From Chloroflexota bacterium (GTDB lineage Bacteria > Chloroflexota > UBA11872 > VXOZ01): a DNA stretch of 64,000 nt. A program made the translations under genes and the position numbers. The notes below the pieces were generated by a model, which saw only the letters and a program-made list of their open reading frames with translations, searched no databases and was not told the DNA's origin. The first letter of the stretch is position 1. Every line of letters starts with the position of its first letter. Below are positions 1 to 64,000 of the stretch, piece by piece. Where the stretch lies: the NCBI GenBank assembly GCA_958295775.1, contig CATQHC010000009.1, positions 1-64,000 on the forward strand, in the 5' to 3' direction.

Positions 1-173
1 TCCAATTGATGTAGGCGCATCCGCCTCGCCTAGCGTTGTCTCGATTCGCAGTGTGGAGAAAAGAAGCTGTTCAGATAAAGTCTCAACTCTCATATCGAAT
101 CTTCCTCAATCTTCCTTTCTTCATGCACCTGATCGACAGTGCGTCGTTAGTGACCATCTTCATCATCTTAAGG

Positions 174-212
174 CTATCACACTCTTGCTGATGAGCCGTA
201 AGAGCGTGATAG
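174..212. terminator. Hairpin downstream of the methyltransferase gene
   Basis: Two 13-nt arms (174-186 and 200-212) are complementary except for one mismatch and enclose a 13-nt loop. The hairpin lies about 80 bp past the stop of the leftward methyltransferase gene, so it may end that transcript. There is no clear T-tract on either side. I see no convincing gene in positions 1-294. Confidence 0.4.
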
Positions 213-294
213 ATCACAGCAAGTCACGGGCTTGGCCTTGCGGCGAAAACTGCCGTCGCTGATGTCTGTGCGGTTTCGCTTCTCTATGTGGCCT

Positions 295-3198
295 CTAGAT
301 AACCAGCTTCGCGTCTTTGGGTCTTGGTTTGCCGCCGTGGACGGAGGGTTCGGCGCACCATTTGGCGGCGAGGCGGCGGACGGCTGTGTAGGTTTTTTCG
401 TCGAAGCCTAAGAGGTCGCAGATGACGCGGCGGTCAAGGAGGGCGCGGTTGGGATCGGCGTCCGCGAGGTAGGCGGGCTGCAACTCTTTGTCGCGGAAGT
501 CGTTGAAGACTTGCTCCGCCGTGATAAGTTGGTCGTCGCTGAGGGCGCGGAAGTCGAGCACGGGGAGGGACTCGGCGGAGCGGATGGTCATGCCGGCCTT
601 GCTGGATTGCTGACGGCTGGAGTGCCACCAATAGGATAGAAGGCCAAGTGTGCTGTTGCCCCACACTGCAAAGGCGTAATCGAATCTCTTATCAGGAAAA
701 CTGACGTTGGGCCACACCCTACCCCCAATAGATTCCTGCTCGGTGAAGGCTATAGCCAATGGCTGAGAGCCGAATGTAAAGTCCCGGTTGAGATGAGCTC
801 GACTTGCTGTTGCCCAGAGCGTGGCAGCCCTATCCTCCATACCCGACCTCACCTGCAATTGAGAATCGGGTACGCAAATGATCCGGGTCTCTTTTTGAGC
901 GTCGTGATTCCAGAGTGCAGGATAGGTCGCAGTTGGACTGCCCACAACTTTAGTGAACGGTGCATTGTGAGCCAGGCTAATGAAGAATTGAGAGTCCAGT
1001 CCTCTTTCTCCGACCTGAGTCAACTGCGCTACAGGCAAACCAATAGACTGCGGGCTGCCTGGCAGCCACAACTTACTCTTGGAAAGAGAGTACGCGGTCT
1101 GCGCGACAGAGGCGTCTAGAATACGCGCAGCCCCCCACCCGCTTTCGTGGCTGTCAATTGGAGCCTCCAGCATCTCGCCTGCCAAGCTATCTCCGCAGTA
1201 GATAGAAACACCACCATACGGCCCATTCTCGAGATTGCGCATTTCCTTGGTGGATTGTATCGCCTTAGACAGTTCCTGAGCTTCCACAAAGTCATGCGGC
1301 CTATGCCGCAGCGATATGAAAGTGCCTCTGCCACTCGGTCTTTCATTTGTCGCTAGGCTGCGGACAATTACCAAGCACTCTGCCATACCGGTGTCGGACG
1401 AAAAAGACATATCGTGGCCGTTGGCTGCAATGCTGACTACGGTGACATCGGTACATTGCGTGGCTATCAACTTTCTAAACTTGGCCCAGGATGCTCCATT
1501 GATTGCAGTGAAGGGCAGCACCAGCGCGACAACGCCGCTTCGGGCCAGCTTCTTGGCAGCGAGCGATGCAAATGCAGAACCAAGTCCAGCGTGACCATGG
1601 TAGAAGGTGTTCTTTGATAGCCTCTTCAAATGCTTTGCCATCTCAGCCTGATCTTCGTCGGAAGAGTCGAATGCGGCAAAGGCGGCATTGAGCACCCCAT
1701 CTCTCGCGTCATAGTGCTTGGTATTGCTTGTGAACGGCGGATTCATAATCGTCAATTCAAAGCTCACGTCGGGAATATCGACGGTGATCTGGGCGGAGGT
1801 CTCCTCCCCCGCGCTGCCGGTGCGGAGGGCGGGGTCGCTGGTGTTGAAGAGGGTTTGGACGTCCGAGCGTTGCAGGAGTTCCAGGGAGCCAATCTTCACC
1901 GTGCCGTCGAGTTGGCGGCCGTAGGGCATGGTGTAGAGGCGGGAGCTGCCAAAGGCGGCTGCGGGTTCCACGCCGGAGAGGGTGGAGCCGGTGATGTGGA
2001 TGGCCGAGGGCATGACGTCGCAGCCGTAGAGCACGTCTTCCATCATGGCGCGGTGCAGGGCGGCCGGATTGCCGCCGGCGCGCTCGTGCTTGGCGGCAAT
2101 CTGCGCGTACACCGCCGAGAGCAGCGCGCCCGTACCGCAGGCGAAATCGGCAATCCGTAGCTTGCCGATGGCCGCGGCGTCCGACCAGTCCACGCCTGGC
2201 AGCTTGGCCACGGCCAGCCGCGCCAGCAGCGCCGCCGACGCGGGCAACGTATAGAACGTCGCCAGATACTTGCGGTCGGCAATGAGACGCTGGAAGATGC
2301 GGCCGGTCAGGTCGTGGGAATTCTCCACGCCCATAGACCTCACCGCCTGGGCCGTATCCCGCAAGCGCCGCAAAATGCGCGCCGCCTCAGCCGCGGGCAA
2401 GTGCATCAGGATGTCCCTGGCGACGGCAAAGATTGCCCAATAGTTGATTTCCAGAATCTCCTGCCACGCCGCGAGCACCTCGCCCTGCGGGTTGGCAACA
2501 CCCTCACCGCAGACCACGTTTAGGGACTTTACCCCAGAATGCATGCCGTAGATGCGCTCGTGAAAGACCAAGGCGTTGGCAATAATCGCGCAGGCCATGC
2601 GGCGCGTCTGCGGCACGTTGCTCATGCCCAAGAGACGCGCGATATCCATGGTGACGGCCTGGCGGTTTGTGTCCATTTCATCCAGGATCTTCGCCGCCGC
2701 GTTGATACCTTCCTGCAGTGTGTCGGTGGCATCATCCACCGCCTGCTGCGGCACGGAAACCAAGCGCGCCAGATCCGCAACGTCCTCCGGCGCGCCCTCC
2801 AGCCAACCGGACTCCGGAAAGCGACTGACGCCCTTCTTCTCCTCCGTGAAGACACAGTAAGACAAACGGGCCTGCCGCAGAGCAGCATGAAGATCGTCGG
2901 CATCACCAATGTCGTCGGGATACCGCAGCGCAATAGCCGCCTCGATGCGGCGTCCACTTGCTGCAACCTCCAAACCCAATCGCGATTGCGCCTCGGCCTC
3001 CACAGTCGCGCCAGGCAGGTATTCCGCCTCGATCACCACCGGCGCGCGGCCTGGGTCCTCGATGATGATGTCGGGCCGTAGACCCGGATGCCCGGTGATA
3101 GTCTGCGTGTTCTCAGAGCTGACATGACTGCGCGACAGCATGCCTTGCAGCACGCGTTCCATGGCATTGTTGACGCTCGGCTCAGTCTGGCGGGCCAT
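295..3198 (-). CDS. Stand-alone N6-adenine DNA methyltransferase, possibly type IIG-like restriction-modification
   Basis: The 967-residue protein has the SAM-binding motif I FACGTG near residues 350-360 and the catalytic motif IV NPPF near residue 485, in the order seen in gamma-class N6-adenine methyltransferases (HsdM/type IIG). The N-terminal 100 residues contain RPDIII followed about 15 residues later by VVIEAEY. This resembles a PD-(D/E)xK nuclease core but has E-x-E in place of E-x-K, so nuclease activity is uncertain. The C-terminal third probably holds the target-recognition region. No HsdR or HsdS neighbour is present, which favours a single-polypeptide system or an orphan methylase. 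The ATG follows the stop of a short upstream ORF with no gap, and AAGGAG lies about 11 nt before it. Methyltransferase identity is secure; restriction activity is inference. Confidence 0.85.
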   Translation of the reverse strand: MARQTEPSVNNAMERVLQGMLSRSHVSSENTQTITGHPGLRPDIIIEDPGRAPVVIEAEYLPGATVEAEAQSRLGLEVAASGRRIEAAIALRYPDDIGDADDLHAALRQARLSYCVFTEEKKGVSRFPESGWLEGAPEDVADLARLVSVPQQAVDDATDTLQEGINAAAKILDEMDTNRQAVTMDIARLLGMSNVPQTRRMACAIIANALVFHERIYGMHSGVKSLNVVCGEGVANPQGEVLAAWQEILEINYWAIFAVARDILMHLPAAEAARILRRLRDTAQAVRSMGVENSHDLTGRIFQRLIADRKYLATFYTLPASAALLARLAVAKLPGVDWSDAAAIGKLRIADFACGTGALLSAVYAQIAAKHERAGGNPAALHRAMMEDVLYGCDVMPSAIHITGSTLSGVEPAAAFGSSRLYTMPYGRQLDGTVKIGSLELLQRSDVQTLFNTSDPALRTGSAGEETSAQITVDIPDVSFELTIMNPPFTSNTKHYDARDGVLNAAFAAFDSSDEDQAEMAKHLKRLSKNTFYHGHAGLGSAFASLAAKKLARSGVVALVLPFTAINGASWAKFRKLIATQCTDVTVVSIAANGHDMSFSSDTGMAECLVIVRSLATNERPSGRGTFISLRHRPHDFVEAQELSKAIQSTKEMRNLENGPYGGVSIYCGDSLAGEMLEAPIDSHESGWGAARILDASVAQTAYSLSKSKLWLPGSPQSIGLPVAQLTQVGERGLDSQFFISLAHNAPFTKVVGSPTATYPALWNHDAQKETRIICVPDSQLQVRSGMEDRAATLWATASRAHLNRDFTFGSQPLAIAFTEQESIGGRVWPNVSFPDKRFDYAFAVWGNSTLGLLSYWWHSSRQQSSKAGMTIRSAESLPVLDFRALSDDQLITAEQVFNDFRDKELQPAYLADADPNRALLDRRVICDLLGFDEKTYTAVRRLAAKWCAEPSVHGGKPRPKDAKLVI

Positions 3199-3336
3199 CT
3201 AGTTTGCGGCTCCTTTGGGCCACTTCCAAGCGGTTAGCAGTGAAGCCAATTCACGACTGATAAGAGTTCTCATACGCTCGCGCTCCGGTCGTTGGGTGAG
3301 GTCACGGAGAGGAAAGCGAAAACCGGCTATATCCAT
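3199..3336 (-). CDS. Small 45-codon ORF abutting the DNA methyltransferase gene
   Basis: An ATG ORF of 45 codons ends with TAG immediately before the methyltransferase ATG. It starts MDIAGFRFPLRD and ends WKWPKGAAN, and is rich in Arg and Leu. A GGAGGGG tract lies directly before the ATG, which is closer than usual for a ribosome-binding site. A second in-frame Met 22 codons from the stop is an alternative start. The zero-gap junction suggests translational coupling, so it may be a small partner of the methylase or only a leader peptide. I recognise no family. Confidence 0.4.
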   Translation of the reverse strand: MDIAGFRFPLRDLTQRPERERMRTLISRELASLLTAWKWPKGAAN

Positions 3337-3469
3337 CCCCTCCACAGAGCTTTCATGACCTCCATTGTACGCATTATGGGGATTTGCGACAGGTCGGGCC
3401 GTTGTCTACGCTAAGCGCTTTGCCCGAGGCGGAGTTTACTGTTGGCGCCAAGCCTGTCCCGACACGGGG

Positions 3470-3529
3470 AGGCGGGGGACAAGCCCCCGCGCTACATTAT
3501 TGCGACAGCATTAGGGCTGTCCCCCGCCT
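3470..3529. repeat. Intergenic palindromic repeat (GGCGGGGGACAAGCCCC type)
   Basis: Arms at 3470-3480 and 3519-3529 are 11-bp inverted repeats, and an inner GCGGGGG/CCCCCGC hairpin sits at 3472-3490. The same core occurs inverted at 29151-29170 and, less exactly, near 31594-31618. The interval 3337-3706 holds this element and the one at 3601 but no convincing gene. Confidence 0.6.
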
Positions 3530-3600
3530 CTTCATAACACCGAGCTTGAGCTCCGTCGTTCTCGCATACGGGAAACGAACGCGCAACGATTGATTCCTAC

Positions 3601-3632
3601 AGCGGCGCAGGTTGCAAACCCGCGCTACCGGA
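3601..3632. repeat. Dispersed palindrome, GCGCAGGTTNNAACCTGCGC family, copy 1
   Basis: An imperfect palindrome around GCGCAGGTTGCAAACC followed by GCGCTACCGG. Related copies lie at 31548-31574, 35575-35603, 47103-47131 and 59430-59460. It is just upstream of the decarboxylase gene. Confidence 0.65.
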
Positions 3633-3706
3633 GATGCGGGTCGATTGGAACTATCTCGGTGTCTGCGCTATTCTCGATAGAGAAAAGCCACGGAGAGGAC
3701 CCAGCG

Positions 3707-4840
3707 ATGGACGCCAAGATACAGACACAAGAGCGGCTCGACGACCTATTGCGCGACTTTGCCGAGTTGCGGGAGCGGTCGGTCGGCTATCCCTGCAACC
3801 TGGATTTCGACTACACCACGTTGCTGCCATTTCTCAGCTATAGTCTCAACAACGTCGGCGACCCCTTTCACGACAGTAATCTGCAGAGCAACACCCACAA
3901 GATCGAACGGGAGGTCATCCACACTTTCGCCGACCTGATGCATCTGCCGCGCGAGCAAGCCTGGGGCTACGTCACGTCCGGCGGCACCGAGGGCAACATG
4001 TACGGGCTTTACCTGGCGCGTGAAATGTTCCCGGACGGCGTGGTCTACTTCTCGCAGGATACGCACTACAGCGCGGTGAAGATTCTGCGCGTGCTGAAAG
4101 TGCGCAACATCATGATCAAGAGCCAGGACACCGGCGAGATCGACTACGACGACTTGCGGGAAACCATCCGCATCAACCGCGACGCGCCCGTCATCTTCTT
4201 GGCTAACATCGGCACCACCATGAAAGGCGCGGTGGACGACGTAAGCAAAGTGCAGGACATCCTGGGCGACCTCGCCATTACAAGTCACTACATTCACGCC
4301 GACGCGGCTCTGAGCGGTATGATTCTGCCGTTCGTTGACGACCCGCAGCCCTATGGGTTCGACAATGGCTTCGACAGCGTCTCGATCAGCGGTCACAAGT
4401 TGATTGGCTCGCCCCTGCCCTGCGGCGTGGCCCTCACGCGGAGCGAATATGTGGCGCGCATCGCGCGGTCAATCGAGTATGTGGGCGTGTTGGATACCAC
4501 GCTGGCGGGGTCGCGCAACGCCATCACGCCGCTCATCATGTGGTACGCGTGGCGGCAGCATGGGATGGACGGCTACCGAGAGATCGTTGCCGAGTGCCTG
4601 GCGGTGGCCGAATACGCGGTGGAGCGCTTCAACGAGTGCGGCATCCCGGCGCGGCGAAACAAGAATTCCGTAACGGTGGTATTCCCTAAACCGTCCGACA
4701 CTGTGGTACGCAAGTGGCAACTGGCTCCTTACGAGAACATTGCCCACCTGATCACCATGCCCCACGTGACCCGCGAGGTCATCGATAGAGTGCTGGTCGA
4801 CTGCTTGGAACCAGGAACAATACAAGGAACAAGAGTATGA
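3707..4840 (+). CDS. PLP-dependent amino acid decarboxylase, histidine decarboxylase-like (group II)
   Basis: This is a fold-type I pyridoxal-phosphate enzyme that probably removes the carboxyl group of an amino acid; the closest family I recognise is bacterial PLP-dependent histidine decarboxylase. The 377-residue length fits that family. Visible motifs are TSGGTEGNMYG (phosphate and ring contacts), HADAALSG (the Asp that pairs with the pyridine nitrogen) and SISGHKLIGSPLPCGV, whose Lys would carry PLP. The start at 3707 is chosen because GGAGAGGA lies just upstream and family similarity begins there; the open frame extends back to 3590 through repeat sequence. The stop overlaps the next gene by 4 nt (ATGA), so decarboxylase and ACT protein are probably co-translated. 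Substrate (His, Ser or another amino acid) is not certain. Confidence 0.85.
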   Translation: MDAKIQTQERLDDLLRDFAELRERSVGYPCNLDFDYTTLLPFLSYSLNNVGDPFHDSNLQSNTHKIEREVIHTFADLMHLPREQAWGYVTSGGTEGNMYGLYLAREMFPDGVVYFSQDTHYSAVKILRVLKVRNIMIKSQDTGEIDYDDLRETIRINRDAPVIFLANIGTTMKGAVDDVSKVQDILGDLAITSHYIHADAALSGMILPFVDDPQPYGFDNGFDSVSISGHKLIGSPLPCGVALTRSEYVARIARSIEYVGVLDTTLAGSRNAITPLIMWYAWRQHGMDGYREIVAECLAVAEYAVERFNECGIPARRNKNSVTVVFPKPSDTVVRKWQLAPYENIAHLITMPHVTREVIDRVLVDCLEPGTIQGTRV

Positions 4841-5235
4841 GTTTGAATAGGATTATTGTCATAGCCAAGAACGAGGTGGGCGTCATTGCCGACATCAGCC
4901 GGGCGCTGGCCGACGCCGACATCAACATCGAGACCATCAACGCCGAAGGACTGGACGATCACGGCGCCATCACCCTAACCACCGACGCCCAGGACGCCGC
5001 TCTGCGCGTGCTGATGGACGCCGGCTTCAAGGCGATTTCAGACGATTCTTTGGTCCTCAGGCTGCCCGATGAACCGGGAGCGCTCGCCAAAGTAGCCGAA
5101 CGGTTCAAGCAAGCCGGCGTGAACATACAGAGTTTGCATATCCTCGACCGCCAAGCCGGCCATACAATTGTCGCGCTGGCTGCCGACGATCGCGCGCAAG
5201 CCATTTCGCTGGTGGATGAAGTAACCCTGGTGTAG
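4837..5235 (+). CDS. Tandem ACT-domain protein
   Basis: This 132-residue protein is two ACT domains and nothing else. The first begins NRIIVIAKNEVGVIADIS and the second LVLRLPDEPGALAKVAERF; both show the loop typical of amino-acid-binding ACT modules. ACT pairs usually bind amino acids and control a partner enzyme. The ATGA overlap with the upstream PLP decarboxylase makes that enzyme the likely partner, as a regulatory subunit that senses substrate or product. That pairing is inference from context. No DNA-binding or catalytic domain is visible. Confidence 0.85.
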   Translation: MSLNRIIVIAKNEVGVIADISRALADADINIETINAEGLDDHGAITLTTDAQDAALRVLMDAGFKAISDDSLVLRLPDEPGALAKVAERFKQAGVNIQSLHILDRQAGHTIVALAADDRAQAISLVDEVTLV

Positions 5236-5366
5236 CTGCCTCGCCTCATCTTGGGACTTTGGGGCCGCGCTTTCGTAGTATTGGGGCCCCAATTGCCGCG
5301 TGGCCGCTCTGGTACACTAGGGTGGAATATTCTACCTATCCCGAAAGTGCAAGAGGCAGTTGGCGT

Positions 5367-6140
5367 ATGCGCGAAAACCCGGTTAAGCAGCTTCTCCAAG
5401 CGGGCAAACCCGCAATCGGTACCTGGCTGACTCTAGGCGATCCCCTGGCAACGGAGACCCTGGCGCACATGGACTTCGACTGGCTCAACGTCGATATGGA
5501 ACACGGTTCTATTGATGTGCGTGCGACCCGGGCCCTGTTCCAAGTCATAAACACGACCGATGTGGTGCCCACGGCGCGCGTGCCGTGGAACGATCACGTA
5601 TGGATCAAGCGCGTGCTCGACGCGGGGGCCTATGGCGTGGTGGTGCCTATGGTACGCACGCGGGAAGAAGCCGAACGCGCCGTGGCAGCGTGCCAATATC
5701 CACCCGCCGGGATACGCAGCATCGGCAGCGGACGCAATCACTACGCCTTTCGCGGTACCCAGGACGAATACCTTGCGCAAGCCAACGACCAGCTCCTCAT
5801 AATCATCCAAATTGAGCATGCCGAAGCTATTCGGCGGCTTGATGAGATTCTCAGTGTGCCGGGCATTGACGCCGCCTTCATCGGCCCTAACGATCTCTGC
5901 GCGTCCATGGGTCTTCCTCCGAGCACTGATAGCGAACACCCCGACTTCGAAGCAGCCATCAGCCAAGTCGTGACTGCATCTCAGAAATACGGGGTTGCGC
6001 CGGGCATCCACACCAGTTCCGGTGCGGCCTTGAACAAGCGGCTCGAGCAGGGCTTTCGCTACATGGGACTTGCCAACGATCAGCGTTTGCTCATAAAAGG
6101 CGCGACCGATGAATTGGACGTTATCCGCCGCGATCTCTAG
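5367..6140 (+). CDS. HpcH/HpaI family class II aldolase
   Basis: The 257-residue protein matches the HpcH/HpaI family of metal-dependent pyruvate aldolases, such as those acting on 2,4-dihydroxyhept-2-enedioate. Signature stretches are FDWLNVDMEHG, GVVVPMVRTREEAERAV, and IDAAFIGPNDLCASMG near the C-terminus. The Glu in VDMEHG and the Glu of IEHAEA fit the metal-site region. The start at 5367 has AGAGG about 10 nt upstream and gives the usual family length; the open frame runs further back to 5259. The natural substrate cannot be read from sequence. The gene stands alone between the ACT gene and herA. Confidence 0.88.
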   Translation: MRENPVKQLLQAGKPAIGTWLTLGDPLATETLAHMDFDWLNVDMEHGSIDVRATRALFQVINTTDVVPTARVPWNDHVWIKRVLDAGAYGVVVPMVRTREEAERAVAACQYPPAGIRSIGSGRNHYAFRGTQDEYLAQANDQLLIIIQIEHAEAIRRLDEILSVPGIDAAFIGPNDLCASMGLPPSTDSEHPDFEAAISQVVTASQKYGVAPGIHTSSGAALNKRLEQGFRYMGLANDQRLLIKGATDELDVIRRDL

Positions 6141-6219
6141 GTATCGTGCCAACTAGAATCGCGGAAGCATGGGAAACTCCGCCGCTACAGAGGGCGGTGG
6201 TTATTAAGAGCACTGAGCG

Positions 6220-8136
6220 ATGATTATCGGTATAGCAAAGGGTCCCGGCGATACCCCCAACGAATACACGTTCGTTACCCCAGACTCCAAGCGCCAGGTA
6301 AAGACGAGCGAGTTTGTTTACTACGAGGCTGAGGTAGACGGGGTTCAACGCCAAATCCTCGGGCGGGTTGTTCGGCGGATACCGCTGCGGCTCTATCCCG
6401 ATTCATTTCTCGCCCACCCGGAAGTGGACCCGGCGCAAATGGCAGCGCTGGTCGGTTATCAGACTGGCGACGAGTTCTCTCAGGATGGCAACCAAGGCGC
6501 CGACGCTGCCTCTGCGGAACTCTTCGAAATCCACGTGGGCATCATGGGCTACCACGATGCGCAGTTGAGCGCCTTTGTGAATCCGCGCATCCCGCCGCGC
6601 ATTGGGTGGAAAGTCTACCTGGCTCCTGACGACGCGCTGGCGCGAGTCCTCAACCGGGTTGCCTTCAATTGGGAGGAGGGCGAAGCGCGGCAAGGCGGCG
6701 CGTACGTCGGATCACTGCTCTCCCGCCCGGCCTTCAATCCGCTGGGGTCCGGCGCAGAAGTACCCGCTGCTGCGGAAGTAAAGGAGCAAGGGAGCGGCGT
6801 ACCCGTGGTGCTCGACGTCCGCTCAATTACGGCGACCCACATGGCAATCATTGCCGGTACCGGCGCGGGCAAGAGTTACCTGGCGTCTGTATTGGTAGAA
6901 GAGATGATGAAGCCCATCAACCGGGCCAGCATCCTCGTTATCGACCCCCACGGTGAGTACGATACGCTGGAAGAGATTCGCAATGCCGCCGCGTTTCGCG
7001 CTGACGACGCTTACAAGGCCGAGGTCAAGGTCGTCCCCCAACAGCGGGTGAAGATCCGCGTCTCCGATCTTACATTCAATGACATGCGTTTCTTGCTCGG
7101 TGCGCAGTTCGGTCTCACGGGTGCGATGGAATACGTGCTGCGACAGGCATTAGACCGGGTGGAGGGCGACCGGAAGGACAAGACCGCCTGGACGGCAAAC
7201 GACCTCTATGCGGCGTTGGAGTATATGCAGGGCGGGGAAGAAGAGACAGAATTCAACCAATCCCGTCCTTCCCGCGAAAGCGGGAACCCATCTGCGGGTG
7301 ATGGCGCCGGCGACTTGGACTGGCTCGCCGACGCCGGCAGGCAGGAGCAGAAGGGCAGTCGCGCCAAGCCGGACCTGCAGATGCGCGGCAGCGCCCGCGC
7401 GCTCGACTGGCGGCTCAAGAGCCTCTTTGCCGAGTCGCCAAACTTCGACAACGTGGAGAGCATCGATCTGCACGAGATCTTCCGCCCCGGCCTTTGTTCC
7501 GTCCTGCAACTCAATGAGATCGACCGCCGCCAGCAACAGGTTATCGTGGCGGTGCTCTTACGCATGGTCTGGAAAGCGCGCATGAACGCCGCCAAGGGGA
7601 TTGGCGGGCCTACTGAACGGCTTGATTATCCGGTCTTCATTCTGCTCGAAGAGGCCCATCACTTCGCGCCGGCGAATGAAGACGTGGTTACGACGAACAT
7701 CCTCAAGACAATTCTGGCGGAAGGCCGTAAATTCGGAGTCGGTGTCGGCCTCATCAGCCAGCGCCCCGGCAAGCTCGATTCCGATGTGCTCTCTCAGTGC
7801 ATGACACAATTCCTGCTGCGCATCGTTAACGAGTACGACCAGAGCAGCGTGGCCGCCGCCGTCGAGAGCGCCAGCCATGATCTCTTGGCGGAACTGCCGG
7901 CGCTCTCCAAGGGCCAGGCGATCGTCGCCGGCGCCGCGGTGAACACGCCGCTGTCCATTCGTGTCCGTCAGCGCATCACGCGCCACGGCGGGATCGAGCC
8001 CGACGCGCCCGGCGAGTGGGCGAAGTATTTCTCGGAAGACGCGCGCCGCCGCCGTGAAGTCGACTCCGCCGGACTGCCGGAAGGCCCGCCCCGCGGCAGC
8101 AGTAACATCTATCGCAAGAGCCGCGAACGCCGGTAG
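6220..8136 (+). CDS. herA: HerA-type DNA translocase ATPase (DUF87)
   Basis: The 638-residue protein has an N-terminal HAS-barrel-like region, a Walker A at residues 213-219 (GTGAGKS) and a Walker B at about 472-480 (VFILLEEAH), followed by SQRPGKLDSDVLSQC, typical of HerA/FtsK-like hexameric ATPases. HerA family members translocate DNA and often pair with a NurA nuclease for end resection or with defence nucleases; no NurA is adjacent here. Residues 348-358 (SRPSRESGNPS) are encoded by a palindromic repeat sitting inside the gene. They lie in a variable stretch between the ATP-binding motifs, followed by charged low-complexity sequence to about residue 385. The downstream neighbour is an unrelated oxidoreductase. 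Confidence 0.88.
   Translation: MIIGIAKGPGDTPNEYTFVTPDSKRQVKTSEFVYYEAEVDGVQRQILGRVVRRIPLRLYPDSFLAHPEVDPAQMAALVGYQTGDEFSQDGNQGADAASAELFEIHVGIMGYHDAQLSAFVNPRIPPRIGWKVYLAPDDALARVLNRVAFNWEEGEARQGGAYVGSLLSRPAFNPLGSGAEVPAAAEVKEQGSGVPVVLDVRSITATHMAIIAGTGAGKSYLASVLVEEMMKPINRASILVIDPHGEYDTLEEIRNAAAFRADDAYKAEVKVVPQQRVKIRVSDLTFNDMRFLLGAQFGLTGAMEYVLRQALDRVEGDRKDKTAWTANDLYAALEYMQGGEEETEFNQSRPSRESGNPSAGDGAGDLDWLADAGRQEQKGSRAKPDLQMRGSARALDWRLKSLFAESPNFDNVESIDLHEIFRPGLCSVLQLNEIDRRQQQVIVAVLLRMVWKARMNAAKGIGGPTERLDYPVFILLEEAHHFAPANEDVVTTNILKTILAEGRKFGVGVGLISQRPGKLDSDVLSQCMTQFLLRIVNEYDQSSVAAAVESASHDLLAELPALSKGQAIVAGAAVNTPLSIRVRQRITRHGGIEPDAPGEWAKYFSEDARRRREVDSAGLPEGPPRGSSNIYRKSRERR
7269..7286. repeat. GAAA-tetraloop palindrome inside herA
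   Basis: Perfect 7-bp arms TTCCCGC and GCGGGAA enclose a GAAA loop. The element is read in frame as part of RPSRESGNPS. Related hairpins lie at 32389-32408, 55463-55480 and 56911-56930, all intergenic. Confidence 0.75.
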
Positions 8137-8229
8137 ACACCGCTGCACGCGGTAAGTTCATGCACCAAGCGCCAATTGCCGTCATGCTCATCTGCACGCT
8201 CACTGTACCAGTCAAGAGGATACGCCCTG

Positions 8230-9285
8230 ATGCCTTTCAACTATGAGTACACTCAGCACATACGTGCCGGCTTTATCGGCTGCGGTAAGCATGCCTTTCA
8301 AAGCATTCTGCCCAGTTTTCAATATGCGCCGGTTGAGCTGGTGGCCGTATGCGATCTCATCCCGGAACGCGCTAAGTTTTGTGCCCGTCAATTTGGGGCC
8401 CTGCGCTGGTACACTGACTATGCCGCCATGCTGGCACAGGAAGAGCTTGACGCTGTCTTTGTGGTGCTTAACCACGACGCAGAGGGCAGGCCCCAATACG
8501 CGCCGGTAGCCATTGACGTGCTGCGGGCGGGCCGTCACGTCTGGATTGAGAAACCGCCGGGCTCAACGCTGGCTGAAATCGAAGCGATGCAGGCGGCGCG
8601 CGACGAGGCAAACCGCTCTGTGCAGGTTGGCTTTAAGAAACCCTTCTACCCCGCAATCCAGCACGCCAAGAAGCTGATGACCCAACCGGAGTTTGGCGCG
8701 CCCACGTCCGCCTACGTCCACTACGCCGTCAATCTGCCGCCGGTTGAAGGACGCCCCCACAGCAGAGACATGATGCGCTTCTTGCAGATCGGCTGCCATC
8801 CGCTCTCGATCATGCAATACTTGCTCGGCGCGCCGCAGACGCTCTACTTCGCCGACGAATCGCGGCAGGGCAGTTCGCTGGGAGTCTTCACGTTTGCCAA
8901 TGGCAGTATCGGCTGCCTGCATCAGGCCGCGGGCAAAGGCGAGAATGCGCCGTGGGACCGGGTGGAACTGAATGGCGAAGGCGCTTCGCTCGTCGTCGAG
9001 AACGGCATCGACCTTACCTACTATCCGCCGGGACAGCCGCGCTCGCCCCAGTCCTTCGTCAGCAACGATGCCAGTGCGCCGCGCCGGTGGCTGCCCGACT
9101 TTTCACATGGACGCCTCGCCAACAAAGGGCTGTTCCTCTTGGGCTATGCGCCTGAACTCATTGCCTTTGCCGAAAGCGTGCTCGCTGGCACGCCGCCAAC
9201 GACGGCCACGCTGGAGGACGCCCACGACGTGCTACGCATGTACCTGGGCTATACCCAACCGGCGGGACAGGTCATTACGCTGTAA
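8230..9285 (+). CDS. Gfo/Idh/MocA family NAD(P)-dependent oxidoreductase
   Basis: The 351-residue protein has an N-terminal Rossmann fold (RAGFIGCGKHAF, the GxGxxx dinucleotide loop) and the family's WIEKPPGS motif, in which the Lys of EKP is catalytic. A second domain of alpha/beta type follows. Family members oxidise or reduce sugars, inositols and related polyols. The start at 8230 has AGAGGA about 11 nt upstream; the open frame extends to 8176. It is the first of seven such enzymes in the window, and its substrate is unknown. Confidence 0.88.
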   Translation: MPFNYEYTQHIRAGFIGCGKHAFQSILPSFQYAPVELVAVCDLIPERAKFCARQFGALRWYTDYAAMLAQEELDAVFVVLNHDAEGRPQYAPVAIDVLRAGRHVWIEKPPGSTLAEIEAMQAARDEANRSVQVGFKKPFYPAIQHAKKLMTQPEFGAPTSAYVHYAVNLPPVEGRPHSRDMMRFLQIGCHPLSIMQYLLGAPQTLYFADESRQGSSLGVFTFANGSIGCLHQAAGKGENAPWDRVELNGEGASLVVENGIDLTYYPPGQPRSPQSFVSNDASAPRRWLPDFSHGRLANKGLFLLGYAPELIAFAESVLAGTPPTTATLEDAHDVLRMYLGYTQPAGQVITL

Positions 9286-9472
9286 GTCTCGTCCCTGCGC
9301 CCACTCAGAGACCTAGACTTTGCACGCGCCCTTGAGATTCGTACAGATTGCGTGGGCCACTATGCAGAATAGGCATGCAAGAGCGCAGCTTAGCGCGCAT
9401 GCAATTCAGACGCCGGGGGCGCATACAAGGGCAACGCTGAACGTGCTGCCCGAACTACGCTGAGCGCCCCCA

Positions 9473-9533
9473 TCCGTTCGCCTAGAGCTTGTCGAAGGGC
9501 AAATTGTGGTTCAACAAGCTCACCACGAACGGA
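9473..9533. repeat. Intergenic repeat containing GAGCTTGTCGAAGGGC
   Basis: Outer arms TCCGTTCG (9473-9480) and CGAACGGA (9526-9533) flank inner segments AGCTTGTCGAAGGGC and TTCAACAAGCTCACC. Related CTTGTCGAAGGG or TTCGACAAGCTCAG sequence appears near 35338-35355 and 35955-35971. It lies between convergent genes in the 292-bp gap 9286-9577, where I see no gene. Confidence 0.6.
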
Positions 9534-9577
9534 CTTTGAAAACTCAAGCACACGCTCTCACAGCGGCACCCACACTT

Positions 9578-10537
9578 TCACACCGGCGGAGGTATCGGCG
9601 GCAAATCGTACTCGCGGGATTCCAAGTCCATTATCTGCGTCATCTCCTCGGTGGAAATTGGATTGCCGCCTGACGCCCGCACGTTCTCTTCCACCTCGCC
9701 CGCGGTCATGGCGCCGGGGATCACACCGTGCACACCCGGTGTCGCCAGCACGAACTGCAGTGCCGCTTGCGGCATTGTCCTCCCTTGCGTGAGGAAGCCC
9801 AGTCTCTCGACGCGCGCAAGCACGGCATCGATGAAATCCGCTCTAAATTTGCGCCGGTCGTCGCGGTCGTCGAATACCGTTTCACGCGTAATCGCGCCGG
9901 TGAGAAAGCCAAAGTAGAAGTTCTCGCGCGCGACTACGCCCACGTCATGCGCCTGCGCCAAAGGGAATAGCTCCTTGGCGGGCAGCGTGTAGAGCAGCCG
10001 ATAGGCCTGCTGGATCACGTCCACCTGCCCCTGTGCGACGAGACGCATCGCCAGCGGAATGCCCTCGTCCTCCGACATCACGGAGAAACCCGTGGCGCGG
10101 ACCTTGCCCTGCTCCTTCAAACGCACGAGCGCTTCCAGGCCGTCGTCGCGGTAGAGCGCGTCGTCAGGGCTATGCAGAAAGTAGATGTCGAGATAGTCCG
10201 TGCGGAGGCGACGGAGACTATTCTCAACTTCGCGCACGACCGCCGCGCCAGAGTAATCGAAGTTCTGGCGTCCGCCCGGAAACATGCCCACCTTCGTCGC
10301 CAGCACCACCCCGTGTCGCCGTCCGGCGAGGGCTTCGCCGATGACCTCTTCACTATGGCCGTCACCGTAAATGGGCGCGGTATCGATGTGGTTGATGCCC
10401 AGCTCCAAGGCGCGAAGAATCGCGCCCCGTGACTCCGCGTCGTCCGCGCGCCCGTAACGATCGCCGCCCATCCCCCACGTCCCCAATCCCACCTCCGAGA
10501 TGCGTATGCCCGTCCTCCCCAGCGTCCGGTACTCCAT
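9578..10537 (-). CDS. Aldo/keto reductase
   Basis: A 319-residue NADPH-dependent aldo/keto reductase of TIM-barrel fold. The catalytic tetrad is visible: Asp and Tyr in DTAPIYGDG, Lys in LATKVGMF and His in YFLHSPDD. The N-terminus MEYRTLGRTGIRISEVGLG is typical of the family. The start at 10537 is preferred because GGGAGGGAG lies 8 nt before it; the open frame runs 15 codons further. It is transcribed away from sucC and its substrate is not evident. Confidence 0.9.
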   Translation of the reverse strand: MEYRTLGRTGIRISEVGLGTWGMGGDRYGRADDAESRGAILRALELGINHIDTAPIYGDGHSEEVIGEALAGRRHGVVLATKVGMFPGGRQNFDYSGAAVVREVENSLRRLRTDYLDIYFLHSPDDALYRDDGLEALVRLKEQGKVRATGFSVMSEDEGIPLAMRLVAQGQVDVIQQAYRLLYTLPAKELFPLAQAHDVGVVARENFYFGFLTGAITRETVFDDRDDRRKFRADFIDAVLARVERLGFLTQGRTMPQAALQFVLATPGVHGVIPGAMTAGEVEENVRASGGNPISTEEMTQIMDLESREYDLPPIPPPV

Positions 10538-10760
10538 TGAATAGTCTCCCTCCCACTGAATGCTCTTGGCATCCATTTTCATGCATCATGGTCGCTAAGT
10601 CCAAGCGCCAGTCCTGCGAGTTCGAATTCGAAACCAATTGGGCCGACGAATAGAGAAACCGGACAGGGCCCGTTTCCGATCTCATTCGACAGGTGGCTAG
10701 GATTTCCGGTATTCTGTTGCTGACATTCCTCAAAACCGGTAAAGGTCCAGTTTTCAATCT

Positions 10761-11894
10761 ATGAAAATTCACGAATATCAGGCGAAAGAGCTTTTGGCAC
10801 AGTACGGCCTGCCGATTCCATCTGGGCAGATGGCGACCACGCCGGAGGAGGCGCGGGCAGCGGCGGCCGAGATTGGCGGAACCGTGGTCGTGAAGGCCCA
10901 GGTGCTCGTGGGTGGCCGCGGCAAAGCCGGCGGCGTGAAGCTTGCCGCCACGCCCGCCGAAGCCGCCGAGAAGGCGGCGGCAATTCTGGGCATGGACATC
11001 AAGGGCATCACCGTGCAGCGCGTCCTGGTGGCGCAAGCCGTAGACATCGCTTCAGAGATCTACCTCGGCGTCATTCTCGACCGCGCAGCGAAAGCCATCA
11101 CTATCATGGCCAGCGCGGAGGGCGGCGTGGAGATCGAGGAAGTCGCCCGCGAGACGCCGGAGAAAATACATCGTGTCCACGTACACCCGTTGGCCGGGTT
11201 TGCCGATTACCAGGGCCGTCAACTGGCCTTTGCGATTGGCATACCCAATGACCTGAGCCGCAGCTTTGCCGGCATCGTGCGCACGCTCGTGCAAGCGCTT
11301 ACGGAAAATGACGGCGAGTTGGTGGAAATCAACCCGCTCGTCATCACCGAGGACGGTTCTTTGCAGTGCATCGACGCGAAGATCAACCTCGATGACAATG
11401 CCCTCTATCGCCACAAACCGCTCGCGGAACTGCGCGACCACGATGAGGAAGAACCCGCCGAACAAGCGGCGCGCGAAGCAGGGCTGTCATTCGTAAAACT
11501 CGACGGCACCATCGGCTGCGTCGTCAACGGCGCCGGCCTTGCCATGGCGACCATGGACACCATCAAGCTGAGCGGCGGCAGCCCGGCTAACTTTCTCGAC
11601 ATTGGCGGCGGCGCCCGCGCCGAAAGCGTGGCGGACGCCCTGCGCATCATTCTCGACGACGAAAACGTGAAGGCAATCCTCTTCAACATCTTTGGCGGCA
11701 TCACCCGCTGCGACGAGGTGGCGCGGGGCATCGTCAGCGCCTTACCGTCGCTTTCTCGTCAGGTGCCCATGGTGGTGCGGCTTGTCGGCACCAATCAGGC
11801 AGAGGGACGCGCAATTCTGCAGGAGGCGGGCCTGGTAGCCGCCGACACCATGCAGGCCGCATCGCAAGAAGTGGTAAGAGTGGCAACGGCCTGA
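10761..11894 (+). CDS. sucC: Succinyl-CoA ligase (ADP-forming), beta subunit
   Basis: The 377-residue protein begins [20 protein letters not shown], the usual SucC N-terminus, with an ATP-grasp domain followed by the CoA-ligase domain ([26 protein letters not shown]). It is about ten residues shorter than the enterobacterial form. With SucD it interconverts succinyl-CoA, ADP and phosphate with succinate, CoA and ATP in the TCA cycle. The stop overlaps the sucD ATG by one base (TGATG), indicating tight coupling. It opens the plus-strand TCA block. Confidence 0.96.
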
Positions 11895-12766
11895 TGAGCA
11901 TACTTGTCGATAAGAACACATGCTTGCTCGTGCAGGGCATCACCGGCCGCGAAGGCACGTTCCACACGGAGCAGATGGTGCAATACGGCACGCGTGTCGT
12001 GGCGGGCGTGACGCCCGGTCGCGGCGGACAGGAGGCGTGCGGCGCGCCGGTGTTCAATACCGTGGCCCACGCCGTGCAAGAGACCGCAGCCAACGTCTCC
12101 ATCATCTTCGTGCCGGGGCCTTTCGCGCCCGATGCCATTGTCGAAGCGGTAGACGCCGGGATTCCCTTTGTGGTTTGCATCAGCGAGCATATTCCAGTCC
12201 AGGACATGCTGCGGGTGTATCATTATGTCCATATAAAGGGCGCCCGGTTGCAGGGTCCGAACTGCCCCGGCCTGATCTCTCCGGGCAAAGCCAAAGTCGG
12301 CATCATGGCCGGCGATATTCACATCCCCGGTCCCGTCGGTGTCGTTAGCCGTTCGGGCACACTCACGTATGAGGTAGTGTCACATCTCACCGGCGCCGGC
12401 GTTGGGCAGTCTACGGTCATTGGCATTGGCGGCGATCCGGTCATTGGGACCGGGTTTATCGACGTTCTGCGCATGTTTGAAGCAGACCCGGAAACCGAGG
12501 CGGTTGTCATGATTGGCGAGATTGGCGGCACCGATGAAGAAGAGGCCGCCGCTTTCATCAAGGAACACATGACCAAGCCCGTGGTTGGCTTCATCGCCGG
12601 GCGCACCGCGCCGCCGGAAAAACGCATGGGTCACGCGGGTGCAATCGTCTCCGGGGGCATCGGCACGGCGGATTCGAAGATCGCGGCGCTGCAGGCCGCA
12701 GGCGTGGACGTGGCGGACTTCCCCCGCGAGGCGGCGCTGCTGGCGGCAGAGCGCATTGGGCGGTGA
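11894..12766 (+). CDS. sucD: Succinyl-CoA ligase (ADP-forming), alpha subunit
   Basis: The 290-residue alpha subunit starts [18 protein letters not shown] and carries the N-terminal CoA-binding Rossmann domain. The phosphohistidine loop is present as [11 protein letters not shown] near residue 245, and [10 protein letters not shown] is conserved. It forms the phosphohistidine intermediate and binds CoA; SucC supplies the nucleotide site. Its start overlaps the sucC stop. Confidence 0.96.
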
Positions 12767-12806
12767 CGCTGGTAAAGACTTCTCGTAGCGGAAGGGCAAA
12801 GGACTG

Positions 12807-14120
12807 ATGGCACTCTTACTGGGCGCGGCGCAACGCAAGATCACACCGCCGCTCGGCACGCACATGGCAGGTTACTACCACGTGCGGCCGGCAAGCGGCG
12901 TGCACGACGATCTCTTTGCGCGGGCGCTGGTGATCGATGACGGCTCTACAGTCGCCGCGGTGGTGACTTGCGATCTTGTCTCTATTCGGGAAGAGAGTGT
13001 AGTCAACGCGAGAGCGCACATTGCGGCAGCCACCGACATTCCCGGCAGCAACGTCCTCATCTGCTGCACGCACACGCACACCGGCCCCATCACGCGCGGC
13101 GACCGCAGTGCGGGGACATTCGGCAGCATGAGCGAGTCGTATATGGCAAGCCTTGAACAGGAAATCGCCGCGGCGGTCACGGAGGCGTGGCAGTCGCGCG
13201 TCGCCGGTACCCTCCGCATTGGCAAGTCGCAAGAGACCCGCATCGCCTTCAACCGACGCTTTCACATGCGCGACGGCAGCGTAAAAACGAACCCCGGCAA
13301 GAACAATCCCGATGTCGTCAGGCCGGTGGGTCCCATCGATCCCGATGTCTACGTGCTGCTCGCAGAGTCCAAACAAGGCGACCCCATCGGCGTCCTGGTG
13401 AACTACTCGCTGCACGCCGATACCACCGGCGGCGACCAGTTTTCCGCCGACTATTCCGGCTGGATGGAAAAACACTTCAAAAACATGTCACCGGAACTGG
13501 ACGAGACCGTCCTTCTCTACGCCAACGGCTACTGCGGTGACATCAATCACGTCAACGTCAATGACCCAGACCAACTGAAGGGATTCGCGGAGTCAGAGCG
13601 CATCGGGCGCGCGCTCGCCGAGAGCGCGACGCAGGCACTTTCCCGCTTAGAGCCGCTCACCGGCGAGACCGTACATGCGGCCCAACGCATTGAGGCGCTG
13701 CCCGCCGTGGTTCCATCTTCTGAAGACATCGCCTGGGCAAGGGCAGCGGTGGATTCATCCCCTATGGGCGGCGGTCCCGGCCGGGATGACTTAGTGCGCG
13801 CGCATCGCGATCTTGCGCTCCAAGAGTTGAACAAACAGCATTTTGACACCGAAGTGCAAGTATTGGCCGTGGGCAACGTCGCAATCACGGCCCTGCCGGG
13901 CGAAATGTTCGTTGAACTCGGACTCTCCATCAAAGAGCACTCGCCGTTTGCACACAATCTCTTGGCGGAGCTTGCGAATGGCAACCTTGGGTACATCTGT
14001 ACAGAAGCGGCCTACCCACAGGGCGCATACGAGCCGACGTCCAGCCGCGTGCAACCGGGCTCCGGTGAACAGCTTGTACGCGCCGCGCTCGACTTGCAAC
14101 GTGATCTGGCTGCGGACTAA
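12807..14120 (+). CDS. Neutral/alkaline ceramidase-like amidohydrolase
   Basis: The 437-residue protein matches the N-terminal domain of neutral/alkaline non-lysosomal ceramidase. The zinc-binding His pair is in CCTHTHTGP and a further candidate His is in NYSLHADTTGG. It starts LLGAAQRKITPPLGTHMAGY, as in the many bacterial members that lack a signal peptide. These cytoplasmic relatives often have no demonstrated ceramide activity, so an amide hydrolase of unknown substrate is the safe reading. The gene sits between sucD and korA within the TCA block and is not a TCA enzyme. No signal peptide is visible. Confidence 0.8.
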   Translation: MALLLGAAQRKITPPLGTHMAGYYHVRPASGVHDDLFARALVIDDGSTVAAVVTCDLVSIREESVVNARAHIAAATDIPGSNVLICCTHTHTGPITRGDRSAGTFGSMSESYMASLEQEIAAAVTEAWQSRVAGTLRIGKSQETRIAFNRRFHMRDGSVKTNPGKNNPDVVRPVGPIDPDVYVLLAESKQGDPIGVLVNYSLHADTTGGDQFSADYSGWMEKHFKNMSPELDETVLLYANGYCGDINHVNVNDPDQLKGFAESERIGRALAESATQALSRLEPLTGETVHAAQRIEALPAVVPSSEDIAWARAAVDSSPMGGGPGRDDLVRAHRDLALQELNKQHFDTEVQVLAVGNVAITALPGEMFVELGLSIKEHSPFAHNLLAELANGNLGYICTEAAYPQGAYEPTSSRVQPGSGEQLVRAALDLQRDLAAD

Positions 14121-14220
14121 CCACAGAAATCTCCGGTTGGTCTGCCAGCTTGCGATCGCAATTGCGTGACCTGTCCCTTTCCTGGCAGCGTGGCCGCTGT
14201 ATTGATACGCGCTGCTGGTA

Positions 14221-14300
14221 TATAATTAGAAGAGCGATTACTATTGTGATTCAGCGCTATCGGAAAGCGCCCAGGGAAACTTTCGCTGAGGATGCGAAAG
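14221..14300 (+). promoter_or_regulatory. Possible korA promoter and structured leader
   Basis: A perfect -10 hexamer TATAAT lies at 14221-14226, without a good -35 at standard spacing. Two hairpins follow: GCGCT/AGCGC (14254-14258 with 14266-14270) and CTTTCGC/GCGAAAG (14280-14286 with 14294-14300). They would form a leader about 50 nt before korA. The ribosome-binding site of korA is weak. Confidence 0.3.
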
Positions 14301-14349
14301 CGCATGCGAAGCAAAAGGGAAGTGTCGTAGGAAGCAAAGCATTAGATAA

Positions 14350-16098
14350 ATGACGAGAAACGACCTAGTCATCCGCGTCGCCGGCGAGGCCGGAGAAGGC
14401 ATTGTCTCAACCGGCCAATTGCTTACCCAGGCGGCATTGCGGGGCGGATTTCACGTACTTACTTACTCCCAGCCGCCATCAGAGATCAAGGGCGGGCACG
14501 CCTTCTTTCAGATTCGGCTCAATGCGTACCGCTCCTATAGCAAAGGCGATTCCGTAGACATTCTGCTCGCCTTCAATCAGGAGGCGTATGACCGCAATGC
14601 AGCGGAAACCAAGGATGACGGCTTGCTGGTCTACGACCCGTCAGAGGTCACGCCGTCCGCCGACAGCCACTTTGTGCAAGTGGAGTTTCCGCTAAATGAC
14701 ATCGCGAAGAACCAGCTTAAGTTTCCCATCGCCAAGAACGTGGTTGCCGTGGGCGCCTTGGCGGAACTCTTCGGTCTGCCGACGAAACACCTTGACTCCC
14801 TAATCGAGGAGCGGTGGCTGCGCAAGGGTGAAGCGGTCGTTCAGAAGAACTTAGACGCGCTCAGGGCCGGCATAGACTACGTCATCGAACACGTCCCGCA
14901 GCGCGATAACTTCGCCCTTTACCCGGAGAAAACCCATTCGGGCGAAATCATGGTGAGCGGCAGCGAAGCTATCGGCCTGGGCGCCATTGCCGCCGGCTGT
15001 AGCTTCATGTCAGGGTATCCGATCACGCCCGCCAGCGACATCAAAGAGTTCTTGGAAGTCCACCTACCGAAAACCGGCGGTCACGCGCTGCAGGCCGAGG
15101 ACGAACTGGCAGCCATCGGCATGGTGCTGGGCGCTTCATACGCCGGCGCCAAAGCAATGACGGCGACTTCCGGCCCCGGCTTTAGCTTAATGATTGAAAT
15201 GCTTGGTCTTGCCGCAATGGCTGAACTGCCCTGCGTCATAGTCGATGCGCAGCGGGCGGGGCCATCTACCGGCATGCCGACGCGGCACGAGCAGGGCGAC
15301 CTCAACCAGGCCGCATTTGCCGGTCACGGCGAGTGTCCGCGCATTGTGCTCGCACCGACGTCGGTTAGAGACTGTTTCTACCAAACCGTCAACGCTTTCA
15401 ACTTCGCTGAGAAATATCAGACACCGGTTGTTTTGCTTGGCGACACCCTGCTCAACGTGCGGTCCGAGAGTATTCCCCGACCCAACCTGAACGAGGTCAA
15501 CGTAATTGACCGTGTCTTGTTCTCGGAGAACGGAAACGGCGTCGACAGCATGAATGGCGAGTACAACCGCTACGTGCTCACTGAGAACGGCGTCTCCCCC
15601 ATGTCCATTCCCGGTCAGGCGGGCGGCCAGTATATCGCCACGGGACTTGAGCACAACGAAGCAGGCCTGCATCGTTATGATGAGGCAACACATACAATTA
15701 TGACCCAGAAGCGCTTCCGCAAACTGGAGCGCGCCGCGCTCGAGGCGCCCGAAGCAGACCGCTTCGGAAACCCGAGTGCAGAGATTGGCATTCTCACCTG
15801 GGGTTCTACGGTAGGCTCTGTTATTGAAGTAATACGCAATGCGGAGTTGGAGGGCATTGAGCTCGACATGTTGGCGCCAAGAATGCTCATGCCGCTGCCG
15901 GACCCGCAGCTACGACCCTTTATTGAAAGCAAGCGCGTCATAATTCTGCCGGAAGTCAACTACAGCGGTCAGTTTGCCAATATGATTGCGAGCCAGTACC
16001 CCCGCGACTACGTGCGGGTAAACATATTCGGCGGCATGCCGTTTCGCGTTGACTGGCTCCTGGACAAGATAAGAGAGGAAGTCGCACAGCATGTCTAG
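14350..16098 (+). CDS. korA: 2-oxoacid:ferredoxin oxidoreductase, fused gamma-alpha subunit
   Basis: The 582-residue subunit fuses the gamma domain (LVIRVAGEAGEGIVSTG, QPPSEIKGGHAFFQI) to the alpha domain (GSEAIGLGAIAAGCSFMSGY, TATSGPGFSLMIEMLG). With KorB it converts 2-oxoglutarate (or another 2-oxoacid) and CoA to acyl-CoA, passing electrons to ferredoxin. It lies in a TCA block and directly after sucCD and one other gene, which favours 2-oxoglutarate. The gamma-alpha fusion is common in bacteria. Its 3' end overlaps korB by 8 nt. Confidence 0.92.
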   Translation: MTRNDLVIRVAGEAGEGIVSTGQLLTQAALRGGFHVLTYSQPPSEIKGGHAFFQIRLNAYRSYSKGDSVDILLAFNQEAYDRNAAETKDDGLLVYDPSEVTPSADSHFVQVEFPLNDIAKNQLKFPIAKNVVAVGALAELFGLPTKHLDSLIEERWLRKGEAVVQKNLDALRAGIDYVIEHVPQRDNFALYPEKTHSGEIMVSGSEAIGLGAIAAGCSFMSGYPITPASDIKEFLEVHLPKTGGHALQAEDELAAIGMVLGASYAGAKAMTATSGPGFSLMIEMLGLAAMAELPCVIVDAQRAGPSTGMPTRHEQGDLNQAAFAGHGECPRIVLAPTSVRDCFYQTVNAFNFAEKYQTPVVLLGDTLLNVRSESIPRPNLNEVNVIDRVLFSENGNGVDSMNGEYNRYVLTENGVSPMSIPGQAGGQYIATGLEHNEAGLHRYDEATHTIMTQKRFRKLERAALEAPEADRFGNPSAEIGILTWGSTVGSVIEVIRNAELEGIELDMLAPRMLMPLPDPQLRPFIESKRVIILPEVNYSGQFANMIASQYPRDYVRVNIFGGMPFRVDWLLDKIREEVAQHV

Positions 16099-16957
16099 CG
16101 TCGTAACCGTAGAAAAGCGTAAGGTTGCCGACTACAAGGGCGAGGAGCGTCCGACCTGGTGCCCCGGCTGCGGTGACTTTGGCGTCTTGAACGCCGTTTT
16201 CAAAGCGCTGAGCGACCATAACTTCGATCCCAAGAACGTCATCATCGTTTCCGGCATCGGTTGCTCCAGCCGCCTGCCCTTCTTTACCGACGCCTACGGT
16301 TTCCACACGGTCCACGGGCGCGCCATGCCCGTTGCCGCCGGCATTCGTGCCGTGCAGCCCGACATGCCCGTCTTGGCCATGGGAGGGGACGGCGATGCGT
16401 TCGCTATCGGTGTTGGACACCTGGTTCACGCCATTCGCCGCAATCTGAATATCTGCTATGTGGTGATGGACAATGCGGTGTACGGCCTTACAAAAGGGCA
16501 GACTTCTCCCACAGCAGAGCGTGGTCTGGCAACGAAGGCTACTCCGCAAGGCGCCAGCGATCCGGCGGTCAATCCGCTGCTCCTTGCGCTTGCCACCGGC
16601 TGCACGTTCGTTGCGCGCGGCTTTTCGAGCAAGCCCAAGGAACTGGCCGATCTCATTGCCCGCGGCATCGCCCACGATGGGTTCGCCTTTATAGATACCT
16701 ACAGCCCGTGCCCGACATTCAATACGGTCAACACCTTCAAGTACTATCGGGACGCCACTGAAGACCTGCCCGGTGACTTCGACCCAACCGACTTCAGCGC
16801 TGCGCTGCAGTACGCCGCCAGTGAAGACCCGCTCTACCTGGGACTGTACTATCAGGCCGAGCAGCCCACGTTTGAAGACCACATCAGGAACAATCGACCG
16901 GAAGTAATCAAAGACCCCATGACGGTGGTGGAAAACCTGTTTGAGCAGATGGCCTAG
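16091..16957 (+). CDS. korB: 2-oxoacid:ferredoxin oxidoreductase, beta subunit (TPP-binding)
   Basis: The 288-residue beta subunit carries TWCPGCGDFGVLNA near residue 20, with two of the Fe-S ligand cysteines, and the thiamine-diphosphate motif GGDGDAFAIGVGHLVHA followed by NAVYGLTKGQTSPT. It pairs with KorA, whose coding region it overlaps by 8 nt. Members of this group use 2-oxoglutarate or pyruvate; the KGQ/SPT region and neighbouring sucCD fit 2-oxoglutarate. Confidence 0.93.
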   Translation: MSSVVTVEKRKVADYKGEERPTWCPGCGDFGVLNAVFKALSDHNFDPKNVIIVSGIGCSSRLPFFTDAYGFHTVHGRAMPVAAGIRAVQPDMPVLAMGGDGDAFAIGVGHLVHAIRRNLNICYVVMDNAVYGLTKGQTSPTAERGLATKATPQGASDPAVNPLLLALATGCTFVARGFSSKPKELADLIARGIAHDGFAFIDTYSPCPTFNTVNTFKYYRDATEDLPGDFDPTDFSAALQYAASEDPLYLGLYYQAEQPTFEDHIRNNRPEVIKDPMTVVENLFEQMA

Positions 16958-17057
16958 CGCCCGGCAGGATTCTAAAATAGCCAAGTGGATTTGCAAGCGG
17001 ACCTCGACCAGATGGGGTTCGCTTCTGTACGTCAGAGAGAGACTGCCGGCGTCCCGC

Positions 17058-17087
17058 TTAACATTCGTGCCGCCTGAACGGTATACT
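17058..17087 (+). promoter_or_regulatory. Sigma70-type promoter upstream of sdhA
   Basis: TTAACA (17058-17063) and TATACT (17082-17087) each match the consensus at five of six positions, with an 18-bp spacer. The site is about 160 bp before sdhA and would give the sdhABE genes their own start. Confidence 0.5.
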
Positions 17088-17246
17088 AGTGACTGCGGGC
17101 TAATGCCGCGCCAAGTCCGAGCGCATGCAAGTAGATGCGCTCGTTTGCGCGAAAAGACTGCGGTCTTGCCTTTTGAAGGGTCTACCCAGCCCCTCTCTTA
17201 GAAGACCTGCCGGGTGTGAGATACATTCGCAGAGGAGTGCCAAAGC

Positions 17247-18941
17247 GTGCTGGAGCATGATGTCTTAGTGGTTGGCGCCGGTCTGGCCGGCATGCAGGCG
17301 GCTTTGCATGCGGCACGGCAAGGCGCGAGCGTCGCCATTCTCACGAAGGTGCACCCCGTACGTAGCCACTCGAATGCTGCGCAGGGCGGGATCAATGCCG
17401 CCATGGAAGAGGACGATCCCTGGGAGGACCACGCCTACGATACGGTAAAGGGCAGCGACTACCTCGGCGACCAAGATGCGATTGAGGTGCTCTGCAGCGA
17501 GGCGCCGGAGACAATTATTGAGCTCGAGCACATGGGCGTCATCTTCAACCGGGGCTCACGCGGCCAAATCGATATGCGCGCATTCGGCGGCCAGGCACGC
17601 AAGCGCACGTGCTATATCGCGGATATCACCGGCCAGGTCTTGCTCCACGTGATCTACGAGCAGCTCATGAAGGCGGGAACTACCGTCTACGAAGAGTGGT
17701 TCGTCACGTCGCTCGTGCGCCAAAATGACGCTGTCTGCGGTGTGGTCGCCATGGACCTGCGTTCCGGCGAACTCCATCTCATCAAGGCCAAAGCAGTAGT
17801 GCTCTGCACCGGCGGCGCCGGTAGGGTATACGAACCAAGCAGCAATGCCCTCATTTGCACGGGTGACGGTTACGCGCAAGCGTACCGGGTGGGCGCGCCG
17901 TTGATGGATATGGAAATGGTCCAGTACCATCCCACCACCCTGCCGGGTAACGGCGCGCTGATGACGGAAGGTGCGCGCGGTGAGGGAGCCTTTCTCATCA
18001 ATGCTGACGGCGAACGCTTCATGCAGCGCTATGCGCCGAACATGATGGAATTGGCATCCCGTGACGTGGTCTCGCGTGCCGAGCAGACTGAGATCAATGA
18101 AGGCCGCGATATAAACGGTTGCGTTCTGCTCGACGTGCGCCACCTCGACCGCAACATCATTCTGCAAAAGCTCAGCCAAATTCGTGAGCTTGGCCTGGAG
18201 TATGAGGGCGTTGACATCATTGAAGAGCCGTGCCCCGTGCGGCCCGGCATGCACTATATGATGGGCGGCATCAAGACGGACATCGAGGGGGCCACGTTCG
18301 TCAAGGGCCTCTACTCAGCCGGAGAAGCCGCGTGTGTCTCGGTGCATGGCGGCAATCGCCTGGGGGCCAACTCACTGCTGGATACCCTCGTGTTCGGCAA
18401 GCGGGCCGGCACGTCCGCCGTGCTCTACGCGGACGCCATTTCCACACCTGAGATTCCGGAATCGCGCTTGCAGCAAGACCAGGAGCTCATCAACGGCATT
18501 CTCGCCCGTGACGGCGAGAGCGGAGAGCGCGCGGCAGAACTCAGACTCACAATGGGTCAGACCATGCACCAGGACGTTGGCGTCTTCCGCAATCAGAGAG
18601 GCTTGGAAAAAGCAAAAAACATAGTCGCAGAACTCAAGGAACGGTGTCAGAACGTCGGTGTGGACGATAAGGGCAAGGTCTTCAACACCGACCTGCTCTT
18701 CGCTCTTGAAGTCGGCCTGATGCTCGACGTGGCGGAAGCGATTGTAGCCAGCGCACTCTTTCGCACCGAGAGTAGAGGCGCGCACTACCGCACGGACTAT
18801 CCCGACCGGAACGACGACGACTGGTTGAAGCATACGCTGGTGTACGCGCGGCTTTCCGGCCGCGCGGGCGACGGCGGCCCGCGGCTGGAAGCCTTGCCGG
18901 TAACAATTACCCAGTGGCAACCCGCGAGGAGAACGTACTAG
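17247..18941 (+). CDS. sdhA: Succinate dehydrogenase/fumarate reductase flavoprotein subunit
   Basis: The 564-residue flavoprotein starts with the FAD-binding VLVVGAGLAGMQAALHAA motif. SHSNAAQGGINAAM holds the His that binds FAD covalently in this family, and VHGGNRLGANSLLDTLVFG is the conserved capping/FAD region. It oxidises succinate to fumarate (or the reverse) and passes electrons to SdhB. The start is GTG at 17247 with GAGGAG about 10 nt upstream. Its stop directly adjoins sdhB with no gap. Confidence 0.95.
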   Translation: MLEHDVLVVGAGLAGMQAALHAARQGASVAILTKVHPVRSHSNAAQGGINAAMEEDDPWEDHAYDTVKGSDYLGDQDAIEVLCSEAPETIIELEHMGVIFNRGSRGQIDMRAFGGQARKRTCYIADITGQVLLHVIYEQLMKAGTTVYEEWFVTSLVRQNDAVCGVVAMDLRSGELHLIKAKAVVLCTGGAGRVYEPSSNALICTGDGYAQAYRVGAPLMDMEMVQYHPTTLPGNGALMTEGARGEGAFLINADGERFMQRYAPNMMELASRDVVSRAEQTEINEGRDINGCVLLDVRHLDRNIILQKLSQIRELGLEYEGVDIIEEPCPVRPGMHYMMGGIKTDIEGATFVKGLYSAGEAACVSVHGGNRLGANSLLDTLVFGKRAGTSAVLYADAISTPEIPESRLQQDQELINGILARDGESGERAAELRLTMGQTMHQDVGVFRNQRGLEKAKNIVAELKERCQNVGVDDKGKVFNTDLLFALEVGLMLDVAEAIVASALFRTESRGAHYRTDYPDRNDDDWLKHTLVYARLSGRAGDGGPRLEALPVTITQWQPARRTY

Positions 18942-19907
18942 ATGCAATTCAAGCTCAATGTGCGGCGGTATGACCCCGAGGCGGAGAGCCCAGCGCCGTA
19001 TTGGCGCGAGTACGAGGTTGACGTACCGGCAAACGCCACGGTTTTGGACTGTCTGATTCACATCCGGGAGTACGTGGACGGCACGCTGGCCGTGCGCTGC
19101 TCGTGCCGGTCTGCCATTTGCGGTTCGTGCATGATGCGTGTCAACGGTCAGGCACGGCTGGCTTGCGCTACCAAAGCTACAGACATGCAGGAGTCGTCTG
19201 AAGCTATCACGGTAGAACCGGGCGGCAACATGCCGGTGATCAAAGACCTCATCGTAGACATGGATGTGTTTTGGAATAAAATTCGCCAGGTGAAGCCCTG
19301 GCTGGAACCTGTACAGCCGGTGCCGGAACGTGAGTACCTGGTGCCAAATGAGACCATCCTCGACCTAACCGTGGCCATGAATTGCATCATGTGCGGCGCG
19401 TGCGTTTCCGATTGCACCTCCCTGGAAGTGGACAAGAACTTCATCGGCCCCGCGGCGCTGGCTAAGGCCTACCGCTTCGTTGACGACCCGCGCGACGAAG
19501 CCCGGCAAGAGCGGTTGGAGGAACTCAGCGACTACGGCGGTGTCTACGACTGCACACACTGCTTTTTCTGCGTCGAGGTTTGTCCCAAAGGCGTCGCGCC
19601 GCTGGAACGCATTGTGGAAATCCGCGAGCGCGCCCAAAGCGCCGGGGTCACGAACAATGCCGGAACGCGCCACGCGGTGGCATTTGAAGGGATTATCCGC
19701 GACAGCGGCATTTTGGACGAACCGATGCTCCTGCTAAAGTCCATTGGTATGAATCCGGTTGAGCAACTAAAGAACGTGCCCGGCGGCGTGCGCCTCTTGC
19801 GCGCGGGCAAGTTGCCGCTAGCGTCAGGCCCGTTTCATCACAAGATTCCCGGCCATGGCAACGTACAGCGCCTCTTTGAAAAGGTGGAGGCTGCGCAAGA
19901 AGCGTAG
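18942..19907 (+). CDS. sdhB: Succinate dehydrogenase/fumarate reductase iron-sulfur subunit
   Basis: The 321-residue subunit has a ferredoxin domain with CSCRSAICGSC for the [2Fe-2S] centre, then NCIMCGACVSDC and CTHCFFCVEVCPKG for the two other clusters. It is longer than classical SdhB (about 240) at the C-terminus, a feature of forms that work with a CCG-domain subunit in place of membrane anchors. The start abuts the sdhA stop, with GAGGAG upstream. Its last codons run into an 18-bp tandem repeat. Confidence 0.93.
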   Translation: MQFKLNVRRYDPEAESPAPYWREYEVDVPANATVLDCLIHIREYVDGTLAVRCSCRSAICGSCMMRVNGQARLACATKATDMQESSEAITVEPGGNMPVIKDLIVDMDVFWNKIRQVKPWLEPVQPVPEREYLVPNETILDLTVAMNCIMCGACVSDCTSLEVDKNFIGPAALAKAYRFVDDPRDEARQERLEELSDYGGVYDCTHCFFCVEVCPKGVAPLERIVEIRERAQSAGVTNNAGTRHAVAFEGIIRDSGILDEPMLLLKSIGMNPVEQLKNVPGGVRLLRAGKLPLASGPFHHKIPGHGNVQRLFEKVEAAQEA

Positions 19908-19975
19908 TCGGCGCTGAGAGCGAAGTCGGCGCTGAGAGCGAAGTCGGCGCTGAGAGCGAAGTCGGCGCAGGAGTC
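19904..19975 (+). repeat. 18-bp tandem repeat between sdhB and sdhE
   Basis: Four head-to-tail units of GAAGTCGGCGCTGAGAGC start at 19904, 19922, 19940 and 19958. The middle two are identical, the first differs by one base and overlaps the sdhB stop codon, and the last is degenerate. Confidence 0.9.
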
Positions 19976-20023
19976 ACTTTCTGCGCAAAAAGCGAAGTCT
20001 GTCCCAGGAGTGAGGTCCTCAAA

Positions 20024-20914
20024 GTGAAATACGCCTTCTTTCCCGGTTGCGTCTCACGCGGCGCGTGTCCTGAACTCATGCAGTCACTCACCGCCGTGGC
20101 GGCACACATCGGCATGGAACTCGAACTGATGGAGACCGCTTCGTGCACCGGCGCCGGTGTCATCAGCGAACGCAACCAGAAGCTGGCCGATGCCCTGAAC
20201 GCCCGCAACTTTGCGCTGGCGGAACAGACCGGACTGCCGCTCATGAATATTTGCAGCACGTGCCAGGGCGTGATGAGCGGTGTCAACGAACGGCTCAAGG
20301 CCCGGCCGGAGTACCTGGCGGAAATCAACGAAATGCTGGCGGAAGAGGGCCTCTCGTATTCCGGTACCGCCAATCCCCGCAACTTCATGTGGGTGCTGGT
20401 GGAGGACTTCGGTCTGGAGAACTTGAGATCGCTGGTAAAGCGCCCTTTGTCTGAACTAAATGTCGCGCCTTTCTATGGCTGCTACATTTCGCGGCCCACC
20501 GACGTTCTGGGCTACCACGACTTTCCTCAACGCGGAGTCTATCTGGAAATGATCATCGAGGCCTGCGGGGCAACGCCGGTGGACTACTCCGGCAAGAAAA
20601 AGTGCTGCGGGTTCCCCATTATCACCATGAACCGCACGAATTCCCTCACCATGGCGGGCAATCATGTGGGAGAGGCCCAGGAGCAAGGCGCCGATTTCAT
20701 GGTCACGCCCTGCCCGCTCTGTCACTTGAACCTGGACGCGCAGCAGCCGGACGCCGCCAGAGTAGTGCAAACACCCCTGAACCTGCCGATTCTTCACCTC
20801 TCCCAGCTTATCGGCATGGCGCTGGGCATCGACGACGCGGACCTCGGCCTCAATCGCCACGTCGTTTCTACCAATCCGGTACGGGAACGGCTCCATGCGC
20901 TGCCGCTGGCATAG
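20024..20914 (+). CDS. sdhE: CCG-domain (HdrB/SdhE-like) subunit of succinate:quinone reductase
   Basis: The 296-residue protein has two cysteine-rich CCG-type domains as in heterodisulfide reductase subunit B and the SdhE subunit of non-classical succinate dehydrogenases. The second is canonical (KKCCGFPI and PCPLCHLN). The first has CSTCQG, but its CCG position reads SCTG, so one cysteine is missing. It has no transmembrane helix. With no sdhC or sdhD anchor nearby, it probably replaces them as the electron exit of SdhAB. GTG start at 20024 with GAGG 8 nt upstream. Confidence 0.87.
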   Translation: MKYAFFPGCVSRGACPELMQSLTAVAAHIGMELELMETASCTGAGVISERNQKLADALNARNFALAEQTGLPLMNICSTCQGVMSGVNERLKARPEYLAEINEMLAEEGLSYSGTANPRNFMWVLVEDFGLENLRSLVKRPLSELNVAPFYGCYISRPTDVLGYHDFPQRGVYLEMIIEACGATPVDYSGKKKCCGFPIITMNRTNSLTMAGNHVGEAQEQGADFMVTPCPLCHLNLDAQQPDAARVVQTPLNLPILHLSQLIGMALGIDDADLGLNRHVVSTNPVRERLHALPLA

Positions 20915-21143
20915 CTTGCCTGGCGTTGGCAATTGCCGGTGCGTCCGGGTCCGGCAAATGTCTCCGGTAGTAGTGCAGATTGAGGGCTCAGTGTTTTCCC
21001 AATAGACTTCGCGGACATCCGGCAATGCGGTTGCGCGGGTTTGCCGGCGCGCCAAACCGCGCAATGCTCTATCGATGCGGAAACAATAGTTCAATCCACC
21101 CGTAGCCTGAGGACATGAGTAGGACAATGGAGGACATCGCAGA

Positions 21144-22070
21144 ATGCGTAAGAAAGTAACTGTCGTTGGCGCAGGTCAGGTCGGAGGCTCCTGTGCGCGG
21201 CGCTTGGCCGAGCGGGACTATGCGGATATCGTGCTCATTGACATCGTTGAGGGCTTACCGCAGGGCAAGGCGCTGGACATCCTGCAAGCGGCGCCAATAG
21301 TCAACTATGACTCCGACATCATCGGCACCAATGACTATGCCGACACCGCCGGCTCCGATCTTGTCGTCATCACGAGCGGCAGTCCCCGCAAGCCCGGCAT
21401 GAGCCGTGACGACCTGCTGGCGGTTAATCAGAAGGTCATTACGGCGGTTACGGGCGAAATCGTCAAGCACTCTCCTGACTGCATCATTATTGTCGTCACC
21501 AATCCCGTTGACGCTATGACCCAGCTTGCCTGGAAAGTAAGCGGCTTTCCCACTAACCGTGTCGTGGGACAGGGCGGCGTGCTCGATTCGGCGCGCTATC
21601 GGACGTTTCTCGCCCAAGAACTCGGTGTATCCATGCGCGACATTACCGGTTACGTGCTCGGCGGACACGGCGACCAGATGGTCCCGCTACCGCGCTACAC
21701 CAGTGTTTCCGGCAAGCCTATCACTGACTTCATCGCGCCTGACCGCCTGGAAGAGATAATTCAGCGCACCCGCGACGGCGGGGCCGAAATCGTCAACCTT
21801 CTGAAGCTCGGCAGCGCCTATGAAGCGCCGGGCGCGGCGCTTGTGGAAATGATCGACGCCATCCTCCTCGACCAAAAGCGGGTCTTGCCGTGTGCGGCGT
21901 ACTTGGAAGGCGAGTACGGCATCAGCGGTGTCTACGTCGGCGTGCTCATTCAACTCGGCGCCGGCGGCGTGGAGCAGATTGTGGATCTCGACCTCACCGC
22001 CGCGGAAAGCGCCCTGCTCAACCAGTCGGCGGACGCCGTACGCGAATTGGTAGACGTCATGGGGATATGA
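21144..22070 (+). CDS. mdh: Malate dehydrogenase (NAD-dependent)
   Basis: The 308-residue enzyme begins MRKKVTVVGAGQVGGSCARR, the Rossmann dinucleotide loop, and carries VVTNPVDAMTQLAWKVSGF, GVLDSARYRTF and the catalytic GGHGDQMVP histidine loop. It belongs to the LDH-like MDH group found in Chloroflexota and many other bacteria. It interconverts malate and oxaloacetate. GGAGGA lies before the ATG. It closes the plus-strand TCA block. Substrate assignment to malate over lactate follows family resemblance. Confidence 0.93.
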   Translation: MRKKVTVVGAGQVGGSCARRLAERDYADIVLIDIVEGLPQGKALDILQAAPIVNYDSDIIGTNDYADTAGSDLVVITSGSPRKPGMSRDDLLAVNQKVITAVTGEIVKHSPDCIIIVVTNPVDAMTQLAWKVSGFPTNRVVGQGGVLDSARYRTFLAQELGVSMRDITGYVLGGHGDQMVPLPRYTSVSGKPITDFIAPDRLEEIIQRTRDGGAEIVNLLKLGSAYEAPGAALVEMIDAILLDQKRVLPCAAYLEGEYGISGVYVGVLIQLGAGGVEQIVDLDLTAAESALLNQSADAVRELVDVMGI

Positions 22071-22110
22071 GGTACCGGCAGCAACTTCCGCTCGTGGCAT
22101 CTGACGTGAA

Positions 22111-23130
22111 CTATGGACTCGTCTCCGCTCCGGCAACCTGCCGACTCTCGTCGGCAAGCGCAACAATACGTTCGTGCACCGCCGCGCGAATTCCAACGAG
22201 GTCCGGTTGGAGCACAAACATCCCGTCCAAGATCCGGGCGGTTACAAGGCCGGAATCCTCATCGATGGCGTAAGAATTCACGGCGTCCCCGTCAATGGTG
22301 CTGGCCAGCCACGCGAGGCGCACGGTCATTTCCAACGTGATGTTGGTATCGACCGCATTGCGCATTTCTCTGTACAACGCTGGCACTTGGAGCAGCGTGC
22401 GCGGCGTAAGCACCTGGGCCTTGAGGGCGCGCATTACTTGCAGTTGGCGGTCCATGCGGCTAAAGTCACCATTCGGACTGGACTTGCGCGTCCGGGTATA
22501 TTTCAACGCGGCATCGCCGTCGAACTGATGCACGCCGGCCTTGAGGACGTAGGGCTCGTAGTCTATCCCGTTCATGGCCGGAAACTGCAAGTCGACAATG
22601 TCATCCGGTACGTCAATCGTTACGCCGCCAAGCGTATCGACGATGCGCGCAAATCCGGAGAAGTTTACAACGGCGTAGTAAGGTATATCAACTTCGAGCA
22701 CTTGCTCAAGCGTGGCGCGCGCCAACTCTGCGCCTCCGTACGCATACGCCGCATTGATCCGCTGCGGCTCGGCATTGGTGCCAAGGCTCACCTGCAGGTC
22801 CCGGGGTACAGAGGTAAGCAACACCCGCTCGTGCTCCAAGTCAACGCTCACCACGACAATGGCGTCGCTGCGTCCTGAGAGCGCATCCCACGAGTCTACC
22901 CCAAGGAGGAGAATGTTGACGACGGCACTGTCGTCGCTCGTAGGAGTCTCTTCTGCGGGGGCTTCAATTGTCGGGGTTACTTGTGAAGGGGCCTTAATTG
23001 GAGCGGGCGTATCACGCTGCATCAAGTCCTGCTTGGGAGCGGTTGCGGACGGCGTTGCGGCGCAGCCTGCGAGCATGCCAGCCATCAGGAAGACACTGAT
23101 CACCAGCCAAAATACTCTGGCATTCGCCAT
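22111..23130 (-). CDS. LytR-CpsA-Psr (LCP) family lipoprotein
   Basis: The 339-residue protein has a lipoprotein signal ending in the lipobox LAGC near residue 23, then a Thr/Pro-rich linker and an LCP domain. Domain landmarks are VNILLLGVDSWD, GRSDAIVVVSVD, SVPRDLQVSL and YTRTRKSSPNGDFSRMDRQ, including the Asp and Arg residues typical of the polyprenyl-phosphate site. LCP enzymes move undecaprenyl-linked polymers onto peptidoglycan or other surface acceptors; some bacteria use them for other envelope tasks. It converges with mdh and diverges from the enolase gene. Confidence 0.88.
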   Translation of the reverse strand: MANARVFWLVISVFLMAGMLAGCAATPSATAPKQDLMQRDTPAPIKAPSQVTPTIEAPAEETPTSDDSAVVNILLLGVDSWDALSGRSDAIVVVSVDLEHERVLLTSVPRDLQVSLGTNAEPQRINAAYAYGGAELARATLEQVLEVDIPYYAVVNFSGFARIVDTLGGVTIDVPDDIVDLQFPAMNGIDYEPYVLKAGVHQFDGDAALKYTRTRKSSPNGDFSRMDRQLQVMRALKAQVLTPRTLLQVPALYREMRNAVDTNITLEMTVRLAWLASTIDGDAVNSYAIDEDSGLVTARILDGMFVLQPDLVGIRAAVHERIVALADESRQVAGAETSP

Positions 23131-23307
23131 TTCCTATTCCTCTCCTTGCAAGATCCTGAGTGCCGCGGACACTTTCTCTCTATCATCTCAAAACAACGTG
23201 AAGAGAAACTGAGAGAATAGCCCCCCTTTTGTGTATCCCTCAGAGAAAAAAGAGATGAAACGGCGGATGTTGCAGAGTATGATGGAGCAGGAGTAGCGCT
23301 AGGAGGA

Positions 23308-24768
23308 ATGGTACAGGTGAAGATTTCAGTACAAGACATCCATCTCAATGTCCTCAACATGAGGACGCGCATGCCGTTTCGCTACGGCATTGCCTCGCTG
23401 GAGTCCGTGCCCCACCTCTTCCTGCGCGTGACGGCGGAAGTAGACGGCACGACAGCCGTGGGCGTTGCGGCAGAGGGCCTGCCGCCGAAGTGGTTCACCA
23501 AGAATCCCGACACCACCTTCGCTGAAGACCTAGACGAAATGCTTGCCGTCATACGCCAAGCCGTTGCCTTCACCCTGGACATGCCTGCCGCGTCAACGCC
23601 ATTCGACCTTTGGCACGAAGTGTACTTGCGCCAATTGGAGTGGGCGGCTGGCATGAGCTATCCGCCTCTGCTGTGGGGCTTTGGTGTAACCATGGTGGAG
23701 CGGGCGGTCATTGACGCCTTTTGCCGCGCCACGGGGCGCACTCTCGCACATGCCATGCGCGATAACTCACTCGGAGTTCGCCTCGGCGCCCTTCATGAAG
23801 AGCTCGCTGGTTCAAAGCCCGCCGATTTACTCCCGGAACGCGCCAAGCGCACGATGATTATTCGGCACACGGTCGGACTGGCCGACCCGCTCACGGATAG
23901 CGACGTCCCGCTCGAAGAGCGCTTGACTGATGGCTTGCCGCAATCGTTGGAAGCAAGCGTGCAATTTTATGGTCTGACTCACCTCAAGATCAAGCTATCC
24001 GGCGATACTTCCGCCGACATTGACCGGCTGCAGCGCATTGCACGCATCATGGAAACGCATGCGCCCGCCGACTACGCCCACACCCTTGACGGCAACGAAT
24101 TCTATACGGAAGTCGGCCCGTTTCAAGAGTTCTGGGAGACGATCCAAGCCGAATCCACGCTTCGTTCCTTCCTCAACCGCGCGTTATTTGTAGAACAGCC
24201 GCTCCATCGCGATTTTGCGCTGGGTGAGGCGGTGCGGGCGGACTTGCAGCGGTGGGATGGCCGACCGCCCTTGATCATCGATGAATCCGATGGTGAAATG
24301 CGCAGTCTCGGCGATGCGCTCGCCTGCGGTTACGCGGGCGGCAGCCATAAGAACTGCAAAGGCGTGTTCCGCGGGATCGTGAATGCCTGCCTGCTTGCCC
24401 ACTATCGCCGGCAGGATCCAACGCAGGCATTCATCTTGAGCAGCGAGGACCTCTGCAGCGTGGGACCGGTGGCGATGATCCAAGACCTCACGGTGGCGGC
24501 CAATCTCGGCATCACACACGCTGAGCGCAACGGTCACCACTACTTTGCGGGGCTCAGTATGTACCCAAAGCAAGTCCAGGAACAGGTGCTGGCTACGCAC
24601 GGCACCTTCTATCGCCGTCACAAAAAGGGGTATCCGGCGCTCGACGTGCGCCAGGGACGGGTCGACGTGTCGAGCATTGTGGACGCGCCGTTCGGCTACG
24701 GTTTTGACCTCGATACGACCCAATTCACGCCACTGGACGCATGGAACGTCGCTTCGCTCGCGGAATGA
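23308..24768 (+). CDS. Enolase-superfamily enzyme (muconate lactonizing/mandelate racemase group)
   Basis: The 486-residue protein has the two-domain enolase-superfamily plan. A KxK motif (LKIKLSGD) occurs at the end of the second strand, metal ligands appear in HTLDGNEFY, FVEQPL and IIDESDGEM, and a later Lys follows in GGSHKNCKG. These match the muconate-lactonizing subgroup, which abstracts a proton alpha to a carboxylate. It is longer than typical family members (about 370-400). Substrate is unknown. The ATG is very close to AGGAGGA, so a GTG at 23317 is an alternative start. Confidence 0.78.
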   Translation: MVQVKISVQDIHLNVLNMRTRMPFRYGIASLESVPHLFLRVTAEVDGTTAVGVAAEGLPPKWFTKNPDTTFAEDLDEMLAVIRQAVAFTLDMPAASTPFDLWHEVYLRQLEWAAGMSYPPLLWGFGVTMVERAVIDAFCRATGRTLAHAMRDNSLGVRLGALHEELAGSKPADLLPERAKRTMIIRHTVGLADPLTDSDVPLEERLTDGLPQSLEASVQFYGLTHLKIKLSGDTSADIDRLQRIARIMETHAPADYAHTLDGNEFYTEVGPFQEFWETIQAESTLRSFLNRALFVEQPLHRDFALGEAVRADLQRWDGRPPLIIDESDGEMRSLGDALACGYAGGSHKNCKGVFRGIVNACLLAHYRRQDPTQAFILSSEDLCSVGPVAMIQDLTVAANLGITHAERNGHHYFAGLSMYPKQVQEQVLATHGTFYRRHKKGYPALDVRQGRVDVSSIVDAPFGYGFDLDTTQFTPLDAWNVASLAE

Positions 24769-24798
24769 TCGGCTTTGTAGACGGACTCTCAGTCCAGA

Positions 24799-25221
24799 TC
24801 AACCCGGTTCTTGGGCAAAGAGCAGGATGTGGCCGTTGCAGTCTTCTATCTCGAACTCGCGTAGCTGCCAGGGCTTGGTGATGGGACCGTTCTCGTAACC
24901 CGGCCGCATAGTGACGCCTCTACTTCGGTACTCCGCATAGAGGCCATCGATTTCTAGGCAGTGAATATAGGTGTAACCTGCGACTACCGGCTCAGTGCCG
25001 TGCCGGCGGCGGTACCCGGTAAAGCGCATGCGCTGCGTACTTCTGCCTGCTCCCCCGCCGATGGAAACACGGGCATGCCCCCCGCGCGCCATATCCACGA
25101 AGTCAAGCGTGAAACCTAGAACATCGCAGTACCAGGCCGCCGTGGCCTCCACGTCGGCAACTTCCAGCACAGACTGCAACCCGTAGAATCGATGCTTTTG
25201 CGTTAGTGCTGCTGCGTCCAC
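24799..25221 (-). CDS. VOC/glyoxalase superfamily protein
   Basis: A 140-residue vicinal-oxygen-chelate fold protein: YGLQSVLEVADVEATAAWYCDVLGFTLDFV, split as strand-helix-strand, then GYTYIHCLEIDGLYAEYRSRGV and EFEIEDCNGHILLFAQ. The final EDCNGH resembles the metal-ligand Glu segment of family members. The GTG at 25221 is preferred, with GGGAGG 7 nt before it; the frame is open back to 25275. Could be a dioxygenase-like, resistance or isomerase protein; no substrate can be named. Confidence 0.75.
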   Translation of the reverse strand: MDAAALTQKHRFYGLQSVLEVADVEATAAWYCDVLGFTLDFVDMARGGHARVSIGGGAGRSTQRMRFTGYRRRHGTEPVVAGYTYIHCLEIDGLYAEYRSRGVTMRPGYENGPITKPWQLREFEIEDCNGHILLFAQEPG

Positions 25222-25277
25222 GAAGACACCTCCCGTGTTGATCTCAAGTAAAGTGCGGCTGCACTCTTGCTGCAATG

Positions 25278-26354
25278 CTACGGGCGGAACGGCTTCCCCA
25301 GCTTGATCGTACGCTCAGCCCTGGCATACCACCCTTGCGGCGCATAGTCCGATGTGTGGAGATAACACTGTACACGGACCTCTTCGCTGCCTACCGTAAA
25401 CGTCAAGAGACGGCTCATGGGTAGAGTCGTGCGCCCTGCATGGTGCCGGGCGAGAGCGGCGCAGTTGATGAAGTTTACGTCCCACTTTCTTTACACATGC
25501 GAGCGACCGCCGTGCCGATCGTCGGGATGTGTATGGGTGTGGCCGCCCAGCCACAGGTCGATCGCGCCGGGCCGGGCCGCCAGGTAACGCTCGAACGCCT
25601 GGGCATCGGGCTGGCCGTTCACGTAATACAGATAAGAAGCCCCTTCGGGTCCACCGTCGGCGAAATAGCCGTGGTAGTGGCCGCGCCACGCGCCGTGCTC
25701 ATCCTTCTGGTAGCCTTCCCACGGCCCTGACGCGACGGTGGTCTCCTTGAGCATGTGGTGATGCGCGGAAGCCACGATGCAATCCGGGTTCTCCTCCACC
25801 AATTCGCGCCACCACGCAAACGTCGCTCCCGTGACCGCGCCCGCGGGATAGCCGCCGCCCCGCGGGTTACGACCGACCGGCGGCGGCAGATCGTTGCGGT
25901 CGCTCATCATCAGAAAGAGCAGGTTGCCCACGCGAAAGGCGTACCGCTCCCACGTTCCCTCGATTGGGTACGGTCGCCGCGCTGCGGCGACGCCGGAGAA
26001 CTGCGGATTCTCACCGGTTGGATCTACCTACTTGCGAAACCACCACTGGGTCGGCTCGGTATAGAACGTGGCATCGTGATTGCCCGCAAGGTTATAGAAG
26101 TGTTCGCGGCGGTGTGCTTGGGCAGCGCCGAATTGCCGAACCACCTCCGCGCCCTCCTCAGCGTCCGGCGAGCCTTGATTGCCGGAGAGGTCGCCGAGAT
26201 GCAACATGATGTCCCAGTGAAACGCTGGGCCGCCCTCGGCCCCGCCGTGCTCAGACTGCCGGATCGCTTCGGCCAAGCTCTCGCGGCCAAATCTCTTCTC
26301 CGTGCCTACGTGCGCGCACCCGGCCGCCCAAAGCGAGAAGGTCTCCGCTGGCAT
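25278..26354 (-). pseudogene. Metallophosphoesterase with two in-frame stop codons
   Basis: Reading one frame from the ATG at 26354 (AAGGAAG 4-5 nt upstream) to the TAG at 25278-25280 gives 358 codons. They contain the calcineurin-like phosphoesterase motifs HLGDLSGNQG, NLAGNHD, ASAHHHML and LGGHTHTHP. The frame is broken by TAG at 26028-26030 (codon 109) and TAA at 25491-25493 (codon 288), with protein-like sequence continuing in the same frame after each. No frameshift is needed. Because TAG and TAA both occur, a single recoding event does not explain it. It is most likely a pseudogene; base errors in the sequence cannot be ruled out. Confidence 0.8.
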
Positions 26355-26710
26355 GTGTCTTCCTTCGCCTGGCATATCCAGGTTGCATAAAGAGTTAGGT
26401 AACAATCCAGAGTGTTATGTCAATTGCTTCGTCCACGGTCGGCGCGACACAAGCGCGTCCTTGCGGCGTGCTGTTGAATCTCTCCGCGGGCAATCGCGCT
26501 TCCGATTGGCATCTTCATGGTAAACACAACTCCCTGAGGTCGCAAAGACATCCAATCTGAGAATCGCTATCATAAGGGTCAGCAAGCTGCTCAGTTAGCG
26601 GCTTGGCAGAGGCGCAGTTTTTCACACCCTCGCGGATCGGGCGCGGCATGAGTTCAGAAGCTTCAGGCGGGCATTCCGCGCGCATCGGCGGCAACAAGCA
26701 GGGAGGATGG
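26355..26710. other. Intergenic, no gene seen
   Basis: This 356-bp divergent gap holds short open frames only. The open frame of the next gene extends back to 26603, but its upstream part has no family similarity. I see no clear promoter or repeat. Confidence 0.5.
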
Positions 26711-28270
26711 ATGGGCGGCAAGTTTCTCTCAATCGACCAGGCGGTCTGGCTCATCCAGGACGGCGCGGCCATCGGCGTGGGCGGATTCGTCGGCATCGGA
26801 CACCCCGAAGCCCTCTCCGCGGCCGTAGAGCGCCGCTTTCTGACAACCGGTGAACCCCGCGACCTCACGCTCATGTATGGCGCCGGTCAGGGCGACCGCC
26901 AAACGCGCGGCCTCAATCACTTCGGCCACGAAGGGCTCGTCAAGCGTATTATTGGCGGCCATTGGGGCCTGGCGCCCACGCTCTGCCAACTCGTCCTGGA
27001 CGGCAAGATCGAGGGTTACAATTTCCCTCAAGGCGTCATCATCCATCTCTTTCGCGACATCGCGGCGGGTAAGCCGGGCACCCTCACCAACGTCGGCCTC
27101 AATACGTTTGTTGACCCCAGATTGGAAGGCGGGCGCGTCAATCCGGCTTCCACGCCGGAGCAACTCGTCCAGGTTGTCGAATTGAACGGCAATGAACACC
27201 TTTTCTATCCGCGCATACAGCTCGACGTGGGCTTGATTCGCGGCACGACCGCCGATCCCGACGGCAACATCAGTATGGAACGCGAAGCGGTCTACGGCGA
27301 AATGCTCAGCGTCGCGCAGGCCGTGCACAATTGCGGCGGCACGGTGATTGCGCAGGTAGAGCGCACGATTTCTACACCGCTGCCCACGCGCGCGATCAAG
27401 ATTCCCGGAATTTTGGTTGATGTCGTCGCGGTGGCTGATCCCGCCGAGCACTGGCAGACATTTAGTGAAGACTTCAATCCGGCATACGTTGCTGAAACAC
27501 GCGGCGCGGCGCCAGAATTCCCGCCGCATCCCCTCGACGAGCGCAAAGTCATCGCCCGCCGCGCCGCACTGGAACTCCGGAAAGGCGACATTGTGAACCT
27601 CGGCATTGGCCTGCCGGAAAGCATTGCGGCGGTGGCGGCTGAGGAGAACATCATCGATGACCTGGTTATGACGGTCGAAAGCGGCGCCATCGGCGGCATC
27701 CCCGCGGGCGGCCTCTCCTTTGGCGCTTCTTACATGCCCACGGCCCTCATCGATACGCCCTACATGTTCGACTTCTATGACGGCGGCGGACTGGACATCG
27801 CCTTCCTGGGCGCGGCCCAGATTGATGCAGCCGGCAATGTGAATGTCAGCCGTTTTGGCAATGTCGTGCCGGGTGCAGGCGGCTTTGTGAACATCAGCCA
27901 CAGTGCGAAACGCGTGGTGTTCTGCGGCACATTTACGGCTGGCGGACTGGAAGTCAATGTACATGAAGGCGCGTTGCAGGTTGTCCGGGAGGGCAAGCAC
28001 CCCAAGCTCGTGGAGGCGGTCGAGCAAATCACCTTCAACGGCGCCTACGCGCGCTCGCTGGGCCGTGACATCATCTACGTGACCGAACGCGCGGTCTTCA
28101 CCCTTACCGATCACGGGCTAACCCTCACAGAACTCGCTCCCGGCCTGGACTTGGAAAGAGACCTGCTCGCCCACATGGCGTTCAGGCCGCACATCGCATC
28201 TGATTTGCGTCCCATGGATACGCGCCTGTTTCGCGATGCGCCATTGGATCTGGCGCGGCAATTCACGTAG
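26711..28270 (+). CDS. Acyl-CoA:carboxylate CoA-transferase (YdiF/propionate type, fused alpha-beta)
   Basis: The 519-residue protein has both CoA-transferase halves in one chain, as in propionate CoA-transferase and YdiF. Family landmarks are [31 protein letters not shown] and the catalytic Glu in [10 protein letters not shown], which forms the glutamyl-CoA thioester. It transfers CoA between acetyl-CoA or acetoacetyl-CoA and short-chain acids. The start at 26711 has GGGAGG 4 nt upstream and gives family length. The next genes (HAD, thiolase, SDR) fit short-chain ketoacid metabolism. Confidence 0.88.
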
Positions 28271-28309
28271 CACGCCAGCGCCTTGCTGGCAGTGTCACTA
28301 GGGAAGCCC

Positions 28310-29140
28310 ATGAGTTTCGCGGCAGCAAAGGCCATTATCAAACACAGCCGTGTCAAGGCCGTCTTGCTGGACTTGGACGGCACGCTCTACTTTGAAGGCG
28401 CGCAAGTCCCAGGCGCCGTTCAAGCCCTGACGGCGTTGCGGAAGTTGGGAATCCCGTTGCGCTTCCTTACCAATACCGACTCAAAGCCCGCCTGTATTCT
28501 GCGTCGCGAGCTCGCTGCCATGGGCCTGCCGGTCGCAGAACTGGAAATATTCAGTGCCGCCAGCGCGGCCCTGCGCTTCTTGTGGGAACACCCGGACTCG
28601 CGCAGTTACTGCTTAGTTTCCAGCGAACTCGCAAACGAGTTTGCGCCTTTTCATGCTGAGGAAGGTGCCGTAGACTATGTAGTTGTCGGGGATTTTCGCG
28701 ACTCCCTGAGCTATCGAGTGCTTAATGCCGCGTTCCGGCATGTCATGGCGGGAGCCAAGCTCATTGCTCTGCAAAAGGGCAGGTATTTCGTAAGTGGCGA
28801 AGGCTACAATCTGGATACCGGCGCCTTCGTGCACCTCTTGGAGTATGGTTCCGGCAAGACCGCAAGAGTGCTTGGCAAGCCGTCACCGGACTTCTTCAAG
28901 TTGGCGATTGAGCAGATTGGTTGTTCGCCGCACGAGGTAGTCGTCGTGGGCGATGACGTGACTACCGATATTGCCGGGGCCCGCGCAATCGGTGCGCTGA
29001 GCGTTTTGGTGCGAACCGGGAAATACTCGAGCGAGACGCTAGAAAACTCCCCGGTCAAACCGGATTTCATTGTAGATTCCATTTCAGATGTGCCGCCTCT
29101 TCTAGGTGAGGCGTCGAATTTAACGCAGCACGGAAGCTGA
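28310..29140 (+). CDS. HAD superfamily (class IIA) phosphatase
   Basis: The 276-residue protein has HAD motif I DLDGTLY, motif II FLTNTDSKP, then GKPSPDFFK (the motif III Lys) and VGDDVTTDIAGAR (motif IV). The cap position and length fit subclass IIA, related to NagD and LHPP. It is a phosphatase of unknown small-molecule substrate. The start at 28310 is chosen with AGGGA upstream; an earlier Met at 28283 lacks a ribosome-binding site. Confidence 0.88.
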   Translation: MSFAAAKAIIKHSRVKAVLLDLDGTLYFEGAQVPGAVQALTALRKLGIPLRFLTNTDSKPACILRRELAAMGLPVAELEIFSAASAALRFLWEHPDSRSYCLVSSELANEFAPFHAEEGAVDYVVVGDFRDSLSYRVLNAAFRHVMAGAKLIALQKGRYFVSGEGYNLDTGAFVHLLEYGSGKTARVLGKPSPDFFKLAIEQIGCSPHEVVVVGDDVTTDIAGARAIGALSVLVRTGKYSSETLENSPVKPDFIVDSISDVPPLLGEASNLTQHGS

Positions 29141-29150
29141 GGACGTGTTT

Positions 29151-29170
29151 CGCGGGGCTTGTCCCCCGCC
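29151..29170. repeat. GGCGGGGGACAAGCCCC repeat, inverted copy
   Basis: The reverse complement matches the core at 3471-3490 with one base missing. It lies in the 316-bp gap 29141-29456, in which I see no gene. A 10-bp string GGCAGTGTCA occurs upstream of both 28310 and 29457 without clear meaning. Confidence 0.6.
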
Positions 29171-29456
29171 CAGTGGACGGCATGTTCGCGGAGCGAGACA
29201 GTCGGAATACTTTATGAGGTGACTTCCGCTCACTGTTGTTCAGACATGAATTCAACCCCCTCCGTGAATGAGAGGGCAAGATTGAGAATTGGAATTGCTG
29301 CCTGAGCCCGTCGCGTTGGCAGTGTCACCGAGTGAACCTTTTACCTGGAGAGAGTCCTCTTCCGCAATCTACCAGCATGATAGAAGCGGAATTGTTCCAC
29401 GTTACTCGACGCAACCCGTTACGCTGGACTAAGAACGAGAAAGGTAGAAACAGGAG

Positions 29457-30650
29457 ATGAGTACACGACATCCCGTTATCCTTGGCGCGGCCCGTACGCC
29501 AATCGGCAAGTTTGGCGGGGCGTTCAGTGAACTTGCCGCGCCTGATCTTGGCGTCCACGCGGCGCAGGCAGCCTTGGCGCGGGCAGACGTAGCGGCGGCC
29601 GCTGTGCAGGTAGCGATTCTCGGCCAGGTCTTGCAGGGCGGCAGCGGCATGAATCCCGCGCGTCAGGTCAGCATGCGCGCCGGTGTCCCCGAAACCACTC
29701 CCGCCATGACCATCAATCAGGTCTGTGCCTCCGGCTTGCAGTCCGTGGCGCTGGCCGCGCAATACATCCGCTTAGGTGAGATTGACGTGGCGCTGGCCGG
29801 CGGCATGGAGAGTATGAGTAATGCTCCCTACGTGCTGCCCGGGGCGCGTTGGGGCAGCAAGTTGGGACATGCCGCGGTGGTGGATACCCTCCTCGGTGAC
29901 GGCCTCTGGGACGCATTTGCCGACTGCCATATGGCAAATACCGCCGATTCGCTCGCGCAAGAGTACGGCATTTCCCGTGAAGCGCAGGACGAATACGCGC
30001 TGCAGAGCCAGCAGCGCTACGCAGCGGCGGCGCGCGCCTGTCACGTTGCTGCCGAAGTCGCGCCCGTCGCGGTGCCGCAGCGCCGGGGACCGCCCAAAGT
30101 GATCAGTGACGATGAATACCCGCGACCGGAAACGAATGCTGAAGCCCTAGCGTCGCTCCGCCCGGCCTTCAAGGACGCGACCACAATCACAGCCGGCAAT
30201 GCCTCCGGCATCAACGACGGCGCTGCCGCGGTCGTCATCGCGTCCGCCGACTGGGCGGAGGCACACCAACACCAGCCTCTCGCTACTCTCGTTGCGGTCG
30301 AGACCACCGGCGTCGCGCCGGTGCGCATGGGCATAGGTCCGGCAAAGGCAATTCGCCTACTCCTGGAAAGAACCGGCCTTACGCTCGACGACATTGACCT
30401 GCTCGAAATCAATGAAGCCTTTGCCGCGCAAGTCCTGGCCGTGGAAGCCGAGCTCAAGTGGGATCGATCACGAGTGAATGTGAACGGCGGCGCTATCGCC
30501 GTGGGACACCCCATCGGCGCCAGCGGCGCTCGCATTCTGGGGACGCTCATTCACGAAATGCAACGCCGCAACGTCCGCCGGGGCATTGCCGCGCTCTGTG
30601 CCGGCGGCGGCATGGGCATTGCGGCGTTGGTCGAACGAGAGGTGCAATAA
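29457..30650 (+). CDS. Acetyl-CoA C-acetyltransferase (thiolase)
   Basis: The 397-residue thiolase has the acyl-accepting Cys in NQVCASGLQ, the catalytic His in INEAFA and the C-terminal Cys in LCAGGGMG, plus NVNGGAIAVGHPIGASG. It joins or splits acetyl-CoA and acetoacetyl-CoA or longer 3-ketoacyl-CoAs. Its position before an SDR of FabG/PhaB type and after a CoA-transferase supports a role in short-chain 3-ketoacyl-CoA conversion. Its stop is 5 nt before the SDR start. Confidence 0.94.
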   Translation: MSTRHPVILGAARTPIGKFGGAFSELAAPDLGVHAAQAALARADVAAAAVQVAILGQVLQGGSGMNPARQVSMRAGVPETTPAMTINQVCASGLQSVALAAQYIRLGEIDVALAGGMESMSNAPYVLPGARWGSKLGHAAVVDTLLGDGLWDAFADCHMANTADSLAQEYGISREAQDEYALQSQQRYAAAARACHVAAEVAPVAVPQRRGPPKVISDDEYPRPETNAEALASLRPAFKDATTITAGNASGINDGAAAVVIASADWAEAHQHQPLATLVAVETTGVAPVRMGIGPAKAIRLLLERTGLTLDDIDLLEINEAFAAQVLAVEAELKWDRSRVNVNGGAIAVGHPIGASGARILGTLIHEMQRRNVRRGIAALCAGGGMGIAALVEREVQ

Positions 30651-30654
30651 GTCT

Positions 30655-31413
30655 ATGCGACTCGCAGGCAAACGCGCGCTAGTAACCGGCGCATCGCAAG
30701 GCATCGGACGCGCCACCGCCCTCATGCTCGCGCGCGAAGGCGCAGACGTAGCTATTAACCACTATCCGGACAAAGCCGGCACGCACCGGCGCAATGCCGA
30801 ATCTGTGGCTGCGGAAATTGAGGGTATGGGTCGCCGCGCGCTTGTCGTTGGCGCCGATGTTGCCTTGGAGGAGCCGTCCAACAGAATGGTCGAAGAGGCT
30901 ATCCAAGCTTTCGGCTCCCTGGACATACTGGTCAACAATGCCGGTATCCTGCGGGATGCGACCCTGCGCAACTTGACCCGCGAACACTGGGATGAAGTCC
31001 TCGACGTGAACCTGGGCAGCATGTTCAACTGCTCCAAGCCTGCCGCCATCCACATGCGCGAGCGTGAGAAGGGCAGCATAGTCAATATTGCATCGGTGAT
31101 CGCGCTCATGGGCAACATCGGTCAAACCAATTACGCGGCCGCAAAGGCCGGCGCCATCGGCTTCACCAAGTCTCTGGCGCGCGAACTCGCCCGCTATCAC
31201 GTCCGGGTCAATGCGGTGGCTCCCGGCTTCATGGATACCGACATGACGCGCGCCATCGATCCCGAAATCAAAGAACACGTGCGGCAGCAGATACCGCTGG
31301 GGCACTTCGGCACGGCAGACGACGTTGCCGCTGCAATCCTGTTTCTGGCATCGGACGATGCCCGTTACATCACCGGCGAGGTACTGAGCGTCAACGGCGG
31401 CTGGTACATGTGA
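30655..31413 (+). CDS. SDR-family 3-oxoacyl/acetoacetyl-CoA reductase-like protein
   Basis: A 252-residue classical SDR with the cofactor loop TGASQGIGRATA, the NNAGI motif, an active-site Ser in NIASVIAL and YAAAKAGAIGFTK, holding the catalytic Tyr and Lys. The C-terminus VLSVNGGWYM is FabG-like. The preceding thiolase makes a PhaB-like acetoacetyl-CoA reductase or 3-hydroxyacyl-CoA dehydrogenase a reasonable guess. The start at 30655 has GAGAGG upstream and gives normal length; the frame is open inside the thiolase gene. Confidence 0.9.
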   Translation: MRLAGKRALVTGASQGIGRATALMLAREGADVAINHYPDKAGTHRRNAESVAAEIEGMGRRALVVGADVALEEPSNRMVEEAIQAFGSLDILVNNAGILRDATLRNLTREHWDEVLDVNLGSMFNCSKPAAIHMREREKGSIVNIASVIALMGNIGQTNYAAAKAGAIGFTKSLARELARYHVRVNAVAPGFMDTDMTRAIDPEIKEHVRQQIPLGHFGTADDVAAAILFLASDDARYITGEVLSVNGGWYM

Positions 31414-31547
31414 ATTTGGCAACCATTGATTGGCGTCAGCGCAAGCAATATCTTGCCCTGCCATTTCAATCGAAGGCAAAGAATACTCGGTGATGGCTCT
31501 TTCCTCTTCTGTCTCCAAAGTACGCAATCTGTGCAATCTCGTTCAGA

Positions 31548-31618
31548 CGCAGGTTACAAACCTGCGCTACCGGAGGTAACAGCACTTTGATCTGTAGTGC
31601 GGGTCTTGTCCCCCGCTG
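31548..31618. repeat. Palindromic repeat pair upstream of the cysteine hydrolase
   Basis: A palindrome at 31548-31566 with a CTACCGGA tail is of the same family as 3601. It is followed at about 31594-31618 by a second repeat resembling GGCGGGGGACAAG at 3470. The same two families are also adjacent at 3470-3632, so the pair may travel as one unit. Confidence 0.55.
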
Positions 31619-31659
31619 ATCCAGTGAAATCATGTCTAGAGTACGAAAGGGTACACTTG

Positions 31660-32322
31660 ATGCTCATCGATACCGCCCAATTCAAACCGAAACACCTTGC
31701 CGACGACGCGACGCTGCCGCCGGAACAGACCGCCCTCATCATCGTAGACATGATGCGTCGCTTCTGCGATCCGTCCTGGCTGGGAAGCGGCAGCAAGGAG
31801 AGCGAGCGTTGGTTCACGTCTGAACTACAGACCGTCATCCCTAACTTGCGCTCGATTCTCGACGCCTTTCGCGCCTCCGGCGGGCTCGTAGTGCACGTCG
31901 TCAACGCCAAGTGGACCGCCGATGCTCGCGAGGCAGTGCCGTATCAGCGGGGCCGCGACTACGACTATTTCGATTCCCACGCCATGTCCGTTATCGACGA
32001 ACTCGCGCCCCAACGGGAAGAAATTGTCGTTAGGAAGCTGACCAGTTCGGCCTTCACCGGCACCGGCCTTGACTACATGTTGAACAACGCAGGCATAAAG
32101 AACGTCGTGCTCACCGGACAGTACGGCGGCGCGTGCGTCTTCTATAGTCTGATCCAAAGCCGCGAGTTTGGCTTCACCAACTACTGGCCGTGTGACGCGA
32201 TCCTGCATGCCTCAGCCCTTGACCAAGCCATGATCACACCGCTGGTGGGAACGCGCTGGGCCACATTGGCCTCTTCCGCGCAAGTCGCGCAGGCAATTAC
32301 AGGGCAACGGGCCTTGGCGTGA
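31660..32322 (+). CDS. Isochorismatase-like cysteine hydrolase
   Basis: The 220-residue protein has the catalytic Asp in ALIIVDMMRRF, a Lys in VVRKLTSSAF and the nucleophilic Cys in TGQYGGACVFYS, the triad of the isochorismatase-like/cysteine hydrolase family. Members cleave isochorismate, N-carbamoyl groups, nicotinamide or biuret. The start at 31660 has GAAAGGGT upstream. Substrate cannot be fixed. Confidence 0.82.
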   Translation: MLIDTAQFKPKHLADDATLPPEQTALIIVDMMRRFCDPSWLGSGSKESERWFTSELQTVIPNLRSILDAFRASGGLVVHVVNAKWTADAREAVPYQRGRDYDYFDSHAMSVIDELAPQREEIVVRKLTSSAFTGTGLDYMLNNAGIKNVVLTGQYGGACVFYSLIQSREFGFTNYWPCDAILHASALDQAMITPLVGTRWATLASSAQVAQAITGQRALA

Positions 32323-32388
32323 GGGTCCGCCTCTTGCTTTGCTGCTTTTGCCAACTTGCTGGATGATTGACAGACCGTCCGGTCCGTC

Positions 32389-32408
32389 ATTCCCGTGAAA
32401 ACGGGAAT
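32389..32408. repeat. GAAA-tetraloop palindrome
   Basis: Perfect arms ATTCCCGT and ACGGGAAT (8 bp) enclose GAAA. It is a relative of the element inside herA at 7269. It lies in the 309-bp gap 32323-32631, which otherwise holds only the promoter described next. Confidence 0.7.
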
Positions 32409-32559
32409 CCATCTCCCTTTTGCCAAGCGGTCTTCAGCCGCAGTTGCTCGCCACTGGAGTCTTGCTCACTAGCCTCGCTGCCATGAACTCACAACTAGGC
32501 CGGCAAATCCTTCTCATCACACCGCCAACAATAGCGATGACTTAGACCTTCTTCCTGCC

Positions 32560-32604
32560 TTGACACTCAGCACTAGCGCTGCTAATCTGCATCCAACCGG
32601 TTGG
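32560..32604 (+). promoter_or_regulatory. Promoter and possible operator of the solute-binding lipoprotein gene
   Basis: A perfect -35 TTGACA (32560-32565) is followed after 17 bp by the weak -10 TAATCT (32583-32588). A perfect 12-bp palindrome CCAACCGGTTGG (32593-32604) lies just downstream, where a repressor would block the promoter. AAGGAG then precedes the ATG at 32632. Confidence 0.45.
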
Positions 32605-32631
32605 TTGGAGCATCCACAAAGGAGCTTTAAA

Positions 32632-34020
32632 ATGACGCGACGTAAGGTTTTGCTCGGTCTCGGATCCGGTGCTGGCTTGGCGCTGTTGGCCGCCTGCGGT
32701 CAAGCAACGACGATGACCGAAGGGGCGGCCCCAGCCGCCGCAGAGGAGACAGAGGCCAAGGCGGAAGAGCAGCCTGCTGCTCCAGAGACCTACGAAATCA
32801 GGGTCTTCACGACTTCGCGCTGGGACCTCAGCCAGGGCATTGGCTTGGACGTGGTGAATGAGCTCCAGGAAGCCAATCCCGGTATCACGGTAAATGCCAC
32901 GGTCGAGGCGGGCAACCGGATGGACAAGATGGTAACCTCTGTTGCCGCCGGCTTTGGACTTGACGTGGGTCAAGCCGGCTCGTGGCAAGCTCAGACCCTC
33001 GCCGTCCTCAAAGTTCCCCACGGCCTAGACTCCTACATGGCAACCTCTGACATCATCAAGAAAGAGGAGATTTGGGAGTCCCTGCGCGGCGACCTGCAGT
33101 GGAAGAATGTGGTGCAGGGCATGCCGTTCGGCCCGGACATCCGCTTCCTCTACGTCGGCAGCAAAGCCTACCTCGACGTGGGGCTCGATCCCGAGAGTCC
33201 GCCTGAGACGTGGACGGACCTCGAGGACGCAATTTCCACGCTCTATTCGGTGAGCGGCAACAAAATCGAGAAACTGGGCTTCGACCCCTTGCGCGGCACC
33301 GGCGGCAACCATCTCTGGATGGTGCCTATGTGGCAGTTAGGCGGCGAGGTGACCTCGCCGGAGGGGTTGGTCACCCTTGATACCCCGGAAGCCACTGAGG
33401 CTCTGAATTGGCAGAAGACTAACATCTTCGATTCCCAAGGCGGCTACAACCAGGTGTTGGAGTTTTGGGGTGAGGCAGCTAGCTATCCCGCCTACTTCCA
33501 GCCGTTCTTCCAAGGCGTGGTTGGCAACATGCACCTGACCAACTCGGAGCGCGCTGAACAAATCATATCCAATCAACCGGACTTTGAATTCAATTACGCT
33601 CCGTATCCAATCCCCGAAGGCGGACGACAAGCTGGCTACGGTGGCTGCCACACCTGGTATCTCACTGTAGACTCCGCCCAGCCGGACAAGGCCTGGAAGT
33701 TCCTGGAATACTTCGGCAGCCGCGATGTCAACATTCGCTGGGCCCTGCACTTCGACCGCCTGCCCATCCGGGCCGACGTAGCGGAGTCTGAGGAATATCA
33801 CCAGGGCGATGACTTCGTGCGCTTCTCCGCCGGCATGATGCAGCACCGCAAGTTTGTCATTCCCTTGCCGGGCGCACCGGCGGTGCTGTCGTTCGTCAAC
33901 GGCTTTGTGCCGGACGTCATGGCGGGTAACCGCACGATTCCCGAAGCCCTAAAGGAAGCCGAAGAGCAGGTCCAGACTATTCTCGACGACTTCCTGGAAG
34001 AGCATGGCGAAACGCGCTAG
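32632..34020 (+). CDS. ABC-type extracellular solute-binding lipoprotein
   Basis: The 462-residue protein has a Tat-like TRRKVLLGLGSGAG signal and the lipobox LAAC near residue 22, then an acidic Ala/Glu linker and a family 1-type solute-binding domain (YEIRVFTTSRWD, GLDVGQAGSWQ, GGCHTWYLTVDSAQPDKAWKF). Such proteins capture oligosaccharides, polyols or similar compounds outside the cell for an ABC importer. No permease or ATPase gene is nearby, so it is an orphan here. The start at 32632 has AAGGAG 8 nt upstream. A putative operator lies in front. Confidence 0.88.
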   Translation: MTRRKVLLGLGSGAGLALLAACGQATTMTEGAAPAAAEETEAKAEEQPAAPETYEIRVFTTSRWDLSQGIGLDVVNELQEANPGITVNATVEAGNRMDKMVTSVAAGFGLDVGQAGSWQAQTLAVLKVPHGLDSYMATSDIIKKEEIWESLRGDLQWKNVVQGMPFGPDIRFLYVGSKAYLDVGLDPESPPETWTDLEDAISTLYSVSGNKIEKLGFDPLRGTGGNHLWMVPMWQLGGEVTSPEGLVTLDTPEATEALNWQKTNIFDSQGGYNQVLEFWGEAASYPAYFQPFFQGVVGNMHLTNSERAEQIISNQPDFEFNYAPYPIPEGGRQAGYGGCHTWYLTVDSAQPDKAWKFLEYFGSRDVNIRWALHFDRLPIRADVAESEEYHQGDDFVRFSAGMMQHRKFVIPLPGAPAVLSFVNGFVPDVMAGNRTIPEALKEAEEQVQTILDDFLEEHGETR

Positions 34021-34103
34021 CAGATTCCAGTAGATCGAACATTGTAAAGCGAAGGAGGAGGTCTTGCGGCCCCCTCCTTCCGCACTGAAAGGGAAGGTTT
34101 CGC

Positions 34104-35249
34104 GTGGAGAGCAAAGATCCCGTACTCACCGGAGCCGACGTAGACCCATTGCGGCAGCAGCTCTTCGAGGCGTACGACAACTGGCTCATGCGCCAATGCC
34201 GCGAGCGCTACGACGAGCGCGGCAATCGCTGGCAGCGGAACTTCTCCAGTTTGGCAGCATACTCCCGCTCAGTGGCGCCGAATCGTGAACGCCTGCTCGC
34301 CATGATTGGCGGCTGGCCCTGGGAGCGAGGGCATCTGGAAACACACAGCGAGGAAATCGCCACCACCGATTCCTACACAGCGTCACGGGTTTTCTACACC
34401 TCGTTCGACGACGTGCGCGTGGATGCAGTTCTCATTCGCCCCCACGGCGAGGGGCCGTTTCCGGCGGTGCTTGCCCAGCACGGGGTGAACCACACACCGG
34501 AGCAAATCTGCGGCTTCTGCGATCCCGAGCATAGCGCCGCTTATCACGAGATTGGCGTACGCCTCGCCAAGCACGGTTATGTGGTAATTGCCCCGCGCAT
34601 GATCGGCGGCTACGGCGAAGACCGCTTCAACGTGCCCAACATTCCCTCGTTACGCACGCAGGAGCAAGGGCGCGCGCAGAACCAGATAAACCGCAAAGCC
34701 ATCCTCATCGGCCAAAGCATTCAGGCGCTGGAGTACTTCACGCTCTCTCGCGCCGTGGACTACCTGGAATCGCTGCCGGAAGTGGACAACGACCGCATCG
34801 GTCTCTACGGCCTTTCACGCGGCGGTCGCGCCGCCCTTTGGCTGGGCGCGCTGGAGCAGCGCTTGCAGGCCGTAGTTTCCTCCGCCTGGTTCAACGAGCG
34901 CTTCAGCAAGATGCTGCAGCCGGAAATAATCAAAGTCGGCTCCTTCATCGAGACGTCTTCCGAATTCCAGTTCATCCCAGGTTTATTCCATGAGTTTGGC
35001 GATGCCGATATTGCTTCGCTCATCTGCCCGCGCGCCTTCTTCGTGGAGGACGGCAAGCACGACGGCGCCGTCTGGTGGCCCAATGCGATTCAGGAATTCA
35101 AGTTGGTTGAAGCCTTTTATGAAAAGCTTGGCATACCGGAAAAGTGCGGCATTCGCATTCACGAATTCGGCCACGAGACCGAACCCGAGGCAGAGATTAC
35201 GGACATCCAGGCAGTGGCGTTTCTCGACCGCTGGCTGAAAAGCAAATGA
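34104..35249 (+). CDS. Alpha/beta hydrolase, dienelactone hydrolase/acetylxylan-esterase-like
   Basis: The 381-residue protein has an alpha/beta hydrolase core: nucleophile elbow GLSRGGRAA, an acid in FFVEDGKHDGAVWW and the His of HEFGHETEPE. The early QHGVNH segment fits the oxyanion region. It begins with GTG at 34104 with GGGAAGG upstream and has no signal peptide, so it probably acts inside the cell on an ester or acetylated compound. It follows the solute-binding gene by 83 bp and may be co-transcribed with it. Confidence 0.8.
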   Translation: MESKDPVLTGADVDPLRQQLFEAYDNWLMRQCRERYDERGNRWQRNFSSLAAYSRSVAPNRERLLAMIGGWPWERGHLETHSEEIATTDSYTASRVFYTSFDDVRVDAVLIRPHGEGPFPAVLAQHGVNHTPEQICGFCDPEHSAAYHEIGVRLAKHGYVVIAPRMIGGYGEDRFNVPNIPSLRTQEQGRAQNQINRKAILIGQSIQALEYFTLSRAVDYLESLPEVDNDRIGLYGLSRGGRAALWLGALEQRLQAVVSSAWFNERFSKMLQPEIIKVGSFIETSSEFQFIPGLFHEFGDADIASLICPRAFFVEDGKHDGAVWWPNAIQEFKLVEAFYEKLGIPEKCGIRIHEFGHETEPEAEITDIQAVAFLDRWLKSK

Positions 35250-35337
35250 GTGCATCCCGCTTCATGCCCCCCTCCAATCGCGGGACTGGACTAAGAATTT
35301 GACGCATTCGTCTTTCTGTATGTGCAACGTTCGCCCT

Positions 35338-35402
35338 GACCTTGTCGAAGGGCAATTCACTTCGCGCACCGTTCCCTCTGCGCTTGTCGCAGGGCATTCC
35401 GT
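35338..35402. repeat. Degenerate CTTGTCGAAGGGC-type repeats
   Basis: CTTGTCGAAGGGCAATTC and CTTGTCGCAGGGCATTCC occur in succession, related to the element at 9473. No gene is visible in 35250-35502. Confidence 0.5.
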
Positions 35403-35502
35403 TCATGGTTTGAGGTTGCCCGTACCGAGCCTACCAAAGTGCTCACTACCAACGGACATCCAGCAGAATACGATAGTCAAGCAATCAGAAGGGTGAGCAA
35501 CC

Positions 35503-35868
35503 ATGCCCCGACTGCTAAACTTCTTCATCGATCCCCACATGATTCTGCGACGCGATGAAGCCCTGAACGACCAGTCCGGTAGCGCAGGTTTGCAACCTGC
35601 GCCCGCCAGGGAGATGGAAGTCCACGTCGCCGGTCTCGCGTGCACGAGCATATGAGCGCGGCGTACGCAGGAGGGCCTTGCGTCACTCGCGAACGTCCAG
35701 GAAGTCAGCTTCAATCCAGATGGCGATACGTTCACGGTCCGCTACCACGGTGACGAATTGGATCTCGTGAGGGTCAATGAAGCGATACATGGAAAAGTGA
35801 TCGCACGGCCGCTGCGCAGGCTACTGGATTGGATCAGCCGCCCTTTCCGGCGTGGCTCGAACTCTTGA
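35503..35868 (+). CDS. HMA-like metal-binding protein with in-frame UGA (candidate selenoprotein)
   Basis: One frame runs from ATG 35503 (GAAGGGTGAG upstream) to TGA 35866-35868 through an internal TGA at 35653-35655 (codon 51). After it comes ARRTQEGLASLANVQEVSFN, then DTFTVRYHGDELDLVRVN, an HMA-like strand-helix-strand pattern. The segment VHVAGLACTSI just before the stop resembles the HMA metal loop, and UGA sits where a second Cys is expected, though at C-x3 spacing where canonical HMA is C-x2-C. A hairpin follows 9 nt after the UGA. Residues 25-35 are encoded by a palindromic repeat. The product is 121 residues if UGA is read as selenocysteine; otherwise this is a nonsense-mutated gene. 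No sel genes are in the window. Confidence 0.55.
35575..35603. repeat. Dispersed palindrome GGTAGCGCAGGTTTGCAACC, copy inside a coding frame
   Basis: Identical over 29 bp to the copy at 47103-47131. It is read in frame as SGSAGLQPAP in the N-terminal part of the HMA-like ORF. Confidence 0.85.
35665..35683 (+). promoter_or_regulatory. SECIS-like hairpin downstream of the in-frame UGA
   Basis: ACGCAGG (35665-35671) pairs with CCTTGCGT (35676-35683), giving seven base pairs with one bulged U and the loop AGGG. The loop begins 16 nt after the UGA, in the position range of bacterial selenocysteine insertion elements, and has G in its second position. In the E. coli fdhF element the bulged U is on the 5' side, here on the 3' side. 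Confidence 0.35.
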
Positions 35869-35939
35869 GCTCCAATCTGCGTTCAGCAATCCAACCTCTT
35901 GTGTAAGAGTCCGACTGCGACGAGGGTAGAGGCTTGCAA

Positions 35940-35984
35940 GCTCTGCCGATCACACTTCGACAAGCTCAGTGCGATCGGCAGAGC
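35940..35984. repeat. 12-bp inverted repeat hairpin
   Basis: Perfect arms GCTCTGCCGATC (35940-35951) and GATCGGCAGAGC (35973-35984) enclose a 21-nt loop containing TTCGACAAGCTCAGTGC, which is related to the repeat at 9473. The rest of the 316-bp gap 35869-36184 shows nothing else I can support. Confidence 0.7.
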
Positions 35985-36184
35985 GCGCGGCACGTTGACT
36001 GTGTTCGGCGATGCTGAATCTGCTTCTTGCGCCTCACTTCAACCAATTGCAGGTCCGTATCGCTCCTGCTTGTGTCTGTTCACAATTGCGGCTACAGTGA
36101 GGCTAATGTTGCCGCACACTCGCGCCTACCGGAGCCGGTTCGTCGTGTATTCCCCTCCTTTAGTGACGAAGAGGACTCATTCTC

Positions 36185-37246
36185 GTGCCCGCAGCCTCAC
36201 CTGACCCAGAGCCCAGAACCGTGCAAGAACACGCGTCCCCGCCTATTCAGACTACCGTGGTGGGCAGCTATCCGGCGCCTGCCTGGCTGCTCGCCCAACC
36301 CAGCTTACCGGCTTTGCGCGACGCCATGCTGACGGTCTTCAAGACCCAGGAGCTTGCCGGCATCGACGTGGTGACGGATGGCGAGCTCTCCCGCTTTGAC
36401 GTCAATCACCCGGAAACCCAAGGCATGATCGAATACTTCATTCACCCCCTGGCGGGCGTCGACGCGTCGTTTAGCCGCGCCGATGTTGGGGCGTTCCGCC
36501 GGCAGGCGGGCATGCAGTTTCGTAAACAGCCGGCGGGTGTGGTGAGAGGCGCCATCGGCGAAGGCACGCTCGACTTGCCTGCCGCCGCTGCCAGCGACGC
36601 TCTTACCACGAAGCCGCTAAAGTTTACCGTGACCAGCCCGTACATGCTGGCGAAGTCGTTGCTCGACCTTCACTATCGCGACATTCGCCAGTTGGCATTT
36701 GCAATTGCCGATGTCTACAGGGAGCAAGCGGCAAGTCTCGCCGCCCCGGTGTTGCAGATTGACGAGGCCAACCTCGTCGGCGCTCCGCATGACGGAGAAT
36801 GGGCCGCCGACGTGATCAACCGCGTATTCGACGGCTTCAGCGGGCACAAAGGCGTGCATCTCTGCTTTGGCAACTACGGCGGTCAGACCATCCAGCAGGG
36901 CCTTTTCAGAGACCTGCTGCCGTTCTTCAATCGGCTGGAATGCGATCACCTGATCTTGGAGTTCGCTCGGCCCGGCGACGCGGAACTACCGGTATTCCGG
37001 GACCTCAAACCCGATATTGCCCTGGGTATCGGGGTTGTCGATATAAAGGACAACGCCGTGGAAACACCCGATCTCATCGCGCGCCGCATCGAGCGCGCCG
37101 TCACCGTATTGGGTGCGGAGCGCATCAAGTGGGTGCACCCCGACTGCGGCTTCTGGATGCTCTCCCGCATTGTCGCCGACCAGAAGATGCACGCGCTGGT
37201 CAAAGGCCGCGATCTGTATCTTGGCGTGAATACTACGAAGGAGTGA
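36185..37246 (+). CDS. MetE C-terminal-like cobalamin-independent methyltransferase
   Basis: The 353-residue protein corresponds to the catalytic C-terminal half of cobalamin-independent methionine synthase. Zinc-ligand positions are visible as His and Cys in GVHLCFGNYGG, Glu in LILEFARPG and Cys in HPDCGFWML, and TTVVGSYPAP is the typical N-terminal start of the barrel. Full MetE is about 750 residues; such half-length forms exist in archaea and some bacteria and may use a different methyl donor. GTG start with GAAGAGGA upstream. The next gene starts 3 nt after its stop, so the two are probably co-translated. Confidence 0.85.
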   Translation: MPAASPDPEPRTVQEHASPPIQTTVVGSYPAPAWLLAQPSLPALRDAMLTVFKTQELAGIDVVTDGELSRFDVNHPETQGMIEYFIHPLAGVDASFSRADVGAFRRQAGMQFRKQPAGVVRGAIGEGTLDLPAAAASDALTTKPLKFTVTSPYMLAKSLLDLHYRDIRQLAFAIADVYREQAASLAAPVLQIDEANLVGAPHDGEWAADVINRVFDGFSGHKGVHLCFGNYGGQTIQQGLFRDLLPFFNRLECDHLILEFARPGDAELPVFRDLKPDIALGIGVVDIKDNAVETPDLIARRIERAVTVLGAERIKWVHPDCGFWMLSRIVADQKMHALVKGRDLYLGVNTTKE

Positions 37247-37249
37247 CCA

Positions 37250-38308
37250 ATGGCCGCACAAGCGCGCGTCGCCGTCATCACCTCTCCCACAGGCACCATG
37301 CACGTGGCCGGTTTCCTGGAAATCTTGGCCGACCTGCCGGAAGTCGCGCAGGTGGCGTTGGTGACACACGGCGCCGCTGACATTGAGGCCCACGCGCAGG
37401 CCCACCTCGGCGCGCGCCTCGTTGGCAACTATCCTGACGCAGAATCGCTCTTCGCCGCCTTCCAACCGGAGCTCACCATCGTGAGCTTGGAACCGCGCGC
37501 CGCGCCCGCGGCCATCGCCGCCTGCCTGCGCCACGGCAGCCACGTGCTCGCGGAAAAGCCCGCCTGTTTGCAATGGGAAGAGTTCGCCGAACTCGCCGAC
37601 CTTGCCAACGCGCAGCAGCGCAACATCGGCCTGGCTTTCGCCGCGCGGGGTTTTCCGTTCCTGCGCGACGCGCGCCGCCTGGTGGCCGACGGCACGCTGG
37701 GCAATCTCTACGGCGTCGACACCTATTTCATCGCCGACCAGACCCGTGTGCAGCAGGCGGACTGGCAGGCCTCCTGGTTTTCGCAAAAGGCCCATGCCGG
37801 CGGCGGTCATCTCATGTGGCTGGGTATTCATTATGTCGATTTGCTGCATCATCTCACCGGCCAGCGTATCGTTGAAGTCGCGGGGCTCACCGCAGTCGTC
37901 GGCGGCGCGCCCATCGATACGGAAGACGCCGCCGTCGCGGTGCTGCGCTTTGCGGACGGCATGATCGGCACGCTCACCTCAGCATATTACGTGGATAAGA
38001 ACAAGCAGTCGCACCTCCATCTCTGGGGAGCGCAAGGCTGGCTGCGGGGACGGCCCAACGACTGGGAGAGCCTGGAGTGGCACAGCACCCATCCGGCCGA
38101 GCGGTCCGCGCCCCACCGCACAATTCGCTACGATTCGCCCACCGATGACGCAAAGCCCACCTACTACGGCTTGGTGCGCGCTTCCGTGCGGGGCGCCTTG
38201 GGCCTGGAACCGCATCCGGTCGCTACCGCCGAGTCCCTGCATGTTCTCCAGGTGGTCCACGCCATCTACCGCGCCGCGGAAACCGGCCAGACCCAGCGCG
38301 TCGAGTGA
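37250..38308 (+). CDS. Gfo/Idh/MocA family oxidoreductase
   Basis: A 352-residue NAD(P)-dependent enzyme with VAVITSPTGTMHVAGF at the N-terminus, a degenerate form of the usual GxGxxG, and the catalytic-region HVLAEKPACLQWEE. It begins 3 nt after the MetE-like gene with GAAGGAG upstream. The substitution of the glycine-rich loop makes cofactor preference less certain than for the other six members in this window. Substrate unknown. Confidence 0.82.
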   Translation: MAAQARVAVITSPTGTMHVAGFLEILADLPEVAQVALVTHGAADIEAHAQAHLGARLVGNYPDAESLFAAFQPELTIVSLEPRAAPAAIAACLRHGSHVLAEKPACLQWEEFAELADLANAQQRNIGLAFAARGFPFLRDARRLVADGTLGNLYGVDTYFIADQTRVQQADWQASWFSQKAHAGGGHLMWLGIHYVDLLHHLTGQRIVEVAGLTAVVGGAPIDTEDAAVAVLRFADGMIGTLTSAYYVDKNKQSHLHLWGAQGWLRGRPNDWESLEWHSTHPAERSAPHRTIRYDSPTDDAKPTYYGLVRASVRGALGLEPHPVATAESLHVLQVVHAIYRAAETGQTQRVE

Positions 38309-38480
38309 GAAGTCACGGAGTTGATCGCGCAGCCCTCTCACCCCCGAAGGGGATGGTCCTGGATGGGGGAGATCGCTGCTTGGCGGTTTCGCGTCGCAAT
38401 CTACCCAAGACCTGGATTCCGGTTTTCACCGCAATGACGGACTGATGCGAAGACTTTTGTAGGAAGAGAGGAAATCAGCA

Positions 38481-39587
38481 ATGAAACGGTACCGGGCGGC
38501 GCTCATCGGCTGTGGCGGGATGAGCAAGTCGCACCTCCCAGCGCTCTACGAGATTCCAGAGATAGACGTTGTTGCCGTCTGCGACATCGACGAGGGCCGG
38601 CTGCATGCCATAGGCGATGCGTTCAACGTTGAGAAGCGCTACACCGACTACCACGCCATGTTTGCGGCGGAGCGGCTGGACCTGGTCGCCATCGCCACGC
38701 AGGGACCCCAGCACTGCGCCGCAACGGTGGCGGCTGCTGAACACGGCGTGCACGTGCTCTGCGAGAAGCCCATGGCCTTGGATCTCGCCGAAGCCGACCG
38801 GATGGTGGAGGCCTGCGCCCAGGCTGGGGTGAAGCTCGCCATCAATCACCAGGCCACCGTGCGGCCGTCGCTCAAACGCATGCGGGACATGATCGAGAAC
38901 GGCGACATTGGCGACGTCATCCTGGTGCGGGGCAACAACAAGAGCGGGCGCAAGGCCGGCAACGAACTCATGGAGATGGGCACCCACGTCTTCGACCGCA
39001 TGCAGTACCTTGGCGGCGCGCCGCGTTGGTGTTTTGCGCACCTCACCTGGCAGGGCAAGGCCGCGACCATTGCTGACGCCATGGACTCGCAGGAGATGAG
39101 CCCCAGAGACCGCGCTTCGGGTTTGGTGCTCGGCGAGCGGGCATACGCCCTCTTCGGCATGACCCGCGCGCCGGTGGGCGAGTGCCAATTCCTCGGCTAC
39201 GAGAAAACGGACAGCCGGCAGTACAGTGTGGATGTGCTCGGCGCCAAGGGCCAGTTCTCGTTGCGCGGCACCGGCACGCAGCGCGGCAACAGCGATCTCT
39301 ACCACCTGCCCGTGCCCGCCTTCTATTCCGCCGACCTTCAGGAAGAACCGCTGTGGCAGCGTATCGACGTGCCGGAAGAACTCGACCCACGCCTCGGCAA
39401 ACAGAGCATCACGCCAATCTTGCTGGAATTGATCAAGTCGATCGAGACCGGCAGCGAGCACCCCTGCAGCGGAGAAGCGGGACGCCTGAATCTGGAGATG
39501 GTGATGGCAATGTACGCCTCGCACCTGAGCGGGCAGCGCGTGAGCATTCCTTTGGCCGACCGCGCGCATCCGTTGGCAACCGGCTGA
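38481..39587 (+). CDS. Gfo/Idh/MocA family oxidoreductase
   Basis: The 368-residue protein has a canonical YRAALIGCGGMSKSHLPAL dinucleotide loop, CDIDEG at the adenosine-binding strand end and HVLCEKPMALDLAEAD with the catalytic Lys. GAGAGGAAA precedes the ATG. It is one of seven family members in the window. It ends just before a strong bidirectional terminator-like hairpin. Confidence 0.9.
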   Translation: MKRYRAALIGCGGMSKSHLPALYEIPEIDVVAVCDIDEGRLHAIGDAFNVEKRYTDYHAMFAAERLDLVAIATQGPQHCAATVAAAEHGVHVLCEKPMALDLAEADRMVEACAQAGVKLAINHQATVRPSLKRMRDMIENGDIGDVILVRGNNKSGRKAGNELMEMGTHVFDRMQYLGGAPRWCFAHLTWQGKAATIADAMDSQEMSPRDRASGLVLGERAYALFGMTRAPVGECQFLGYEKTDSRQYSVDVLGAKGQFSLRGTGTQRGNSDLYHLPVPAFYSADLQEEPLWQRIDVPEELDPRLGKQSITPILLELIKSIETGSEHPCSGEAGRLNLEMVMAMYASHLSGQRVSIPLADRAHPLATG

Positions 39588-39626
39588 CTGACAGCCCCAC
39601 GTGGTCAGAGAGTGCGGTTGAAATAG

Positions 39627-39665
39627 CAATAGCCCCGGTGCAACTGATGTGCGCCGGGGCTATTG
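39627..39665. terminator. Bidirectional terminator-like hairpin
   Basis: Perfect 12-bp arms CAATAGCCCCGG (39627-39638) and CCGGGGCTATTG (39654-39665) with a 15-nt loop. It sits between the convergent oxidoreductase gene (ending 39587) and LysM gene (ending 39795). No long T-tract is present. Confidence 0.75.
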
Positions 39666-39794
39666 TATCGTCCGTCAATTTCGCGCACGCCGAGCACGCG
39701 CAAATGTGTTCGTCAGCAACTCAGCCTACTGCCACAATCTTCCTGCGGGCGTTTGCCGCATGCGGCTCTCACCGCAGCCGCGAAATCGCTGCGA

Positions 39795-40613
39795 TTACGG
39801 CCACATGACGAATATGGGTTGGCTCGTGACGGTAGTGCCGTCACTCTTGACCGCGACTATGGTAAAGATCAGGGAGTCGCTGCCCGCTTGTCGGTCAAGT
39901 CTGTTAAAAGCGAGCGTGTTTCCGGCGCTCTGGCCGGCAGTCGCGAGGACGACCGGTCCCAATTGTTGTCCATCCGAGCGCACCACTTTATAGCTCGCAG
40001 CGTTACCGGCCACGATACTCAGGTAGACCAATCCATCTGGCGTTCTTGCCCTGTACGTGCCACCAATCTCGTCCGCCGATGTATTTGCAATCACTATGGT
40101 AAATGTCACATCACCAACCGGCGCGGGCGTTGCGAAGAACTGCGATGTCGATGGCGTTGCTACCGGAGTCTCAGCGGGTGCGGGTGTCGGCGGCGGCGGG
40201 ACTTTCGGTACGCGCAGTTCCTGGCCTACGGCGATTACGTCGGGGTTTGCCAGACAATTTGCCGCTTGGATTGTGTCCACGGTGGACTCGGTGCGCAGCG
40301 CAATGCTGTAGAGCGTGTCGCCAGCTTCAATCGTATAGATCGGCCAATCTGTGCGCGGTGTGCACGAGGGCGGCGCACTTGTGGTCTGCGCCGGCCGGGT
40401 GGCTACGGGCACCAGCGTCGGTACCGGTGAGGCGGTCGGCGGATCGGAAGTGACTGCGGTCGGTCGGATAACCGTCGGGATCACAATGGGTGTCGGTTCT
40501 TCATCCTCAGAATCGTCTCCCACAAATGGGAGACACGCAGTCGTCAAGACCACGATCCCTAGCAACAGCAGCATACCTCGCAAGCAGATAAGGCAAGTTC
40601 TCACTGGCAACAC
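39795..40613 (-). CDS. LysM-domain lipoprotein
   Basis: The 272-residue protein has a hydrophobic signal ending in the lipobox TTAC, a long Pro/Thr-rich linker, one LysM domain (YTIEAGDTLYSIALR through VGQELRVPKV) and a C-terminal beta-rich domain of about 105 residues. LysM binds N-acetylglucosamine polymers such as peptidoglycan, so it is probably attached to the envelope. Several GTG/TTG starts are possible just downstream of AGGAGGA (40613, 40610, 40604); the choice changes only three residues. It is transcribed convergent with the preceding oxidoreductase. Confidence 0.85.
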   Translation of the reverse strand: MLPVRTCLICLRGMLLLLGIVVLTTACLPFVGDDSEDEEPTPIVIPTVIRPTAVTSDPPTASPVPTLVPVATRPAQTTSAPPSCTPRTDWPIYTIEAGDTLYSIALRTESTVDTIQAANCLANPDVIAVGQELRVPKVPPPPTPAPAETPVATPSTSQFFATPAPVGDVTFTIVIANTSADEIGGTYRARTPDGLVYLSIVAGNAASYKVVRSDGQQLGPVVLATAGQSAGNTLAFNRLDRQAGSDSLIFTIVAVKSDGTTVTSQPIFVMWP

Positions 40614-40856
40614 TCCTCCTCTTGCACGCTACCTTCGCCACGGCCCGGTAAGCGAATAGATTCTACGTACGTAGGGTCTGACTAAATGTGAATAAGGAAC
40701 AGATATACATTACGTTGATTCAAGGGCACATGCGGGGGTGCGCTCAGCGTAATCCGATACACACGCTCTGTGTTCGAAGAACAGGGAGCTACACACTATG
40801 ATGCCTGGAATTGAGATATATTTCAAGCGGGCAGCGCAATTGACCGCGCAAGCGCG

Positions 40857-41810
40857 CTATAGCAAGCCGCGGGCCTTCGCAGCTATGTGTTCTGCGGTCA
40901 GACCGTACTTCGTGAGCAACGCCGCCGCATCCCCGGACTCTGCATACGTGTTCTCAACACCCACAAACGCCATCGCGCAGGGAGCATGCTCCGCAGCCGC
41001 CATTGCCACCACGCTGCCCAGCCCGCCCTGCACCAAATGTTCCTCGGCCACCACGATCTTGCCGGTCTCGCGTGCGGCCCTTGTCACCGCAGCGACGTCC
41101 AACGGCCGCACGGTGTGCATATCGAGCACACGGGCCTCGACACCCTCCGCCGCGAGCGCTTGCGCCGCTTCCAGCGCCGCCGCCACCATGATGCCGTTGG
41201 CGATCAGCGTGATGTCGTTGCCGCTGCGCAGTTCATTCGCCCTGCCCAACGTGATGTCAGGGTCTTCTCCGTACACAAGCGGCACGTCCGGCCGGCCCAC
41301 GCGCATATAGGCCGGGCCATCCTCCGCCAGCATCGCCGTCACCGCCTTGTGCGTCGAGGGCTCGTCGGCGGGCACGATCACCGTGAACGTCGGCAGTCCC
41401 AGCGCCAGGGCCACGTCTTCGATTGCCATCTGCGACGGGCCGTCCTCGCCAATGCTGATGCCGGCATGGCTGCCCACCACCTTGACGTTGAGATTGGGGA
41501 ACGCAATCGACATGCGCAATTGGTCGTAGCCGTTGCACATGATGAAACAGGCAAAGCTGGCAATTACCGGCAGTTTGCCGCAGGCCGCCAGACCGGCGCC
41601 GATGCCCACCAGGTTCGACTCCGCAATGCCCACGTTGATAAAGCGCTCCGGGAACTCCTGGGCAAACCACTCGGTGCGCGTTGAGTTGTTAACGTCGCCG
41701 TCAACGACGACGATATTCGGATTGGTCCGGCCGGCTTCGCGCAGGGCCTCGCCAAACGCATCGCGGGTTGCCTTGCCCATGGCAAACTCAGTCTCAGTTC
41801 TTACTGCCAT
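40857..41810 (-). CDS. Transketolase, C-terminal (pyrimidine/transketolase_C) subunit
   Basis: The 317-residue protein is the second half of a transketolase: a pyrimidine-binding domain (AFGEALREAG, RFINVGIAESNLVGIGAGLA, SHAGISIGEDGPSQMA) and the C-terminal domain (DMHTVRPLD). The Glu that activates thiamine diphosphate lies in GIAESN. Its ATG at 41810 overlaps the end of the N-terminal subunit gene by 10 nt, so both are co-translated. Split transketolases of this kind are common in Chloroflexota, Firmicutes and archaea. It could serve the pentose phosphate pathway or a DXS-like or sugar-degrading reaction. Confidence 0.92.
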   Translation of the reverse strand: MAVRTETEFAMGKATRDAFGEALREAGRTNPNIVVVDGDVNNSTRTEWFAQEFPERFINVGIAESNLVGIGAGLAACGKLPVIASFACFIMCNGYDQLRMSIAFPNLNVKVVGSHAGISIGEDGPSQMAIEDVALALGLPTFTVIVPADEPSTHKAVTAMLAEDGPAYMRVGRPDVPLVYGEDPDITLGRANELRSGNDITLIANGIMVAAALEAAQALAAEGVEARVLDMHTVRPLDVAAVTRAARETGKIVVAEEHLVQGGLGSVVAMAAAEHAPCAMAFVGVENTYAESGDAAALLTKYGLTAEHIAAKARGLL

Positions 41811-42625
41811 CCCAGTTCCTCCAGGGCGCGCTGCTCTTCCTCTTTGGTAAGGGACTTGCCGTGGTAGCCGTAATCGGCTTCGACGAAGGAGACACCCTTG
41901 CCCTTTACGGTGTGCGCAATGATGCACGACGGGCGCCCTTGCGTCGCCTTCGCTTGCTGCAACGCGTTGAAAACTTCCTCGGTTTTGTGTCCGTCAATCT
42001 CCTGGGTTTCCCATTGAAATGCCCGCCATTTCTCGGCCAACGGCGCGTAATCGAGCACATCGCGTACCCAACCGGTCTGCTGGGCTTTGTTGTGGTCGAC
42101 GATTGCCGTCACATTATCGAGCTTGTAGTGGGCCGCCGTCATGGCAGCTTCCCAAATCTGCCCTTCATCCTGCTCGCCATCACCCAAGATGACGAACACA
42201 TGGTAGTCTCTGTTTTCCATTCTGGCGGCGAAAGCATGACCCAAGCCAAGGGAGAGCCCCTGGCCCAAAGAACCGGTGCTGGCTTCCACGCCGGGCAGAC
42301 GGGACATGTTGGGATGCCCCTCGAGCGGGCTTTCAATCTGCCGCAAGGTGGACAGCATGTCGGTGGGAAAATACCCGGCATGCGCCAAGACGACGTAGAG
42401 CAGCGGGCTCGCATGACCCTTGCTCATGATCAGGCGGTCCCGGTCCGGCCATTGTGGTTCGGCAGGATCATACTGCATGAGGCCGCCAAAGTATAGGGCC
42501 GTCATGATCTCCACGCCGGAGAGCGAACTCGAAGGATGGCCTGAACCCGCAATGGTGGTGCAAGTGATTATGTCACGTCGTAGTACGCGCGCCTGTTCTT
42601 CCAATTCCTCAATTGACATCTTCAT
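41801..42625 (-). CDS. Transketolase, N-terminal (TPP-binding) subunit
   Basis: The 274-residue subunit binds the diphosphate end of thiamine diphosphate: GDGEQDEGQIWEAAMTAAHY is the Gly-Asp-Gly magnesium motif, and GSGHPSSSLSG and KGHASPLLY are typical early landmarks. The start at 42625 is preferred, as GGTG lies about nine nt before it; an upstream GTG at 42637 is possible. Together with the following gene it forms an alpha2beta2-type transketolase. Confidence 0.92.
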   Translation of the reverse strand: MKMSIEELEEQARVLRRDIITCTTIAGSGHPSSSLSGVEIMTALYFGGLMQYDPAEPQWPDRDRLIMSKGHASPLLYVVLAHAGYFPTDMLSTLRQIESPLEGHPNMSRLPGVEASTGSLGQGLSLGLGHAFAARMENRDYHVFVILGDGEQDEGQIWEAAMTAAHYKLDNVTAIVDHNKAQQTGWVRDVLDYAPLAEKWRAFQWETQEIDGHKTEEVFNALQQAKATQGRPSCIIAHTVKGKGVSFVEADYGYHGKSLTKEEEQRALEELGWQ

Positions 42626-43333
42626 TTCTACATTCACCGTGGCTGCAAAAGTCTTTCAAGCATGATAGCACTTGCGTCCTGCTCGTCCAGCGCAAGAGCC
42701 GCCAACAGACATCACAATGCGCAACGCAAAATCGCGCAGCTTTCTCATTGTACCGTCTCTCAATACAGAGCGCGACTTGATCGCAAGCTTAGCACATTCC
42801 GGTTGGAATTAGTCGCATAGTGCTGGTAACGCGGCAAGGTCTTGGGAAGCCTATTTCCTTATGTAAGTTTACAATCCTGCAAGTGTATACTTAGGCTGAT
42901 GGTGCGAGTTGCGCCCCACGGAAGATGAATACTAGAAGTGGATCGGAGTGACCACGCGCAACGCGATCAGAAGCAAGACTAGCGGCGATAGTGGTTGCCT
43001 ATAGACGTTCAGGTGCTAAGCGGACTCTTACTCAACAAGAGGAAGGGACAACCTAGCTGACACCTTAGTCAAAGTACGGGATACCCTGGTATCCAGAGCC
43101 TTCATGCGCCAATATGGCTTGTAAATGACTATCGGCTTAGGCGCAGTGGTTGTTCCGAGACCTGTAGTAAATTGACGTCAATCGTGCTTTTGCTGCACTT
43201 GACACCCTTGGGCATGCCGACACCAGCCTCCGGCAAGAGAGCTTCTCTGGGGTGAACTCTTGAAGGCAGAGGCGTGTTGGTGGCTTGCTCGAAAGTTGCG
43301 GTTCTCAATCTACACCATGCTTGGAGTTGAGTC
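42626..43333. other. Intergenic 0.7 kb with IS110 left-flank sequence but no gene
   Basis: I see no convincing coding region here. The last part lies directly upstream of the IS110-type transposase remnant, where intact IS110 elements carry their left end and a structured non-coding RNA. No such RNA can be recognised by eye. Confidence 0.4.
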
Positions 43334-44014
43334 ATGGCAGATCAGGCAATCTACATAGGAGTCAAGGTCTCGCGAGACTGGCTGTACGTGTGGATTCATG
43401 GAGAGGAGGTTAGCTGGCAGATCGAGAATGATTCGAGGGGGACTGCGGTGCTGGTGACGCGGCTAGTCGAGATGGCGCCACGGGTGGTGGTTCTGCAAGC
43501 TGCCGACGGACTGGAACAGCCGGTTGTAGTTGAGTTGGCGGCCGCAGGGCTGACGATGGCTGTATTGAGCCCAGGGCAAGCGCAGAACTTTGCGCGAATA
43601 ATTGGACGCTTCACAAAGAATTGCTCGGTTGATGCCAGCATGCTAGCGCGCATTGGGGAGGCATTGCAGCCTGCGGCAGTTACGCTACCGGACGCGCATA
43701 TGAAAGAGTTTCGAAAGTTAGTTGCCCGGCGGCGTGAAGTATTCGTAACGCTAACCACCGAACGCAATAGTCTGCCACGTGCTACCAAGCGGGCGCGCCG
43801 CCTACTCAGAACGAACCTTGCCTTGCTGCTACAGCAAATCTATCAACTTGACCGGAAACTGGAAGTGATTGTCCAGGACAGCACTGCCCTGCTAGTCCGA
43901 GACATCTCCTTGCGAAAAGCTGCGCCAACTTTCACGGTGCGGAGCGTCCGACCGAGGGTATATGGAACAACCTCACGAAATGCCCAGCGGCGGAAATACG
44001 GAAAGCCGCAATGA
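43334..44014 (+). pseudogene. Decayed IS110-family transposase, N-terminal part only
   Basis: The 226-codon frame matches the N-terminal DEDD domain of IS110 transposases: AIYIGVKVSRDWLYVWI, AADGLEQPVVVELAAAGL, GQAQNFARIIGR and MKEFRKLVARRREV. Two acidic catalytic positions are lost: the usual GVDVS reads GVKVS, and KTDALDA reads KNCSVDA. The C-terminal Transposase_20 half with its serine is absent; similarity ends near residue 195, followed by unrelated Arg-rich sequence. It is therefore a relic. The stop overlaps the next ATG (ATGA), probably by chance. No terminal repeats could be identified. Confidence 0.75.
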
Positions 44015-44862
44015 GTTTAGCGAAGTCAGATTCAAATAACGAGAAGAGTGAACTCTCTACCCGAGCCTTTCCCACCATCTGGCAAGCGCTGATCCTGCTT
44101 GGCCTGCTCATATTGCTGCAAATCGGGGCGACCATGGTGCTTGGCGCCTATATGGCGGTTCAGTCCATTCCGATGGACGAACTGACTACGGTTCTGGCAA
44201 TCGTGAATGTGACCACATTCGGCGCCGTTGTCATTGTGGGATCGGCGTGGTCGCGCGTTTCGGTGCGACAGCTCTTCTACCTGCGGGGCTTTCCGCCAGT
44301 CCAGGCGCTGCCGATGCTCGTGATGATGCTGGGCCTCATCGTCGTCGTATCCGAACTCGACAACGTTCTTCAGCGCTTCTTGCCCATTCCCGATTGGTTC
44401 ATAGAGATGCTCTCTGAACTCGGTCTTGGCGAGGGTTTCGCGCTCGGCACCTTCATCGTGCTGGTAGTTGTCGCGCCTCTCACGGAGGAACCCATATTTC
44501 GCGGCATAATGCTGCATGGATTTGTGCGCAATTACGGCACAAAGTGGTCCGTCTTTGGCACCGCTTTCCTCTTTGGCGCGATCCATATGAACCCCTGGCA
44601 ATTCCTGGGGGCCTTCATCCTGGGGCTCTTCTTTGCCTGGTGGACGTTGCGGACCAAATCAATCCTACCGGCATTGCTCGGCCACGCGCTCAACAACGGT
44701 ATGGTGGTCATCACGGCTGACGTGTTGAACGTGGAAATCCAGGGATTCAACACCTTGGAAGAAGGGGTGCAAGCGCATCAACCCTGGTGGTTTACACTCA
44801 CTGGGATTGTGCTCTTGCTCGTTGGCGCAAGCATTCTGCACCGGATGTGGTCACGGGAATAA
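44011..44862 (+). CDS. CPBP-family intramembrane glutamic protease
   Basis: The 283-residue protein has about seven or eight hydrophobic segments and the three conserved motifs of the CPBP (CAAX protease/bacteriocin-processing) family: TEEPIFRG (EExxxR), FLFGAIHMN (FxxxH) and HALNNGM (HxxxN). Relatives cleave membrane or lipid-linked substrates, and some give bacteriocin self-immunity. Here the substrate is unknown. GGAAA is the best ribosome-binding site upstream, inside the transposase remnant. Confidence 0.85.
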   Translation: MSLAKSDSNNEKSELSTRAFPTIWQALILLGLLILLQIGATMVLGAYMAVQSIPMDELTTVLAIVNVTTFGAVVIVGSAWSRVSVRQLFYLRGFPPVQALPMLVMMLGLIVVVSELDNVLQRFLPIPDWFIEMLSELGLGEGFALGTFIVLVVVAPLTEEPIFRGIMLHGFVRNYGTKWSVFGTAFLFGAIHMNPWQFLGAFILGLFFAWWTLRTKSILPALLGHALNNGMVVITADVLNVEIQGFNTLEEGVQAHQPWWFTLTGIVLLLVGASILHRMWSRE

Positions 44863-44998
44863 GAGTCTTCCGCGCCAGACCCGGTAGACCGGCTCACGCC
44901 GAGCAAGCAGCGCGCTTGCGTTGCCTCCGCTACGTCTAGCAAGCGCGAATGAGGGCGTGGGGGGTGGGCTGCATAGGGAAATTTGGGGTCTGCCACGA

Positions 44999-45355
44999 TC
45001 AGCGGGAGCGCCACAACCAGAGGACGTTGATGAGAAAGATCATCAACAATACGGCCATGAAACCGTTCGACCCGGCCACGATCGCGCCAACTATCGCCAG
45101 CGGAATGCCGAAGCCCAGCACGGGCAACGCAACTTTCATGAAGGCTTCCGAATCGGCCTTTGCTTGCGTGCGCGCCCGGGTCATTGCCGTCTCGAGGCGC
45201 TCATCGATAAGCGCCTCGATGCGCTGGGCCAGCGCCGCGGCGACGTGATCGTCATACTGTTCGCCCAATTCGCGGCGGGCGGCCACTGCCGCCGCAAGCT
45301 CATCTTTCAAGCCGTCAGACCGCGACGGACCTTGCGGGCGATGCTTGCTCGCCAT
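44999..45355 (-). CDS. Small hypothetical membrane protein
   Basis: A 118-residue protein with a basic N-terminus, a predicted helical charged region (DELAAAVAARRELGEQ, LAQRIEALIDERLETAM) and a C-terminal hydrophobic stretch that may form two transmembrane segments, ending LWLWRSR. The Met at 45355 is preferred over the earlier one at 45424, though its ribosome-binding site is weak. No family recognised. Confidence 0.55.
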   Translation of the reverse strand: MASKHRPQGPSRSDGLKDELAAAVAARRELGEQYDDHVAAALAQRIEALIDERLETAMTRARTQAKADSEAFMKVALPVLGFGIPLAIVGAIVAGSNGFMAVLLMIFLINVLWLWRSR

Positions 45356-45466
45356 ACGGCTACCTACCCATTGCTCCGCGCTGGTATGCTTTTCGCAGGA
45401 GACTACGACCCAATGATAGCGCACAAATGGGCAGCTATCGTATGCGTGCGTGGAGAATGACTGAGA

Positions 45467-46600
45467 TCACAGCAATTTGCCCTCGTCGTGCAGCCGCCAC
45501 GCGGCGTCGATCAGCGCCCACAAGCCGCCGCTCACTGCCGCATTGCCCCCCAGCACCACGGGAATGTCCGCACGCCACGCTGCGCGCGTGAGCGCCCGCG
45601 TCGCTTCGTCACCAATCTCCTCAATCAGTCCCAGATCGGAGGCAAAGCGATCATGGCCGTTAACCTTGCGGCCGCTATGGGCAAAGAGCACGCGCGAGTC
45701 GAGAAAGAGCGCGTCTCCCATCTGCGCCATCGCGGCAAAGAAGGCCGCCGGGCCTACCTCCGCCAAGTAGAAGCCAAGTAACGAGCGCACCTCACGGGTG
45801 CTCGTGCTCATGCCGCGCTCTTCCGAGAACACGCGAATGCGGCAGGCCATGTCCCGCCGCAACAGCGGCCATAGCTGCGCACTCACGCGGCCGGCCAAGA
45901 CAACTTCCTCATGCGGTCGCACGAACGTCGGCATTGCCTCGCGCAGACGCGCGCGCACCGGCGCCAAGCGCTGCGCCACGGACTCTTGCGCAACATAGGT
46001 CCGCGCGGCCGGGCCGCAAAGCGGATGCAACGCCAGCACGGCAAGATCGGTGGGTGTGTCGATATCAAACATGGCCGGAATCGTGGGTTCCAGCGGCTCA
46101 TGCCGGAGATTTGCTGCCAGCGCCAACTGCCGCGCCAAACCGTTATCGCGCTTCTCCGGCAGATTGACCGCAGTCAAGGCGCTGCCGGGATGAAAACCGA
46201 TGAAATCGGCAGAGAAGAAATTGTTGGCGGTGACACCGTGGTCGAGACGCGCTACCAGGTCCCGGAGCGCCCCCAGTTCGCTAGCGGAGAGCAAGGGACT
46301 GCTGCCGCCGCCAATGTAGAGCACGCGCGCCAGGCGGTACCGGGCTACGATATCCGCCAAGGTTTTGCCAAAGTGAAAGTTGTCGCCGCTATCCGTCGCT
46401 TCAACCTTGACATTTGAGCCAATACCGCTGAACGACTCCGGCTGCGCGGCGGCTACAACAATTGGGTCAAATCCACCCACAGCCTGTGCCCGTGCCACAA
46501 GATCATGGGCAATGGCCAGATGGCTGTCATAAACCAATCGCTCCAGCGCGCTGGCGCCCTGCTTGCCTGCAAAGAGCACGAGACCGACGTCTTCAGCCAT
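45467..46600 (-). CDS. Putative nucleotidyltransferase-like protein
   Basis: The 377-residue protein has features of a MobA/CofC-like NTP-transferase: an alpha/beta N-terminal half and the motif AMFDIDTPTDLAVLALHP, typical of the metal-binding DxDxPxD segment. However, the LAGGxSxRMG loop is replaced by LVLFAGKQGAS. The C-terminal half (about 170 residues) is of unknown type. It may belong to a cofactor-assembly pathway, but nothing next to it supports a specific one. Start region lacks a strong ribosome-binding site. Confidence 0.5.
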   Translation of the reverse strand: MAEDVGLVLFAGKQGASALERLVYDSHLAIAHDLVARAQAVGGFDPIVVAAAQPESFSGIGSNVKVEATDSGDNFHFGKTLADIVARYRLARVLYIGGGSSPLLSASELGALRDLVARLDHGVTANNFFSADFIGFHPGSALTAVNLPEKRDNGLARQLALAANLRHEPLEPTIPAMFDIDTPTDLAVLALHPLCGPAARTYVAQESVAQRLAPVRARLREAMPTFVRPHEEVVLAGRVSAQLWPLLRRDMACRIRVFSEERGMSTSTREVRSLLGFYLAEVGPAAFFAAMAQMGDALFLDSRVLFAHSGRKVNGHDRFASDLGLIEEIGDEATRALTRAAWRADIPVVLGGNAAVSGGLWALIDAAWRLHDEGKLL

Positions 46601-46784
46601 CTACATGACTACTTTCGGCATTGCATGAAAGACCGGTGCAGGAAAGACTCAGAAGCGCCAACTACGCGCAATCCGACACACGTAACACTGTTTGGTGCAC
46701 AACGTTAGGTGTACAACCCCATTGAGCATACCAGCGTTATCTTGGCCTCTAGTCTCGCTTCCACCGGATGGACTCTCCCTACGA

Positions 46785-47071
46785 GAGACCTTTGCGTAAC
46801 TTTGGCCAGCGGCGCAAGGCTTACCCCCTCTCCCGCTGGAGACCTTTGCGTAACTTTGGCCAGCGATGCAAGAATTACCCCCTCTCCCGGCGGGAGAGGG
46901 CCGGGGTGAGGGGAAATCTTGCCAATCCGGTTCCAGTTCTCTGACAATCCTATGGAAACTTGCATCCTACCGACAAAAACGTATAGGTCTATGGGAATAT
47001 CACCCTAACCTCTCCCGTGAGGGAGAAGCGACTTTCTCACTTCGGCAAGGGTTACGCAAAGGTCTCCTACG
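46785..47071. repeat. Cluster of tandem and inverted repeats
   Basis: Two 54-bp units starting GAGACCTTTGCGTAAC lie at 46785 and 46839 in tandem. An inverted copy (GTTACGCAAAGGTCTC) follows at about 47050-47065. Inside is a 9-bp stem CCCTCTCCC/GGGAGAGGG (46880-46888 and 46892-46900) and a weaker one at about 47011. The gap 46601-47323 has no gene I can support. Confidence 0.75.
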
Positions 47072-47102
47072 AGGTGTGCCCCCTTCGACCAGCCCATCCA
47101 TG

Positions 47103-47131
47103 TCCGGTAGCGCAGGTTTGCAACCTGCGCC
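47103..47131. repeat. Dispersed palindrome GGTAGCGCAGGTTTGCAACC
   Basis: Identical over 29 bp to the copy at 35575-35603, which lies inside a coding frame; this copy is intergenic. Confidence 0.85.
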
Positions 47132-47323
47132 CTCCTTGAATCACGAAGTCCTCACGAATCCCCGCTCTTGCTACAAGAAAGCCTAGTGCAACTACACAGG
47201 TTATGCGCCCGCCGCTACGAGCAGCCTGCATACAAATAGCCGCCAGATGAAATACCGTGGTACTCATCCGGCGGCTGTCATTATTCTCTATTGCCGCTGC
47301 AGCCGCACGCAGGGAGATGCAGC

Positions 47324-47635
47324 TTACATGTAGCCGTATTCCATTCGAATCTCTTCGGACATCATCTCCGGCGACCATGCCGGGTCCCAGACGATCTCCA
47401 CATCCACCTCTTCCACGCCCTCGAGGTCTTCGACAACCTGGTGTACCTGCGCGATAATATACGGCCCTGCGGGACAACCGGGGAAGGTGAGCGTCATCTT
47501 GATCTCAACGTCATTATCGCCGTCTTTGGTGTTGATTTCGTAGATAAGGCCCAAATCAACAATATTGACGCCCAATTCGGGATCAATGACTTCCTTCAAA
47601 CCCTCACGTATGACATCTTCGCCAACAATTGACAT
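47324..47635 (-). CDS. MIP18/SufT-like Fe-S assembly factor
   Basis: The 103-residue DUF59 protein has the family signature VIDPELGVNIVDLGLIY and LTFPGCPAGPYI, whose Cys is the conserved Fe-S- or metal-linked residue, then VEIVWDPAWSPEMMSEE. Members (SufT, MIP18, PaaD-like) help insert iron-sulfur clusters. The start at 47635 is preferred with AGGAGA 7 nt upstream. It stands alone with no suf or isc genes nearby. Several Fe-S enzymes (KorB, SdhB, aconitase) in the window could be clients; that is inference. Confidence 0.88.
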   Translation of the reverse strand: MSIVGEDVIREGLKEVIDPELGVNIVDLGLIYEINTKDGDNDVEIKMTLTFPGCPAGPYIIAQVHQVVEDLEGVEEVDVEIVWDPAWSPEMMSEEIRMEYGYM

Positions 47636-47717
47636 GTAGTGGTCTCCTGGCTCCAAGCTTGGTGCTACCCTCTTTTCTTCATACTACCAATCGCGAGGGC
47701 ACTCTCGCAATTGGCTG

Positions 47718-48425
47718 CTAGTCAACTTCACGCGCGTAGAGTTCCAGGATGCTCCCCGCGAAGCCGGTGGCCGCCGGCGACGCGAGAAAAGCCAATGCGT
47801 CGGCAAACTCGTCCAGGGTCACCGCGTGACGCAGGTCTTCCGCATCGAGGTACTGCTCCGCTTCCTGCGTTGCAATTGTGCCTGCCACAAGGCACGTCGG
47901 CACTATGCCGCGTTGCTTATAGTCGCGGGCAATACCCTTTGTAAATGTGACCACCGCGGCCTTGCTCGCGCCAAAGAGCGCGCGTCCCGGCGCGGGATCA
48001 AGGGCGCTGCCGCCGGCAATTGTGACGATGTGTCCCTGCCCCTGGTCCAGCATGACAGGCAACACCGCGCGGACAAGATTGTACGTTGTGTAGAGGTTCG
48101 CCTCGATCTGATGCTGGAGGTCTGCGAGACTCGTCTCGGTAAATTCACGCTGATGGAAACTGGCAGAGAGGAGCGTCGCCGCATCCAGGCTGCCAAACGC
48201 GGCGCAGGTCTGCTCCACTGCGCGCAAGGCGTCATCCGGCTGCGAAAGATCGGCCTCGATGCCGAGCACTTTTTCTCCATTGGGAATTTGATCCAGCACG
48301 GCTTGCAGGCGACCGCGATCCCGGCTGGTTGTCGCCACCCGATAACCAGCCTTGAGAAACGCCGCAATCACGGCCTCCCCCGTGCGCGCGGCAGCGCTGC
48401 CAATCAGGATTGTTCGCCCTTCCAT
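47718..48425 (-). CDS. Divergent SDR-family protein with altered catalytic Tyr
   Basis: The 235-residue protein has an SDR fold, but the cofactor loop is LIGSAAARTGEAV in place of TGxxxGxG, and the YxxxK catalytic pair reads FGASK: Phe has replaced Tyr, with Lys kept. A Ser lies 11 residues before the Phe in GGSALDPAPGRALF. The lost Tyr predicts no classical reductase activity, so it may bind or do another reaction. A poorly conserved non-catalytic member is possible. No partner is apparent. Confidence 0.65.
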   Translation of the reverse strand: MEGRTILIGSAAARTGEAVIAAFLKAGYRVATTSRDRGRLQAVLDQIPNGEKVLGIEADLSQPDDALRAVEQTCAAFGSLDAATLLSASFHQREFTETSLADLQHQIEANLYTTYNLVRAVLPVMLDQGQGHIVTIAGGSALDPAPGRALFGASKAAVVTFTKGIARDYKQRGIVPTCLVAGTIATQEAEQYLDAEDLRHAVTLDEFADALAFLASPAATGFAGSILELYAREVD

Positions 48426-48620
48426 TACAGACCAATCTCCCCTCGCGGTTCTTGGCTCAGAGTTCAGCAGACTTTCGATTTGCTGCTACGCACACATCAC
48501 CGGCGGACTTCAGCGTTTGCCCATGCATCTATGGGGCCATTAAATCCACCGTTGTAGTGCGTTCGGCGCGTGGAGACATTGCCCAACACCTCAACAAGCC
48601 GCACGAGTCTTGGTCACGGC

Positions 48621-49589
48621 TCACTCTCCCGCCAGCGCGTAGCACGCATCAACCAGCACCATGGCGCGGTGCATGTCTTCCAGGGCAGCCAAGGGGGCAA
48701 GTCCCTCCCGGTACGCTTGCAGCGTGTCCTTTACGAAGTCTTGATAGAGACCCGGCACTGAGTGTCCGCCGCGTTCCTCAACGCCGTCCTCGGTGATGAT
48801 GCACGTGGCGCCGTCGCGATACGTCACGTAGGTCTTGCCGTCGCTCACGTTCCAGACCACGTCGGCGGCATCCGCGGGGTATGTATAGGCTATCTCCACA
48901 TTGGTGAAGGCGTCATCGTCACCGCAAAACGTCACGTTGGCGTACTCCTCAACCGGAATTCCCGGCGTGATGCGGCGCAGATGGGCGGAGCCCACACGCA
49001 CCTCTTTGCTGCCCGTAAACCAGCGAAAGAGGTCTGCGTAATGCACGCCGAGGTTGCGCAGCGCGCCGCCGCCGGATTCTTCCGCCTTGAGCATCCACGG
49101 ACAGCCGGAGTCTACGTAGCGCTGCACCGGGCCGCCGGCGTAACGAAAGTGACCGTGCCGAATTTGCCCCATGCGTCCGCTTTCGCGCAGTTCCATGACG
49201 GCCTGAGAAAAGGGCGCGGCGCGGTTTGTAAGCGGAATGGCTACGAAAACGTCATTCTGCTTTGCAAGTGAAATCAGCCGGTTGAATTGACTTGCGTCCG
49301 TGCCGAGCGGTTTTTCAATTACAAAGGGAATGCGCCGCTCAAGGAGATTGGTAGCGATTTCGGGCTGCAGTCGGTAACGCCCGAAGGCAAAGACGAAGTC
49401 GGGCCGCTCTTTCTCCAGTAATTCCACGTATTCCACATACGGCGTGCAGCCGGAATATTGCCCGGCGAATCGTTCCGCGTAGCCCGGCTGCTCGTCCGAA
49501 ACCGCCACCGGCGTAATGCCGAGCTCCGTAAACGCAGGCAGGTAGAGCGGCACGTGCCAGTGGCTAATCTCAAGAATCGCTATTCGCAT
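48621..49589 (-). CDS. Gfo/Idh/MocA family oxidoreductase
   Basis: The 322-residue protein has MRIAILEISHWHVPLYLPAF, a weak version of the dinucleotide loop, VSDEQPGY at the second strand and PFVIEKPLGTDASQFN with the catalytic Lys. It is the shortest of the seven family members in the window. GGGAGC lies 11 nt before its ATG. Substrate unknown. Confidence 0.83.
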   Translation of the reverse strand: MRIAILEISHWHVPLYLPAFTELGITPVAVSDEQPGYAERFAGQYSGCTPYVEYVELLEKERPDFVFAFGRYRLQPEIATNLLERRIPFVIEKPLGTDASQFNRLISLAKQNDVFVAIPLTNRAAPFSQAVMELRESGRMGQIRHGHFRYAGGPVQRYVDSGCPWMLKAEESGGGALRNLGVHYADLFRWFTGSKEVRVGSAHLRRITPGIPVEEYANVTFCGDDDAFTNVEIAYTYPADAADVVWNVSDGKTYVTYRDGATCIITEDGVEERGGHSVPGLYQDFVKDTLQAYREGLAPLAALEDMHRAMVLVDACYALAGE

Positions 49590-49840
49590 CGGTTATTCAA
49601 GCTCCCACGGAAAGTGTTATTCAGGCAACTCAACCGCAACCGCTTACTTCACTAAGATCCAAGCGCACGAACAGCCTGCCGGGCGCCAGGTCTCTTCTAC
49701 GGGAGACTCTGGAATTCGCCAAGGCCCTTCGCGATGACACGGCTGGGCTTCGTCCCTATCAAGCCGCGTTTAGCCCATTCACAAGCTCAGGGGAAACGGC
49801 AGCGTTTACAAGAGGATTTCCACGAGCACCCGTTAGACCT

Positions 49841-52621
49841 CTATCCCGCCCCGCCGTTACCGCCGTCGGCAAGCAAATCCCGCAGCACGTACTGCAGCAC
49901 CCCGCCGTGACGGTAATAGTCCACCTCGATCGGTGTATTGATACACGCGGTTGCGGTGAATGTCTTCTCGTTGCCGGCGGCGTCGCGCGCGCGCACGGTT
50001 AGTGTCTTGCGCGGCGCCAACCCCTCGGCAATGCCCTCAATCGCAAACGTCTCTTTGCCGGTAAGACCCAGCGTCTCCGCCGTCTCACCCTCCTCGTATT
50101 GCAGGGGCAGCACGCCCATGCCGATAAGGTTGCTGCGGTGGATGCGTTCGTAGCTTTCGGCAATCGCGGCGCGCACGCCGAGGAGCAGCGGTCCCTTGGC
50201 GGCCCAGTCACGGCTGGAACCCATGCCGTAATCTTTGCCCGCGAGTACCACGAGCGGCACCCCGTCTTGCTGATACTGCATAGCCGCGTCATAGATTGTC
50301 GTCTCTGTTTCGTCAGGGAGGTGGAGGGTCCACCCGCCTTCCCGCGACACGAGTTGATTGCGCAACCGCACGTTGGCAAACGTGCCGCGCATCATAACTT
50401 CGTGATTGCCGCGCCGCGAACCGTAGGAGTTGAACTCCCGGGGCTGTACGCCTTTGTCGATGAGGTACTTGCCTGCGGGACTGTCCTTGGCGATGGAGCC
50501 TGCGGGAGAAATATGGTCGGTCGTCACCGAATCACCAAGCACGGCGAGCACCCGGGCGTCCGTAATATCGGGCGGATGCCCCGGTTCAGCCTCCATATTC
50601 GCAAAGAACGGCGGCCGCCGCACGTAGGTAGACACCGGATCCCACTCGAAAAGAGTGCCTTCAGGTACTGCCAGCGTCTCCCACTCCGACATGCCTTCGA
50701 AGACCTTGTCATATTGCTGGCGGAACATCTCCGCATCCACCACCCGCGCCATCGCATCGGCGATTTCGCGCTGGCTGGGCCAAATGTCGCTCAGGTAAAC
50801 CGGTCGTCCGTCACCATCGTACCCGATGGGGTCGTTCGTTAGATCTGTGTTGACCGTGCCCGCAAGCGCGTAGGCCACGACGAGCGGCGGTGAGGCAAGG
50901 TATGAGGCCCGCACCAAGGGGTGAATTCTGCCCTCAAAGTTGCGGTTGCCGCTCAGCACTGCCGCAACCGCCAGTTCATGTTCGCTAATCGTCTCTTCCA
51001 AGGGTGTCGCCAACGGGCCGCTGTTGCCGATGCACGTCGTGCAGCCATAGCCCACCAGATGAAACCCTAGCGCTTCCAGATGCGGCACCAGGTCCAGCTT
51101 TTCCAGGTAGTCCATGACCACTCGCGAACCCGGGGCGAGGCTAGTTTTTACCCACGGCTTGCGGCCTATGCCGGCCGCGACGGCCTTCTGCGCCAGGAGA
51201 CCCGCGCCAATCATCACGGCGGGGTTGGAAGTGTTCGTGCAACTCGTAATCGCGGCAATAACCACCGCGCCCTCGCCAATTCTGGCGGGCACGCCGTCCA
51301 GCGAAACGTCAACATTCGCGGCCGGGTCCGCAACGGCAACCGCGCCGCCAACCTGCGTAGCCGCACTCGCAGCGCCGTTTCCGCCTGCGGCGCCATTGCC
51401 ATTGGTCTGCGCAAACTTTTCCGGGTACGCCTCAAGGAAACTCTGCCGCACGCCGTGCAACGGCACCCGGTCTTGGGGACGCTTGGGACCGGCCAAGCTT
51501 GGTTCAACCACCGACAAGTCAAGCTCCAAGGTATCGGAGAACACCGGCTCAGGATCTGAGGGACGGTAGAACATCCCCTGTTCCTTGCAGTACGCTTCGA
51601 CAAGCTGGACCAGATCTTCATCGCGTCCCGTCAGGCGCAAGTAGCGAAGGGTCTCATCATCCACCGGGAACATACCCACCGTAGCCCCATACTCCGGGGC
51701 CATATTCGAAATGGTGGCACGGTTCGGCAAGCTCAGCGATGCCATGCCGGGACCGCAAAACTCTACGAATTTGCCAACAACTCCTCGTTCCCGCAGCATC
51801 TGCGTTACCGTGAGCACGAGGTCGGTGGCGGTCGCGCCTTCAGGAAGCTGGCCGCTCAGGCGAAAGCCGACCACATCCGGCACTAAGAGTGAAATGGGCT
51901 GGCCGAGCATCACCGCCTCGGCCTCGATGCCGCCCACGCCCCACCCCAGCACGCCAAGTCCGTTGATCATCGTCGTGTGCGAATCCGTACCCACGAGTGA
52001 ATCGGGATAGGCCACCAGTTCACCGGCGCGCATGCCGGCAAAGATCACGCGTCCGAGATACTCTAAGTTAACCTGATGCACGATGCCCGTATCCGGCGGC
52101 ACGATGCTAAAATTGTCAAACGCCTTCTGCCCCCAGCGGAGAAAGGCGTAGCGCTCTTGGTTGCGGGCAAATTCGCGTTGGGCGTTGATGGCAAAGGCCT
52201 CCGAAGTTCCGTACACGTCCACCTGCACCGAGTGATCGATGATGAGATCGGCCGGTTGCAGGGGATTGATGCGATCGGGATCGCCCCCCAGGTCACTGAT
52301 TGCTTCCCGCATCGCCGCTAAGTCAACCACCGACGGCACGCCGGTGAAGTCCTGCAGGATCACCCGCGCCGGAGTGAAATTGATCTCCCGCGCATCCGCT
52401 TGGTGCGGGTCCCAATTCGCCAGCGCGACCACGTCATCCCGCAATACCGAATGCCCGTCCTCGGTGCGCAGTAAACTCTCGATCAGCACTTTAATCGAGA
52501 AAGGAAGCTGCGCCACGTTGCCAACGCCCGCCTGCGCCAGCGCCGCCAGACGATAGATCGCATAGGCGTTCCCACCGACAGAGAACGTTGACTTGCTGTC
52601 AAAGCTATTCACAGTGTTCAT
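49841..52621 (-). CDS. acnA: Aconitate hydratase A
   Basis: The 926-residue monomeric aconitase has the Fe-S ligand segments [12 protein letters not shown] and [11 protein letters not shown], the bipartite swivelling C-terminal domain ([18 protein letters not shown]) and an N-terminal [13 protein letters not shown] start. An Ala/Gly/Asn-rich insert ([13 protein letters not shown]) lies near the middle. It interconverts citrate and isocitrate through cis-aconitate. GAGGGA lies 4 nt before the ATG at 52621; the frame is open back to 52672. It completes the TCA genes 28 kb from the main block. Confidence 0.95.
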
Positions 52622-52834
52622 CAATTCCCTCGGATTACGTGCCAACAATCTCAACACAAGCCTGAGGCTCACTCAGTGTCCTCAATAGAGGATACTACAA
52701 ACGGCTCACTTCAACACGAGACAACACCGCGCCGCCACCGATATATCACTCGTTAGCTGTTTGTTGCGTCGCTGCCTGCGGAGTATAGTATGGTCACTTA
52801 GGCAGCGCTGTATTGTGTCGCCTTGGAGACGCAA

Positions 52835-53668
52835 GTGAAACTATCGCTTTCGGGCCGCATCGTTGAAGCCGAAGACGTCAAGGACCGCGCCTCGCTAGAC
52901 TTTAGCGGCTTGGCCCAGCTTGCCGCCGGCGTTGGTTTCCAAGCGGTCTGCGTGCGGCCCACCCACCTTGCGAGCACAACCCCGCTGGAACGCGTCCACG
53001 AGATGCGCGCCGTCCTCGAACGGCACGGACTGGCCGCCTCGATGGTCACCGCGGACGCTCGTGTGCCACGCGAAGGAAGCGGGCTGGATGCGGGTGCGCC
53101 GTTGCGCAATCTCGGCCCAATTCTGGAACGCGCCCACGCCCTCGGCGCTGACCTCATTCGCGTAGGGGTAAAGACTGAGGATGACATCGCAGGGGCACGG
53201 CGAGCGGCGGACGAAGCGCGCGAGTACGGCATTCGCCTCGCGCAACAGACCCATACCCGGACACCGTTCGAAACGGCCGCCGGCTGCCGTGAAATGATCG
53301 ACCGTATCGACCGAGCCAACTTTGGCCTCATCGTCGAACCGGCGAACTTTGCGCTCTGTGGCGAGGACTACGGCCCGGCGGCCCTGGCGCGGCTCGGCCC
53401 ATCTGTCTTCAATGTCTACGTACAGAACTTGCGCGTCACGGCAAGTGGCGATTCAGCCGTCGAGACTAATCACGGCACGATTCGCTACGAACGACTGGTG
53501 ATTGGCGACTCCGCAGGAATTGACATGCCTCGATTCATTGAAGGGCTCTCCGCCATCGACTATCAGGGCTACGTCACCTCTCACCAACCGGCGATCGCGG
53601 GCATGTCCGAGCACGCCCTGTGCGAGCAAGTGTATTCCGCACTGGCCCGGATCATCACGTCTGCGTAG
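52835..53668 (+). CDS. TIM-barrel sugar phosphate isomerase/epimerase-like protein
   Basis: The 277-residue protein belongs to the AP-endonuclease-2/xylose isomerase-like TIM-barrel superfamily: GADLIRVGVKTEDD, ANFGLIVEPANFAL, FNVYVQNLRV and GYVTSHQPAIAG are typical strand-end segments with candidate metal Glu, Asp and His. Members isomerise keto sugars or inositol-derived compounds, and often sit next to Gfo/Idh/MocA enzymes, as here. Start is GTG at 52835 with GGAG 6 nt upstream; a TTG at 52823 is possible. Confidence 0.75.
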   Translation: MKLSLSGRIVEAEDVKDRASLDFSGLAQLAAGVGFQAVCVRPTHLASTTPLERVHEMRAVLERHGLAASMVTADARVPREGSGLDAGAPLRNLGPILERAHALGADLIRVGVKTEDDIAGARRAADEAREYGIRLAQQTHTRTPFETAAGCREMIDRIDRANFGLIVEPANFALCGEDYGPAALARLGPSVFNVYVQNLRVTASGDSAVETNHGTIRYERLVIGDSAGIDMPRFIEGLSAIDYQGYVTSHQPAIAGMSEHALCEQVYSALARIITSA

Positions 53669-53852
53669 TAATCGCGTTGCCGCAAAGTGGCTGGAGGTTC
53701 CTGCAATTTCATTCGCTTGGATTGAGTTGCAAGGCTATCCTCGATTGTTTGTGGTATGCAGCCCTGGCGAGGGAACGCTATACTAACGGAAACAACCCGT
53801 CAACGCAGTGCGAAGCGCAAGTTCGCACTTCTCAGAAGGGGAGGGGAATGCG

Positions 53853-54269
53853 ATGGCATCGACTTTGGTTCACGTAGGTGTACGCGCCAGCGACATTGAC
53901 AAGACGATACACTTTTGGCGCGACGCGCTCGGCCTTGAAGTAGTAAACGAACTCCACCATGGCTACGATCTCAGCGACGGCTATCACAATTTCCGGGTTT
54001 TCCAACACGAAGGACCCGACCGCCCGGATCACGTGTCCGGCATGCTCGACTACTTGCACATCGGTGTAAAAGTCTCGGACTTGGCGGAGGCTGCCACGCG
54101 GCTCGCCGACCTGGGCTACGAGATATTTTGGGAGGGCGTGAGCGAGGGCCAAGAGTACTCCTACGATCCGTCAAAGCCGCCGTCCGGCTCGTTCAAGGTG
54201 GAAGACCCCGACGGCATTGTCGTAGACGTGACCGCCAGCGACGACCAGTGGCCGGGAGTGGAACTTTGA
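53853..54269 (+). CDS. VOC/glyoxalase superfamily protein
   Basis: A 138-residue protein with the VOC fold: STLVHVGVRASDIDKTIHFW, GMLDYLHIGVKVSDLAEAA and FKVEDPDGIVVDVTA near the C-terminus. His and Glu/Asp in these segments fit the metal site of dioxygenase/lactoylglutathione lyase relatives. The ATG has GGGGAGGGG upstream. The stop overlaps the next gene's TTG start, suggesting co-translation. Substrate unknown. Confidence 0.8.
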   Translation: MASTLVHVGVRASDIDKTIHFWRDALGLEVVNELHHGYDLSDGYHNFRVFQHEGPDRPDHVSGMLDYLHIGVKVSDLAEAATRLADLGYEIFWEGVSEGQEYSYDPSKPPSGSFKVEDPDGIVVDVTASDDQWPGVEL

Positions 54270-55363
54270 GCAAACAGTATCGGGTCGCCATTATTGGCAC
54301 CGGCCGTATGGGCGGCCTCATTGAAGACGAGCAAGATATCCGCGGCTTCATGACGCCTTACGGCCACTACCCCAGCTATGCGTCCATGCCCGAGACCACC
54401 GTTGTTGCCGTTGCCAATCGCGGCAAGGAACGGTTGGAACGATTCTGCAAGCGTTTCAACTTTAGCAACGGCTATCTCGATTACCGTGAAATGATCGAGA
54501 AGGAGAAGCCGGACATTGTAAGCGTCACCACGCCCTCGTTCGCCCGCGCCGAACCCATCATCTTTTGCGCCGAGCATGGCGTGCGGGGCATCTTTTCCGA
54601 GAAAGGACTGTGCGCGTCGCTCGCAGAGGCCGACCGCATCCACGAGGCCGTGACGCGTAACAACGTCGCCTTCAACTGGGGCACCCAGCGCCGCCATCAT
54701 GACGCCTACAAGCGGCTGCGCGCCGCCATTCTCGACGGCGCAATTGGCAAACCGCTGCACGCCTTTGTGTACTTTCGCACGGACATTATCAAGCACCATC
54801 CGCACACCATCGATGCTGCCAACATGATGTTGGGCGATCCCAAGCCGACGTGGGTAGAAGGACGCCTGGTGGATCCGAGCGATGCCAGCGTCAGGAATAA
54901 CGAACGCGCGTCCGCGCCCTATGACGCCGAGAAACACGCTTTCGTGCCGAAGCAGGGCCAGGAGATTGCCGACCCCATGGTGGACTTCTTCCGCATCGGC
55001 TACGAGACCGGCCAGGAGAGCTACTTCATTCCCACGCCGGGACCGTTTGACGTGGAGGTCCGCGGCACTGAGGGGCGGGCGCTCGCCTTGGACAACGGCA
55101 TCAACACGCGCATCCAGCGGCCGTTGCGGCGCGGCGATGAATTGGAGGAGACGATCATCCATGCCATCGGCGATGGGCCGACGGTAACAAACATCCGGAA
55201 TCTCATACGCGAGATTGAGACCGGCGAACGGACCGACGGCAACATCGACCGCGTCATGCAAACGGTGGAAGCCCAGTTCGGGGTCGCGCATTCCTCCCTG
55301 CAAGGCGGCGCACGGGTGACGGTTCCGGTCGCTGATCGGAGTCTCTATATCCCCGGCGGCTAG
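54266..55363 (+). CDS. Gfo/Idh/MocA family oxidoreductase
   Basis: The 365-residue protein has YRVAIIGTGRMGGLIEDEQD (a canonical GxGxMG loop) and VRGIFSEKGLCASLAEAD, where the catalytic-region EKP reads EKG. The start is TTG at 54266 within the stop of the preceding VOC gene, with GGAG 7 nt upstream; the open frame extends further back but only as a VOC-gene shadow. A relative of the next two genes in sequence and domain order. Confidence 0.87.
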   Translation: MSKQYRVAIIGTGRMGGLIEDEQDIRGFMTPYGHYPSYASMPETTVVAVANRGKERLERFCKRFNFSNGYLDYREMIEKEKPDIVSVTTPSFARAEPIIFCAEHGVRGIFSEKGLCASLAEADRIHEAVTRNNVAFNWGTQRRHHDAYKRLRAAILDGAIGKPLHAFVYFRTDIIKHHPHTIDAANMMLGDPKPTWVEGRLVDPSDASVRNNERASAPYDAEKHAFVPKQGQEIADPMVDFFRIGYETGQESYFIPTPGPFDVEVRGTEGRALALDNGINTRIQRPLRRGDELEETIIHAIGDGPTVTNIRNLIREIETGERTDGNIDRVMQTVEAQFGVAHSSLQGGARVTVPVADRSLYIPGG

Positions 55364-55462
55364 AGTCTGGCGCCAGAGCCCGTTCACCATTCGATCTGTC
55401 GGCGAACTCAGGACCGGAAATCCCAAGGCGAACGGTTTGGTACATTGGCTGCTGGTTCGCCA

Positions 55463-55520
55463 CTCCGGCGAAAGCCGGAGACCAGAGACCGGGAGAAGAT
55501 TGATTCCCGCGAAGTCGGGA
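55463..55520. repeat. GAAA-tetraloop palindromes upstream of the tandem oxidoreductases
   Basis: CTCCGGC-GAAA-GCCGGAG (55463-55480) has perfect 7-bp arms, and a weaker TTCCCGCGAAGTCGGGA element lies near 55504-55520. They belong to the same family as 7269 and 32389. No gene is visible in 55364-55651. Confidence 0.7.
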
Positions 55521-55651
55521 GGAACGGTTTGGGTCGGCATCTGGCGATTAATTGCAGCCAATAATCACGTAGGCGTTGACAGGAAAGTCTGTTTGAAGAC
55601 CAGTCTCGACTCTGTGGCATAGGCGGCCTGAAAGAAAGAGGAGCAATTTGC

Positions 55652-56728
55652 ATGGCAACGACGTATCGCGCAGCTCTAATCGGCTGTAGCCGCATGGGAG
55701 CTTTCATAGACAACGAAGTGAGATCAAGCCGCTCAATAACGCTTCCCTACTCTCACGCTGCGGGCTATGAGGCATGTGAGCGCACCGATTTGATTGCCGG
55801 CGCTGATTTGCGGCAGGACGTGTTGGAGCAGTTTGGCAGCCGCTACAATGTGAGTTCCGACCACTGGTATACGAACTACCGCGACTTGATTGCCAATGAG
55901 CAGCCGGACATTCTCAGCATTGCCACGCAACCGGAGCAACGCTGTGAAATCATCCTTCATGCAATTGAGCAAGGCGTCCGCGCGCTCTATGTGGAAAAAC
56001 CGCTCTGCGCCTCGGTGGCGGAAGCCGAAGCCATCCGCGACGCTGTCCGTGCCAACAATGTAGCCTTGAACATGGGCACCAATCGCCGCTGGCACAACGG
56101 CTTTGAGGCGATGCGCGCCAAGATCGACTCGGGAGACTTTGGCGATCTCCGCACGCTCACCATATTCTCTACGGGGAGCTTCTTCAATACGGCAAGTCAC
56201 TTCTTCGATCTCCTGCTGTATCTCAATAGCGATGTCACGCCCAAATGGGTGCAGGCCTACGTCTTTCGTTTTGACGAGCTCGTCGTGGGCACGGAAGTGC
56301 GCGACGATCCCGCGGGCACGGGCATCATGATGTTTGAGAACGAAGTCTTGGGATATGCACTAGACGGTTCCAGACGCACCGAGTTCGAGGCAGTGTGCGG
56401 CAGCGGGGTAATAACGGCGTTGAACAACGGCGCGGATATCCGCACACGCACGCAGGCGCCGGACTCGTCGGCAGACGGGCCAAATTTAGATTTTGATGAG
56501 GCAAGCAGCACGCTGAACCTCGTCAACGATCTTGTGCACGCGCTGGACACGGGTGAGCCAGTTCGTGGAGGGGCTGACGTGGCCTATTGGAACACCCAGA
56601 TCATTTTTGGGTTCATCGAGTCGCATCGGCGTGGAGGCGCGCGAGTCGAGCTCCCGTTGACTAACCATGACTTGCGATTCGTCCGGCACGACCACGTGGC
56701 ACGCCAGCCGAAGTACGCACCCGGCTAG
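55652..56728 (+). CDS. Gfo/Idh/MocA oxidoreductase, tandem paralogue 1
   Basis: The 358-residue protein begins MATTYRAALIGCSRMGAFID and has RALYVEKPLCASVAEAEA with the catalytic Lys, then GTNRRWHNGFEAM. It aligns without gaps from end to end with the 57046 gene, at most positions identically, and both are 358 residues, so the pair arose by recent duplication. GAAAGAGGAG lies about 10 nt before the ATG. Substrate unknown; HR residues in the NRRWH region suggest a negatively charged substrate, which is only a guess. Confidence 0.9.
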   Translation: MATTYRAALIGCSRMGAFIDNEVRSSRSITLPYSHAAGYEACERTDLIAGADLRQDVLEQFGSRYNVSSDHWYTNYRDLIANEQPDILSIATQPEQRCEIILHAIEQGVRALYVEKPLCASVAEAEAIRDAVRANNVALNMGTNRRWHNGFEAMRAKIDSGDFGDLRTLTIFSTGSFFNTASHFFDLLLYLNSDVTPKWVQAYVFRFDELVVGTEVRDDPAGTGIMMFENEVLGYALDGSRRTEFEAVCGSGVITALNNGADIRTRTQAPDSSADGPNLDFDEASSTLNLVNDLVHALDTGEPVRGGADVAYWNTQIIFGFIESHRRGGARVELPLTNHDLRFVRHDHVARQPKYAPG

Positions 56729-56910
56729 AGCCATGCAACCGGCCTCAGTCATCCTCCGCGGCAGTGGGGGAACTTGGCTGGTCGAGCGATTGGCCGCTGA
56801 AGCCTACATGGTGGCGTGGATGAAAGGCAATATTCAGGTGGGTCCGCTAGATCTTGTTTGCGGGCGCTAATCTATGGTCCAAGCTCAACCTGGCATAGCG
56901 AACGAGATGG

Positions 56911-56930
56911 GTTCCCGCTTTCGTGGGAAC
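56911..56930. repeat. GTTCCCGC/GTGGGAAC palindrome between the tandem paralogues
   Basis: Eight-bp arms (one G-T wobble) enclose TTTC; it resembles the GAAA hairpin family read from the other strand. The 317-bp gap 56729-57045 holds a 46-codon ATG frame from 56733 without a ribosome-binding site or family match, so I see no gene. Confidence 0.55.
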
Positions 56931-57045
56931 AACGGACTCTGGCTTCTTCTGTCCTTCGACAGCGACAATTAATGGCCAAGATTCCGATGCCGTGACATCC
57001 ATAACTGCTGCCACTGCGCAACGATTCATCTGAGGGGTCTCAACT

Positions 57046-58122
57046 ATGGCAAAGACATACCGCGCCGCGCTTATCGGCTGTAGCCGCATGGGAGCATTCA
57101 TCGACAATGAACACCAAGGCATACCCTCGATACCGCTGCCGTATTCCCACGCCGCCGGCTATGAGGCCTGTCCACGCACCGATCTCGTGGCGGGCGCCGA
57201 CCTTCGTTCGGAAGTGCTGGAGAAGTTTGGCGCACGCTACAACGTGGGATCAGATCATTGGTACACCGATTACCGCGAGTTAATTGCTAACGAACAGCCC
57301 GACATTCTCAGCATCACCACGCAGCCGGAGCAGCGTTGCGAGATAATTCTGCATGCCATCGAGGCGGGTGTCCGTGCGCTCTATGTTGAAAAACCGCTCT
57401 GTGCCTCGGTTGCGGAGGCTGAAGCCATCCGCGATGCTGTGCGCGCCAACAACGTCGCCTTCAGTATGGGAACCAACCGACGCTGGCACTATGGATTCGC
57501 GGCAATGCATGCCAAGATTCACTCCGGGGACTTTGGCGAATTGCGCACTTTGGTCAACTACTCAACCGGTCAATTCTTCAATGGATTTAGTCACTTCATC
57601 GACCTATTCATGTTTCTCAACAACGACGTGAGGCCGCAATGGGTGCAGGCCTTTGTATTTGAATTTGATGAGCTCATAGCGGGCGCCGAAATACTGCAGG
57701 ACCCGGCGGGCACAGGCGCCATAATGTTCGAAAACGGCGTCCTCGGCTATGGGCTGGACAGTTCCAGACGTGCCGAGGTCGAGGCGATATGCGAAAGAGG
57801 TATGATTGCGGCGTTGAATAACGGCGTGGAATTTCGTACGCGCAGCAAAGACATGGACTCGTCGGAGGACGGGCCAAATCTCGAATTCGAACAGAAGAGT
57901 TCCACCCTGATCCTCGTTGAGGACATCGTATCTGCGCTTGACACGGGCGAGCCGACCCGCGGCGGCGCGGAGGTGGCGTACTGGAACACGCAGATTATCT
58001 TCGGCATGATCGAGTCGCACCGCCGGGGCGGCGCGCGGGTCGAGCTGCCCTTGACCAACCACGATCTGCGCTTCATTCGCCACGGCCACGCCGCAAACCA
58101 GCCAAAGTTCACGCCGGGATAG
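57046..58122 (+). CDS. Gfo/Idh/MocA oxidoreductase, tandem paralogue 2
   Basis: The 358-residue protein starts MAKTYRAALIGCSRMGAFID and has VRALYVEKPLCASVAEAEA. It is nearly colinear with the 55652 gene; differences cluster around residues 23-29 and 167-215, which include the C-terminal substrate-binding domain. That pattern fits divergence of substrate range after duplication. A gap of 317 bp with repeats separates them. Confidence 0.9.
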   Translation: MAKTYRAALIGCSRMGAFIDNEHQGIPSIPLPYSHAAGYEACPRTDLVAGADLRSEVLEKFGARYNVGSDHWYTDYRELIANEQPDILSITTQPEQRCEIILHAIEAGVRALYVEKPLCASVAEAEAIRDAVRANNVAFSMGTNRRWHYGFAAMHAKIHSGDFGELRTLVNYSTGQFFNGFSHFIDLFMFLNNDVRPQWVQAFVFEFDELIAGAEILQDPAGTGAIMFENGVLGYGLDSSRRAEVEAICERGMIAALNNGVEFRTRSKDMDSSEDGPNLEFEQKSSTLILVEDIVSALDTGEPTRGGAEVAYWNTQIIFGMIESHRRGGARVELPLTNHDLRFIRHGHAANQPKFTPG

Positions 58123-58422
58123 AGACTTGCGCGCGGCCATTGTCATCCCAAGCGACAGCGAGGAATCCAAGGTGGTTGAATGGGTATCGCGCAAACCAAC
58201 TGTCAATGCGGCATAATACAAGAGCGCTTGATTGTTAATTCAATACTATGCACCACCGCGTTTACATGCTCTAGACGTAGCTTACAAGCAAGAAGATAGA
58301 TTTCCGCTTTTGCGGTAGTGACGTGTACGGAGCGGCGCCGCAAAACTGGTTCGGCACGGTTGAAAGCAATGCGGAAACTATCTACATTAGTGGAAGCCTC
58401 TTAGTTGGGAGCACATAAAGAT

Positions 58423-59400
58423 ATGTCTGATTTGATGTGGCGCGTTGCCAAGCATGAGGGCCTGGGCAACATTGTCATGGAGCAAGTGCCGATACCCGAT
58501 CTCGGCCCGCAGGAGGTCCTCGTTCGCGTCCATGCCAGCCTGATCAGCCGCGGCTCGGAACTCTGGCGGCGCTACGTCATGCCCGGGCCGGTGGACCCAG
58601 GCTCCATGGGCTACTCCACGGCAGGCGTAATCGCCAAGGTTGGGAGCGACGTCACAGACTTTGCGCCCGGCGATCGCGTTGCCTGCACTGCCCCACATGC
58701 TGAATACGCGATCGGTGACACAAGTTCCGTGGCGCGCAGGCGCGTTGTTCCGCTGCCGGACGACATTCCCTTTGAGAACGGTACTTTCCAGCCGCTCGTC
58801 ACGAGCTCTCTGGGCTGGACGGCCAGCGCCGGCATCCAGCCGCAACACACCGTGGTCATACTCGGTCTCGGCTTGGTGGGCAACCTGGTGATGCAGGCCG
58901 CGACCCGCTTCATGCCCGCGCAACTCTGCGCCGTGGACATGCTGCCCATACGCCGCAGGCTTGCCGAGCAGTTGGGCATCGCCGACGTGATCGACGGCAG
59001 CGCCGGCGATCCGATAGAGGCGGTGAAAGAACGTACAAACGGCCAAGGAGCCGACATCGTCATCGATTGCGTGGGCGGACGCGCAGGTGTGAAGTCCTTT
59101 GAACAGGCCCAAGACATGCTTGTGTCCGGTGGTCTGCTGCAAATTATCGGTCTCTATCACGACGGCCCACTGCCGCTCGACGCGGGTAAGATGCAACGCA
59201 AGCGCTTGATTGGGGGCTACCTGGCGGATACCGACGTTGGCGCCATGGCGCGAGCTTCCATGCGGGCGCTCTCCAGCGGCCTTGTCAAAGCCGCACCCCT
59301 AATCACCCATCACTTCCCTGGCAACCAGGCCAAAGAGGCCTTCGACCTGTTATACGAACGCCCTGAGGACGCCATGGGTGTAATTCTGGAGTGGACATAG
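58423..59400 (+). CDS. Medium-chain (zinc-type) alcohol dehydrogenase-like oxidoreductase
   Basis: The 325-residue MDR-superfamily protein has a GroES-like N-domain (LGPQEVLVRVHASLISRG), GYSTAGVIAKVG and a Rossmann loop VVILGLGLVGNLVMQAA. The structural-zinc cysteine cluster is absent, and RGSELWRRY replaces the usual Cys-x-Asp active-site segment, so catalytic zinc is doubtful. It may act on sugars or related alcohols, in keeping with the neighbouring oxidoreductases. The start at 58423 has GGGAG 12 nt upstream. Confidence 0.8.
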   Translation: MSDLMWRVAKHEGLGNIVMEQVPIPDLGPQEVLVRVHASLISRGSELWRRYVMPGPVDPGSMGYSTAGVIAKVGSDVTDFAPGDRVACTAPHAEYAIGDTSSVARRRVVPLPDDIPFENGTFQPLVTSSLGWTASAGIQPQHTVVILGLGLVGNLVMQAATRFMPAQLCAVDMLPIRRRLAEQLGIADVIDGSAGDPIEAVKERTNGQGADIVIDCVGGRAGVKSFEQAQDMLVSGGLLQIIGLYHDGPLPLDAGKMQRKRLIGGYLADTDVGAMARASMRALSSGLVKAAPLITHHFPGNQAKEAFDLLYERPEDAMGVILEWT

Positions 59401-59429
59401 GTGCGCAGCGACCAGGCAGAGTCGACGTT

Positions 59430-59460
59430 CCAGTAGCGTAGGATTGAATCCTGCGCCTGC
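59430..59460. repeat. Dispersed palindrome, divergent copy
   Basis: AGTAGCGTAGGATTGAATCC followed by TGCGCC is a variant of the GGTAGCGCAGGTTTGCAACC family, located between convergent genes. Confidence 0.5.
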
Positions 59461-59527
59461 TTGAATGCAACAAGCAGTCAGTTACGCACTGGCGGGCCTA
59501 TATGTTCATTGCGTATACCCGTGCATC

Positions 59528-60724
59528 TCAGGAACTGGATTCCCTAAGCGCCTGGACGCCGGGCATGGCGGCCTCGATACGTGCCGCCGCTCCCATCAAA
59601 TTATCGAGCGAATTGGCAAACGAGAAGCGCACATAACCCTCGCCGCCTTCACCAAACCCCGTCCCGGAAAGCGAGGCCACACCCGCCTCCTCCAGCCAGT
59701 AGCGTTCCAGTCGCGCGGAGCCAACGCCGAGCTGCTTCACGTTGCAGAACGCGTAGAAGGCGCCCTGTGGCACCATGCAGGAAAGTCCGTCAATCGCATT
59801 CAGCGCGCCGATAAAGACGTCGCGGCGGCGGCGAAACTCTGCCACCATCGCATCCACCGAATCTTGCGGCCCGGTGAGCGCTTCAATGCCCGCCATTTGG
59901 GTAAAACTTGCCGTGCACGAAGTGGCATTGTTCAGAATGAGCCCTATCTTCTCCGCCAGGGGGACAGGCATCACGCCGTACCCCAGTCGCCAGCCCGTCA
60001 TCGCGTAGGTCTTCGAATGGCCGTCCAGCAGGATAGTCTGGTCCTGCATTCCGGGGTGGGCCAGGATAGACGCGTGGGAACCTTCATAGATGATGCGGCT
60101 GTAGATTTCGTCACTCAGCACCCAAATGGGCTTGCCGCGCACCATATCGGCAATCGCACCCAATTCCTCCGCCGCGAACACACCGCCGGTAGGATTGTGC
60201 GGCGCGTTCAAAATGATTAGCCGGGTCTTGTCCGTAATATTGTCCCGTAGTTCGTCAAGGTCCCAGCGGAACTGTCGCTCTTCATAGAGAGTGAGCGGAA
60301 TTCTGGTCGCGCCCGCAAAGCGCAGCATCGAATCATACGTGGAGAAACCGGGGTCCGGATAGATTGCCTCGTCGCCAGGATTGACCGTGGCCAAGATGCT
60401 GGCGAAGACGATGGGCTTTGCCCCCGGGGTTACCACTACGTTCTCGGGCGACGTCTCAACCCCCCAGCCCTGCTGCACATAGTGCGCGATGGCCTCGCGA
60501 CAAGGCATCAAGCCAGGGGTGGGACCATAGTGCGTGTGGCCGTCCCGCAACGCCTGGATTCCGGCCTCCACGATATTATCGGGTGTGGGAAAGTCGGGTT
60601 CACCGATTTCCAGGTGGATGATGTCTTTGCCGGCCGCTTCCAGTCTGCGTGCACGCGCGAGCACAGCAAATGCCGATTCACCCTTGAGCAAGTCTGTACG
60701 CGCAGCTATGTCCGGGACAGCCAT
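59528..60724 (-). CDS. PLP-dependent class I/II aminotransferase
   Basis: The 398-residue fold-type I aminotransferase has HLEIGEPDFPTPDNIVEA, HYGPTPGLMPCREAIA, NAPHNPTGGVF and DGHSKTYAMTGWRLGY, whose Lys carries PLP. It is close to aspartate-type aminotransferases (AspC/AspB family). It moves amino groups between an amino acid and a 2-oxoacid; donor specificity cannot be read. The ATG at 60724 has GGAGCGG upstream; a TTG directly before is the alternative. Confidence 0.93.
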   Translation of the reverse strand: MAVPDIAARTDLLKGESAFAVLARARRLEAAGKDIIHLEIGEPDFPTPDNIVEAGIQALRDGHTHYGPTPGLMPCREAIAHYVQQGWGVETSPENVVVTPGAKPIVFASILATVNPGDEAIYPDPGFSTYDSMLRFAGATRIPLTLYEERQFRWDLDELRDNITDKTRLIILNAPHNPTGGVFAAEELGAIADMVRGKPIWVLSDEIYSRIIYEGSHASILAHPGMQDQTILLDGHSKTYAMTGWRLGYGVMPVPLAEKIGLILNNATSCTASFTQMAGIEALTGPQDSVDAMVAEFRRRRDVFIGALNAIDGLSCMVPQGAFYAFCNVKQLGVGSARLERYWLEEAGVASLSGTGFGEGGEGYVRFSFANSLDNLMGAAARIEAAMPGVQALRESSS

Positions 60725-60844
60725 CAATCCGCTCCTTCCCTGGGGGGCATACCTACCTCAATTGTACTTGTTCCCCCAATCCCCGCCAACACTGTGCTAG
60801 ACTCAGCGTACTTCTTTCGTTGAGCCAGGGTAGGAAGGAATGGC

Positions 60845-61813
60845 ATGGCAATAGCAACGTTGGCGCAAGACCCCAGGATTCATCGAATTACGGCGATTTG
60901 GAATTGGGATAGTATCGTCGAGCTCTTTTTCATCGATGCGCCGACCCGTGCCCTGATCGACACCGGCGCCTCCGACACGCCGCGAAACTACGTGGAACCG
61001 GCCCTGCAGTCGCTCGGCCTGCAATTAAGCGATATTGACGTCATCCTGAACACCCATGGGCACCAAGACCACATGGGCGGCAACCACGCGCTGCTCAACC
61101 ACACGCGGGCACAGGTCTACATGCACCGTGAGGACGCCTTCCTCGTGGAAGACCTGGAAGCGCACATGGACTACATCTGGCACGCCGACACGCACGTCCT
61201 CGGTCAGGACCTCTCAGCGCGGCGCGCCCAGTTCCTGCACACGGTCACCGGCCCCACTGCGGTGCATCACGTGCTGGAAGACGACGAAATCGTCGACCTG
61301 GGCGATGACGTTCAATTTCGTGTTGTACATCTTCCCGGCCACTCGCCAGGAAGCATTGCCTATCATTGGGAAGCCAAGCAGATCGCCTTTGCCGGCGACG
61401 CTGTGCAAGGCCAGGGTAGCAAGCCGGGCACGTTTCCACTCTACTACTCGGCACGCCGGTACGCGCAGTCTATGCGGCGGCTCGCGTCACTGAATATCGA
61501 GACCCTGGCGCTCGCCCACCGCTACCTCTGGTCCCAAGCGTCTCGCGATGCTCTGCGCAGCGGCAAGGCGGCGGCAAAAACCGTGCAGGACAGCATCGCC
61601 GTCGTGGAGATGATTCACCAAGCGGTCGCGGCGGCTCTCAGGCAGCATGCCGGCGCCGGCTTCTTGCCGGTGGCGCTGGCGGCAACGCAGGCGCTCGCGG
61701 CTGAGTTGCCCTTCACGGTCGATCCCCGCACAGGGCTGCCTACGGGCTTACCGGCAACTCTCTTCGCGCACTACACGGAACTCACGTCCGAGGCAGTCGA
61801 TACGGTCCACTAG
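60845..61813 (+). CDS. MBL-fold metallo-hydrolase
   Basis: The 322-residue protein has the metal motif NTHGHQDHMGG (HxHxDH), the third His in HLPGHSPGS, the bridging Asp in FAGDAVQG and LALAHRYLW with a final His. The order and spacing match the metallo-beta-lactamase superfamily with two metal sites. Relatives are thioesterases, lactonases, glyoxalase II and quorum-quenching enzymes. The ATG is preceded by GGAAGG. The C-terminal 90 residues are helical and of unknown role. Confidence 0.88.
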   Translation: MAIATLAQDPRIHRITAIWNWDSIVELFFIDAPTRALIDTGASDTPRNYVEPALQSLGLQLSDIDVILNTHGHQDHMGGNHALLNHTRAQVYMHREDAFLVEDLEAHMDYIWHADTHVLGQDLSARRAQFLHTVTGPTAVHHVLEDDEIVDLGDDVQFRVVHLPGHSPGSIAYHWEAKQIAFAGDAVQGQGSKPGTFPLYYSARRYAQSMRRLASLNIETLALAHRYLWSQASRDALRSGKAAAKTVQDSIAVVEMIHQAVAAALRQHAGAGFLPVALAATQALAAELPFTVDPRTGLPTGLPATLFAHYTELTSEAVDTVH

Positions 61814-61827
61814 GAACCGCCTAGTGC

Positions 61828-61856
61828 TTGCCCGCCCCCTTGCCCCGTGATAGAAT
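61828..61856 (+). promoter_or_regulatory. Promoter of the tRNA-Leu gene
   Basis: TTGCCC (61828-61833) and TAGAAT (61851-61856) match the sigma70 hexamers at four and five positions with a 17-bp spacer. Transcription would begin about 12 bp before the tRNA. Confidence 0.55.
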
Positions 61857-61875
61857 CTCGCTGAAGAGGCGCAGC

Positions 61876-61960
61876 GCCGAAGTGGCGGAATTGGAAGACG
61901 CGCTACGTTCAGGGCGTAGTGGGCCTTGCGCTCGTGAGGGTTCGAATCCCTCCTTCGGCA
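61876..61960 (+). tRNA. tRNA-Leu (anticodon CAG)
   Basis: An 85-nt tRNA: acceptor arms GCCGAAG (61876-61882) and CTTCGGC (61953-61959), discriminator A at 61960. The anticodon stem CTACG/CGTAG carries loop TTCAGGG, with CAG at 61910-61912. The T-loop reads GGTTCGAATCC, and a long variable arm of class II type is present, as expected for leucine. CCA is not encoded. It decodes CUG. Confidence 0.95.
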
Positions 61961-62016
61961 CCCTTTATCCGCGGCGGATGGCAATAACGGTTGACTGCAA
62001 GTAACTTGGAGAAGTA

Positions 62017-62853
62017 ATGACTGTACAGGATTCCGAGCGGTTGGGCCCACTTTTCACGCAATACGTGCAAACTGTGGGCGTGGCAAACCTGAGCGATGAA
62101 GAAGCTCAGCATCTCCGCAAGTTCGTGAGTTGGTGCGGTCTCGACATCAAAATTGCAGCAATCTACCCCCATCAACTCCAAACCTACCTTGAGCACGTTA
62201 CGGGATCGGCTGCAGATCCAAAACCTTGTGCAAGCGCCTTGCGCAGGTTCTTCGCCTATGCGCTCAAGACCGGCTGGGTGGAGAGCAATCCTGCCACCGG
62301 GCTGCGTATTACGAAACGCAGCGTTATGAGCGACCCGCGCGCCGCGGCTGCGCAGACCGGCACCACATTCATTAGCCGCAATCGTTTCGCTGAATTGTCA
62401 GTTGAATTAGAGAAGCTCAAGGGTGAGGGACGCGAGCGCATCAGCCGCCTGCTCCATGCCGCCATCAAGGATGGCGACTTGCGAGAGAATGCCGCCTACG
62501 ATGAAGCCAAGTACCAGCAAGGCATGATGGAAGCCCGCATCCGCGAATTGGAGCAGACCCTCCGCACGAGCTCGATCACCGAGGATGAAGCGCGGTCGGC
62601 AGGAGCAGGCGCTGCCTCCGATGCAGATGCCGGCATCAAGATTGGCATGCGCGTTGAGCTTGAGTTGACCGACGGCAGCGAGACTATTGCCTACCAACTC
62701 GTCGGCCCATCCGAGGTGGACCCGCTCGAAGGCCGCATCTCCTACCTCTCGCCAGTGGGCGCGAGTCTGCTTACGAAACATGCCGGAGACACCGTTGCTG
62801 TGGAAACACCCGCCGGCAGCGAAACGTACCGCGTGCTCAGCTACTCCTTCTAG
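62017..62853 (+). CDS. Tyrosine-recombinase core-binding domain fused to GreA/GreB transcript-cleavage factor
   Basis: Residues 10-97 resemble the SAM-like core-binding domain of tyrosine recombinases, with ALRRFFAYALKTGWVESNPA near 74-93. There is no catalytic recombinase domain. Residues about 118-185 are the GreA-type coiled coil with the acidic tip GDLRENAAYDEAK (Asp154, Glu157), and 208-277 the GreA C-terminal domain (EGRISYLSPVGASLLTKHAGD). GreA rescues backtracked RNA polymerase by stimulating transcript cleavage. GreA alone is about 158 residues, so the N-terminal domain is an addition, probably for DNA or protein binding. It follows a tRNA gene, a common integration site. GAGAA is the nearest Shine-Dalgarno-like sequence. 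Confidence 0.85.
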   Translation: MTVQDSERLGPLFTQYVQTVGVANLSDEEAQHLRKFVSWCGLDIKIAAIYPHQLQTYLEHVTGSAADPKPCASALRRFFAYALKTGWVESNPATGLRITKRSVMSDPRAAAAQTGTTFISRNRFAELSVELEKLKGEGRERISRLLHAAIKDGDLRENAAYDEAKYQQGMMEARIRELEQTLRTSSITEDEARSAGAGAASDADAGIKIGMRVELELTDGSETIAYQLVGPSEVDPLEGRISYLSPVGASLLTKHAGDTVAVETPAGSETYRVLSYSF

Positions 62854-63056
62854 TCCACGTCTTGCGGCACTCGCCCAAATACGCAGTCTCTGTCGTTTGC
62901 TGCGGATGCATGCCACTCTTGAATTGAGCGAGCGCCGGTTCCGATTCGGCTTGCCAAGCGAATCGCATGCAGCCACCTCAATTCTCCCCAAGTAAGCAGT
63001 CCCTCAGCGATGCCCTGGCCCATACGACACCGCGCCTAGTGCGGTCTCCTAATGGC

Positions 63057-63065
63057 TGGTACAAT
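63057..63065 (+). promoter_or_regulatory. Possible extended -10 promoter
   Basis: TGGTACAAT is an extended -10 (TGn plus TACAAT, five of six matches) about 43 bp before the next gene. No good -35 is present. Confidence 0.3.
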
Positions 63066-63107
63066 ACGTAGATATCTGCCTTTGTACGTCCGCCAAGGGT
63101 TTCATCG

Positions 63108-63533
63108 ATGGAGACAATTGCCACAATCCTGAACTACGTGCTTGCCTTCCTCATCGCGTACATCCTCGCGCTCTGGGTTGCGCTTGCTATTTGGGCGTAC
63201 TATGACATTCGCACGCGGACGAGCGACATTTTGGTGCAACTCTTCTCAGTCCTGCTCGTCTTGGCTTTCAACGTGTTCGGTCTCATTCTCTACCTGTTTC
63301 TCCGTCCTAAAGAGACTCTCGCTGAGGCAAACGTGCTGGCTCTTGAAGAAGAGAGCTATCTTGTTGAGAGTGAGAGTTGGTCGCGCTGCCCCAATTGCCG
63401 GCAACGTGTAGAGGATGATTACATTATGTGCCCAATGTGCCAAACGGAACTCAGAATTCGCTGTACCGGTTGTAGAAACCTTGCCGATTTGCAGTGGAAC
63501 GTCTGCGCCTATTGCGGCACACCGATCCACTAG
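63108..63533 (+). CDS. Membrane protein with C-terminal zinc ribbons
   Basis: The 141-residue protein has two hydrophobic segments (about residues 8-31 and 41-66) and a cytoplasmic tail with four CxxC motifs: CPNC, CPMC, CTGC and CAYC, forming two zinc ribbons. The plan matches zinc-ribbon membrane proteins common in Actinobacteria and Chloroflexota with no assigned task. It is not in an obvious operon. Confidence 0.75.
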   Translation: METIATILNYVLAFLIAYILALWVALAIWAYYDIRTRTSDILVQLFSVLLVLAFNVFGLILYLFLRPKETLAEANVLALEEESYLVESESWSRCPNCRQRVEDDYIMCPMCQTELRIRCTGCRNLADLQWNVCAYCGTPIH

Positions 63534-63611
63534 TCCATCCGGCAATGACTTCACTGAGGCAATCGGCAATCATCCTCATGCTCGCGCTCACATAGAACGA
63601 ATTCAGTCACT

Positions 63612-64000
63612 TTGACCGTGCCGCCCAACGCCAACCAAGATACTGAGAACAAGCCACTCACGTCGTCATCTGATGCAGCGGAAGCTGCGCGGCTGTCGGT
63701 CCGGGAGTGGCCTGCGTCCGAACGACCTCGCGAGCGTTTGCGCGACTTGGGTCCGGCGCACCTCTCGACCGCCGAGCTTGTCGCCATTATTCTGCGCACC
63801 GGAACCCGGAAGAGTTCCGTCGTAGCGCTCGCGCAGAGGCTATTGGACGGATATGGCGGGGCCAGCGGCTTGGCCCGCACCAGCTTTCGCGAACTGACCC
63901 AGTTCCCGGGTCTCGGCGAGGCGAAAGTGGCGCAACTGAAAGCAGCGCTGGAGCTCGGCCGGCGCGCTGCCGCAGGCGCCCAACCCGAACGTCCTACTCT
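63612..64000 (+). CDS. radC: DNA repair protein RadC, N-terminal part (cut by window end)
   Basis: The visible 129 codons contain WPASERPRERLRDLGP, LSTAELVAIILRTGT, the helix-hairpin-helix-like RELTQFPGLGEAKVAQLKAA and the start of the linker, all typical of RadC/UPF0758. The C-terminal JAB/MPN-type metal domain would lie beyond position 64000. RadC proteins have an uncertain role, possibly in recombination or repair. A TTG at 63612 or GTG at 63618 is the likely start; no strong ribosome-binding site is visible, and the frame is open back to 63558. Confidence 0.85.
   Translation, partial: MTVPPNANQDTENKPLTSSSDAAEAARLSVREWPASERPRERLRDLGPAHLSTAELVAIILRTGTRKSSVVALAQRLLDGYGGASGLARTSFRELTQFPGLGEAKVAQLKAALELGRRAAAGAQPERPT

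Follow-up and report, generated by a model that had tools for sequence, protein, structure and literature searches.

The window, a 64,000-nucleotide stretch of a Chloroflexota contig, carries on its forward strand a small gene (35503-35868) whose frame contains an internal TGA. Translation from the ATG at 35503 runs for 50 codons to this TGA (codon 51, 35653-35655); beyond it the frame stays open for 70 sense codons until a second TGA at 35866-35868 ends the gene. With UGA51 read as a predicted selenocysteine (Sec), on the strength of the frame, its orthologues and the purifying selection described below, the product has 121 residues; standard annotation would end it at UGA51. A possible ribosome-binding site (AAGGG, 35489-35493, forward strand), proposed from the sequence, lies 9 nt before the ATG, and purine-rich stretches are found upstream of the ATG in most orthologues. 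The codon for Cys47 (TGC, 35641-35643), the first ligand of the metal loop and invariant in the family alignment (A2), precedes the TGA by four codons, giving the motif C-x3-U.

The TGA is spanned by a heavy-metal-associated (HMA) domain (PF00403, 35620-35793, forward strand), most of which is encoded 3' of it. With Cys placed at the TGA, hmmscan scores this domain at 28.0 bits, above the 24.8-bit cutoff; on the raw frame with its one in-frame TGA, in a search of the organism's own genome, the score is 23.6 bits. An earlier note had claimed that the frame continues through the TGA for 70 codons as an HMA-type protein, and both the frame and the Pfam match bear this out. The AlphaFold2 model of the protein is of moderate confidence (mean pLDDT 67, pTM 0.53) and places two strands, a helix, two further strands and a long C-terminal helix in that order. 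In Foldseek comparisons the model matched MerP (1osd) and CopZ (6ff2), each with a TM-score by target of 0.77, an rmsd of 1.5 Å and a probability of 1.00, at E values that never reach 0.001. The sequence profile likewise aligns with the HMA domains of CopA, CopZ and MerP, and its Sec column corresponds to their second Cys. The window protein has C-x3-U in place of the canonical C-x2-C metal motif.

The same note had made its proposal depend on the presence of a selenocysteine pathway, and we found one complete in the genome that the window comes from. SelA (571 bits), SelB (359 bits) and SelD (377 bits) all score above curated cutoffs, and a tRNA-Sec with a UCA anticodon scores 67 bits, above the Rfam cutoff. 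The selD gene (G000:C9:447099-448028, L109) itself has an in-frame TGA at the active-site position (CAG-U-AGK), as do all 14 other Chloroflexota selD genes examined (L116-L129), and SelD is therefore itself a predicted selenoprotein. A hairpin is present in the selD genes of the genus, its loop lying at about +33.

We found the in-frame TGA to be conserved at the codon-51 column in all seven close homologues of the window protein (43-78% identical), of which five belong to the same genus and G016 and G020 to a different family of the class. Each of the five same-genus homologues (61-77% identity) has a single TGA at the same codon, within the motif GLACTSI-U-A/V-RR, and the two from the other family read GLVCETI-U-AQR. 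Counting the window genome, the TGA thus occupies the same column in eight genomes of two families. Downstream of the TGA, pairwise comparisons within the genus gave pS values of 0.28-0.66, pN values of 0.07-0.24 and dN/dS of 0.13-0.43, similar to the low values upstream of it, and both sides of the codon are under purifying selection. Reinitiation at the overlapping ATGA (35652) was considered separately and rejected: the ATG is out of frame, and the orthologues in G016 and G020 read ATC TGA.

Starting 9 nt after the UGA is a putative SECIS hairpin (35665-35683, forward strand; ACGCAGG-AGGG-CC-U-TGCGT), with its loop 16 nt after the UGA. The earlier description of this element, 7 bp with an AGGG loop, a bulged U on the 3' side and a 9-nt spacing, was accurate, but the case for it as a SECIS signal proved weaker than its geometry. 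The loop and the position of the bulged U are invariant in six genus members, and 92.9% of cells over the hairpin are paired; the pairing is broken in two members (G001, G002) and intact in four. Across these six, no pair showed a compensatory change, and when the four intact members were recoded synonymously, 10-30% of the recodings folded as well as the native sequence, so that the genus hairpin alone is not beyond chance. Synonymous codon identity peaks over codons 54-62, at 0.82 compared with a gene average of 0.61 (nominal p 0.015, for an interval picked after the hairpin had been seen). The orthologues in G016 and G020 have a different, strong hairpin, which no more than 2% of recodings equal. 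For the window, a SECIS element is no more than plausible.

The 5' part of the gene also contains a copy of a palindromic repeat (35582-35602, forward strand), which is read in frame as a stretch of the linker SAGLQPAP; the copy is present in the genus and absent in G016 and G020. With up to three mismatches, the repeat (GCGCAGGTTTGCAACCTGCGC) occurs at four sites in the window (3605-3625, 31547-31567, 35582-35602 and 47110-47130) against a chance expectation of 0.01. In one genome (G004) its centre is found in the opposite orientation, giving SAGCKPAP. Two genus members have a partial copy of the gene just upstream of the gene itself (about 8000-8090 of L054 in G003; 1-92 of L052 in G005), which begins at the palindromic repeat, extends through RELEVHVAGLAC and then diverges, as might result from a partial duplication or an assembly artefact.

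A search of 393 genomes of another class extended the comparison to 48 relatives. Members of the family share an N-terminal segment, the metal loop and a C-terminal basic helix, with 10 invariant columns in alignment A2, and matches to the family profile cover their full length. By these sequence features and by the tree described below, the window protein belongs to a Chloroflexota family of small standalone HMA-fold proteins that seems not to have been named before. The metal loop is C-x2-C in 34 of the relatives, C-x3-C in seven (G349, G284, G296, G562, G494, G579 and G415), predicted C-x2-U in six and altered to Gly in one. The C-x2-U group consists of five members of one family (f131; GMVCD-V/I-U) and G476 (GLLCRLU). 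In three C-x3-C relatives (G349, G284, G296) the Cys falls exactly on the UGA column. The extra loop residue is accordingly a real feature of the family, since C-x3-C homologues carry it too. These comparisons agree with the earlier note, which had placed the UGA where a second metal-loop Cys is expected, four residues after Cys47, in a loop one residue longer than C-x2-C: aligned homologues have UGA or Cys at the codon-51 column, save for a Gly in G523. In that protein (L141; CDAVG) Gly replaces the second Cys, and its metal loop may therefore have been lost or altered. Among genomes with a Cys form, selA and selD gave no match at the thresholds used in G296 and G349, and both were matched in G284 and in the C-x2-C genomes G377 and G382.

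In a tree of the family the C-x3-U sequences form one clade (98/88), and the C-x2-U sequences of f131 form a separate clade (98/86) adjoining C-x2-C sequences. At least two changes between Cys and Sec are needed, and Cys and predicted Sec would have been exchanged at least twice on this tree. Forcing all Sec sequences together was weakly rejected (p-AU 0.03), on an alignment with few columns and some long branches, which limit the count and direction of the switches.

Gene order in the relatives points to a possible partner. Directly downstream on the same strand, 45 of the 48 relatives from the other class have nfo, encoding endonuclease IV (L130-L190). Three relatives depart from this order: in G576 the sequence ends just past the gene, and G415 and G476 cluster on the tree with the window's clade (90/92). 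The identity of nfo rests on PF01261 in the reference protein and on a TIGR00587 match above cutoff at the G461 copy. Beside the window gene or those of its clade nfo is absent; in the window genome it lies on the same contig, about 365 kb from the gene. The conserved order in the window's genus is a hydrolase gene upstream and a methionine-synthase/UroD-like gene downstream, named by reading their sequences. No metal-handling or selenium gene adjoins the window gene in the genus neighbourhood, which is thus uninformative as to function. A search of a plasmid collection gave no match, and our literature search for an HMA-nfo operon returned nothing relevant and no paper on the pairing of the two genes.

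How UGA51 is read can be judged from these data. Were it a genuine stop, or a mutation that disables the gene, the locus would be a pseudogene or would yield the 50-residue product alone. The palindromic repeat inside the frame and a genus hairpin that is statistically unexceptional would suit such a reading, but the TGA stands at the same codon in eight genomes of two families, homologues have Cys in its place, purifying selection persists past it and the downstream half carries most of the HMA domain. Neither a decaying gene nor a real stop fits a conserved TGA column with low downstream dN/dS; these two observations rule out a pseudogene, and termination at UGA51 as a whole is extremely improbable. 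Readthrough that inserts a residue other than Sec, such as Trp or Cys, through a suppressor tRNA or leaky termination, would be expected to conserve the frame in the same way, and Sec incorporation here is a prediction. Against it stand the tRNA-Sec (UCA) and the complete set of sel genes, the exchange of Cys with UGA, which is the standard signature of Sec, and the use of TGA as an ordinary stop by this gene and other open reading frames in the window; we regard it as very improbable. Judged from sequence comparison, UGA51 is almost certainly decoded as Sec.

What the Sec residue does is less certain. The protein could be a redox selenoprotein, its C-x3-U pair forming a selenenylsulfide for sensing or reducing oxidants or working as a thiol-disulfide exchanger on an HMA scaffold, rather than one that transfers metal. 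Known Sec residues are mostly found in redox sites (PMC9312934, PMC13188914), canonical metal binding uses C-x2-C rather than the C-x3-C/U spacing seen here, and a DNA-repair gene next to the relatives would fit a role in oxidative stress as well. Set against this are the HMA fold and the position of the pair in its metal loop, the metal-type C-x2-C kept in 34 of the 48 other-class relatives and the naming of known HMA-type selenoproteins as proteins that bind or transport metal. A redox function of this kind is therefore possible but unlikely.

We favour a small standalone HMA-fold selenoprotein with a C-x3-U clamp for soft metals, and give this statement as a whole a probability of about 0.6. 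According to this model, UGA51 would be decoded by the organism's own SelA, SelB, SelD and tRNA-Sec. Cys47, just before helix 1, and Sec51, in its first turn, would together form the clamp on the HMA metal loop. The clamp's most likely cargo would be an ion of a soft metal or metalloid, of the Cu(I), Hg(II) or Zn/Cd class, to be delivered or sequestered, and the selenol would hold it more tightly, or exchange it faster, than a thiol could. Because C-x3-U departs from the canonical C-x2-C, metal affinity is not to be assumed; we infer from fold and loop position that the protein probably has a metal-binding role.

Endonuclease IV is a metal-dependent DNA-repair enzyme, and metal supply to it, or protection of its metal, is therefore a reasonable candidate for the ancestral role of the family. 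The near-constant pairing with nfo in the relatives hints that the handling of metal or redox state may be connected with DNA repair. As a tentative extension, the HMA-fold family might serve endonuclease IV, either as a supplier or guardian of the enzyme's metal site or as a sensor of redox state on its behalf, with at least two Sec/Cys exchanges at the second metal-loop position (C-x3-U, C-x2-U) along the way. If true, this would describe a metallochaperone-like partner of a base-excision-repair enzyme, tuned by selenium chemistry in some lineages.

Comparison with known systems places the window protein close to, but apart from, several Sec-bearing metal proteins. The CopZ, MerP and CopA HMA domains (NF033795, TIGR02052, PF00403) have the same fold, and their two metal Cys residues correspond to Cys47 and Sec51; the window protein differs in having Sec for the second Cys, one extra loop residue, an extra N-terminal segment and a long basic C-terminal helix. 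Against NCBIfam it falls under all cutoffs and matches no selenoprotein model. The UxxU metal-binding (seleno)protein (NF041115 UxxU_metal_bind), the 'putative mercuric reductase' of reviews, is also a small HMA-type domain with Sec in its metal motif. Its motif is U-x2-U in contrast to C-x3-U, and the window protein gives no match to it at E values up to 10; the C-x2-U and Cys relatives match it weakly, far under its 95-bit cutoff. In MerT_CopZ_Se (NF045683), a MerT/CopZ fusion-like heavy metal transport selenoprotein, an HMA (CopZ-like) part again belongs to a selenoprotein, and the relatives match this part weakly. There it is fused to a MerT-type membrane transporter, whereas the window protein is standalone and has no match to the model. 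Cation-transporting P-type ATPases (TIGR01525/COG2217, described in reviews) likewise have Sec in a metal-transport protein of the HMA-bearing kind, but there the listed motif is U-x2-C, Sec comes first in it, and the protein is a large membrane ATPase. Further Sec-bearing metal proteins are listed in reviews (PMC13188914, PMC9312934, PMC2398784). CxxxU is absent from the motifs in PMC13188914. A 'mercuric transport protein MerP' Sec family also appears in PMC2398784, where it stands without a motif. Our search for an HMA selenoprotein from Chloroflexi or sponge symbionts returned nothing relevant in the literature, and the window protein was not found in the selenoprotein papers searched. HMA-type selenoproteins are thus already known in the UxxU and MerT/CopZ fusion forms, to which the predicted C-x3-U protein would be an addition; its family offers a natural series, C-x2-C, C-x3-C, C-x3-U and C-x2-U, for probing the part played by selenium in a metal-binding fold.
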